Origin: a virus
Reading direction: 5' to 3' (one strand)
Virus record (IMG/VR): IMGVR_UViG_3300037264_006483
Coordinates: 1-29,255 of that record
DNA length: 29,255 nt
Of the stretch, positions 1 through 29,255 are shown piece by piece (the stretch's first letter is position 1; every line of letters starts with the position of its first letter). The translations under genes and the position numbers were made by a program. The notes under the pieces are model-generated. The model did not search any database. It saw nothing but the letters and a program-made list of their open reading frames with translations, and was not told the origin of the DNA.

Positions 1-1062
1 GTGGACGACATCGATGTTGACGACCCGGACGTCACCGGCGAGGAAGAGATCGGTGTAGGTGGAACGGTGGCGCTGCCGACGCTGTCACTAAACGGTTCGC
101 AGATCTCCAGCCTGATCGAGATCCTGTTGCTGGTAGCGACGGAGCAACTGCCGCGCGACTCCGGCTTGAACTTGATCATGATCGCGTTCAACATCGATGC
201 GGACTCCGCCGAAGATATCATGGGCGATATCGGCGCGACGTTCTTCATCGAAGAGCCGGTGGACGTGGACGCCGGCAAGGTGGCGCGTGCCTCGCTCAAG
301 CAGCGCGTGCTGTCGAAGGCGGCAGGTCCGGTGCAGAAGATTTCCGAGAAGGATATTCCGCGCATCGTGAATCGAATCACGCCGGAACAGATCGGCAAGA
401 AGGCAGCGCCAGTCCTCAAGGATGCGGTGAAGCATTTCGGTGCGCGCGCGATTGTGGAAGTCGGTTCGGACATTACGTTCAACATGCGCAGTCCGAAGGT
501 CGAGCGCTTCCTTAAGTCGTGGGCCGGAGACCGTATAGGGAAGAAGGTCAACGCCACCACGAAGGACGCGTTGCGTTCCGCACTGGTGGAAGGCGTGAAG
601 GCCGGAGAGTCGACGAAGCAACTCTCTGCCAGAGTAGCCGGCGTGTTCGATGACGCGCGGTCATGGCGCAGTGATGCCATTGCCAGAACCGAGATGGGAC
701 GCGCCTCCAACTTCGGTTCTCTCGAAGGGATGGTGCAAGCCGGCATTGAAGAAAAGGAGTGGCTCACCACACAGGACGATCAAACTCGCGACTCGCATTC
801 GGACATGGACGGTCAGGTGGTAGCCATTGATGCAGAGTTCGAATCCCCGAATGGCGGCACCGCGCAATATCCTGGGGACTTCGGCGAAGCGGAAGAGGAT
901 GCCAACTGCCGGTGCACGGTGCTCTCGCATGTTGGCAAGGCATCGCGCGGTGCGCAATGGAAGGCGACAGAGGCGGAACGAAAACCGTTTGACAAGGCAC
1001 TGCGACGAGCATTGCGCCTTGGATTCGACGCGCAGGAAACTGCCGTGCGTGCGGCATTGTAA
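1..1062 (+). CDS. Portal C-terminus fused to MuF-like minor head protein (5' partial)
   Basis: The frame is open from base 1 to a TAA at 1060-1062, so the gene probably begins left of the window and the GTG at base 1 is only an edge. Residues about 25-80 (LNGSQISSLIEILL, then a stretch with LPRDSG) resemble the C-terminal end of phage portal proteins. Residues about 195-310 match the Mu gpF / SPP1 gp7 head morphogenesis domain: ARTEMGRASN near residue 228, WLTTQDDQTRDSHSDMDGQ near 254-272 and NCRCTV near 302. Proteins of this family sit inside or at the portal vertex during head assembly. A portal-MuF fusion is my inference; the alternative is a separate MuF protein with an N-terminal extension. 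The next gene, the protease, follows after 13 bases with an AGGAGG-type ribosome site. Confidence 0.8.
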   Translation: MDDIDVDDPDVTGEEEIGVGGTVALPTLSLNGSQISSLIEILLLVATEQLPRDSGLNLIMIAFNIDADSAEDIMGDIGATFFIEEPVDVDAGKVARASLKQRVLSKAAGPVQKISEKDIPRIVNRITPEQIGKKAAPVLKDAVKHFGARAIVEVGSDITFNMRSPKVERFLKSWAGDRIGKKVNATTKDALRSALVEGVKAGESTKQLSARVAGVFDDARSWRSDAIARTEMGRASNFGSLEGMVQAGIEEKEWLTTQDDQTRDSHSDMDGQVVAIDAEFESPNGGTAQYPGDFGEAEEDANCRCTVLSHVGKASRGAQWKATEAERKPFDKALRRALRLGFDAQETAVRAAL

Positions 1063-1075
1063 CAGGAGGACGTGA

Positions 1076-2149
1076 ATGATTCTCAAGCTGGGAGCAAGCC
1101 AGTTCCAAGCGCTGGTGCGGAAGCAGGGAGGCGCGAAGGTTGACGATGAATTGCTTGTGGTGAAGGCTTCACCGTTCATCGATCTGAAAGCGATCAACAG
1201 GGACCTTCGCACAATCGACTTCGTCATCAGCGACGAAGGCGTGGACCGTGACAACGACACGCTGCGTCTGAGCGGATGGGACCTGGCGCACTATAAGCGG
1301 AACCCGGTGGTGCTGTTCGCGCACGACCACTGGAGTCTGCCCATCGGCCGCGCATCGGAGTTGGTGAAGGACAAAGCGTCTGGCCAGCTGCGGAGCAAGA
1401 CGCATTTCATCGAGGAGGAGCTCAGCCCGTTCGCAGAGACCGTGTTCCAGTTCTACGCGCGCGGGTATCTCAGCGCGACGAGCGTTGGGTTCAAACCGAC
1501 GGAGTGGGAGCCTGCGGCCGAGGAGGACAATCGGAAGTGGGGTCTGAACTATCTCAAGCAGGAACTGCTCGAGTACTCCGCCGTCCCAGTGCCGTCGAAT
1601 CCGAGAGCGCTCACCGACGGCAAGGCGTGCGAGGACGGTATGTGCGGTGCGCTGACGCATGCTCGAGAGCATGGCGTCAACATCGCGCCGTTCAAGACAG
1701 CGTGGGAACAGTCCATGGACGAAGCGTCGGCGGTTGCGTTCATGGGCTTCGATCGCGAGGCACTGGACCGCATGCGCAGCATTGTGTTCGGCAAGGCAGC
1801 TGCGCTCGTACTGGCTGCGGAAGTGAAGCCGGTCAAGCTTGACTGCGGATGCGAGAACACCTGCGGATGCCCGCCGAAGTCGGCGGTGATTCCGCCGGTG
1901 GCTGCGGTGCCAGCGGTGCCGGCGGTTTCGGCAGCAACCGATGCGGAACTGACCGAACGAATTCGAGCGGTGATCACGCAACTCAAAAAGGAGGACGTAA
2001 AGGAAATCGACAGTCCGGAGTTCTTCATGTTGGAGGCAGATCCGGACGACATCGGAGTGACTGAGGCCATGTTGCGGGACACCATGGTGCAGGTGCTGGG
2101 AGCCGAACTGCGCGCCCAGTTGAATACGATCACAGGTCGCGTGGACTAG
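1076..2149 (+). CDS. HK97-family prohead protease (S78-like)
   Basis: This protease matures the prohead by cleaving the capsid protein's N-terminal region. Residues 45-180 carry the family signature: FVISDEGVDRDNDTL, VVLFAHDHW with candidate catalytic His83 or His85, YLSATSVGF with candidate Ser136, and LLEYSAVPVPSNP with a possible acidic residue at 166. At 357 residues it is longer than typical family members because of a C-terminal extension of about 175 residues. That extension holds a tight cysteine cluster (C257, C259, C263, C265), a Pro/Ala/Val linker and an acidic helical end. The ATG at 1076 is preceded by aacaggaggacgtga. The gene lies directly before the major capsid gene, the classical order. 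The protease assignment is firm; the role of the extension is unknown. Confidence 0.92.
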   Translation: MILKLGASQFQALVRKQGGAKVDDELLVVKASPFIDLKAINRDLRTIDFVISDEGVDRDNDTLRLSGWDLAHYKRNPVVLFAHDHWSLPIGRASELVKDKASGQLRSKTHFIEEELSPFAETVFQFYARGYLSATSVGFKPTEWEPAAEEDNRKWGLNYLKQELLEYSAVPVPSNPRALTDGKACEDGMCGALTHAREHGVNIAPFKTAWEQSMDEASAVAFMGFDREALDRMRSIVFGKAAALVLAAEVKPVKLDCGCENTCGCPPKSAVIPPVAAVPAVPAVSAATDAELTERIRAVITQLKKEDVKEIDSPEFFMLEADPDDIGVTEAMLRDTMVQVLGAELRAQLNTITGRVD

Positions 2150-2189
2150 TCCCAGCGCGCACATTCGAAACGTCAACAAGGAGTTCATT

Positions 2190-3410
2190 ATGAACGAGCA
2201 GGAAGCGAAAGCCTGGATGCTGAAGCACCTGAAGGAAGTCTGCGGTCCGATCGTCGCAGACATCGTCGGGGATCTCAACGCGAAGGCAACGAAGAACAGT
2301 CCCATCGATCCGGGGACCGGGACGCAGTCGGATCACGCAGCGAACGCGAAGCTGTCCCAGACCCGCAAGGGACTCGTGTTCGGAGGCATCGTCGCCGCAC
2401 TCGGCAAGGCGAAGATGAACGTCGGTGCCGCGATCGACTACGCGGAGAAGACGTTGAAGATGCCGGACGTGGCGAAGGCGCTGACGGCCGGCGTCGGAGA
2501 AGAGGGAGGCTTCACGATTGGCGTGGAACACTCGGACGAGATCATCGACCTGCTCACGGAGCGTGCGAAGATTCGTCCGACCATCAGCAACATCACCGAC
2601 CTGTCCGCAGGCGTGGCCGAGGTGAGCAGGCTCACGGCATCGGCGACGGTGTCGTGGGGCGGTGAGATCATGAAGATCCCGGCAAGCCAGCAGGGATTCG
2701 GCATGCTCACGTTGCGTGCGCGTCAGGAGAAGACGCTCGTGCCGATCAGCAACACGCTGCTGCGGCGCGGTGGTCCTCGGGTCAGCAACGCGATTCGATT
2801 CGACACGCTGCGTGCGATGGCGCTTGGTGAGGACCAGGTGCTGCTGCGATCGGAAGGCACGGAGCACCGGCCGAAGGGACTCCGGTACTGGGCGGTGGCG
2901 GGCAACATCGTGCCCATGACCGCTACGCCAACGATCGCCACGGTGTTCGGTGACCTGGGCGCGCTCGTGCTCAAGCTCGCCGAGAACAACGTGGGCATGA
3001 CGGCTCCGGTGTGGGTCCTGGCACCGCGCACGGTGGTGGGTCTCATGACGGCGCTGAACGATCACGGCGATCCCGTGTTCCGTTCGGAACTCCTCCTGGG
3101 CAGGCTGTGGGGATTTCCTGTGACGGTCACGAACCACCAGCCCATCACGCTCAACCCGGCGGCCAACAAGAGCGAGATCATGCTGTACGACGGCGACGAG
3201 TTCACGCTGGGGCAGGGGCCGCAGCTGCAGGTCGCGCTGTCGGAAGAGGGTGTCATCGTTGACGACGCTGGAAACATCACGTCGGCGTTCCAGCAGAACA
3301 TGACATTCATGCGCGTCATCAGCGAGATCGATCTCGTGGCACGGCATGCGGAAGCGATCGCGGTTCTGACCGGCGTCACCTGGGCTCCGGGCAACATCGC
3401 GGCGGTCTAG
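2190..3410 (+). CDS. Major capsid protein, HK97 fold
   Basis: This is the shell-forming protein of the head. Residues about 1-92 are helical and charged, as expected for an internal delta/scaffolding domain. The family's recognisable core starts near residue 93 (LTAGVGEEGGFTIGVE) and continues through E-loop and P-domain-like segments (ISNITDLSAGVAEVSRL, VPISNTLLRRG, VWVLAPRTVVGLM, LLGRLWGFPVTVTNH) to the end. The length of 406 residues is normal for the family. No separate scaffold gene is present, so the N-terminal region probably serves as scaffold and is removed by the upstream protease. The ATG at 2190 has a clear ribosome site (acaaggagttcatt). The gene is followed by two small paralogous genes that may bind the capsid. 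Confidence 0.95.
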   Translation: MNEQEAKAWMLKHLKEVCGPIVADIVGDLNAKATKNSPIDPGTGTQSDHAANAKLSQTRKGLVFGGIVAALGKAKMNVGAAIDYAEKTLKMPDVAKALTAGVGEEGGFTIGVEHSDEIIDLLTERAKIRPTISNITDLSAGVAEVSRLTASATVSWGGEIMKIPASQQGFGMLTLRARQEKTLVPISNTLLRRGGPRVSNAIRFDTLRAMALGEDQVLLRSEGTEHRPKGLRYWAVAGNIVPMTATPTIATVFGDLGALVLKLAENNVGMTAPVWVLAPRTVVGLMTALNDHGDPVFRSELLLGRLWGFPVTVTNHQPITLNPAANKSEIMLYDGDEFTLGQGPQLQVALSEEGVIVDDAGNITSAFQQNMTFMRVISEIDLVARHAEAIAVLTGVTWAPGNIAAV

Positions 3411-3446
3411 TCCTCGGCAGCATCCACTCACAACAAGGAGGAGACC

Positions 3447-3953
3447 ATGAGTGAACCCATGCAGCCGGGCACAGCACACGCGAGCCAGGCTGATTCAGGA
3501 AGTCGTCGACGCGGCGTCTACGGACTCGAGCCCCAGGTGATCCTGGCCGACGACGTCGTGCAGGTCGACGCACTGGTCGGAGCGACCATCGATCGAACCG
3601 AACACGGAATGCCGTTGTCGGTGCAGTTCTGTTTCCCGGTTCGGATGCCTCTGCTCTCGGGTGAGCAGGCGACATTCGCAATCGAGGTGCAGGATGCCAA
3701 CACCAGTGATCCGTTGGACCCCACGGTGAATTCTCCGGGATCATTTGCGGACTACGGGGCGCAGCCCGATCCCGTGATCATCCAGGGGAACGACGACGAC
3801 AGCCCGGTGGAGACCACCGTGCGTGTCAACGTCGACATCAGCGGTGCTCGTCGGTTCGTGCGTGCCAATCCCACAGTCACGCTTCCCTCGGGTGTGGACG
3901 CGGCGATTGCGGGAGTCGTGATCGTTGGCGGGACCGAGTTCCTCCCGCTGTAA
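3447..3953 (+). CDS. Putative capsid decoration protein, copy 1
   Basis: This 168-residue protein follows the major capsid gene, the usual place for head decoration or stabilisation proteins. I do not recognise a named family. It has a basic, disordered-looking N-terminus (about 1-25) and then beta-rich sequence with predicted strands around PLSVQFCFPVRMPLLSG and TTVRVNVDISGARRFVR. It is related to the next gene: DISGARRFVRANPTVTL here aligns with DLAGARQFVRCDVRLNL there, followed in both by an acidic/Ala stretch and a hydrophobic end with G-G-T or A-G-T. The ATG at 3447 is preceded by caaggaggagacc, among the strongest ribosome sites in the window, in keeping with a high-copy virion protein. 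The function is inferred from position. Confidence 0.6.
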   Translation: MSEPMQPGTAHASQADSGSRRRGVYGLEPQVILADDVVQVDALVGATIDRTEHGMPLSVQFCFPVRMPLLSGEQATFAIEVQDANTSDPLDPTVNSPGSFADYGAQPDPVIIQGNDDDSPVETTVRVNVDISGARRFVRANPTVTLPSGVDAAIAGVVIVGGTEFLPL

Positions 3954-3964
3954 TCGCAAACGAC

Positions 3965-3985
3965 GGGGACGTCGCGGACGTCCTC
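3965..3985. other. Hairpin between the two putative decoration genes
   Basis: The segment ggacgtc-gcg-gacgtcc (3967-3983) is a perfect 7-bp inverted repeat with a 3-base loop, extendable by a G-T and a G-C pair. It is in the 57-base gap between the paralogous genes. No T-run follows, so it is not a textbook intrinsic terminator. It could be a partial terminator or an RNA processing or stability element that sets the relative expression of the two proteins. It may also be chance in GC-rich DNA. Confidence 0.4.
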
Positions 3986-4010
3986 GTCAACTTCAATTCG
4001 GAGGCAGTCT

Positions 4011-4520
4011 ATGGACACAGCACGAGGAGTCGCACATTCCTCGCAGATCAATGCCGGCGCTCGACTGTTGGGACTCTGCTCTCAGCGTGCGCGGGTCGTG
4101 ATCGCAGGGAGTGGCGCGGCGGAGACCCAGGACAATGCATGGCACCTTGGCAAGGTGATCGATCGCCTTGCACCGGCGTTGTTCCTGTCGGCGCAGAACG
4201 TCATCACCGTGCATCCGACGCTCAACGGCGGTGAGAACGTTACGATCGAACGGCGGTATCGGCACGATGTCGCGGCGGCAGGTGCGTTCACCGATGCACT
4301 GCCGTCGTTGCTGGATGCAGAGATCCCGCTGGTCACCGTACTGGCCGCAGATGTGGCGGCTGGAACGCCGTTCTCGTATCGCGACAATCTGGATCTCGCA
4401 GGCGCACGGCAGTTCGTGCGGTGCGATGTCCGGCTCAACCTGTCGCGGGCGAACACGGACGAGGCACGCATGGCGGCGGTGATGACGCTCGCAGGGACCG
4501 ATTCGGATCCGGTCAGCTAG
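4011..4520 (+). CDS. Putative capsid decoration protein, copy 2
   Basis: This 169-residue protein is a diverged paralogue of the gene just upstream. The shared C-terminal block (DLAGARQFVRCDVRLNL, then TDEARMAAVMTLAGTDS) and similar length support tandem duplication. The middle (LSAQNVITVHPTLNGGENVTI) is beta-rich and aligns with the corresponding part of copy 1. I see no signal peptide, membrane segment or catalytic motif. The ATG at 4011 follows ttcggaggcagtct, a good ribosome site. Position after the capsid gene suggests a head surface or stabilisation protein; a head-fibre or tail-related role is possible. It is also the last structural gene before the methyltransferase/glycosyltransferase cassette, so it is a possible target of modification. 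That link is speculation. Confidence 0.58.
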   Translation: MDTARGVAHSSQINAGARLLGLCSQRARVVIAGSGAAETQDNAWHLGKVIDRLAPALFLSAQNVITVHPTLNGGENVTIERRYRHDVAAAGAFTDALPSLLDAEIPLVTVLAADVAAGTPFSYRDNLDLAGARQFVRCDVRLNLSRANTDEARMAAVMTLAGTDSDPVS

Positions 4521-4527
4521 GTCTGCG

Positions 4528-5103
4528 ATGGAACAGCCTCTCGTACTTGATCGGGCTGCAGCCATCACAGGGTGGATGAGTATGCGCGAGTTGACGTGGC
4601 TTGCCACAACGGCTCGTGCATGCTCGCTCATCGTTGAGATTGGCAGTTACCAGGGACGTTCGACGCGGGCGTTAGGCGACAACTGTCCGGGCACGGTCTA
4701 CGCGATCGACCCGTGGGTGCCGCTTGCCTACATGCCTCCGCAGATAAAGCGACATGGGGATACGTGGCCCCACTTCACAAAGAACCTGCGGGATCTCCTG
4801 CAAATAGTCAAAGTGGTTCCTATAAAACACCGCAGTGTGGATGCGTGGCCGCATCTACTCCGACTGCTCGGTGGCCGCAAAGTCGATTGTGTGTTCATTG
4901 ACGGAGACCATGATGAGCCTGCCGTGCGGCTCGACATTCAACTCGCGTTGCAGGTACTCAAGCACAACGGCATTCTGTCCGGGCACGATTACTCGCACAA
5001 GGACTGGGCCGGTGTGAAGGAGGTGGTGGATGAATTGTATCCAGGAATCAACCACGTGGATTCGATTTGGTGGACACGATGCGCATCATCATTCCCAGTG
5101 TGA
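4528..5103 (+). CDS. Class I SAM-dependent methyltransferase
   Basis: This 191-residue protein has a Rossmann methyltransferase fold. Motif I is VEIGSYQGRST (Glu37-Gly39), the acidic end of strand 2 is at AIDPW (Asp61), and VDCVFIDGDHDE (about 119-130) followed by LKHNGILSGHDY matches the Methyltransf_24-like group, often found beside glycosyltransferases and acting on sugars or small molecules. It lacks a DPPY/NPPY motif, so a DNA methyltransferase is unlikely. The gene follows the decoration gene by seven bases and overlaps the following glycosyltransferase gene. The ATG at 4528 has only a weak ribosome site; ATG 4576 is the alternative, but the conserved-looking N-terminal helix favours the longer form. 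I infer methylation of a glycan made by its neighbours. Confidence 0.82.
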   Translation: MEQPLVLDRAAAITGWMSMRELTWLATTARACSLIVEIGSYQGRSTRALGDNCPGTVYAIDPWVPLAYMPPQIKRHGDTWPHFTKNLRDLLQIVKVVPIKHRSVDAWPHLLRLLGGRKVDCVFIDGDHDEPAVRLDIQLALQVLKHNGILSGHDYSHKDWAGVKEVVDELYPGINHVDSIWWTRCASSFPV

Positions 5104-5741
5104 ACTACGCGGACTTCCTACTGGCCACGCTGCCGTCGTGGAGGCAGGCGTTGCCAGAGGCGCAGGTGACTGTGGTCACGACGCCGGGTGATGTTGCCAC
5201 GATGACCGTGGCAACTCAACACGGTGCGCAGGTGTTGGAGACTCCTGTGTGGTTCAGCCGTATTGACGGACGACCCACGTGCTTCAACAAGTATCGTGCG
5301 TTGGATGAGGCACTGGCGTTTGCGAATCCGGCCGTTGGAGAACCTGTGCTGATGCTGGATGCGGACGTGGTGCCTGTGGGTCCGTGTCCAACTGCAGTTG
5401 AGGCGGATACGCTCGTCGGATGCATTCGGTATCTCGTAACAAATGTCGGAGAACTCTCCGCGTATTTGAAGAGACCGGTGCCTGGAATTCTTCGGCGGTT
5501 GAATCCGCTGCCGAACTCGAGCTATCCGTTGGCGCACGTGCCGCACGGATACTTTCAATTGTTCGCGTATCGATCGGGGATTGGGTTTGGCGACTTCCAC
5601 AACGCCGCGAAGGGTGATTTGCGATTCGGCGATCACTTCAAATCGCTGCACTGGATACCTCCAAAGGAGTTTCACGTTCTCCATCTAGGCGCGTCGAGTC
5701 GGGCCAACTGGAACGGCAGAGTCCTACCGGCATTTACGTAA
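5079..5741 (+). CDS. Glycosyltransferase-like protein (GT-A type)
   Basis: The protein begins MRIIIPSVNYADFLLATLPSW, the first strand and helix of a nucleotide-sugar-binding GT-A fold. LMLDADVVPVGP at about 93-104 provides a DxD-type metal site. Near the C-terminus, FHVLHLGASSRANW contains a histidine of the kind that often completes the metal site. At about 220 residues it is compact. I chose ATG 5079 over the upstream TTG 5067 and GTG 5070 because the fold starts there; it overlaps the methyltransferase gene by 25 bases. The sugar donor and acceptor cannot be told from sequence. The gene is part of a four-gene modification cassette inside the structural block. Confidence 0.72.
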   Translation: MRIIIPSVNYADFLLATLPSWRQALPEAQVTVVTTPGDVATMTVATQHGAQVLETPVWFSRIDGRPTCFNKYRALDEALAFANPAVGEPVLMLDADVVPVGPCPTAVEADTLVGCIRYLVTNVGELSAYLKRPVPGILRRLNPLPNSSYPLAHVPHGYFQLFAYRSGIGFGDFHNAAKGDLRFGDHFKSLHWIPPKEFHVLHLGASSRANWNGRVLPAFT

Positions 5742-5767
5742 TCTCGTTATGGAAAAGGAAAGAGGCA

Positions 5768-6604
5768 ATGACACCAACATACGCACTCGTGATAGGAACG
5801 ATCAACCGGGCACCACGGAAGAACTATCTCGGAGAGACACTGCGGAACCTCGCTCGCGCGGGCGTATGGGATTCTCCGGTGCCGTTCCGAATGGACATCG
5901 TCGACTCCGGGTCAGTCGACGAACGCAACTACATCGACACGCAGGTCTACCCGAACATTCCTCCGGGCTTGTCGAGTCACAAGTTCGCCGTGCACTTCCT
6001 GGACATGGCGACGATGAACATGAAGTCTCCGCAGTTCGCTATTTATCAGACGAGCGAGAAGTTGTCGCTGCGCCGATCACGGAACGCCAACGCGATCGAA
6101 TGCCTGAAGATTGGTCTGGCGACTGGCGCTGAATGGATCCTGTTTGTAGAAGACGACGTGGACGTCTGCGGCGACTTCTTGGGATCCGTGGATCGCTGGC
6201 TGGCCGGACATGCGCGACGCAATCGGCATCTCTACTCGTTCTGCACACCGTACAAACAGATTCGTACGGTGCGTGCACGCGGCGGAACGGCGTGGGAGTT
6301 TCCGTGGAAGGCGTTTTACGGGAACCAGTGCCTCGTGTTCCACAAGCGTGACGCCGCGCTGGCTGCGAAGTTCATCGAGGACCGAATGAACACGTGGGAC
6401 ACTGGCCAAGGCTTCGACTTGCTGCTCAAGCACTGGGCTGCGGCCACATGGCCTGGCATACCCTCGTTGCTGTCCAGTGTGCCGAGCTTCGCCCAGCACA
6501 TCGGCGAGGAGAGTTCGCTGCACTTCGGCCGGTTTCATACTGGTGCAGAGTTCGGCGGACCGGACTACGTGTACCAGGCGCAAGAAGTGCGGGTGAGCGA
6601 ATGA
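5768..6604 (+). CDS. Glycosyltransferase, family 2-like (GT-A)
   Basis: This 278-residue protein opens with YALVIGTINRAPRKNYLGETL, typical of GT2 family N-termini. Residues about 97-125 (LSLRRSRNANAIECLKIGL, then WILFVEDDVDVCGDF) place an EDD metal-binding motif where the DxD of a GT-A enzyme is expected. WEFPWKAFYGNQCLVF and the later DTGQGFDLLLKHW region would form the acceptor side and catalytic acidic residues. A ribosome site (ggaaagagg) precedes ATG 5768. Its TGA overlaps the ATG of the next glycosyltransferase (ATGA at 6601), so the two are translationally coupled. It probably transfers a sugar to a virion protein or cell-surface molecule; the acceptor is not known. Confidence 0.78.
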   Translation: MTPTYALVIGTINRAPRKNYLGETLRNLARAGVWDSPVPFRMDIVDSGSVDERNYIDTQVYPNIPPGLSSHKFAVHFLDMATMNMKSPQFAIYQTSEKLSLRRSRNANAIECLKIGLATGAEWILFVEDDVDVCGDFLGSVDRWLAGHARRNRHLYSFCTPYKQIRTVRARGGTAWEFPWKAFYGNQCLVFHKRDAALAAKFIEDRMNTWDTGQGFDLLLKHWAAATWPGIPSLLSSVPSFAQHIGEESSLHFGRFHTGAEFGGPDYVYQAQEVRVSE

Positions 6605-7887
6605 GCTCGGTCTTGTGGGTGGGCGATGCTGTGTTGCAAACCGGCTTCGCTCGCGTCACGCACAACGTGCTCGACTACTTGCATTCGATCGGTTGGACAG
6701 TGAACTTGATCGGGATCAATTACGACGGGGACCCGAACCACGGGTATCCGTACGCCATCTGGCCCGCAGGCACAGGCGGAGATCAGTTGGGACGGAAACG
6801 TCTCGCCACGTTGAGTCAGCACTTGAAGCCGGATGTGATTTGCATCATCCAGGATCCGTGGGTGGTGGCGGACTATCTTAACAGCGACGTGTCGCCCACA
6901 ATACCGATTGTTGCCTACATGCCGGTGGACGGGAAAAACATTTCGAAGGCTCCGCTGCTGAACGATCTGGCATGCGCTATCTGGTATACGAACTTTGGAA
7001 AGAAGGAAGCCACCATCGGCGGATACGAAGGCAAAAGCGAAGTGATTCCGCACGGTGTTGATCTGGCCGTATACTCTCCCGGTGATCGAGATGAAGCGCG
7101 GCGGAATCTCGGACTTGACGTGGCGTTGGCAACGCAGGGAATCGATTACCAAGATGCGTTCATTGCCATGAATATCAATCGCAATCAACCGCGCAAGCGG
7201 CTGGACTACGCACTGCACGTGTTTGCCAAGTGGTGGAACGCGGAGGGACGGCCGGACAACGCGTTTCTGTATCTGCACTGTGCGGCGGTTGACCTCGGGT
7301 ACGACATCAAGCAGTTGGCGCGCTACTACGGAATCGGGAAGCGTGTGATCCTGTCTCGCGTCAAATACAGTTCACGAGACAGCGTGAGCGAAGCAGACTT
7401 GGCGAACATCTATCGTGCAGGCGATATCGGTTTCAGCACCACGCGCGGAGAGGGATGGGGACTGACCACGATGGAAGGCATGGCATGTGGCCTGGGACAA
7501 ATCCTTCCAGACTGGGCAGCGCTCGGCGAGTGGCCTCGAGACTTCGCATACATGGTTCCAGTGTCGCATGTGCTGACGGAAGTGCGTGTGAACATTATCG
7601 GAGCGATGGCGAGTTCGAAGCACATGGTGGACGCGCTGCACATAGCGTTTACAAGTCCAGAGTGGCGGAGGGAGTACAGTCGAAAAGCGTTGGCGTGCGT
7701 TGCAAACCCGGCGTACCGATGGGAGTCGGTGGCGCAAGAATTTCACCGCGTTCTTACTGAGGTGGTCAATGGCGAACACAAGCAGCGATCGGAAGAACCC
7801 GACACCCTCGTTGACACCCGCATCGAAGCAGCAAGGGCTGCCGGCGAACAAGCAGATGACCGGGACGGCGTCGAAGCATCCTCGTAG
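6601..7887 (+). CDS. Glycosyltransferase group 1 / GT4-type (GT-B fold)
   Basis: This 428-residue enzyme has a GT-B fold. The N-terminal Rossmann domain begins VLWVGDAVLQTGFARVTHNV, and a conserved SEVIPHGVDLAVYSP linker leads into the C-terminal domain. The donor-binding E-x7-E motif is complete: GEGWGLTTMEGMACG with Glu284 and Glu292. The start at ATG 6601 is set by the fold and by the ATGA overlap with the preceding gene; the open frame extends further upstream but that part is antisense-like shadow. The last 45 residues after FHRVLTEV are hydrophilic and not part of the fold; another reading frame is open across them. This is the most confidently assigned enzyme in the cassette. Confidence 0.9.
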   Translation: MSSVLWVGDAVLQTGFARVTHNVLDYLHSIGWTVNLIGINYDGDPNHGYPYAIWPAGTGGDQLGRKRLATLSQHLKPDVICIIQDPWVVADYLNSDVSPTIPIVAYMPVDGKNISKAPLLNDLACAIWYTNFGKKEATIGGYEGKSEVIPHGVDLAVYSPGDRDEARRNLGLDVALATQGIDYQDAFIAMNINRNQPRKRLDYALHVFAKWWNAEGRPDNAFLYLHCAAVDLGYDIKQLARYYGIGKRVILSRVKYSSRDSVSEADLANIYRAGDIGFSTTRGEGWGLTTMEGMACGLGQILPDWAALGEWPRDFAYMVPVSHVLTEVRVNIIGAMASSKHMVDALHIAFTSPEWRREYSRKALACVANPAYRWESVAQEFHRVLTEVVNGEHKQRSEEPDTLVDTRIEAARAAGEQADDRDGVEASS

Positions 7888-7891
7888 GTAG
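7769..7891 (+). CDS. Possible 40-residue overlapping ORF
   Basis: An ATG at 7769 follows gaggtggtca, a good ribosome site at normal spacing, and opens a 40-codon frame ending at 7891, seven bases before the head-tail adaptor gene. The peptide begins MANTSSDRKNPTPSLTPASK, is basic, Pro/Ser/Thr-rich and looks disordered. It overlaps the dispensable-looking hydrophilic tail of the glycosyltransferase in another frame. One of the two frames may be incidental. I recognise no family. Confidence 0.3.
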   Translation: MANTSSDRKNPTPSLTPASKQQGLPANKQMTGTASKHPRR

Positions 7892-7897
7892 GGCATC

Positions 7898-8767
7898 ATG
7901 GCATTGACTGAACTCGTTCCGCCGACGTCAGAAACGCTGGCGTCGCTCGCGCGCGTAAAGCGTGAACTCAGTATCACTACCGAGGATGCCGTTCGAGACG
8001 AGCACATCAGTGAACTGATTTCAGAAGCCAGCGCACTGATCCAGAAATGGATCGGGTATCGGTTGTTGCGCGCGCGGTTGCGCGAGACAGTCGCTGGCGC
8101 AGGGCGATCGGAACTGTTACTCAGCCGCACGCCCATCGCGTTGGTGGAGTCCGTGCTGGTTGAGGACGAACCGGTCACCGCGGATCAGTTCACCGTTGAG
8201 CATGAGATGGGCGTGCTGTTGCACAACGAGGCGTGGCGATCTACTAAGCACAGTGGTGTATGGTTGAACGAATACGAACGGCCGGACGACGGACGGATGG
8301 CTGTGGTTGCAGACTACTGGGCCGGTGTCTTCGGTCCAGACGATAACATTCTGGCGTCCGGCATTTCGGTGGATGGCCCAACCAAGACGTACGCAGTGGT
8401 CGACCCGCCGAACCTCGTGGCTGGTGACGTGGTTGTGGCTGTGGGTTTCGCCGAAGCAGTGAACAACGGCAGTAAGACGGTGGCGTCGCGCACGGCCGCT
8501 ACGATCGTGGTCACGAACGCACTGGTCACAGAAGCATCCGCACCGGAGAACGCGCGCATCCGAGTGCGCACGTTGGATCCGGCGTTAGAACGTTTGTGCG
8601 TGCAATGCGTCAAGGGTTGGATCCTTGGAGCCGACCATGACCCGGCAATGACCTCGGAGAAGATTGGAGACTGGTCCGCGTCGTGGGCGTCCGGAGATGT
8701 GGACCTCGCACACGAGTTGCCACCCGGCGTTTTGAAAACGCTTGAACGCTATCGGAGATACGTGTGA
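7898..8767 (+). CDS. Head-tail adaptor / connector protein with inserted domain
   Basis: The N-terminal part (LARVKRELSITTEDAVRDEH, then SELISEASALIQKWIGY) is the helical start of HK97 gp6 / SPP1 gp15-type connectors, which form the ring under the portal. The C-terminal part (ALERLCVQCVKGWILG to LERYRRYV) is the matching end helix. Between them, residues about 150-226 form a beta-rich insert with the pattern VAGDVVVAVGFAEAVNNGSK, then a V-T-x-A-L-V-T-E stretch, which resembles a small beta domain seen in various phage tail proteins. At 289 residues it is much longer than usual connectors (about 100-190). The ATG at 7898 follows ggtagggcatc. The stop overlaps the GTG of the next gene. The fold assignment is good; the insert's role is unknown. 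Confidence 0.78.
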   Translation: MALTELVPPTSETLASLARVKRELSITTEDAVRDEHISELISEASALIQKWIGYRLLRARLRETVAGAGRSELLLSRTPIALVESVLVEDEPVTADQFTVEHEMGVLLHNEAWRSTKHSGVWLNEYERPDDGRMAVVADYWAGVFGPDDNILASGISVDGPTKTYAVVDPPNLVAGDVVVAVGFAEAVNNGSKTVASRTAATIVVTNALVTEASAPENARIRVRTLDPALERLCVQCVKGWILGADHDPAMTSEKIGDWSASWASGDVDLAHELPPGVLKTLERYRRYV

Positions 8768-9105
8768 GCATTTTGCATTTGCTGAACGCAGTCGGCGGCG
8801 GATCGCTCCAACGCAATCGTCCGGAGCGTGTGAACGGTCATTGGTCCGTTAACTTCGTCGTCGTTTCTTCGTTTCCCGTGCGTCGCCCGTTCGCACCCAG
8901 TGGCGCTGAGATGATGCTGGCCGAGCGAATGGAAACGAAAGTCACGCACATCACGTACTCTGAGCCGTCTCGAGACGTGCGTCGTGGAGATCGAATTACG
9001 ATCGAAGCCGTTGAGTACGGAGTGACTGCGGTACTGCCTCCGTCGAAGCCACACCACTTGAAGATAATGCTTGAGCGCAGGGAACATGGCGAGCTCCAGC
9101 CCTAA
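8764..9105 (+). CDS. Head closure / head-tail joining protein
   Basis: This is a 113-residue protein whose GTG start (8764) overlaps the previous TGA as GTGA; cggaga lies upstream as a ribosome site. The C-terminal half, with RRGDRITIEAVEYGVTAVL near residues 75-94, is the typical beta-barrel end of SPP1 gp16 / phage head-tail joining proteins, in which a short IxxxG-x-x-Y/V-x-V strand closes the barrel. Position between the connector and the HK97 gp10-like gene agrees with that role: sealing the filled head and providing the tail attachment surface. The N-terminal 30 residues show no clear motif. Sequence similarity is weak by nature in this family, so gene order carries much of the argument. 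Confidence 0.62.
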   Translation: MSILHLLNAVGGGSLQRNRPERVNGHWSVNFVVVSSFPVRRPFAPSGAEMMLAERMETKVTHITYSEPSRDVRRGDRITIEAVEYGVTAVLPPSKPHHLKIMLERREHGELQP

Positions 9106-9514
9106 GAAAGGAAAGTGGCGAAATAAGGAAGTGGTGAAGGCCACTCGAGACGAAGTGGAAGTTCGCGTTCTGCGTGCATCTATTATCGTTCGAGACGAAA
9201 TCAAGAGATTGTTAAACGTGTCGAATCCCGGAGGCAGGACCCCGAGTGCCGAAGGTGAGTCCCCGAGAAAGGTTAGTGGAGACCTACAGCGGTCGATTGT
9301 GGAGGAAGTGACCTCAGATGCAATTGGAGTGATCGGTCGAGTAGGTACGAATCGACCACAAGGACGTCGACTCGAGTTTGGATTTCGAGGAACCGATTCT
9401 GCTGGCCGTTCATTCTCGCAGGAACCACGACCGTATCTACGTCCGGGACTAGCGAATAAAAGATCGGAAGTTCGTGCAATTCTTGGAGTTCTCGGAATAG
9501 GGAGGACGAGGTGA
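9086..9514 (+). CDS. HK97 gp10-like morphogenesis protein
   Basis: ATG 9086 is the likely start (ribosome site gcaggga); it overlaps the previous gene by 20 bases. TTG 9071 is an inferior alternative. The 142-residue protein has a basic N-terminus, a helical VRVLRASIIVRDEIKRLL segment, SPRKVSGDLQRSI with the family's conserved S/T-G-x-L-x-x-S-I pattern, and a C-terminal QEPRPYLRPGLANKRSEV, the usual P-RPFLRPALE-like end of HK97 gp10 family tail/head-tail proteins. These proteins act in completing the head-tail interface. The assignment rests on both motifs and on position between head closure and tail completion genes. Confidence 0.78.
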   Translation: MASSSPKKGKWRNKEVVKATRDEVEVRVLRASIIVRDEIKRLLNVSNPGGRTPSAEGESPRKVSGDLQRSIVEEVTSDAIGVIGRVGTNRPQGRRLEFGFRGTDSAGRSFSQEPRPYLRPGLANKRSEVRAILGVLGIGRTR

Positions 9515-9933
9515 CTGAGATTGACAACGCACTTGACGAGCGCATGATGAGCGATAGCGACCTGACAAATCTGTTGGGCACGTTTCGCGGAATGCCGAAC
9601 GTGTTCCTGATGTCGGAATTGCCGGACGGAGTTGCTCCGCCCTACATCGCTGTGCCCGCGTCGCCGTCAAGCGCAGCGCACGATACAAAAACTTCAGTTG
9701 GCCGCGTGCACATCCGCGACATCGGATGCTACACTGCGGCAAACGGAAGCCCAGCTGGCGTGGATGCGATCGCCAACCGGGTGTGGGAGTTGTTCCACCG
9801 ACATCCACTGGTTGTGGCAGGGTGGGACAACATCATCGTCGACGTTCAAGGTCCGGTCGTCGCACCTACGGATCACACGTTGTACGGGCGGATCGTTACC
9901 GTCAGTATGACGCTCTGGAAGTCAGCCACTTAA
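9511..9933 (+). CDS. Tail completion / terminator protein (gp17-like, DUF3168-type)
   Basis: The GTG start at 9511 overlaps the previous stop as GTGA, with ggaggacgag as ribosome site. The 140-residue protein has an N-terminal helical region (SDLTNLLGTFRGMPNVFLM), the strand PPYIAVPASPSS, then RVHIRDIGCYTAANGSPAGV and IANRVWELFHRHPLVVAG, ending in GRIVTVSMTLWK. This matches the pattern of small tail completion proteins that cap the head-proximal end of the tail tube and set its attachment to the head. Gene order, directly before the tail tube gene, fits. Sequence similarity within the family is low, so this is a position-supported call. Confidence 0.7.
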   Translation: MTEIDNALDERMMSDSDLTNLLGTFRGMPNVFLMSELPDGVAPPYIAVPASPSSAAHDTKTSVGRVHIRDIGCYTAANGSPAGVDAIANRVWELFHRHPLVVAGWDNIIVDVQGPVVAPTDHTLYGRIVTVSMTLWKSAT

Positions 9934-9948
9934 CGAAGGAGAAGCACT

Positions 9949-10365
9949 ATGCCTCACGCACCCGACTACGGATCCGGTCAGGGAGTTCCCGTCAACGGGA
10001 CTCTCGTGATCTTGCTGATTGACGGAGTGGTCGTCGGTCATCAGCGCGGAATGACAGTTGGCGAAAGCAACGCCAGCATTGACTACTCGTCGAAGGAGAA
10101 GCGGCATCGACGGGTCGGCTACGGTCGCTACGAATCCACGCTGTCAGTGGAGTCACTCTACGTGCCGAACGCGTCTGGCTACCTCGCGATCCAGAATGCG
10201 TCTCGCGACGGCACCATGGTGGAACTCATCCGCCGGGAACTCGGAGCCGATTTCGAAACTGCGCACGCGGTGATCACCAGCGTGTCAGGCGATTTCCCGG
10301 ACCAGGGCGAAGCGGTGATCGCGGTTGACTTTGACATCGACGATGTCTGGGCAGCCGTTCCGTAA
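9949..10365 (+). CDS. Major tail tube protein
   Basis: This 138-residue protein follows the tail completion gene and precedes the tail chaperone, the fixed position of the tube protein in siphoviruses. Its sequence fits the TP901-1-like major tail family: NGTLVILLIDGVVVGHQRGM at the start, a Ser/Lys/Arg-rich loop (SSKEKRHRRVGYGRYESTLS), LIRRELGADFETAHAVITSV and the final DFPDQGEAVIAVDFDIDDVW. The protein should assemble into stacked hexameric rings around the tape measure. A strong ribosome site (cgaaggagaagcact) precedes ATG 9949, as expected for a highly expressed virion protein. The length is at the short end of the family; no Ig-like domain is appended. Confidence 0.78.
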   Translation: MPHAPDYGSGQGVPVNGTLVILLIDGVVVGHQRGMTVGESNASIDYSSKEKRHRRVGYGRYESTLSVESLYVPNASGYLAIQNASRDGTMVELIRRELGADFETAHAVITSVSGDFPDQGEAVIAVDFDIDDVWAAVP

Positions 10366-10383
10366 CACTCAAGAGAGGGAGTC

Positions 10384-10911
10384 ATGAACCACCAAGTCGT
10401 TCCTATAAATCTCGGAGGTAGGCAGCACAATCTACGGTTCGGCGCAATGGGAGCGTACCTTCTCCAGCGTGAAACTGGAGAGAGCATTCTCGAGTTCGCA
10501 CAGAAAGTAGATCACAACACGCTGGGTTTCATGGATCTGCACGCACTGTTGTGGGCAGAGTTGGAAAGTTCACGAGCGGTAGAACACACACCGGCAATCC
10601 CGTGGACGATCGCCAGCGTGGGTGCGCTCATTGACAGCACCGCGGACGGAGACCTGATTGAGTTTTGGACTCAGAATCACGGCGCCATCGTAGCGGCGTT
10701 CCAGCACAGCTTCCGAATCACGATGAAGAACGCGGAGGAGTTGGCACGGAGAGCTGAGGTAGCGAAATCTCTCCCTCCTCCGAAGGCGGCAGTGTCGACT
10801 GGCGATTCCCCGTCAACTGGGGAGAGTGCCTCGACTATGCCGCCATCATCGGCTGTTCGGAGGAAGCGTTCTGGGGTCTCACGTGGGGTCAGTGGATCCG
10901 CACAATCCTAA
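10384..10911 (+). CDS. Tail assembly chaperone (gpG-like frame)
   Basis: This 175-codon frame lies between tube and tape measure, the position of the lambda G / HK97 gp13-type chaperone that coats the tape measure during tail assembly. Residues about 1-125 are a credible protein (INLGGRQHNLRFGAMGAYLL at the start and helical segments after it). Beyond about residue 130 the frame becomes Ser/Thr/Pro/Arg-rich and unlikely as protein, while the -1 frame becomes protein-like. That is the signature of a G / G-T arrangement in which most ribosomes stop at 10911 and a few shift. The codons for K-S-L-P-P-P (10765-10782) lie within the window where the shift must happen. The ATG at 10384 has ribosome site gagagggagtc. 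Confidence 0.78.
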   Translation: MNHQVVPINLGGRQHNLRFGAMGAYLLQRETGESILEFAQKVDHNTLGFMDLHALLWAELESSRAVEHTPAIPWTIASVGALIDSTADGDLIEFWTQNHGAIVAAFQHSFRITMKNAEELARRAEVAKSLPPPKAAVSTGDSPSTGESASTMPPSSAVRRKRSGVSRGVSGSAQS

Positions 10912-11192
10912 CGCATGCGGAAGTTCGTCGTCGTGCAGTCGATGATCTGAAACTCGGCGCGTACTTCACTGCGGCGTTGATGAAGCAGAAGCGGATGCCA
11001 ACGTTGGCGCAGTGGATGATCTCGAGACGGAGTCGGTCAGTGGTGGGTGCGGAACGCGAGCGACTGAGAGAAGAACGAAAGTCAATCGTGGCCGAACTCG
11101 CAGATGTCCTAAAAAAGAGGAAGCACCGTGGCCCTCAGCGAAGCACTCGGCGAAGCCTTCATAGCGATACGCGGGGATCTGACAACCCTTAA
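10758..11192 (+). CDS. Frameshifted C-terminal extension of tail chaperone (gpGT-like)
   Basis: The -1 frame relative to the chaperone is open from 10758 (after TGA 10755-10757) to a TAG ending at 11192. It reads as a natural protein: FPVNWGECLDYAAIIGCSEE, then FWGLTWGQWIRTILTHAEV and LKLGAYFTAALMKQKRMPT, with a charged helical end. The Y-A-A-I-I-G-C-S-E-E-x-F-W-x-L-T pattern resembles the second chaperone frame of HK97-like phages. No ATG, GTG or TTG exists in this frame before 10974, so the upstream part can only be made by a ribosomal shift from the 10384 frame. The slip site is not certain: candidates are the Pro-codon run at 10774-10782 and the C4 run at 10808-10811. The end overlaps the tape measure start by 65 bases. 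Confidence 0.75.
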   Translation, partial: GSEISPSSEGGSVDWRFPVNWGECLDYAAIIGCSEEAFWGLTWGQWIRTILTHAEVRRRAVDDLKLGAYFTAALMKQKRMPTLAQWMISRRSRSVVGAERERLREERKSIVAELADVLKKRKHRGPQRSTRRSLHSDTRGSDNP

Positions 11193-14160
11193 CAAGGACC
11201 TCGACAAAGCTAGGAAGACAACCGATGACGCCGTAGGAAAAATCGGCGACTCAGCGAAGACACTCGGCAAGGGTTTGACCGTTGGGTTGACCGCGCCGAT
11301 TCTCGCCATAGGTGCAGCGGTCACCACGGCTGGTTTTCAGTTCAGCGAAGGATTGAAAACCATTCGTGCGGAGACAGGCGCGACGGGTCATGCGCTTGAG
11401 GAACTCGGAAAAGATTTCCGAGCGGTGTGGGCCGGTGGAGAGCAGAGTGCGGAGGTTGTCTCGAAGGCACTTGCAGATTTGAACCAGCGCACCGGTGCGC
11501 ATGGGACAACGCTGCAGGTGCTGACGCGACAGTACCTGGACTTTTCAAGCGTCCTCGAAACGGATGTGAATCCGCTTGTTGAGGAAGGCTCGAAGATGTT
11601 CACGCAGTGGGGCATCGCTGCGGAAGAGCAGGCACTCAAACTCGACCACCTGTTGAAGGTGGTGCAGGCAACCGGCGTTCCTATAGATTCCCTGCTTGGA
11701 GGTATGGGAAGATTCGGTCCGCTGTTGCGAGAGATGGGCTTCTCATTCGAAGAGGCTTCCGTTCTGTTCGGTCAATGGAACAAGGCCGGGATCGCGGGCG
11801 AGCGCGGGATGATGGCGCTCAACACCGCCGCGCTGAAGTTCAGCAAAGACGGCGTCGGACTGCGCGAAGGCTTGTCCGTTATCATCGCAGAGATCCAGAA
11901 GCTTGGCCCTGGATCGGCGAGCGCTATTCTGGCGATGAGTGCGTTCGGAAAGAACGGTCTCTTGATGCGGGACGCGATTCTGTCTGGTGCGTTCTCCATT
12001 GACAAGTTGGTTGGTTCTATCGCGGCCAGCACCGAGACAATCGGGAAGGCTGACACGGCTGCTGACAGCTTGGCCGACAAGTTCCTGTCGCTGAAGAATA
12101 ACGTGATGGCGTCGCTTGCGCCTATCGGTGTGCAACTGGTGGACGCGTTCGAGCGTATGCTGCCGGCAATCTTGCCGGTGCTGAACATACTAGGCAAGGC
12201 GGCGGAGGTCTTTGCCGCTATGCCTGTGCCCGTGCAGATGGCAGTGTTCGCGTTCGGTGCCTTGCTCGCCGCAATCGGCCCGGTGATTTACATAATCGGC
12301 ACGTTGATTTCTTCCGTCGTGGCCATGGCACCAGCGGTGACACTGGTGAAGTCCGGGATGGTGGCGATGGGTCTTGCGACCACCGGAGTCACGGCCGGTT
12401 TCTGGAGTCTGATGGCAGTGCTCGGTCCTGTCACAATCGCGATCGGAGCGTTGCTCGCTGCCTGGAAGATCGGGCAGATGGAAACTGTTAAGAACAAGAT
12501 TGCGGAATGGACGCTGCGCCTAGGCGGAATGAATGCCGAGCAGGCGAAGGCTGCAGTCGCCGCCACTGCCGCAGGTATCGCGGCGTCGAAGCAGGGTGAG
12601 GCGGTCAAGCACGCGGGCACGGTGGCCGTGGCTGCGCATGGCGGCGTAACGAAAGCCACTGGCGCGTTGATGACGGCGTCGGACAAGCTGACAGAAGCGC
12701 AGAAGAAAGGCATCATCGCGCAGATCTCCGGCAACGACAAGAAGAAGGAAGGTGCTGACGCCGCGCTGGCTGCGGCTCGTGCGGTTGATACGCTGCGACA
12801 TGCCGAAGATGATCTGGCACGGTCGCAGGGTATGCAGACGTCTCGAACAATTGATCCGAGACTGGCCGCCGACAAGGACTACCGCGCGCAGCGAAACGCG
12901 GAAGGCCTTGCAATGCTGAAGGAGGACGCGGCTCGACTGGATGCAGAAGAAGCAAAGTATCGGGCATACCTGAACGAAAAGTATGAGGAGGAGATTAGAC
13001 AGACGGGACGTGCGCAGGACGCGGCAAAACTAATTGAAGAGGACATGGATGCGTGGCGGCGTCATCAATCCAACATGGCGGGCGAAGCGGAGATTGAAGC
13101 GGAGCGCGTGCGCCTGCTGAAGAAGAAAGGTCTGTGGTCGAAGTCGGCGTTCGAGATTGGCGGCATCGTCAAAGGTATCTTCGAAACGTTCGGGTCCGCA
13201 ATCTCAGGCATGATCACGAATCTGATCTCGAGCATCTCCAGCAAGCTGACTGGGTGGCTCGGAAAGTTTATGCCAGGGTGGGCCGCGCAAATGGTTGGCG
13301 GTCTCACGACGTCTCTCTTGGGTGGACTCACGCAGTCCCTCACGAAGACCATCGGCGGAAAGCTGTTCGGCAATTTGCTTGGTGGCGGTGGTCCTGGCGG
13401 CGGATTGTTGGGTGGGCTGTTCAAGGGTGGCGGACTGCTCGGGAAGCTTGGCGGCATGTTCGGTGGCGGTGGTGCCGCAGGTGGCGTCGGTGGCGTGGGT
13501 GGTGCCGCAGGTGGTGCAGGCGGCATGATGGGCAGTCTCGGTCCACTGTTGACGAATCCAATCACTGGCATCGTGGCTGGTGGTTTGGCACTCGGCTACG
13601 GAATTATCAAGAAGGGTTTGTTCCGTGGCGGCGAAGAGCACATGAAGGTGAACAAGCCACGTGAGCAGTTCATTACGGGACTGGGCACCGGTGAAGCCGG
13701 TGGCACGAAAGAAGGCGCGTGGAACCAGTTGAACGAACGGCTCTTTGCCATCACCGGCAATACGAATCTCATGCAGGCGTTGGCGAAAGCTGACACGGAA
13801 AAAGATTTCTTGGCCGCGAAGGAAGCCATCCTCGAGAAGTTGGAGTCGGCAAAGGCGGTTGCAGGAACTGCTGAAGGCACCGCAGCCGGTGTCACCGCAT
13901 CGACGGAGATGACGACCTTCCTTCGCGAGAATGTGGAAGTGAATCGTGAACTGTTGGCGGCGGTTCGCCGCACCGAGACCGAAGGCAGCAGCATCCGAGA
14001 CCTGACTATCGCTCCGGTGTTTAACGGTACACTGGCAAATGAGATGCGTGCGTTTCTTCGAGATGAACTTCTGCCCTTGACGATTCAAGTGCTTCGCGAT
14101 CACGGTGGATTGAGGAAAGATTTGGCAGGAGTCGTTGAACAGGAGTTGGTAACGGCATGA
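11128..14160 (+). CDS. Tail tape measure protein
   Basis: This 1010-residue protein is the longest but one in the window and has every trait of a tape measure. An N-terminal helical region includes LNKDLDKARKTTDDAV and a hydrophobic stretch at about 47-72. A TP901-like core (FSEGLKTIRAETGATGHAL, then the region around VPIDSLLGGMGRFGPLL) spans about 70-330. Long membrane-type segments lie at about 371-402 and 412-445, a charged Ala/Lys/Glu-rich helical part at about 470-670, and a Gly-rich region at about 752-818. The start is GTG 11128 with ribosome site aagaggaagcacc. At roughly 0.15 nm per residue it implies a tail near 150 nm. It overlaps the next gene by ATGA. Confidence 0.93.
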   Translation: MALSEALGEAFIAIRGDLTTLNKDLDKARKTTDDAVGKIGDSAKTLGKGLTVGLTAPILAIGAAVTTAGFQFSEGLKTIRAETGATGHALEELGKDFRAVWAGGEQSAEVVSKALADLNQRTGAHGTTLQVLTRQYLDFSSVLETDVNPLVEEGSKMFTQWGIAAEEQALKLDHLLKVVQATGVPIDSLLGGMGRFGPLLREMGFSFEEASVLFGQWNKAGIAGERGMMALNTAALKFSKDGVGLREGLSVIIAEIQKLGPGSASAILAMSAFGKNGLLMRDAILSGAFSIDKLVGSIAASTETIGKADTAADSLADKFLSLKNNVMASLAPIGVQLVDAFERMLPAILPVLNILGKAAEVFAAMPVPVQMAVFAFGALLAAIGPVIYIIGTLISSVVAMAPAVTLVKSGMVAMGLATTGVTAGFWSLMAVLGPVTIAIGALLAAWKIGQMETVKNKIAEWTLRLGGMNAEQAKAAVAATAAGIAASKQGEAVKHAGTVAVAAHGGVTKATGALMTASDKLTEAQKKGIIAQISGNDKKKEGADAALAAARAVDTLRHAEDDLARSQGMQTSRTIDPRLAADKDYRAQRNAEGLAMLKEDAARLDAEEAKYRAYLNEKYEEEIRQTGRAQDAAKLIEEDMDAWRRHQSNMAGEAEIEAERVRLLKKKGLWSKSAFEIGGIVKGIFETFGSAISGMITNLISSISSKLTGWLGKFMPGWAAQMVGGLTTSLLGGLTQSLTKTIGGKLFGNLLGGGGPGGGLLGGLFKGGGLLGKLGGMFGGGGAAGGVGGVGGAAGGAGGMMGSLGPLLTNPITGIVAGGLALGYGIIKKGLFRGGEEHMKVNKPREQFITGLGTGEAGGTKEGAWNQLNERLFAITGNTNLMQALAKADTEKDFLAAKEAILEKLESAKAVAGTAEGTAAGVTASTEMTTFLRENVEVNRELLAAVRRTETEGSSIRDLTIAPVFNGTLANEMRAFLRDELLPLTIQVLRDHGGLRKDLAGVVEQELVTA

Positions 14161-14993
14161 CGTACTACGCGCCAGGAAACATACTGTTCACGATGCCTTC
14201 AAATATCGTGACATCGTTAGCAACGATCACTCTGCCGCTTGGAACGCTCTCGTTGAATCCGGACTATCAACTGCCGTCGTTGTATGACGGGAATCCAGCC
14301 AAGCCGTGTTTGATTGTCGGTCCAGCTGAGATTTTGTTTGACTGGGGATCGGCTCGACGTATCGACGGGTTCAGTCTTCCGCATCATAACCTGGCTGCGG
14401 GATCTGAAGTGAATGTTGAACTCAACGCCACGAATTCCTGGGGGTCCCCGACCATTTCGGTTCCACTTGTGATCGGTCCGATCTATCGAGACGGTCATCG
14501 TGCATCTCCATGGCTTGATTTACGAGATGCGGCTGGATACACTCCAACTGGGTTTCGCTATGGACGCGTAGACATCCCTCAGGGAGTTACGATCAAACTC
14601 GGGGAAGTACTGTGGCTGTCTATACTGGATGATTTTTCACGATGGCCTATGTTCGGAGGACAGCGTGGAGTCCGTCGTCGATTCCTTGAAGCGCTAGAAA
14701 CCGAGTATGGAGTGGTGCGTGTGCATCGTCGAAAAATTCGACAGCGTACGTTTTCATATCCCATCAAGTTGACCGACGTGGATGTGAATCTGTTGAACGA
14801 ACTCGGTGACGATACGGGTGGCTATGCGAGAGCGTTCTTCATTGTACGAGATTCTAAAGTGAAGAATGACGGAGGCTTGTACGCCCGTCTTACACGTGAT
14901 ACGGCAGAGCAATTGAACGTTGAAGAAGAATGGGATGGGTCAAATCCCTTTACGATTTCAGTGATCGAAGTATCGCGTAGTTTACCGTTGTAG
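14157..14993 (+). CDS. Distal tail / baseplate-type protein
   Basis: This 278-residue protein directly follows the tape measure with an ATGA overlap, where the distal tail (Dit) protein is normally encoded. The first 120 residues look like a beta-sandwich with carbohydrate-binding flavour (LIVGPAEILFDWGSARRIDG, then FSLPHHNLAAGSEVNVEL), in a pattern that resembles a discoidin-like domain. The second half (about 150-270) is a different beta-rich domain with a basic stretch (RVHRRKIRQRTFSYPIKLTD). I cannot name a family with certainty. The protein probably joins the tube to the receptor-binding proteins encoded downstream. Base composition is lower in GC from this gene through 20155 than in the head genes. 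Confidence 0.55.
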   Translation: MTYYAPGNILFTMPSNIVTSLATITLPLGTLSLNPDYQLPSLYDGNPAKPCLIVGPAEILFDWGSARRIDGFSLPHHNLAAGSEVNVELNATNSWGSPTISVPLVIGPIYRDGHRASPWLDLRDAAGYTPTGFRYGRVDIPQGVTIKLGEVLWLSILDDFSRWPMFGGQRGVRRRFLEALETEYGVVRVHRRKIRQRTFSYPIKLTDVDVNLLNELGDDTGGYARAFFIVRDSKVKNDGGLYARLTRDTAEQLNVEEEWDGSNPFTISVIEVSRSLPL

Positions 14994-15001
14994 GAGAAAC
15001 C

Positions 15002-16054
15002 ATGTCTTTGTTATTCATTGACAGTCACGACCATTACGACTTCCAAGGCTACAAGCAGAAGTATACGACCGGGCTACTGGCCGGTGTAGAGTTGAGCAAG
15101 GGCCGTCACGGCACATACGGCACTTCCCCGTGGGGTGCGCTCATTGCTCCGTGGAATCCCGGTCCTGGACATGCGAGGGTGTTGATCGGTTCGGCCATCG
15201 GAGTGAACTTTGGGCCGGACGGGTTCTACGGGATCGGGGATATCGGTACGAACCTCTGCGGACTCGGGATGCAGGTGGACGGTCGTTTGCGGTTCAATAC
15301 GCCGGGTGGAACGTATTACGATTCCGATCCCGATATTCTCAAGTCTAATCTCGGTCGATGGTATTTCATCGAGTTGGACGTGACGATAGATATTTCTAGT
15401 GCGGTGCCGCCGATGGAATATCGAACCTTGGCCGTTAAGGTTTACGTAGATGGAACAAAGGTCATTGATCAAGCAGGCCCAAGCCCGTGGTCACCAACGC
15501 ATCTTGAATTCCCTTCGGCGTTTGGATGGTCGTTTGTCACACGGGGTGGCGTAGGGTCTGGGCAAAACGCCGATGACTTCTATCTTTGTGATGGAGCCGG
15601 TGGTGCACCGTTTAACAATCTGCTTGGTGACGTACAAACCGGCGCGATTTTTCCAAACGGAGTTGGGTTCATCAATCAGTTCACGCCATCGGCTGGAGCC
15701 AATTGGGAGAACGTGAATGAAGAGGCGGGTTCTGTGGCTCCTGATGATGATACGACATACAACGCATCGCCAACCAACGGACACACGGATCTATTCACGA
15801 TGATGGACGTGGATACGGACGATACGTTGATGGCAATCCAGATGCTCATTAGTTCGCGTCGAACCCAGGAAGGGTTCGCATCGTTGACGCCGATGTTACG
15901 ACAGGCCGGGGTGAATTACGACGGGTTGAACCGGCAGTGTTCTCCGGCGTATCTGTATCGGCATCGAGATGTGCGTGTGTTAGCACCGGACGGATCGGCG
16001 TGGACCGATGCGATCCTCAACGCGATTCAAGCCGGATACCGGCGTGGAGTATAA
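15002..16054 (+). CDS. Tail lectin-like protein, paralogue 1 (concanavalin-like fold)
   Basis: This 350-residue protein has the pattern of phage tail proteins with a LamG/concanavalin A-like sandwich: RWYFIELDVTI near residue 120, LAVKVYVDGTKVID near 140-155 and NADDFYLCDGAGG near 195. A C-terminal appendage follows (about 215-350) ending in the motif RQAGVNYDGLNRQ and a D-G-S-A-W-T-D-A-I-L-N close. The next gene has the same architecture (ELKANIHDSTG, LLDGATELT, DDWYVCDTSG, SAGTDYDGT and an A-W-L-V-S-G-I-N end), so the two are tandem paralogues. Such proteins typically bind surface glycans of the host or decorate the tail tip. ATG 15002 follows aggagaaacc. A role in receptor binding is likely but not shown. 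Confidence 0.65.
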   Translation: MSLLFIDSHDHYDFQGYKQKYTTGLLAGVELSKGRHGTYGTSPWGALIAPWNPGPGHARVLIGSAIGVNFGPDGFYGIGDIGTNLCGLGMQVDGRLRFNTPGGTYYDSDPDILKSNLGRWYFIELDVTIDISSAVPPMEYRTLAVKVYVDGTKVIDQAGPSPWSPTHLEFPSAFGWSFVTRGGVGSGQNADDFYLCDGAGGAPFNNLLGDVQTGAIFPNGVGFINQFTPSAGANWENVNEEAGSVAPDDDTTYNASPTNGHTDLFTMMDVDTDDTLMAIQMLISSRRTQEGFASLTPMLRQAGVNYDGLNRQCSPAYLYRHRDVRVLAPDGSAWTDAILNAIQAGYRRGV

Positions 16055-16057
16055 GCC

Positions 16058-17086
16058 ATGATGCGATGGACCGAAGGTTTCGAGTCGTCGTCTCAAAACT
16101 CTGATATTCTTTCAGCGTATGAGGCGGGGAGTTTTTCAATTCAATCCAGCACTGTCCGAACCGGAGCCAGGTCTGGACAAGGAGGACCGGGAGCGTGGGC
16201 ACTTACAAAGTGGTTGACTTTTTCAGGAGATCCCATTTGGGGTATTGCTGCCTTTGTAGTTTCTTCTTTTGGTTACGTTCGGGGTGTCTGTTGTATCATC
16301 GATACGGATCACGCAACAGAACATCTCACCGTTACGATCAACACGAGTGGATTCCTTGAAGTTCGGCGTGGCGGAGTAGCGGGAACAATCCTAGCTACCG
16401 GGACAACTCCGCTTACTGCAAATACGTGGTACTACATCGAGCTCAAGGCCAACATCCATGACTCCACTGGATCGTATACGCTGCTGCTTGACGGAGCAAC
16501 AGAGCTTACGGCTAGCGGGGTGGATACACGGAACAGTGGGAACGGAGTAGCTGGTGGGATTAAGGAAGGTTTTGGATCTGGAGCCGATTACTGGTTGGAC
16601 GATTGGTATGTCTGCGACACGAGCGGAAGTCTGAACAACGACTTCCTTGGTGGAGTAAAGATTGAATGCGTATTACCGCAGACGGATGCCGTAGCGGCGG
16701 GAAGCAATGCCGGTCTAACGCCGTCAACCGGAACGGATCACGGCGCGCTGGTGGATGAAACGGATGCCAACGGAGACACTGATCACAACTTCAGTTCGAC
16801 TGTTGGGGCGAAGGACACGTATAACTTTCCGGCATTGGCGTTAACAGGCGCTGTGAAGTGCACGCACCTTCGCTTGTTCTGCCGGAAGACGGATACCGGT
16901 GATCGTCAATTGACGCCGGTGACTCGTTCGGCAGGAACCGACTACGACGGCACTCCGCAGGTGCTCACGTCTGTTCACGGCTATACCGTTCGTGAGATTC
17001 GAGAAACCGATCCGGCAACCGGAGTAGCATGGCTTGTATCTGGAATCAATTCTGCAGAGTTTGGCGCAAAGATCGCAGGCGCGTAA
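16058..17086 (+). CDS. Tail lectin-like protein, paralogue 2 (concanavalin-like fold)
   Basis: This 342-residue protein starts with MMRWTEGFESSSQ, resembling many phage tail lectin-like proteins that open with a G-F-E motif. The sandwich core includes TVTINTSGFLEVRRG, NTWYYIELKANIHDSTGSYT and LLLDGATELTASGVDT, then YWLDDWYVCDTSGSLNNDFL. The C-terminal appendage carries SAGTDYDGTPQVL and ends with a D-P-A-T-G-V-A-W segment. This end closely parallels the preceding gene. The start may be ATG 16058 or 16061; the ribosome site is weak and the gene sits three bases after the previous stop, so coupling is likely. Two paralogues with different binding faces could widen the range of surface sugars recognised. 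That idea is an inference. Confidence 0.65.
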   Translation: MMRWTEGFESSSQNSDILSAYEAGSFSIQSSTVRTGARSGQGGPGAWALTKWLTFSGDPIWGIAAFVVSSFGYVRGVCCIIDTDHATEHLTVTINTSGFLEVRRGGVAGTILATGTTPLTANTWYYIELKANIHDSTGSYTLLLDGATELTASGVDTRNSGNGVAGGIKEGFGSGADYWLDDWYVCDTSGSLNNDFLGGVKIECVLPQTDAVAAGSNAGLTPSTGTDHGALVDETDANGDTDHNFSSTVGAKDTYNFPALALTGAVKCTHLRLFCRKTDTGDRQLTPVTRSAGTDYDGTPQVLTSVHGYTVREIRETDPATGVAWLVSGINSAEFGAKIAGA

Positions 17087-17089
17087 TCC

Positions 17090-20000
17090 ATGCCTGTTAC
17101 CCTCTCCGGGTCTTCGTCTCACGGGAAGACGACTGGGCCTGCGTCTTCACTGACTGTATCGCATACCAGTAACAGTGACCCGCTGTATGTCTGGTTGAGC
17201 GTTGATGATGTAGCGGAAATTTCAACAACCGTTACGTTCAACGGAGTTGCGCTTAGTCGTCTTGGTCGAGTTACGGGGAACGGACGAACCGTTGAACTCT
17301 GGTTTATTCGTTTACCCGGAACAACGACGGCCGATGTCGTTATCACCCCAGGAGTCAGTCGAGAGATTACGGCGGTTGTCCATAACGTCAATGGGGCGGA
17401 TATGGACGGCGTGTTTCGTAATCTCGGAGTTGCGACCGGATCCAGCACTGCTCCGTCTATCGCTATTTCCAGCGCCACGAACGATCTTGTTCTCGACTTC
17501 TGCGTCAGCGACGGAAATAGCGCAACGCTATTCGCGGTTGGTGCAAGTCAGACGCCGGTTCACGAACAGGAAGCGGCCGATACAGACGAGAAGTCCGCGT
17601 CCAGTTATGAAGCCGGGGCTGGATCCGTTACGATGTCCTGGACGCTGGCGGTCAGCGATGCCTGGACGATAGCCGGTGTTTCTATTCCAACTGATGGAAC
17701 CGTTGCAGCGGTTGATGCTCGGCTTTCTCAGGTAGCGGTTGAAGTCCCGCACGCGTATTCGCTAGCGGACAATGCGGCGCGACTTTCTCAGGTAGCGGTT
17801 GAAGTCCCGCACGCGTACGATCAATCCGTTCAAAATCTGGCTCGGCTTTCTCAGGTAGCGGTTGAAGTCCCGCACGCGTACGATCAATCCGTTCAAAATC
17901 TGGCTAGCCTCTCCCAAGTGGCGGTTGAGGTAGTTAGACTACCTTCACAAGCAGAAGTTCTATACGCCTACCTATCCCAGGTTGCGCTTGAAGTTTGCGT
18001 GCTCCCGGTTCCACCGGACGCACGGCTCTCACAGGTCGCACTCGAAGTCGTTCACGACATTGCGCCATCTGATACGCGTGCTACGCAAGTCGTTATCGAG
18101 ACACTATCTCAGCAAGATGGAGAAGCGGCCGTCACGCAAGTCGCTATTGAAACGCTATCCAAGAACCTCGATACCGATGTCCGTGCGTCGCAGGTCGTTA
18201 TCGAAACGATCTCAGACGGTCAACCGTCCGATCTTCGCGCCACCTCCGTCGTTATAGAGTTCATACGCAAAATTCCAAACCATCCTGAGGAAGGCGCCAG
18301 CCTGTGTCTTATTGAGGATGACCCGATCCTCTTTGCATCATGGTTACCGGATCCTGCTAGTCCCAGAAAATGGTATGCAGAGACATCTCTCGACGATGTG
18401 ATCAATTACTACGGTGGATGGAAAGACGATCGTCTTCTGGGTGTTGGAGAAATTCGTCGATCACTTTCTAACACTGATTGGAATTACGAAGTTGGAACCT
18501 TCTCCGTAGATTTTGCCGATGAGGACTACGCCATTCGAGACGTAATTGAAGACGGTCCGGGATCGTTTTTGAACAATCGTGAAATTGAAGTCTTCATGGT
18601 CTCTCCGGAAGGACGAAATAATCAAGACGTAGCGATGAAGATCGCTGCTGGCTTTACGGACTCTGACGTATCGATTGACGACTTCGATCAGGCAATGTCG
18701 GTTCGATTTTCGTGTAAGGATCGAGTGGGGACGGCGTTGGGTTGGGGTCAAGATGGCGAAGCCGGTCTTCCTCGTCGAACACTTACCAGTGATACATTAC
18801 CGGACGTGTTGGCGAATGTTTACGGTAAGACAGCACCGTATCCATATGGAGACTTAACTCGAGACATTGTTATTCCATCTGGAATATTTGCATCTGGTAT
18901 TGATTACGAACATCCATGTGCAAGGGTGCTGGCATGGCCGGTACGAAGAGACGTTGTACCTCCATCTGGCTATGCAGGCTTATGGCACGAGTTTATACTC
19001 GGTGGCTGTGCTATCGTAGATGTTGATGCGTGGGTATACGATCCTGCACCGAATGATTTAACTTTCCAAGCGCTTGCTGGAATTGAAATTTCAATGGGAG
19101 ACGGAACCGAGTGGCTTGTACCGGGTTCAACGGCTCCACTCTATCGAGATGTGGTTGGTGGCGATAGCGTGACCCGTCGTTTCGCTTTCATGTATGGACA
19201 AGGACCGAAAGCCGATGCCGTAGTAGCAGGCACCGCGAAGTTAACGGTTAACATGAAAGGTGTTGAAACGAGAGGTGACGGTACTGGAACCCTTATCACT
19301 GACCTGTTCGATCAAAATCTTCATAAACTCGAAAACCTCGTCATGGTAGACGGAGAAGGGTATACGACTGGGGCGTGGACCTCTCCGCGTTTGTTCGGCA
19401 GTGAAAACATTTATCTCGTGGATCGGATCGGACACGCCGATCTTCAAACGATGAGAACGGATGAGTTGATCGGTGGTCCCGGATTACCGGAGTGGACTGG
19501 TGTCGGTATTCTCGGAGCATTCGGTGAACGGATTTCGGTGTCGGATGAATTGCGTCGACAACAAATGTGTGCAGATTTTCGATACGGGCCAAATCGACAT
19601 TGGCAAGTAACGATGCACGCCATCAACAAGAACTTAACTTTTGACGAGTGTGCGCCGTTGTTGGACATTCACGATATTCATATACGGTCGTTCAAACCGT
19701 ATCCGCGTCAGTCGGAGATGTTCAATGACCTTCCGTATCGGTGGCGTCGAGATTACTCAGAGGACGGGAAATGGTTACGGGATAACTACCGAACTACAAA
19801 CGAACAGTCTATCGAGGATCATCGACTGAAGAGAGAGATGAGTCGACTTGAATTCCATTACTTGGATCACGATACGATCATCAACTATTTGACTGGAGTG
19901 ATTCGTCGACGACGGAGTATCATTCCTTGGTACGCACGCGTTACAGGTTCTATGTGTTTGCGTGATCAGGATTACGATATCGGGAGGTCTGTTCGACTGA

Positions 20001-20155
20001 CGCACTGGCGCGGTCTCCGTCCGAATGGATGGGTAGACCGCCCGTTGTGGATTCTGGCCAGTACGATTGATCCACCAACGCGCCGTGTCACGCTTGAACT
20101 GCTCGATTTGTTTTTACTGCTTGACACGATTGAAACTGAATTTCCTACTGCATGA
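17090..20155 (+). CDS. Large tail tip protein with ten short repeats and a baseplate hub-like C-terminus
   Basis: At 1021 residues this is the largest protein in the window. Residues 1-205 form a beta-sandwich domain (for example WLSVDDVAEISTTVTFNGVA and TAVVHNVNGADMDG). Residues about 210-397 are ten repeats of roughly 17-21 residues with core (A/V)-R-x-(S/T)-Q-V-(A/V)-(V/I)-E-(V/T), a motif I associate with repeats in phage tail proteins. Residues about 400-1021 are a large non-repeated region with several tryptophan-rich segments, ending RPLWILASTIDPPTRRVTLE, which resembles the end of baseplate hub proteins. The start ATG 17090 lies three bases after the previous stop. The protein probably builds the tail tip or a fibre, with the repeats as a spacer. 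No enzymatic motif is obvious. Confidence 0.65.
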   Translation: MPVTLSGSSSHGKTTGPASSLTVSHTSNSDPLYVWLSVDDVAEISTTVTFNGVALSRLGRVTGNGRTVELWFIRLPGTTTADVVITPGVSREITAVVHNVNGADMDGVFRNLGVATGSSTAPSIAISSATNDLVLDFCVSDGNSATLFAVGASQTPVHEQEAADTDEKSASSYEAGAGSVTMSWTLAVSDAWTIAGVSIPTDGTVAAVDARLSQVAVEVPHAYSLADNAARLSQVAVEVPHAYDQSVQNLARLSQVAVEVPHAYDQSVQNLASLSQVAVEVVRLPSQAEVLYAYLSQVALEVCVLPVPPDARLSQVALEVVHDIAPSDTRATQVVIETLSQQDGEAAVTQVAIETLSKNLDTDVRASQVVIETISDGQPSDLRATSVVIEFIRKIPNHPEEGASLCLIEDDPILFASWLPDPASPRKWYAETSLDDVINYYGGWKDDRLLGVGEIRRSLSNTDWNYEVGTFSVDFADEDYAIRDVIEDGPGSFLNNREIEVFMVSPEGRNNQDVAMKIAAGFTDSDVSIDDFDQAMSVRFSCKDRVGTALGWGQDGEAGLPRRTLTSDTLPDVLANVYGKTAPYPYGDLTRDIVIPSGIFASGIDYEHPCARVLAWPVRRDVVPPSGYAGLWHEFILGGCAIVDVDAWVYDPAPNDLTFQALAGIEISMGDGTEWLVPGSTAPLYRDVVGGDSVTRRFAFMYGQGPKADAVVAGTAKLTVNMKGVETRGDGTGTLITDLFDQNLHKLENLVMVDGEGYTTGAWTSPRLFGSENIYLVDRIGHADLQTMRTDELIGGPGLPEWTGVGILGAFGERISVSDELRRQQMCADFRYGPNRHWQVTMHAINKNLTFDECAPLLDIHDIHIRSFKPYPRQSEMFNDLPYRWRRDYSEDGKWLRDNYRTTNEQSIEDHRLKREMSRLEFHYLDHDTIINYLTGVIRRRRSIIPWYARVTGSMCLRDQDYDIGRSVRLTHWRGLRPNGWVDRPLWILASTIDPPTRRVTLELLDLFLLLDTIETEFPTA
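17717..18275 (+). repeat. Ten-copy coding repeat with an exact tandem duplication
   Basis: The repeats encode the core L-S-Q-V-A-V-E-V or its variants (T-Q-V-V-I-E-T). A 35-base block starting ctttctcaggtagcggtt occurs exactly at 17723-17757, 17783-17817 and 17846-17880. Sixty bases from 17783 match 17846-17905 exactly at a 63-base period, so at least one duplication is very recent. Later copies (17909-18275) have diverged at DNA level but keep the protein motif. The unit stays a multiple of three, so copy number can change without breaking the frame. Confidence 0.92.
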
Positions 20156-20167
20156 AGGAGCGCGGAT

Positions 20168-20332
20168 ATGAAGAACGAGTTTACGTCGAAGGGAATTGGG
20201 AAGCTGGCATCCATCGGCCTGACCCGGCCGTGGGACCTGACCGACAAACAGATTCAGAAAGTGTGCGCGTCCGTACTGACGCAACGACCGGACAAAACCG
20301 CCAAGAAAAGAAGTAAATCGGAGGACCTATGA
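20168..20332 (+). CDS. Small basic protein of unknown function
   Basis: This 54-residue gene starts at ATG 20168 behind an excellent ribosome site (gaaggagcgcggat). It ends with a TGA that overlaps the ATG of the next gene (ATGA at 20329). It begins MKNEFTSKGIGKLASIGLTR and ends in a lysine-rich tail. I see no membrane segment or known motif. Its place between the tail tip gene and the lysis cassette, and its tight coupling to the membrane protein gene, suggest a role in the same late transcript. The function is unknown. Confidence 0.68.
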   Translation: MKNEFTSKGIGKLASIGLTRPWDLTDKQIQKVCASVLTQRPDKTAKKRSKSEDL

Positions 20333-20604
20333 CGTCGGACAAATCGTGGGGAGTGGAACGGTGGTTGGCGGTACTGACCTTCTGCGCCAGCGTCGTGATG
20401 GTGATCTTCGGCGTGGGGATGCAGTGGCAGAAGACCTCCGCCATCGAAACGTCGGTGACGGAGTTAAGAGGAGACTACGTTCGTCGCGATGTGTACAACT
20501 CGGATCAGCGTGCGTTGCGTGAAGCAATCGACCGACTGAGTGCGGCCATCAGTCAAATGGCCTCACATGAACGTACGCACGCGCCTGAGCCGGTGACCAG
20601 ATGA
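20329..20604 (+). CDS. Small membrane protein with coiled coil, probable lysis accessory
   Basis: This 91-residue protein has one clear transmembrane segment at about 11-32 (WLAVLTFCASVVMVIFGVGM) after a short N-terminus, then a hydrophilic region with heptad-like spacing (AIETSVTELRGDYVRRDVYN, LREAIDRLSAAISQM). One membrane helix plus a coiled coil fits holin-accessory or inner-membrane spanin-like proteins encoded next to endolysins. It overlaps its neighbours on both sides by ATGA (20329 and 20601). No lipobox is present. The topology is visible; whether it acts as holin, spanin or accessory cannot be decided from sequence. Confidence 0.6.
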   Translation: MTSDKSWGVERWLAVLTFCASVVMVIFGVGMQWQKTSAIETSVTELRGDYVRRDVYNSDQRALREAIDRLSAAISQMASHERTHAPEPVTR

Positions 20605-21143
20605 ATCTGACACGCATGACCGATCAGCTGTGGTTCCACGAAGGCTTTCGATCGAAGCCCTACCGAGATACGGTGGGCAAGCTCACGGTGGGCGTGGGCT
20701 ACAACCTGGACGATCGCGGACTGACACCGATGACGGTCGCGCTCGGGCGCGCGATCACGATGGCGTACCTGAACGATATCGGACTGACCGAAGCCGAAGG
20801 TCGCACGGTGCTGCAGGCAGACATTCGGCTCTTCGAACAGAGCGTGCGAAAACGTTTCCCGATGTACGACCGATTGACTGAAGTGCGGCAGCGTGTGGTC
20901 CTGGACCTTGCGTTCAACGTGGGCACCGCGAAGGCTCTGGGATTTGTTAGCGCCATCAGCGCTATGACCGCCGCGTTGCAACAGACGGATCCCCGCATCG
21001 CACAGTTCTGTTACGACGCCTGTTGCTTCCACCTGATGGACTCGCTGTGGGCGAATCAAGTGGACGACGGACTGGGTGGGAAGTACGGACGGGCAGATCG
21101 GTTATGCCGCATGATGCGCACAGGAGAGGACTACGTAAAGTGA
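20601..21143 (+). CDS. Endolysin, T4-type lysozyme (GH24)
   Basis: The enzyme hydrolyses the N-acetylmuramic acid to N-acetylglucosamine bond of peptidoglycan to release progeny. The catalytic region is complete: HEGF with Glu14, YRDTVGKLTVGVGYN with Asp23 and Thr29, reproducing the E-x8-D-x5-T spacing of T4 lysozyme. Further family features follow: VRQRVVLDLAFNVGTAKALG (about 93-112) and the final GGKYGRADRLCRMMRTGE. Length 180 residues is normal. No signal peptide or SAR segment is seen at the N-terminus, so it should need a holin to reach the wall. The start overlaps the upstream membrane protein gene by ATGA and the stop overlaps the GTG of the next small gene by GTGA. Confidence 0.93.
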   Translation: MNLTRMTDQLWFHEGFRSKPYRDTVGKLTVGVGYNLDDRGLTPMTVALGRAITMAYLNDIGLTEAEGRTVLQADIRLFEQSVRKRFPMYDRLTEVRQRVVLDLAFNVGTAKALGFVSAISAMTAALQQTDPRIAQFCYDACCFHLMDSLWANQVDDGLGGKYGRADRLCRMMRTGEDYVK

Positions 21144-21211
21144 AAGCACCGAAGCTCAAGTGGTGGCAGCAAATCGCGAAGGCGATCGCGGGCACCGTGG
21201 TGAAGAAATGA
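21140..21211 (+). CDS. 23-residue cationic amphipathic peptide
   Basis: A GTG at 21140 overlaps the lysozyme stop (GTGA) and follows a strong ribosome site (aggagagga at 21122-21130, nine bases before). The frame ends at 21211, overlapping the next ATG as ATGA. The peptide begins MKAPKLKWWQQIAKAIAGT, has six lysines and no acidic residue, and would form an amphipathic helix with a Trp-Trp pair, like membrane-active peptides. The four-base overlaps at both ends and the ribosome site argue that it is translated. It may assist membrane permeabilisation in lysis; no homologous family is known to me. Confidence 0.6.
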   Translation: MKAPKLKWWQQIAKAIAGTVVKK

Positions 21212-21648
21212 ATCGGTTCGTGCGCGTGCTCACTGCGCCGGTGCGCGCGGTCAAGCAGACCGGACGGTTACTATCGCTGCGGAAGCGAGGCGTCGACGTC
21301 CTTGACGTGCTCGACGAAGGGAAGGCGGACTGGGATAACGATCCGACGCCAGCGGATCGACGTGGCGCGATTTACGCGACCCAGGAGTTCTGGCTCCGTG
21401 CGTTGACGGCCGTGCGGGAACTTGTTCTGGAACTGCCGTTACCGGAAACGTGGATCAGGAGAATCACTATGTGGAAGAACTGGCGGACAACGTTGGCGGG
21501 GATTGGAACACTGTTGGCGGTGGCAATCAAGGTGGCAACCGAAGGCGTGGGCGCGTTCACGTCAACCGATGCCGCGTTGGTGACGGGTGCCATTGGTCTC
21601 GTCATGGCCAAGGATTCGAACGTGACCGGAGGCACCATTCGACAGTAA
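21208..21648 (+). CDS. Holin-like membrane protein, long form
   Basis: The frame opens at ATG 21208, overlapping the small peptide gene, and runs 146 codons to the TAA at 21646-21648. The N-terminal 87 residues are soluble and charged (basic 1-30, acidic around DEGKADWDNDPTPADRRG, then an amphipathic helix). The C-terminal 59 residues hold two hydrophobic stretches (TLAGIGTLLAVAIKVA and ALVTGAIGLVMAKD) like small phage holin-type proteins. The ribosome site for 21208 is weak apart from coupling, while ATG 21469 inside the gene has a good one. The locus may therefore make two proteins or be a fusion of two formerly separate genes. It is the last rightward gene. Confidence 0.55.
   Translation: MNRFVRVLTAPVRAVKQTGRLLSLRKRGVDVLDVLDEGKADWDNDPTPADRRGAIYATQEFWLRALTAVRELVLELPLPETWIRRITMWKNWRTTLAGIGTLLAVAIKVATEGVGAFTSTDAALVTGAIGLVMAKDSNVTGGTIRQ
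21469..21648 (+). CDS. Internal-start holin-like protein (short form)
   Basis: ATG 21469 lies in frame within the longer gene and follows tcaggagaatcact, a canonical ribosome site at seven bases. The 59-residue product starts MWKNWRTTLAGIGTLLAVAI and ends in ALVTGAIGLVMAKDSNVTGG. The W-K-N-W-x-T-T-x-A-G start and G-L-x-x-A-K-D end are familiar from small stand-alone holin-like or tail-end phage proteins. I think the short form is likely real; whether the long form also exists is open. Confidence 0.6.
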   Translation: MWKNWRTTLAGIGTLLAVAIKVATEGVGAFTSTDAALVTGAIGLVMAKDSNVTGGTIRQ

Positions 21649-21859
21649 CCGAATTAGAGCTACCGCGCGCAAACCGGCCGGTGGCGTCGTCCCCCGGCCG
21701 GGCACCCACCTGTGCTCTCGGTCTGCACCCGGCCAGACGCCCATTCCGCCCTGCCCGGCCCACAAGGGTTGTCCGGGTGGCCCACAAGGGCCACGGCTCA
21801 GGGTCTGCCCTGGGCTGGCGTCCCCGTTAACCCTGGCCATCTGGCGGTAAGTCCCCTGT
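21649..21859. other. Convergent intergenic region (strand switch)
   Basis: This 211-base segment separates the rightward late genes from the leftward replication genes. No credible gene is present. It is markedly more GC-rich than its surroundings and contains nested inverted repeats, an exact 12-base direct repeat (ggcccacaaggg at 21757-21768 and 21779-21790, 22 bases apart) and the palindrome cccggccggg at 21693-21702, which recurs at 21915-21924 inside the primase 3' end. Likely roles are transcription termination from both sides or a protein-binding or replication site. Confidence 0.7.
21777..21815. terminator. Two tandem GC-rich hairpins, candidate bidirectional terminator
   Basis: Hairpin 1 is gtggccc-acaa-gggccac (21777-21794), a perfect 7-bp stem with a 4-base loop. 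Hairpin 2 is gctcaggg-tctg-ccctgggc (21796-21815), an 8-bp stem with one G-T pair and a 4-base loop. They are one base apart, in the gap between converging genes. There is no clear T-run on either side, so termination would depend on stem strength or on a factor. Confidence 0.5.
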
Positions 21860-24046
21860 TCACAAAGGGTTACGGACGGGATTTGGCCCGGTTTGGCCCG
21901 GTTTGGCCCGGTTACCCGGCCGGGTGGCGGTCGTCCCCCGGCGGATGACCAATTTAGCGGCCGCACGGCTGGCGCCGAACACACCCGACTCTTCCACCGC
22001 GCGACGAATGTATTTGGTCAGGACCCACGTGTGTTTGAATCCGCTGCCGACGTTTCCTTTTCGCTGAATCACTTTCAACAAATTCAAATCGTCCATCAAC
22101 CGTCGCACCGTCGTCATCGGGTATCGCGTAATTCTTGAGACGTCCGCTACGGACACTTCTGTCAGCGGACCCTGTGACCACATGGCGCCGATAATATCTT
22201 CGGCCCGCTGCGACACGGTATCGAGCATCACCTTGCGCACGATGCGGTAGTCGTCCAGGTTCACCGCCTTGCGTCCGTGCACCACGGCCAACGCGCGCGC
22301 GAGCTTCGACAACTGGATGCCGAGACGCGATCCGACTTCGGCGAACGGCCGACCCATCATCATGTCAGAGTTGTACTGGTCTCTCGAGACCGTGCCTCTC
22401 AGGCGCGCACCGAGTTGCGCCAGCGAGATGATACGCTTGTGCAGAACGTTGTCCAACTTCGGTGCGTCCATATCTTCGAACCGATACTCGAGGAAGTTCG
22501 ACGTGACCTCGGCAAGCTCTTCCCGCATCTTCGTATCTTGGTCCACGTTCTCAATCGCTCTCGAGATGATGTCCTCTTCCTGGTGGTGGTGCAGGTTGTC
22601 GCCCATCACATACTTCAGGAACCGTTCGCCGAGTGCGGCGTGCCGGCTTCCGATTTCGTAAATGCGTGGCGTCACCGCTGCGATGATTGTGAAGTGAGAC
22701 TTGTACATGCGCTCAACGCCGTTGCCGAATACTTTACCGCATTGGCCGTCGTAGGCGTCGCGGAGGATGCTGAAGATTTCCTCCATCTCGTTCTCTCGCA
22801 ACCCGAGGATGGACGTGAAGTCTTTGATGACCAGCACCTTGCCGTGCAAACGCGGAATGAGCGATGGGTCGGCCGCACCAGCAACATTGCTTCCAGAGAT
22901 CAAGGAGTGCGCGGTGAGACTGGATGTGGCGTACGACTTGACATACTCGGTCAAGCCCGCTAGCGTAATTGTTTTCGCGCCGCCAGGAGGCGACACCAGG
23001 AACAGCCACACGGGTGGACCCTGGATCTCCTGGCTCAGCGCCGTGGCGAGCATGACATCGATGGCGTCGGTGTTCGGTAGGTGCAACCACTTGCGGTAGA
23101 CCGCGTGCACGTCCTCTAACTTCGGAATGTGCGACGGCCGTTCCCGTGTGACCGGTGCCTTCGCAACCAGTTTAATAACCCTACCCGACTCGGTGCGCAC
23201 GTTGCTGCCCGATCGACGCGGAGATTTCTTTACCAACGACAGCAAACGTTCAAGGCATTTCGAAAGGTTGCCTGTGCCTTTCTTCAAACCGTAGATGAGC
23301 CAGTCGCGCGTATCGAACCCAGTGGGCAGTTCGTCTGGCCAGTGCACGAACGAGAGCGACTTCGCTACCGGACCCAGCTTCTGATGCAGCGACTGTTCGC
23401 CCTTGCGTCCCGGTTCGTCGTGGTCGTAGAGCGCCGTCACTCGCCGGCCGGAGAACCATTTGAGCCAATCGCGTTTGAAGATGCCTGCACCGGGCACGGC
23501 CACAGTGAGGCCTTCGCTTTTCGTTTTGCGCAACAGCCACGCCAGCGCCATGGCGTCCCACTCGCCTTCGCAAATGTAAACGGGTTCGTCCAGACGATCG
23601 CCGAGATGCTCCGCACCCATCAGGCCCACGTGGCACCCGGCTGTGCTGCGCATCGCTTTCTTTTTCAAACCGTAGAGACGGATGTCAACGACGTTGCCGT
23701 CAAGGTTGCGAATCGGAACGGCGTACTGCGTGCCTGTCCATCCGATGTTCCACGGTTTGAACGCGGACTGCGGGAGTTGCCGGTGTGCAGCCAATGCCGC
23801 GATCTGATCCGTGTCGAAGGCTTCGCCGTAGTCTTCGGCAATCGCATCTAGGAACTGCGTCACGTTCCCTGACATGCCAGCCGTCTTGCTGTCCCACAAC
23901 CACGTGGTGCGGTTGACGTAGAACTTATCCTCCTTGCCGGTGAAGGGGCAGGTGCCGTAAAGTTCGTCCCCGCGCGTGCCGGAGAAATCGACACCGTGCA
24001 TTTCGAACAGTCGCGCCGTTGGATACTTGTCGTAGTCGATTTTCAC
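21860..24046 (-). CDS. Primase-helicase (Toprim + P-loop ATPase + winged helix)
   Basis: This 728-residue replication protein starts at a GTG (24046) that overlaps the polymerase stop. Residues 25-70 (LYGTCPFTGKEDKFYVN, then LWDSKTAGMSGNVTQFL) resemble a primase zinc-finger/CHC2-like region, but only one cysteine remains. A Toprim domain follows: YICEGEWDAMA with Glu160 and ALYDHDEPG with Asp208 and Asp210. An ATPase domain has the P-loop-like VSPPGGAKTI (Lys358), where Ala replaces the Gly usually before Lys, and a Walker B-like VLVIKDFTS. A winged-helix-like region with TRYPMTTVRRLMDDLNLLKV lies at about 630-660. It probably unwinds and primes DNA for the adjacent polymerase. The last ~25 residues are low-complexity and encoded by the 10-bp repeats. 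Confidence 0.82.
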   Translation of the reverse strand: MKIDYDKYPTARLFEMHGVDFSGTRGDELYGTCPFTGKEDKFYVNRTTWLWDSKTAGMSGNVTQFLDAIAEDYGEAFDTDQIAALAAHRQLPQSAFKPWNIGWTGTQYAVPIRNLDGNVVDIRLYGLKKKAMRSTAGCHVGLMGAEHLGDRLDEPVYICEGEWDAMALAWLLRKTKSEGLTVAVPGAGIFKRDWLKWFSGRRVTALYDHDEPGRKGEQSLHQKLGPVAKSLSFVHWPDELPTGFDTRDWLIYGLKKGTGNLSKCLERLLSLVKKSPRRSGSNVRTESGRVIKLVAKAPVTRERPSHIPKLEDVHAVYRKWLHLPNTDAIDVMLATALSQEIQGPPVWLFLVSPPGGAKTITLAGLTEYVKSYATSSLTAHSLISGSNVAGAADPSLIPRLHGKVLVIKDFTSILGLRENEMEEIFSILRDAYDGQCGKVFGNGVERMYKSHFTIIAAVTPRIYEIGSRHAALGERFLKYVMGDNLHHHQEEDIISRAIENVDQDTKMREELAEVTSNFLEYRFEDMDAPKLDNVLHKRIISLAQLGARLRGTVSRDQYNSDMMMGRPFAEVGSRLGIQLSKLARALAVVHGRKAVNLDDYRIVRKVMLDTVSQRAEDIIGAMWSQGPLTEVSVADVSRITRYPMTTVRRLMDDLNLLKVIQRKGNVGSGFKHTWVLTKYIRRAVEESGVFGASRAAAKLVIRRGTTATRPGNRAKPGQTGPNPVRNPL
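21882..21911. repeat. Three exact tandem copies of a 10-bp unit
   Basis: The unit tttggcccgg occurs at 21882-21891, 21892-21901 and 21902-21911 without a mismatch. The period of about one helical turn would place bound proteins on one face of the DNA. The copies fall within the last codons of the leftward primase-helicase gene; because 10 is not a multiple of three, each copy is read in a different frame. Confidence 0.9.
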
Positions 24047-26124
24047 TACGCCGCTCGTTTCAAGAAGTAAACTTCCTTCGCATCGTTCCAGGAAGTGGAT
24101 GTCAGTTTCATTCCAACCGGCAACGGAACCGGAAGGTTTGGAACGTAGTGTGAGTCCATCTGCATCAACTGAATAATCTTGCGCATCAACGCGGCACTGT
24201 GGTCTCGAAGTAGGATTTCACAAATGCCTTCGTCGTGGACGCTGCCGACCAGGTGAGACCGGTCGTAGTTCGCCAGCAAGTGTTTATCAATTCGCACCAA
24301 TGCTCGTTTCAGGATTTCTGCCGACGAACCCTGGACCATATAATTCACGGCCTTGTATGCGAACCGTTTCTCGATTGCGTACTCTCGCCCAAACAGGTTC
24401 GTCAAGATGCCGGTATCGCGCACCTGGTCGATGACGCGATTCATATAGTCTCGGACGCCGGGCAGGTTCTCGTTGAAGTCGTTTACGAATTCCTCCGCCT
24501 CCATCATCGAACAACGAATCAGGAAAGCAATCTTTCCGATGCCTCCTCCGTAGAGTCTCGAGAACAGAATCATCTTGGCGCGCTGTCGCCACCACTTAAT
24601 GAGGCAGCCCTTCTTGTGGCGGCTCTTCTCGAGATCCCAGTTGATGATGTAGGCGTTGTTCCGTTTAATTTCCTGTAACACTTCCTTCCAACGGCCGCAC
24701 GTGCAGAAGTCGTCGCGATGTCCCCATGCCGCTTGTGCGGTGGAGAGATGAAAGTCGCTGCCCGATAACAACGCGCGCATCATCGCCTTCTCTTTGGCGA
24801 CAAACGCAAACACCCACACTTCGATCTGAGAGTAGTCTGGCAGATACCACAGGTAGCCCGGTCTCGGTCCCCACGCCTCACGCTGTCGTGCGCGCATGTT
24901 GGCGTGACGCCTCGACGTTTCCGCTGAAGCAATCTGTTGTGTGTTCGGATCGTGGCAGGAGAACCGTCCGGTCTTCGCACCGGCTTGATCCCAACCAGGG
25001 TGCACCATGCGTGATCCGTCTAAGCGCCCACACAAAAAGTATTCGTAGCTGTCGAGATACTCAACAACCTTCTTGCCGGCCTTCCATTCCAATGCGGCTC
25101 GCGCAATCGGACAGCCGTCGTCACCGTCGCCGTCCACGTCTGCACCGGCGTTCGAACCGCGTGCCCACGCCATCAACTGCTCCGCGTCAATCTTCGCGGA
25201 GGTCACGTTGCCTGCATTGTCCCTGTTGTAGGTCTTGGCGTCGTAGCCCAACGTCTCAATGAACACCGCGTTCATTTGCTTGCTGGACTGCAGGTTCAGT
25301 TTGCCGTAGCCGAACTTCTTCAGGCGACGCCGCATGGTGCGCATGTAGTCGGTATAGAACTCGTGGAGTTCTTTTCCCACCGGCTGGAGATACGTCATGC
25401 CGTATCGTTCCATCCGCAGCGTCGTGTCCAGCAATTTCCGTTCCCATCGATACACATCCCAGAGACGTCCGCCTTCCTTTTTGTTCTTGTCGAAGAAGTT
25501 CATGGACGTCTTCCACAGCAGCGCACAGCGGATGGGATCCGCTTCGCCGTAGGTCTGCACGAGCTCGGTGAGTTCAGGCAGCCAGTAATCTGCGTAGGCA
25601 GGGTTCTTCAGATGAGAGACCTTCGTGGCGATGGCCCATCCCCTTTTCTTCGCGGCCAGTCGCGCTCGCTGCGTCGCCTTCTTTAACGCCTTCTCGTCGT
25701 CGTTGGGGAACCGGAAGTTTTTTACGGTGAGTGCTTTCAATCCGTAGGTCATCTCATCGCAGATGACCATACGCCACATGACCTTCGTGTCGTCCTTCCT
25801 GCACCGCCAGTCCCAGTCGATATCCGGCTGTGCGGTCATTCGGATTTCGAACGCCATGTTGTGCGCCACTACGGTCATTTTCGGATCTTCGACTTTCGAA
25901 CGGAGCCAGCGCATCTCCGCACGACAATTGTCCCAGGTCACTTCGCGTGTATATGGATTCACCTCGCCACGGAAGGAGGCGACCTGTCCATCGATGTTCG
26001 CAACCTGGAACATGAACGGACGGTCAACCGCCATACCTAAACGTTTACGACGTAGCGTTGGCCACGGCTGTAGGCCAGTGGTCTCCGAGTCGTAGAACAG
26101 AACGCTGTCAGGCGTTCGAATCAT
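24046..26124 (-). CDS. Family A DNA polymerase with 3'-5' exonuclease
   Basis: This 692-residue polymerase replicates the phage genome. The exonuclease motifs are intact: Exo I LFYDSETTGL (Asp12, Glu14), Exo II VVAHNMAFE and Exo III YGEAD. Polymerase motif A is LPDYSQIEVWVFAF (Asp430), with Trp where Pol I has the Arg after DYSQIEL. Motif B is RQRAKMILFSRLYGGG, keeping Arg, Lys, Phe and Tyr at Pol I positions 754, 758, 762 and 766. Motif C is VGSVHDEGICEI (His630, Asp631). There is no 5' nuclease domain, as usual for phage enzymes. An insert of about 40 residues between motifs A and B holds C-x-C and H-x3-C pairs. ATG 26124 overlaps the upstream stop as TAATG. Confidence 0.95.
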   Translation of the reverse strand: MIRTPDSVLFYDSETTGLQPWPTLRRKRLGMAVDRPFMFQVANIDGQVASFRGEVNPYTREVTWDNCRAEMRWLRSKVEDPKMTVVAHNMAFEIRMTAQPDIDWDWRCRKDDTKVMWRMVICDEMTYGLKALTVKNFRFPNDDEKALKKATQRARLAAKKRGWAIATKVSHLKNPAYADYWLPELTELVQTYGEADPIRCALLWKTSMNFFDKNKKEGGRLWDVYRWERKLLDTTLRMERYGMTYLQPVGKELHEFYTDYMRTMRRRLKKFGYGKLNLQSSKQMNAVFIETLGYDAKTYNRDNAGNVTSAKIDAEQLMAWARGSNAGADVDGDGDDGCPIARAALEWKAGKKVVEYLDSYEYFLCGRLDGSRMVHPGWDQAGAKTGRFSCHDPNTQQIASAETSRRHANMRARQREAWGPRPGYLWYLPDYSQIEVWVFAFVAKEKAMMRALLSGSDFHLSTAQAAWGHRDDFCTCGRWKEVLQEIKRNNAYIINWDLEKSRHKKGCLIKWWRQRAKMILFSRLYGGGIGKIAFLIRCSMMEAEEFVNDFNENLPGVRDYMNRVIDQVRDTGILTNLFGREYAIEKRFAYKAVNYMVQGSSAEILKRALVRIDKHLLANYDRSHLVGSVHDEGICEILLRDHSAALMRKIIQLMQMDSHYVPNLPVPLPVGMKLTSTSWNDAKEVYFLKRAA

Positions 26125-26312
26125 TAGTCCTCTTCTCGATGTCGCGGATTGCCTGGATGTTCAAACAGAATCGCCGGGTCGTTCGGGTCCACAAGGAAAT
26201 CCGCGTCGCATTTCGGATCTGGATACAGATCGTCGAACAGTTCCGTCAACTCTGCTTCAGAACGAATCGTTTTCCTTTTGACGGTGTGTTGAGTTTGATG
26301 ATCTCTTCCCAT
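26124..26312 (-). CDS. Small acidic protein upstream of polymerase
   Basis: This 62-codon frame runs from ATG 26312 to a TAA that overlaps the polymerase ATG by one base. A GGAGG sits ten bases before the ATG; GTG 26339 is possible but lacks a ribosome site. The protein has a basic start (MGRDHQTQHTVKRKTIRSEA) and an acidic remainder with DPKCDADFLVDPNDPAILF. It overlaps the glycosyltransferase end by 67 bases. I recognise no family. Tight coupling to the polymerase suggests a replication accessory role or simply a translational coupler. Confidence 0.6.
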   Translation of the reverse strand: MGRDHQTQHTVKRKTIRSEAELTELFDDLYPDPKCDADFLVDPNDPAILFEHPGNPRHREED

Positions 26313-27049
26313 GGGATGCGCGCCTCCAAGTGGCCCCACGTCGGGGCGAAGTCTGTTGCGAGTCTCGCCAGCCCAACGGAACTGCGGCTGCGATTTTCCT
26401 TCAGTCCGATACCGCCTTCGTCCATTCGGTGTTTCGTAAACGGTGCGTCGAGCGTTGCGCGGAAGTCGACGAAGCCTTTACTGATCAACCACATTGTGAA
26501 GTAACGGTCTGCATAGCAGGGCAGATCAAGCGGATAGCGGAACGCTTTAAGCATTTGGTGTGACACGCACCGAAGGATCCAACCTATCTTCCGATACACA
26601 CGGAGGTCTTGGTTCGTGACCATCGTGCGTGCAATTAGGAATCGGTCAAAGAACTCTGCCGTGGAATGCGCGCCAGCCATATGCACCGGCGTGCCCCACT
26701 CCGCTGTCGCGCGCACCAAGTTCGTGAACGAGGTTCGGGGGAACCGGCAGTTGTCGTCGGACATCACGTAGTAATCGTAGCCGTGTCTCACCGCCGCGCG
26801 TCGCAGAACCTCCAAGGCTTTTCCAACGCACGCATCTGGATTGTCGTAGTCAACCAGCCGCACTTTCGGAAGGGCGTCGAGCACGGGACGATACGCGTGG
26901 AGCTCTGCCGAATCAATCGCCAGGTAGGTGCCTGTGCGGTTCCACGTTGCGTGCATTGTCTTCAACGCCTTGAACATGATGTCGGCGCGTCCCCTGGACG
27001 GAATGAGATGCGCCACCGTGACGTCGCCGTTGTGCGTGGATACTTTCAT
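26246..27049 (-). CDS. Glycosyltransferase-like protein (GT-A fold) in the replication operon
   Basis: The start at ATG 27049 overlaps the upstream SDR stop as ATGA; the open frame extends further but that part is shadow of the SDR gene. The 267-residue protein opens with VAHLIPSRGRADIMFKALKT, typical of nucleotide-sugar transferases, and has YYVMSDDNCRF near residues 92-102 as the metal-binding DxD-like site. Later segments (SHQMLKAFRYPLDLPCYADR, then a region with TKHRMDEGGIG) could provide catalytic residues. Because it is co-directional and coupled with DNA polymerase and a nucleotide-modification-like gene, DNA or nucleotide glycosylation is a possible role. A surface glycan role is the alternative. 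Both are inferences. Confidence 0.68.
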   Translation of the reverse strand: MKVSTHNGDVTVAHLIPSRGRADIMFKALKTMHATWNRTGTYLAIDSAELHAYRPVLDALPKVRLVDYDNPDACVGKALEVLRRAAVRHGYDYYVMSDDNCRFPRTSFTNLVRATAEWGTPVHMAGAHSTAEFFDRFLIARTMVTNQDLRVYRKIGWILRCVSHQMLKAFRYPLDLPCYADRYFTMWLISKGFVDFRATLDAPFTKHRMDEGGIGLKENRSRSSVGLARLATDFAPTWGHLEARIPWEEIIKLNTPSKGKRFVLKQS

Positions 27050-27762
27050 CCAACTATATCCATGCACGCGCCGCTCATATACGACGTGGCGTTGTACGAG
27101 AGTTGAACGATGAACTCTGCGACCGCCTTCACGGGAAACTCCAAGCCTGTGACACTGCCCGCTTTGAAGTAGTCGCTGGCCTGTTCCGGTGTCCACCCAC
27201 GCATCTTACATACCTGCGCGTCGATGTAGCGGCTCATGCCGGTGTCGGCCATCTTGCCCGGCCGCACACCGATAAACGAAACTCCGCGCGGCTTAGTCAA
27301 CTCGCGTGCCATCTGCTTCGTGGCCATGTCCATCGCTGCTTTGGAAATGTTGTAGGCGAGGGAGTGTCGCATCGGCCGCCACGCCGCGTCGGAGATCACG
27401 TTGATCACCGTGCCCTTGGACCAGGACAAGGACTCCAGTAGAGCCTTCGTCAGCATGATCGGGCCCACGCAGTTGACCGCCATCACTTCATGCAGGAACG
27501 TATCGCTCAGGTTCACGAACTCTCGAACCGCGTTCATGCCGGCATTGTTGATCAACAGATCGATGTGTCCGCCGAACTCGAGTTTCGCAGCGACAGCGAA
27601 CCGCGCTATCGATTCTGGGTCCAGCAGATCCATGTGCCTCTGATTGCTACGCACATGATCGGGCTGATGCGTCGTTCCCAATACAAGGTGAGAATCAAAC
27701 TCGTACCTGCGCCTCAACTCCTGGCCCAGTCCACTGCTGGTGCCTGTTATCACGATGTTCAT
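27046..27762 (-). CDS. Short-chain dehydrogenase/reductase (SDR)
   Basis: This is a complete classical SDR of 238 residues that would oxidise or reduce an alcohol/carbonyl with NAD(P). The cofactor motif TGTSSGLG (6-13), the NNAG motif (72-75), Asn97 and the catalytic triad Ser124 (INVISDAAW), Tyr137 and Lys141 (YNISK) are all present, followed by VRPGKMADTGM. Nothing is truncated, so selection appears to keep it active. ATG 27762 overlaps the previous stop by ATGA. SDRs are uncommon in phages; here it stands between an Nmad1-like gene and a glycosyltransferase, so it may make or alter a sugar or base modification. The substrate cannot be told from the sequence. Confidence 0.9.
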   Translation of the reverse strand: MNIVITGTSSGLGQELRRRYEFDSHLVLGTTHQPDHVRSNQRHMDLLDPESIARFAVAAKLEFGGHIDLLINNAGMNAVREFVNLSDTFLHEVMAVNCVGPIMLTKALLESLSWSKGTVINVISDAAWRPMRHSLAYNISKAAMDMATKQMARELTKPRGVSFIGVRPGKMADTGMSRYIDAQVCKMRGWTPEQASDYFKAGSVTGLEFPVKAVAEFIVQLSYNATSYMSGACMDIVG

Positions 27763-28169
27763 TTGGGTTCCATTCCTTTCTCTTCCAGTCGTTGCAACAC
27801 TTGGATCATGCGGACGCAGTACACCGCCATGTCGCTGAGCGTTTCCTGCATGTCGCCAACCGCACCGGTGAGACCTGAGGAGTCTACGAAAAACTGTCGA
27901 CTGCCTCGTGCCTGTTCCATTTGCGTTTCGAGCCGGCCGAACTTTCGCTGGATGTCCCAGTACGCGCCCCAGGTCTCGCGTTCGAAGGATCGAATATCCG
28001 TCAAACGAAAGTCGCCGTACTGATCTACCTTCCGTGCGCCGATGTATCCCAGCGTGTGAAGCAGGCCGGTATACTCCGCTTGGAACGCTCCGCCTCGTTC
28101 ACCCTTTAGGTTTGCGGGATCGTATCCGGCGTGTTCGAGGAGTCGGCACGCTAGCTTGCTGAAAGACAC
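27759..28169 (-). CDS. Nucleotide modification associated domain 1-like (DUF1599-like) protein
   Basis: The start is GTG 28169, overlapping the VOC gene end by 19 bases. The 136-residue protein is all-helical in appearance. Its centre, ARKVDQYGDFRL then AYWDIQRKFGRLETQ and later ETLSDMAVYCVRMIQVL, follows the DUF1599 / Nmad1 pattern (K-x-x-x-Y-G-D, W-x-x-x-x-R-K-x-x-R-L, D-x-L-x-D-x-A-x-Y), an all-alpha family related to nucleotide pyrophosphohydrolases. Such domains have been associated by context with phage base modification. I recognise it by pattern, not by a search. A nucleotide-pool enzyme or a modification accessory would both fit its place before SDR, glycosyltransferase and polymerase. 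Confidence 0.58.
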   Translation of the reverse strand: MSFSKLACRLLEHAGYDPANLKGERGGAFQAEYTGLLHTLGYIGARKVDQYGDFRLTDIRSFERETWGAYWDIQRKFGRLETQMEQARGSRQFFVDSSGLTGAVGDMQETLSDMAVYCVRMIQVLQRLEEKGMEPK

Positions 28170-28702
28170 GTGAACAATTCCTTTCCCTGTGCGATGGATT
28201 CATTCACGACCGGCGTCTTGGACGCGTGACCAACCAGGCGTTGAATGATTTTGATCGGACAGCCGAGCCGATCGTTTACATAGGCGTAGCGGTAGCGTCG
28301 CCGGGTGCCTGTGTGAAACACGGTCTCGGAAACCTGCATCACGGTGAACCCTTCCTCCTGCAGGTCCTGCAACTCCTTCACCAGCGTGTCGAGCGTGTCG
28401 TTCTTGATCTGGTCGTTGCAGTGGTAGCCGAAGTGCGACAGCTGCCCCGGCGTATTCAACTGATACGACTGGCCCACAATGAGTTCCAGCAGTTCGAACT
28501 CGAGTGGCGCCATCACGTCGTAGTTGAACGCCAGGTGCACGCGGAAGGAACTGCCCATCAATTCCTTTATCGACGGGTGGAGGTAGATGTGCATCGCATC
28601 CACCGTATCTCGAATCCATTCATGCACGCCGCTACTCACGTACCGGCGCACGGTCTTGTTGATGTCGCTAGTGCGCAACGCAATCTGTCCGATGTTAAGC
28701 AT
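28151..28702 (-). CDS. VOC-superfamily (glyoxalase-like) protein
   Basis: The 183-residue protein begins MLNIGQIALRTSDINKTVRR, the opening strand-helix of the vicinal oxygen chelate fold, and repeats the theme at LSHFGYHCND (about 106-115) with LQDLQEEGFTVMQV and a closing GCPIKIIQRL strand. In typical VOC enzymes metal ligands lie at the first strand (His), the start of the second module (His) and the last strand (Glu). Here the first is Gln, the second His is kept and the last is Lys, so metal binding may be lost. ATG 28702 is favoured by ggag at seven bases; ATG 28708 is the alternative. It may bind a small molecule or nucleotide sugar. Confidence 0.65.
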   Translation of the reverse strand: MLNIGQIALRTSDINKTVRRYVSSGVHEWIRDTVDAMHIYLHPSIKELMGSSFRVHLAFNYDVMAPLEFELLELIVGQSYQLNTPGQLSHFGYHCNDQIKNDTLDTLVKELQDLQEEGFTVMQVSETVFHTGTRRRYRYAYVNDRLGCPIKIIQRLVGHASKTPVVNESIAQGKELFTCLSAS

Positions 28703-28784
28703 TTTCATTCTCCAAAAAGAAATCCGGAGGCGCTGCAATCTGCGGGTTCTTCTTACGTACTTCCCGACGCAGTTCCCAACGCAT
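28695..28784 (-). CDS. Possible 29-residue ORF before the VOC gene
   Basis: ATG 28784 opens a 29-codon frame ending at 28695, overlapping the VOC start by eight bases. It begins MRWELRREVRKKNPQIAAPP and ends acidic. A GGAGG lies upstream but about 14 bases away, longer than ideal. The composition looks protein-like and the overlap repeats the operon's style, yet the evidence is thin. Confidence 0.35.
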   Translation of the reverse strand: MRWELRREVRKKNPQIAAPPDFFLENENA

Positions 28785-28834
28785 TCATGGAGTGATGTCC
28801 TCCGACTAGGTATCCATCTCCGGGCGAAACACGC

Positions 28835-29255
28835 CTACGTCCTCTTCTTCTTCGCCTTCTTCTTCGGCTCTTCGACATCCAGGATCTTGTCGATGCCGAC
28901 CTTCACGACCTTGCCTTCCTTCGTCCGCACCTTGATCGCGTTGTCGTCTTCGAGGACCTCAACGACTTCCGCCTTGACGACGCCGGACTTGAGCTTGACC
29001 TTGGCGATGGACCCGACGGTCACCGACACTTCGTCGTCCTCGTCCTCGTCGTCTTCGTCGTCGTCGTCGTCCTTGGCCTTCTTCTTTTTCTTGGCCTTGG
29101 GTTCGTCCTCGTCTTCGTCCTCGTCCTCGTCCTCGTCCTCGTCGTCGTCATCGACGGGCTTGGACTTCTTTTTCTTTTTCGGCTTCTCGTCCTCGTCGTC
29201 GTCCTCGTCGTCGTCGTCCTCGTCGTCTTCGTCGTCGTCGTCGTCGTCGTCGTCG
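28835..29255 (-). CDS. Acidic/lysine-block protein with SH3-like C-terminus (5' partial)
   Basis: The frame is open from the right edge of the window to TAG 28835-28837, so the gene begins beyond base 29255. The visible part is about 140 codons. The upstream 75 codons alternate between Asp/Glu runs and Lys clusters (KPKKKKKSKP, KAKKKKKAK). The last 64 residues form a small beta-barrel-like domain: SVTVGSIAKVKLKSGVVKAE, then a V-R-T-K-E-G-K segment and IDKILDVEE, in the style of KOW/SH3/Tudor-like domains, ending in another Lys/Arg tail. GTG 29029 could be an internal start but the low-complexity part is in the same open frame. A nucleic-acid-binding or chaperone-like role is conceivable; I cannot name a family. 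Confidence 0.65.
   Translation of the reverse strand, partial: DDDDDDDDEDDEDDDDEDDDEDEKPKKKKKSKPVDDDDEDEDEDEDEDEDEPKAKKKKKAKDDDDDEDDEDEDDEVSVTVGSIAKVKLKSGVVKAEVVEVLEDDNAIKVRTKEGKVVKVGIDKILDVEEPKKKAKKKRT

Follow-up and report, generated by a model that had tools for sequence, protein, structure and literature searches.

Gene content and layout of the cassette

The window is the whole 29,255-nt stretch of viral DNA analysed here, which gave no match when compared with phages by megablast. Positions 4528–7887 hold a cassette of four genes, all intact open reading frames on the plus strand. These encode a SAM-dependent methyltransferase of the Methyltransf_24 type (MT; 4528–5103, 191 aa), a putative GT-A-like glycosyltransferase (GTa; 5079–5741, 220 aa), a glycosyltransferase with a GT-A fold (GTb; 5768–6604, 278 aa), and a GT4-type retaining glycosyltransferase of the GT-B class (GT4; 6601–7887, 428 aa). 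The ATG of GTa at 5079 sits inside MT, with an overlap of 25 nt, and GTb and GT4 overlap by 4 nt (ATGA) from 6601. No hydrophobic or membrane segments were found in the four proteins.

The cassette is embedded in a block of virion genes that are likewise on the plus strand. The upstream flank encodes a Mu-F protein, a protease, an HK97-type major capsid protein (2190–3410; PF05065, E 1.1e-29) and two small putative decoration proteins, at 3447–3953 (phrog_5707, E 2.7e-5) and, directly upstream of the cassette, 4011–4520 (phrog_5707, E 0.012). The two decoration genes are paralogues, with cross-matches between the two in contig L002, where the second has a 51% homologue. Downstream, a 10-nt gap separates GT4 from the head-tail adaptor (7898–8767; phrog_442, E 7.4e-18), which is followed by a neck or tail completion protein (9071–9514; phrog_5, E 1.1e-10), the major tail protein (9949–10365; phrog_1407, E 1.3e-4; 71% in sister contigs) and the tape measure protein. 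The co-directional genes, both overlaps and the position between putative decoration genes and head-tail adaptor all agree with a preliminary description of this DNA. GC content across the cassette is 0.57–0.58, a slight dip from 0.61–0.64 upstream. No promoter-like sites were found in positions 3300–9200; chance alone predicts more, and the scan is uninformative.

Assignment of the four products

GT4 matches phrog_2170 over its full length (residues 5–389, E 8e-33) and Pfam models of the GT1 group below their cut-offs. The glutamates of its EX7E catalytic motif, E284 and E292, are invariant in alignment A4, and the pattern occurs in 73 of 85 GT4 loci. The best solved match to the GT4 profile is chlorella virus B736L (3oy2, E 1.7e-28). 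The closest cellular relatives are Verrucomicrobiota chromosomal genes that lie outside phage modules and next to another conserved gene, and the family is therefore not specific to virions. We considered whether these matches are prophages and rejected the idea, as they sit among syntenic chromosomal genes, none of which matches the virion genes; they therefore name no host. Scanning viral contigs with the single GT4 or GTb protein gave no match.

GTb matched no Pfam family at E 0.1 and has a 52% homologue in sister contigs. Its EDD motif (E128, D129, D130) is invariant in the aligned homologues. An AlphaFold model built from a 10-sequence alignment (pLDDT 80.5) has a GT-A fold, which bears out the earlier GT-A-like reading of this product; a poor model from 3 sequences (pLDDT 53) was left out. 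The best VIA-align match is to GnT-I (1foa; Z 18.4, 233 residues, rmsd 3.5), and comparison with 5ggf gives Z 17.1, a GnT-I/POMGnT1-like fold. Membership of GT13 was considered and GTb is not filed there: the GT-A fold is present, but the sequence profile does not place it in that family.

MT scores 59.2 bits against the Pfam profile PF13578 (E 8.5e-16; curated cut-off 26.3) and is probably, by sequence similarity, a sugar O-methyltransferase. The best solved match to its three-sequence profile is 6g7d (E 1.1e-10), labelled by the tool only as a methyltransferase domain protein and which we take to be MeT1. The best solved matches overall are O-methyltransferases, with no DNA methyltransferase among them, and the PHROG family name of MT, "DNA methyltransferase", was therefore dropped. 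MT homologues are present in the GTb- and GT4-bearing contigs L012 and L015, and related methyltransferases at this site in other phages match RMNT_CmcI. The putative GT-A-like assignment of GTa is the weakest of the four. It has a DxD motif (LDADV), matches PF13641 below the cut-off (E 0.035) and shows no profile similarity to GTb. A 42% homologue lies between TerL and portal genes in contig L125, adjoining a Methyltransf_24-type gene.

The cassette occupies a recurring slot

The preliminary description held that virion modules are usually uninterrupted. This is too strong, since a break at the same place recurs in many phages. We confirmed 310 GT4 relatives in viral contigs and examined 80 loci. 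A neck, connector or major tail gene lies at most three genes downstream of GT4 in 69 of these 80 further phage loci, compared with a mean of 36.5 and a maximum of 47 over 1000 draws of random genes. Tail genes were downstream of GT4 in 61 loci and upstream in none, while head genes were upstream in 40 and downstream in 2. Judged by gene order, the placement of the cassette is not that of random cargo.

Directly upstream of GT4 is a variable slot of 0–10 kb with exchangeable contents, including methyltransferases, glycosyltransferases, sugar aminotransferases, acyltransferases and radical-SAM enzymes. Among 125 slot genes, Pfam identified Methyltransf_24 (11), DegT (9), GT2 (6), hexapeptide (4) and rhamnosyl O-methyltransferase (3) members. 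In the closest relatives of the window (major capsid protein 72%), GTb and GT4 stay in this slot, but the methyltransferase and the genes at the GTa position are different ones. The smallest form is a lone GT4 between head closure and neck genes, found in L064 and in L072, L074, L075 and L083, which carry an identical GT4 and count as one case. GT4 overlaps both the head-closure and neck reading frames in L064 and the neck reading frame in L072; GT2, MT24 and GTb had no matches elsewhere in the contigs of L064, L072 and L075. Domain fusions also occur, GTb-GT4 in L016 and MT-GT4 in L011.

Unrelated named isolates show similar arrangements. The gene order is MCP-GT4-MT-GT2-neck in phiPsal1, MCP-x-GT4-three genes-adaptor in the Microcystis phage Mae-JY09, and portal-x-GT4-GalT-MT in the Synechococcus phage S-CBS4. 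There are two exceptions: in TJE1, GT4 precedes the terminase genes instead of separating head from tail genes, and in S-EIVl it does not adjoin annotated virion genes.

GT4 co-diverges with virion genes

GT4 distances track those of virion genes (major tail protein, r 0.69; Ad1, 0.56; window-type adaptor, 0.88) and do not track DegT (r 0.03) or the accessory glycosyltransferase c11 (r 0.03). Across the relatives, glycosyltransferase genes are thus tied to virion genes both by position and by GT4 co-divergence. The preliminary description had taken movement of the cassette independently of the structural genes, together with action on the host envelope, as a sign against a virion role. The accessory genes are indeed exchanged freely, but GT4 is anchored and co-diverges. 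Comparison with a sister phage gives pN/pS of about 0.4, which indicates purifying selection.

The major capsid protein, putative decoration protein 1 and major tail protein are candidate acceptors. A partial Mantel correlation (r 0.65, 18 loci) hinted that GT4 follows the major tail protein more closely than the neck or connector. Rank correlations on larger sets did not uphold this hint (major tail protein 0.54, connector 0.53, Ad1 0.55), and we therefore leave the acceptor unnamed. No clear example of a strongly Ser/Thr-rich tail, which would point to an evident acceptor, was found in the capsid, decoration, neck and major tail proteins of the window.

A proposed role in virion glycosylation

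As read from the genes alone, the cassette would be a late-expressed, cytoplasmic part of the virion operon that glycosylates a virion protein, a reading to which we assign a probability of roughly 0.6. We infer late expression from the operon position, and likewise infer glycan synthesis, a virion-protein acceptor, the order of action and the sugars used. GT4 would most probably start the glycan, by transferring a sugar to a capsid, decoration, neck or major tail protein at an exposed position. The chain would then be lengthened by GTb and GTa from nucleotide-sugar donors, and MT would cap or modify one sugar by O-methylation. The short, possibly methylated virion glycan of the preliminary description is supported in part and is the reading that fits best: the gene families, the recurrence of the slot in unrelated phages, the head-closure and neck overlaps of the smallest forms, the fusions and GT4/virion co-divergence all fit, as does the lack of membrane segments and GtrA flippases, while the acceptor is a candidate only. 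The chromosomal setting of cellular GT4s, the lack of a confirmed capsid role for B736L and the lack of a clear Ser/Thr-rich tail count against this reading, as do the GT4 positions in TJE1 and S-EIVl.

In one alternative the target is the host envelope (LPS or capsule). Changing it late in infection could block superinfection or free progeny from debris that bears receptors, and the cassette would occupy the virion operon only for its late expression. The DegT aminotransferases, hexapeptide acyltransferases and O-methyltransferases of the slot do resemble O-antigen loci, and the Verrucomicrobiota GT4 genes are chromosomal. We nevertheless consider this reading unlikely, as a GtrA-type flippase (PF04138) exceeded the cut-off in 0 of 29 records, the four proteins have no membrane segments and GT4 co-diverges with virion genes. 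Classic lysogenic conversion does not fit either: 0 of 25 viral contigs carried a tyrosine integrase (PF00589), and phiPsal1, which bears the cassette, has been described as lytic (PMC6106888).

The glycosyltransferases might instead modify hydroxymethylated pyrimidines of phage DNA, with MT acting on DNA or a DNA-linked sugar. The PHROG name of the MT family points this way. So do some long GT4-bearing contigs (7 of 29 records), which encode a protein of the thymidylate synthase family, to which dNMP hydroxymethylases belong. All seven are among the 25 metagenomic contigs, however, with none in the four named isolates (S-CBS4, TJE1, phiPsal1 and Mae-JY09) or the window fragment; where present, the gene is roughly 20–38 kb from GT4. 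This and the O-methyltransferase matches of MT speak against DNA glycosylation, which we consider less likely still. Least probable is passing cargo, a moron island that the late genes tolerate but that has no tie to the virion: accessory genes are exchanged without co-diverging with GT4 and the cassette GC is slightly lower, but GT4 holds its position in divergent phages, stands alone and overlaps its neighbours in the smallest cases, takes part in fusions, and purifying selection is seen.

Within the virion-glycan reading, GT4 would be fixed between head-closure or adaptor and neck genes while relatives swap the genes upstream of it, and each phage would therefore wear a different coat. By analogy with bacterial O-antigen loci, many uncultivated tailed phages could, we suggest tentatively, carry a coat-serotype locus at a fixed place between head closure and neck. 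A conserved GT4 there would prime a virion protein for glycosylation, and an interchangeable upstream set of sugar-nucleotide, glycosyltransferase, methyltransferase and acyltransferase genes would decide the glycan. The genes suggest exchangeable sugar coats on phage particles. Phage virions are usually regarded as bare protein, with glycosylation shown in few. Here one glycosyltransferase occupies the same position in the virion operons of dozens of phages at least, next to an exchangeable set of glycan genes; if the reading is true, glycosylation of virions would be widespread and as variable as surface antigens are. For phages of free-living bacteria, possible benefits include adsorption, protection from environmental proteases or grazers, and avoidance of host surface traps. 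The concrete genes and candidate isolates (Mae-JY09 and S-CBS4) allow one to ask what the glycan does for the phage.

Comparison with known systems

The Gtr serotype-conversion modules of temperate phages likewise carry glycosyltransferases that change surface glycans. Gtr modules need a membrane flippase and a lipid-linked donor. Neither PF04138 above cut-off in the 29 records nor a hydrophobic segment in the four proteins was found here. The mycobacterial methylmannose polysaccharide cluster (MeT1, pMeT3 and ManT) similarly is small and combines sugar O-methyltransferases with a glycosyltransferase, but is bacterial, makes a polysaccharide rather than a protein-linked glycan, and includes a hydrolase (PMC9883506).

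Capsid glycosylation in chloroviruses (PBCV-1 Vp54) shares virus-encoded soluble glycosyltransferases, B736L being the closest solved structure to the GT4 family, and the PBCV-1 glycan is methylated. Chloroviruses differ in being eukaryotic viruses with N-glycans. B736L/A546L has no proven part in capsid glycosylation, and NY-2A capsid glycans lack mannose, yet B736L bound GDP-mannose best (PMC9614988).

Closer in kind are phiPsal1, Mae-JY09 and S-CBS4, which have the same GT4 family in or beside the head module, accompanied in phiPsal1 and S-CBS4 by MT and GT-A-type genes as in the window. Their virion genes have no sequence match to those of the window save a weak tape-measure match, and their records annotate these genes only as glycosyltransferase or methyltransferase.

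Virion glycosylation in cluster F1 and other mycobacteriophages was reportedly described by Freeman et al. in 2023 (cited by PMC12619734, PMC11256854), with phage-encoded glycosyltransferases as the presumed source of glycans on capsid and tail-tube proteins. The likeness proposed in the preliminary description holds for function, namely phage-encoded glycosyltransferases with virion proteins as supposed targets. It does not extend to gene position: Maravista, a relative of mycobacteriophage Che8, carries its putative glycosyltransferase genes close to the genome's 3' end (PMC11256854), outside the virion operon. The present cassette lies within the head-to-tail block and includes a methyltransferase; its relatives add sugar-biosynthesis genes. 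On the proposed reading, the cassette would be a new variant within already known phage virion glycosylation.

Gene content and organization of the head-tail region

The 29,255-base virus record is a fragment in which the head and tail genes lie on the plus strand. A Mu-F-like head protein, a protease, an HK97 major capsid protein and two paralogous small proteins (phrog_5707; putative decoration proteins) are followed by four enzyme genes, the head-tail adaptor, neck, major tail protein and tape measure, with more putative tail genes and a lysin located 3' of the tape measure. Primase and DNA polymerase are on the minus strand, and close to the polymerase is a FabG-like short-chain dehydrogenase/reductase (27046-27762, minus strand; phrog_3142, E 4e-35). 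The neighbouring paralogues at 15002-16054 and 16058-17086 belong to phrog_2448, a family of unknown function, and are probably tail proteins. The four enzymes were found as open reading frames exactly where the preliminary description had placed them, on the plus strand: a Methyltransf_24 methyltransferase (MT, 4528-5103), a GT-A-like protein (GTa, 5079-5741), a GT-A glycosyltransferase (GTb, 5768-6604) and a GT4-type enzyme (GT4, 6601-7887). MT and GTa overlap by 25 nt, GTb and GT4 by 4 nt, and only 10 nt separate the end of GT4 from the start of the adaptor.

Assignment of the four enzymes

MT scores above the Pfam cut-off for Methyltransf_24, and a profile of MT with two phage homologues picks out 6g7d, along with SAM-dependent O-methyltransferases, from the solved structures. 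The family phrog_2675 carries the label 'DNA methyltransferase' but matches a Methyltransf_24 protein with a profile that leads to O-methyltransferases; the label, which also occurs in cyanophage records, is possibly a misnaming. GTa is the least certain assignment of the four, with a sub-threshold GT2-type Pfam match and a DxD-like LDADV motif. A 42% homologue in contig L125 lies between TerL and portal, with a Methyltransf_24-type gene and a weak match to radical SAM as neighbours.

GTb matches no Pfam family. A model built from ten homologues (pLDDT 80.5) has a predicted GT-A fold, nearest to GnT-I and POMGnT1 by structure comparison (Z 17-18), and the EDD triplet is invariant. GT4 is spanned over nearly its full length by a phrog_2170 match and carries an EX7E motif. 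Its top solved profile match (1.7e-28) is B736L (3oy2), a chlorella virus GT-B enzyme that bound GDP-mannose best among the nucleotides tried and whose acceptor is unproven (PMC9614988).

A variable glycan island precedes the neck genes

An alignment of GT4 sequences, scanned against viral contigs, yielded 310 confirmed relatives, 80 of which were retained for counting; all ORFs of these loci, picked greedily and some on the wrong strand, were grouped by single linkage, and certain loci are near-duplicates of each other. In 69/80 loci, at least one of the three genes that follow GT4 is a neck, connector or major-tail gene, against a mean of 36.5 and a maximum of 47 in 1000 draws of random genes from the same loci. 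Across the 80 loci, tape-measure or chaperone genes are downstream of GT4 in 61 and upstream in none, and head genes precede GT4 in 40 and follow it in 2, with many contigs ending early on the upstream side. The interval from the last head gene to GT4 measures between -3 and 9,808 bp, depending on the locus. Pfam matches among 125 genes in this slot comprise Methyltransf_24 (11), DegT sugar aminotransferases (9), GT2 (6), CAP59-type (6), hexapeptide acyltransferases (4), rhamnosyl O-methyltransferase (3), radical SAM (3) and nucleotidyltransferases. This range of lengths and mix of families make the slot a variable glycan island rather than a fixed four-gene cassette. Radical-SAM genes in the slot (L091 3495-4907 and L026 946-1752, one with a B12-binding domain) suggest unusual sugar or peptide chemistry. 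A phage contig with MT, GTb and GT4 homologues, L012, also encodes a GT10-type fucosyltransferase (8889-9797; PF00852, E 6.2e-15).

Sister phages L002 and L003, whose capsid protein is 72% identical to that of the window, retain GTb (52%) and GT4 (46%) between decoration genes and adaptor. They replace MT and GTa with a Methyltransf_11-class methyltransferase, a gene with phosphoribosyltransferase/HAD-like motifs and a second GTb. The L002 copy of the phosphoribosyltransferase/HAD-like gene (6625-7443) reads by motif as a fusion, has no Pfam match, and has a cluster member in L044. GTb and GT4 are under purifying selection similar to that on the adaptor (pN/pS about 0.4). Named phages carry members of this GT4 family: phiPsal1 has the order MCP-GT4-MT-GT2-neck, Mae-JY09 MCP-x-GT4-three genes-adaptor, and S-CBS4 portal-x-GT4-galactosyltransferase-MT. 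In TJE1 an epimerase and a methyltransferase precede GT4, all upstream of the terminase genes, and the S-EIVl GT4 adjoins no annotated virion genes.

GT4 relatives on Verrucomicrobiota chromosomes lie outside phage modules. In loci L098-L111 and L113-L116, mostly from such chromosomes, two genes form a syntenic pair: a conserved ORF of ~540 aa and, after it, a GT4 sharing 40-46% identity with the phage enzyme; L102 (Arenicella MAG) lacks the pair. Among cellular records, the phage arrangement is clear only in L117 (Sulfuricaulis MAG) and L112 (Acidobacteria MAG). Further relatives, of phage or host origin, occur on short contigs binned as candidate division TM6 SOIL31 (L118, L120), where they adjoin a conserved ~200-aa gene also present in L102.

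GT4 is the constant element of the slot

The only gene separating head closure from neck is GT4 in L064, where it overlaps both neighbouring genes, and in L072/L074/L075/L083, whose identical GT4 sequences count as one case; in L072 it begins 34 bp past head closure and runs into the neck ORF. GT2, MT24 and GTb matches are absent elsewhere in the L064, L072 and L075 contigs, records that may be incomplete. GT4 distances track those of virion genes, with correlations of 0.69 for the major tail protein, 0.56 for Ad1, 0.44 for the connector, 0.36 for the neck and 0.88 (n = 8) for the window-type adaptor; for the slot genes DegT (0.03, n = 11) and accessory glycosyltransferase c11 (0.03, n = 13) no correlation is seen. 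A search for the acceptor by co-divergence with GT4 singled out no protein. Fused proteins of the types GTb-GT4 (L016) and methyltransferase-GT4 (L011) tie these three enzymes to one pathway. We infer that GT4 would prime a glycan that the exchangeable genes elaborate.

Possible targets of the pathway

A soluble late enzyme could act on cytoplasmic precursors of the host envelope. Modification of the envelope is nevertheless disfavoured, as the four proteins contain no membrane segments, no GtrA flippase was found, tyrosine integrases were not found in the viral contigs, and phiPsal1 is lytic by its published description (PMC6106888). Glycosylation of phage DNA is disfavoured: a thymidylate-synthase-family hydroxymethylase is absent from all four named isolates tested. 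Seven metagenomic contigs do encode one, by coordinates roughly 20-38 kb from GT4, and in these DNA glycosylation may still occur.

The arrangement is real and widespread, and it is probably functional. In literature that took in a minority of subscription journals, we found no published description of a variable slot for glycan genes where head and tail modules meet. We regard the arrangement as a probable new form of phage virion glycosylation, its acceptor and chemistry being putative. A known precedent is in mycobacteriophages, for which virion glycosylation is established (Freeman et al. 2023, via PMC12619734, PMC11256854).

Follow-up and report, generated by a model that had tools for sequence, protein, structure and literature searches.

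Whether a short run of minus-strand genes beside a viral DNA polymerase gene encodes a pathway for modified DNA or an ordinary set of nucleotide-metabolism enzymes is the question raised by a 29,255-base virus record (the whole stretch analysed, referred to here as the window). Plus-strand, mainly structural genes fill ~21 kb of the window, and this structural region contains a separate methyltransferase/glycosyltransferase cluster. The minus-strand genes had been read in a first-pass annotation as four overlapping genes that run through a small gene into the polymerase gene and form a candidate pathway for a modified nucleotide. The comparisons reported here support, with a probability of about 0.6, the reading of the block as the downstream half of a conserved locus with which phages make a modified deoxynucleotide or DNA base for their own polymerase.

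The four genes are present and overlap head to tail as had been described. In the order of minus-strand transcription, the end of a gene for an acidic SSB-like protein (28835-29255; C-terminal part, cut by the contig end) is followed by genes for a VOC/glyoxalase-superfamily protein (VOC, P0001; 28151-28702, 183 aa), a small all-helical protein with a GTG start (P2, P0002; 27759-28169, 136 aa), an SDR (27046-27762, 238 aa), a putative glycosyltransferase (GT; 26246-27049, 267 aa), a family-A DNA polymerase with a 3'-5' exonuclease-type N-terminal motif (PolA; 24046-26124) and a primase/helicase-like protein at the operon end (21860-24046). VOC overlaps P2 by 19 nt, P2 and SDR as well as SDR and GT overlap by 4 nt, and PolA overlaps the primase gene by 1 nt. 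Profile searches identify PolA (Pfam DNA_pol_A, E = 1e-52; PHROG 17, E = 2e-81), which is 64% identical to its counterparts in the metagenomic relatives L002 and L003, and match the primase-like protein to PHROG 47, DNA primase (E = 6e-12); the latter gene is kept 3' of PolA in both relatives. Intact counterparts of the SSB-like gene are present in L002, L003, G001 and G002. The block does lead into the polymerase and primase genes, but the small gene said to intervene is doubtful: the minus-strand ORF at 26124-26339 shares 94 nt with GT, is missing from L002 and L003 and gave no strong family match in profile searches (best phrog_18417, E = 0.18), and is probably not a conserved gene. In L002, only ~12 nt separate the GT stop from the PolA start.

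Relatives were collected from IMG/VR in scans that used P2, PolA and SDR, either as proteins or as alignments, and the loci found were annotated by profiles. The order VOC-P2-SDR is the same in every locus that reaches that far (~12 independent contigs with duplicates removed; L003/L004/L020, L002/L005/L024 and L009/L015 are repeats of the same contigs, and L008/L009, L007/L010 and L016/L017 are examples of near-identical loci), and SDR precedes PolA in every locus extending to PolA. Coincidental adjacency is rejected on the basis of this synteny. Distant SDR carriers (L023, L025-L031) have FAD and HAD genes in part, with no VOC, P2 or PolA detectable nearby. The full four-gene order that had been proposed beside polA holds in part: among the viral contigs searched, VOC-P2-SDR-PolA is constant, but the window and L002 alone carry GT. 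Between SDR and PolA lies a slot of 2 to ~920 nt that contains GT, a MazG-like gene or little else, the MazG-like gene being found in L003 (weak Pfam MazG match, E = 0.049) and in L007 (by sequence). The PolA tree unites the window, L002, L003 and L007 in a single four-member group with 100/100 support, and these four differ in what the slot contains. On sequence comparison, the constant unit is VOC-P2-SDR-polymerase plus an upstream FAD-HAD-ThyX group, with VOC and SDR as core genes, P2 as a core gene of the metagenomic clade and GT as an accessory in a variable slot.

The SDR is complete, as had been claimed, and belongs to the classical family (Pfam adh_short, E = 4e-29), with an intact catalytic set (N97, S124, Y137, K141) and conserved TGxxxGxG and NNAG motifs. 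The phage SDRs share a family signature, S-[DN]-A-A-x-x-P-[ML]-x-x-S and RGW, and the best 80 bacterial homologues are generic-looking SDRs only, with at most 38% identity over part of the protein. The VOC protein matches Pfam Glyoxalase_4 (E = 8e-5; 23.3 bits against a curated cut-off of 27) and, in the PDB, the lactoylglutathione-lyase-like 3gm5 (E = 0.27); its homologues in L012 and Bas98 give further weak profile matches (3e-3 and 7e-3, respectively). Homologues occur in the metagenomic relatives and in phages of E. coli, Pantoea, Aeromonas, Microbacterium and Xanthomonas (E = 6e-16 to 9e-10). Nine residues (Q6, E68, E70, H90, H94, Q123, H130, K151 and R155) are invariant in 17 of 17 VOC sequences, and the conservation of these polar positions argues for an enzyme. 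Judged by position, Q6, E70 and H90 may supply three of the family's four metal ligands (H/Q, E/Q, H, E); the Glu expected as a ligand in the last strand is not conserved in the alignment.

P2 had been labelled Nmad1-like, a label that the searches do not bear out. Neither P0002 nor any of the 13 members of its alignment matches DUF1599 (PF07659) at E <= 1, and P0002 has no convincing family (best Pfam DUF4494, E = 0.16; best PHROG, E = 0.41). The protein is 56-57% identical to its counterparts in L002 and L003, and its AlphaFold2 model is helical (pLDDT 83); a fold search returned the AF1178 pyrophosphatase (E = 1.9) and a viral NTP-PPase-like protein (E = 0.99), both non-significant, and otherwise coiled-coil and bundle noise. 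What the label retains is a shared helical pattern seen by eye, K-x-[DN]-YG, then K/R-x-x-R-[LI], then E...D..Y. Profile comparison with hhalign gave p = 0.0013 to actinophage family C and p = 0.014 to the DUF1599 repeats. A Nmad1/MazG-like nature is suspected from sequence patterns, with weak profile support. In cultured phages, tblastn with P2 yielded tail-fibre noise only (E = 0.2).

The GT shows weak N-terminal profile similarity to TAGT (PF20691) of T6-like phages, a family with a role in phage DNA (PMC13390438). The match spans the N-terminal third and lies below the cut-off of 27.5 bits in both copies (window, 15.9 bits, E = 0.013; L002, 19.7 bits, E = 9e-4). The window and L002 proteins are 47% identical, occupy the same position and conserve D98-D99-N100; the structure model was unusable (mean pLDDT 45). 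No relatives were found in cultured phages, and among viral contigs L002 alone has one. A further difference from TAGT systems is that no hydroxymethylcytosine or TET genes are seen here: the 47 ORFs of the window and G005 (a fragment and probably a fragment, respectively) include no TET/JBP dioxygenase.

In G001, G002 and G003, the genes upstream of the block are ordered FAD-oxidoreductase-like (partial in G001), MazG::HAD fusion (its MazG part read from the sequence by us), divergent ThyX, AAA and then SSB. ThyX was found by Pfam profile in six of the seven relatives searched, and the seventh contig ends before the ThyX position. The canonical ThyX signature is RHRxxSxNxxSxR; the ThyX proteins of the metagenomic clade are long (419-452 aa) and carry RTR[LI]GAGFMQHGGR. 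As the window stops inside the SSB-like gene, before the FAD/HAD/ThyX position, we infer from the synteny of relatives that these three genes lie upstream in the window phage as well. Comparison of the metagenomic clade with cultured phages by hhalign linked FAD to Gammaproteobacteria phages (probability 97), HAD to actinophages (99) and ThyX (99), and the HAD of Butterscotch matches the NT5C deoxy(pyrimidine) nucleotidase (E = 1.5e-7). The FAD family was retrieved from 359 and 120 phage records with two queries. Gammaproteobacteria-phage HADs have a C-terminal domain related to Microbacterium gp59, with a pattern similar by eye to that of P2; profile comparison of this C-terminal family with P2 gave no support, and equating the two is only a suggestion.

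Members of the enzyme set are found, in varying subsets, in hundreds of cultured phages. The window SDR matched 138 phage records by tblastn, a count inflated by generic SDRs, and a second query matched 102. Equal SDR and FAD counts for phages of Escherichia (27), Xanthomonas (6) and Pantoea (3) suggest, from these totals rather than record by record, that the same phages carry both genes. Gene presence, order, conservation, catalytic residues and co-occurrence were observed directly. The gene families lie beside a polymerase in seven neighbourhoods: Pantoea phage Kyle, E. coli phage Bas98, Xanthomonas phage XcP1, Microbacterium phage RikSengupta, Aeromonas phage Gekk3-15, mycobacteriophage Butterscotch and Gordonia phage Ranch. 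VOC was found in the first five, and profiles detected none in the examined stretches of Butterscotch and Ranch; thus, SDR can occur without a recognisable VOC. The stretch shown for RikSengupta contains no ThyX. In Wifcevirus, Kyle and XcP1, homologues of FAD, HAD, ThyX, SDR and VOC adjoin the DNA polymerase gene, with P2 only weakly matched, and Butterscotch and Ranch have these homologues apart from VOC. The neighbourhood is common to two independent polymerase types, PolA and DnaE.

Wifcevirus (Bas98 and relatives) has homologous FAD, ThyX, HAD, SDR and VOC genes next to its replicative polymerase, in the order FAD - ThyX - HAD(PNK-like) - SDR - VOC - DnaQ - DnaE. It differs in having DnaE instead of PolA, a helical domain fused to HAD with no free P2, and a slot without GT. 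Its SDR is annotated as FabG-like and its VOC and FAD proteins as hypothetical, and the locus has never been assigned a function. Wifcevirus resists nearly all restriction systems tested by no known protection mechanism, although EcoP1_I still restricts it, and the genus Pbunavirus is distantly related to it (BASEL study, PMC11990801). Pbunavirus JG024 has the same core in the same order (FAD - ThyX - HAD - DnaQ - DnaE), but neither SDR nor VOC occurs in the 17 kb examined, whereas in Bas98 both lie between HAD and DnaQ. Distances of SDR and VOC are correlated (r = 0.91, 0 of 5000 permutations), with a contribution from shared phage ancestry. This correlation and the joint absence from JG024 mark SDR and VOC as a pair, whose products may catalyse consecutive or dependent steps.

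Bacillus phage SP-15 offers an informative parallel: the gene after its SDR (gp129) encodes an enlarged, divergent ThyX (gp130), and a HAD-like protein (gp135) and PolA (gp109) are encoded nearby. Its DNA contains 5-(4,5-dihydroxypentyl)uracil, a base whose synthesis as a triphosphate is stated in the title of a work cited in PMC5977210. Orthology was considered and rejected, as the family signature is missing from gp129, whose match is no better than that of a generic SDR; gp130 scarcely matches the ThyX of the clade, and no VOC or FAD homologue was found in the two stretches examined. The SP-15 system is, on these sequence comparisons, an analogue and not an orthologue. Thymidine hypermodification of the ViI/M6/phiW-14 type is similar in outline, in that modification proceeds from C5 of deoxyuridine; however, its kinase/aGPT-type marker families are unmatched in G002, and the extra enzymes here are SDR and VOC. 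No known DNA-modification marker family was detected among the 54 ORFs of G002 or the 47 ORFs of the window and G005, which is consistent with a new pathway but also with no modification.

The locus is best read as making a 5-substituted deoxyuridine before replication, with glycosylation as a possible further step in the window phage. The divergent flavin-dependent thymidylate synthase encoded upstream in relatives would act on dUMP at C5, and the substituent placed there would be built up by the FAD oxidoreductase, SDR and VOC. The last two would work as a pair, SDR through a carbonyl/alcohol redox step and VOC through a metal-dependent reaction (rearrangement, epimerisation or oxygenation). 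Competing canonical nucleotides would be removed by the HAD nucleotidase and by helical proteins of the MazG/Nmad1 type, PolA (DnaE in other phages) would incorporate the product, and in the window phage and L002 the TAGT-like GT may glycosylate a hydroxyl on the base. This particular order of reactions is quite unlikely to be correct throughout; beyond it, we infer the substrate, modification of the DNA and restriction protection as the benefit. The modified-nucleotide pathway first proposed for the block survives best as a modification locus tied to replication, to which synteny, the linkage of ThyX, HAD and FAD beside two polymerase types and the SDR/VOC pairing all point. Its details fare less well, since GT is not a core gene and matches TAGT only below threshold, and the Nmad1 assignment is unconfirmed.

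The main rival to the modification reading is an ordinary nucleotide-pool operon, in which ThyX, HAD, MazG and P2 balance dNTPs, SDR, VOC and FAD regenerate a cofactor (for example reduced folate, a pterin or a flavin), and the DNA stays canonical. ThyX, an NT5C-type HAD nucleotidase and MazG are indeed standard phage nucleotide genes, which counts against the modification reading. Some SDRs reduce pterins (FolM/PTR1), and a pteridine reductase model is among the 209 generic matches of the SDR; however, pteridine reductases have the motif TGxxxRxG, whereas the window SDR has the classical TGxxxGxG. Such an operon also leaves unexplained the VOC protein, the paired presence and absence of SDR and VOC, the GT slot and the restriction resistance of Wifcevirus, and it is considered unlikely. 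Still less probable is that the set modifies a free small molecule (a host nucleotide signal, NAD or a cell-wall precursor) rather than DNA, thereby blocking a defence or redirecting metabolism. Small molecules can be substrates of glycosyltransferases, SDRs and VOC proteins in phages, and the methyltransferase/glycosyltransferase cluster in the structural region of the window fits such a role, but in unrelated phages the set is tightly linked to genes for the replicative polymerase and primase, which speaks for a part in DNA synthesis.

A more serious possibility, although short of an even chance, concerns the GT only and is compatible with the modified-nucleotide pathway: VOC-P2-SDR would form a real pathway, and the window GT would act elsewhere, for example on a capsid or receptor glycan, and occupy the slot by chance. 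Its presence in just two of the compared contigs, with the slot elsewhere empty or MazG-like, agrees with this, as do the TAGT match below the cut-off and the lack of a TET/JBP partner among the 47 ORFs of the window and G005. Against it, GT in the window has a 4-nt overlap with the SDR stop, its L002 counterpart (47% identity) has the same position, and both copies point to the DNA-acting TAGT family.

The most specific form of the modified-nucleotide reading remains tentative and somewhat unlikely as a whole: an undescribed hypermodified uracil, made by ThyX, FAD oxidoreductase, SDR and VOC and glycosylated in the window phage, would be present in cultured Escherichia, Xanthomonas and Pantoea phages, probably in a related form in those of Mycobacterium and Gordonia, and would cause the restriction resistance of Wifcevirus. 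That Bas98 carries the set is a correlation, and the resistance could have another cause. Modification of phage DNA is a known kind of process; the enzyme set is new relative to the open-access literature searched, where no description of it was found and outside which most subscription papers fall. Hypermodification of phage DNA is a driving force in the arms race of phages with restriction and CRISPR, and biotechnology draws enzymes from it. As counterparts of the set exist in cultured laboratory phages, the question of Wifcevirus resistance is experimentally accessible, and Pbunavirus, which has neither SDR nor VOC, provides a natural comparison.

Among cultured phages, the gene set (FAD oxidoreductase, ThyX, HAD, SDR and VOC genes beside the polymerase) is present in Wifcevirus, as represented by E. 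coli phage Bas98. Wifcevirus phages show restriction resistance that has no known protection mechanism, with the exception of EcoP1_I, to which they are very sensitive (BASEL, PMC11990801). Pbunavirus (Pseudomonas phage JG024, alongside 291 Pseudomonas phage records) carries the FAD-ThyX-HAD core, with neither SDR nor VOC in the 17 kb of JG024 covered. Bacillus phage SP-15, whose DNA contains dihydroxypentyluracil, has its own SDR gene (gp129) followed directly by its own divergent ThyX gene (gp130). This pair (35026-36911) is a candidate for the early steps of the unsolved dihydroxypentyluracil pathway of SP-15.

The best SDR match among those listed in bacterial genomes is partial (38% identity; 8001-8465 of a Gastranaerophilales MAG contig), and possibly reflects a prophage or phage contamination. 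A small, helical-looking family (PHROG 10271) is encoded close to the SDR gene in actinophage loci L037 (8511-8996) and L038 (7466-7798), as well as in the more distant SDR carriers L025-L031; its profile similarity to P2, the small all-helical protein of the window, is weak.

The structural region of the window contains a cluster (4528-7887), flanked by capsid and connector genes, of a methyltransferase gene (Methyltransf_24, E=8.5e-16) and three glycosyltransferase genes: one putative with a weak GT2 match, a second putative without a Pfam match, and one of GT4 type. Further methyltransferase and GT4-type matches come from the relative G005 or from a second gene in the window. This cluster possibly serves virion glycosylation. 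In the tail region, a 1021-residue protein (17090-20155) contains many copies of an internal repeat of about 20-30 residues (LSQVAVEVPHAY, further on TQVVIET). At 29020-29255, the SSB-like protein combines very long Asp/Glu runs with Lys-rich islands, a style kept across relatives (L002, 386-1417; L003, 2356-3429).
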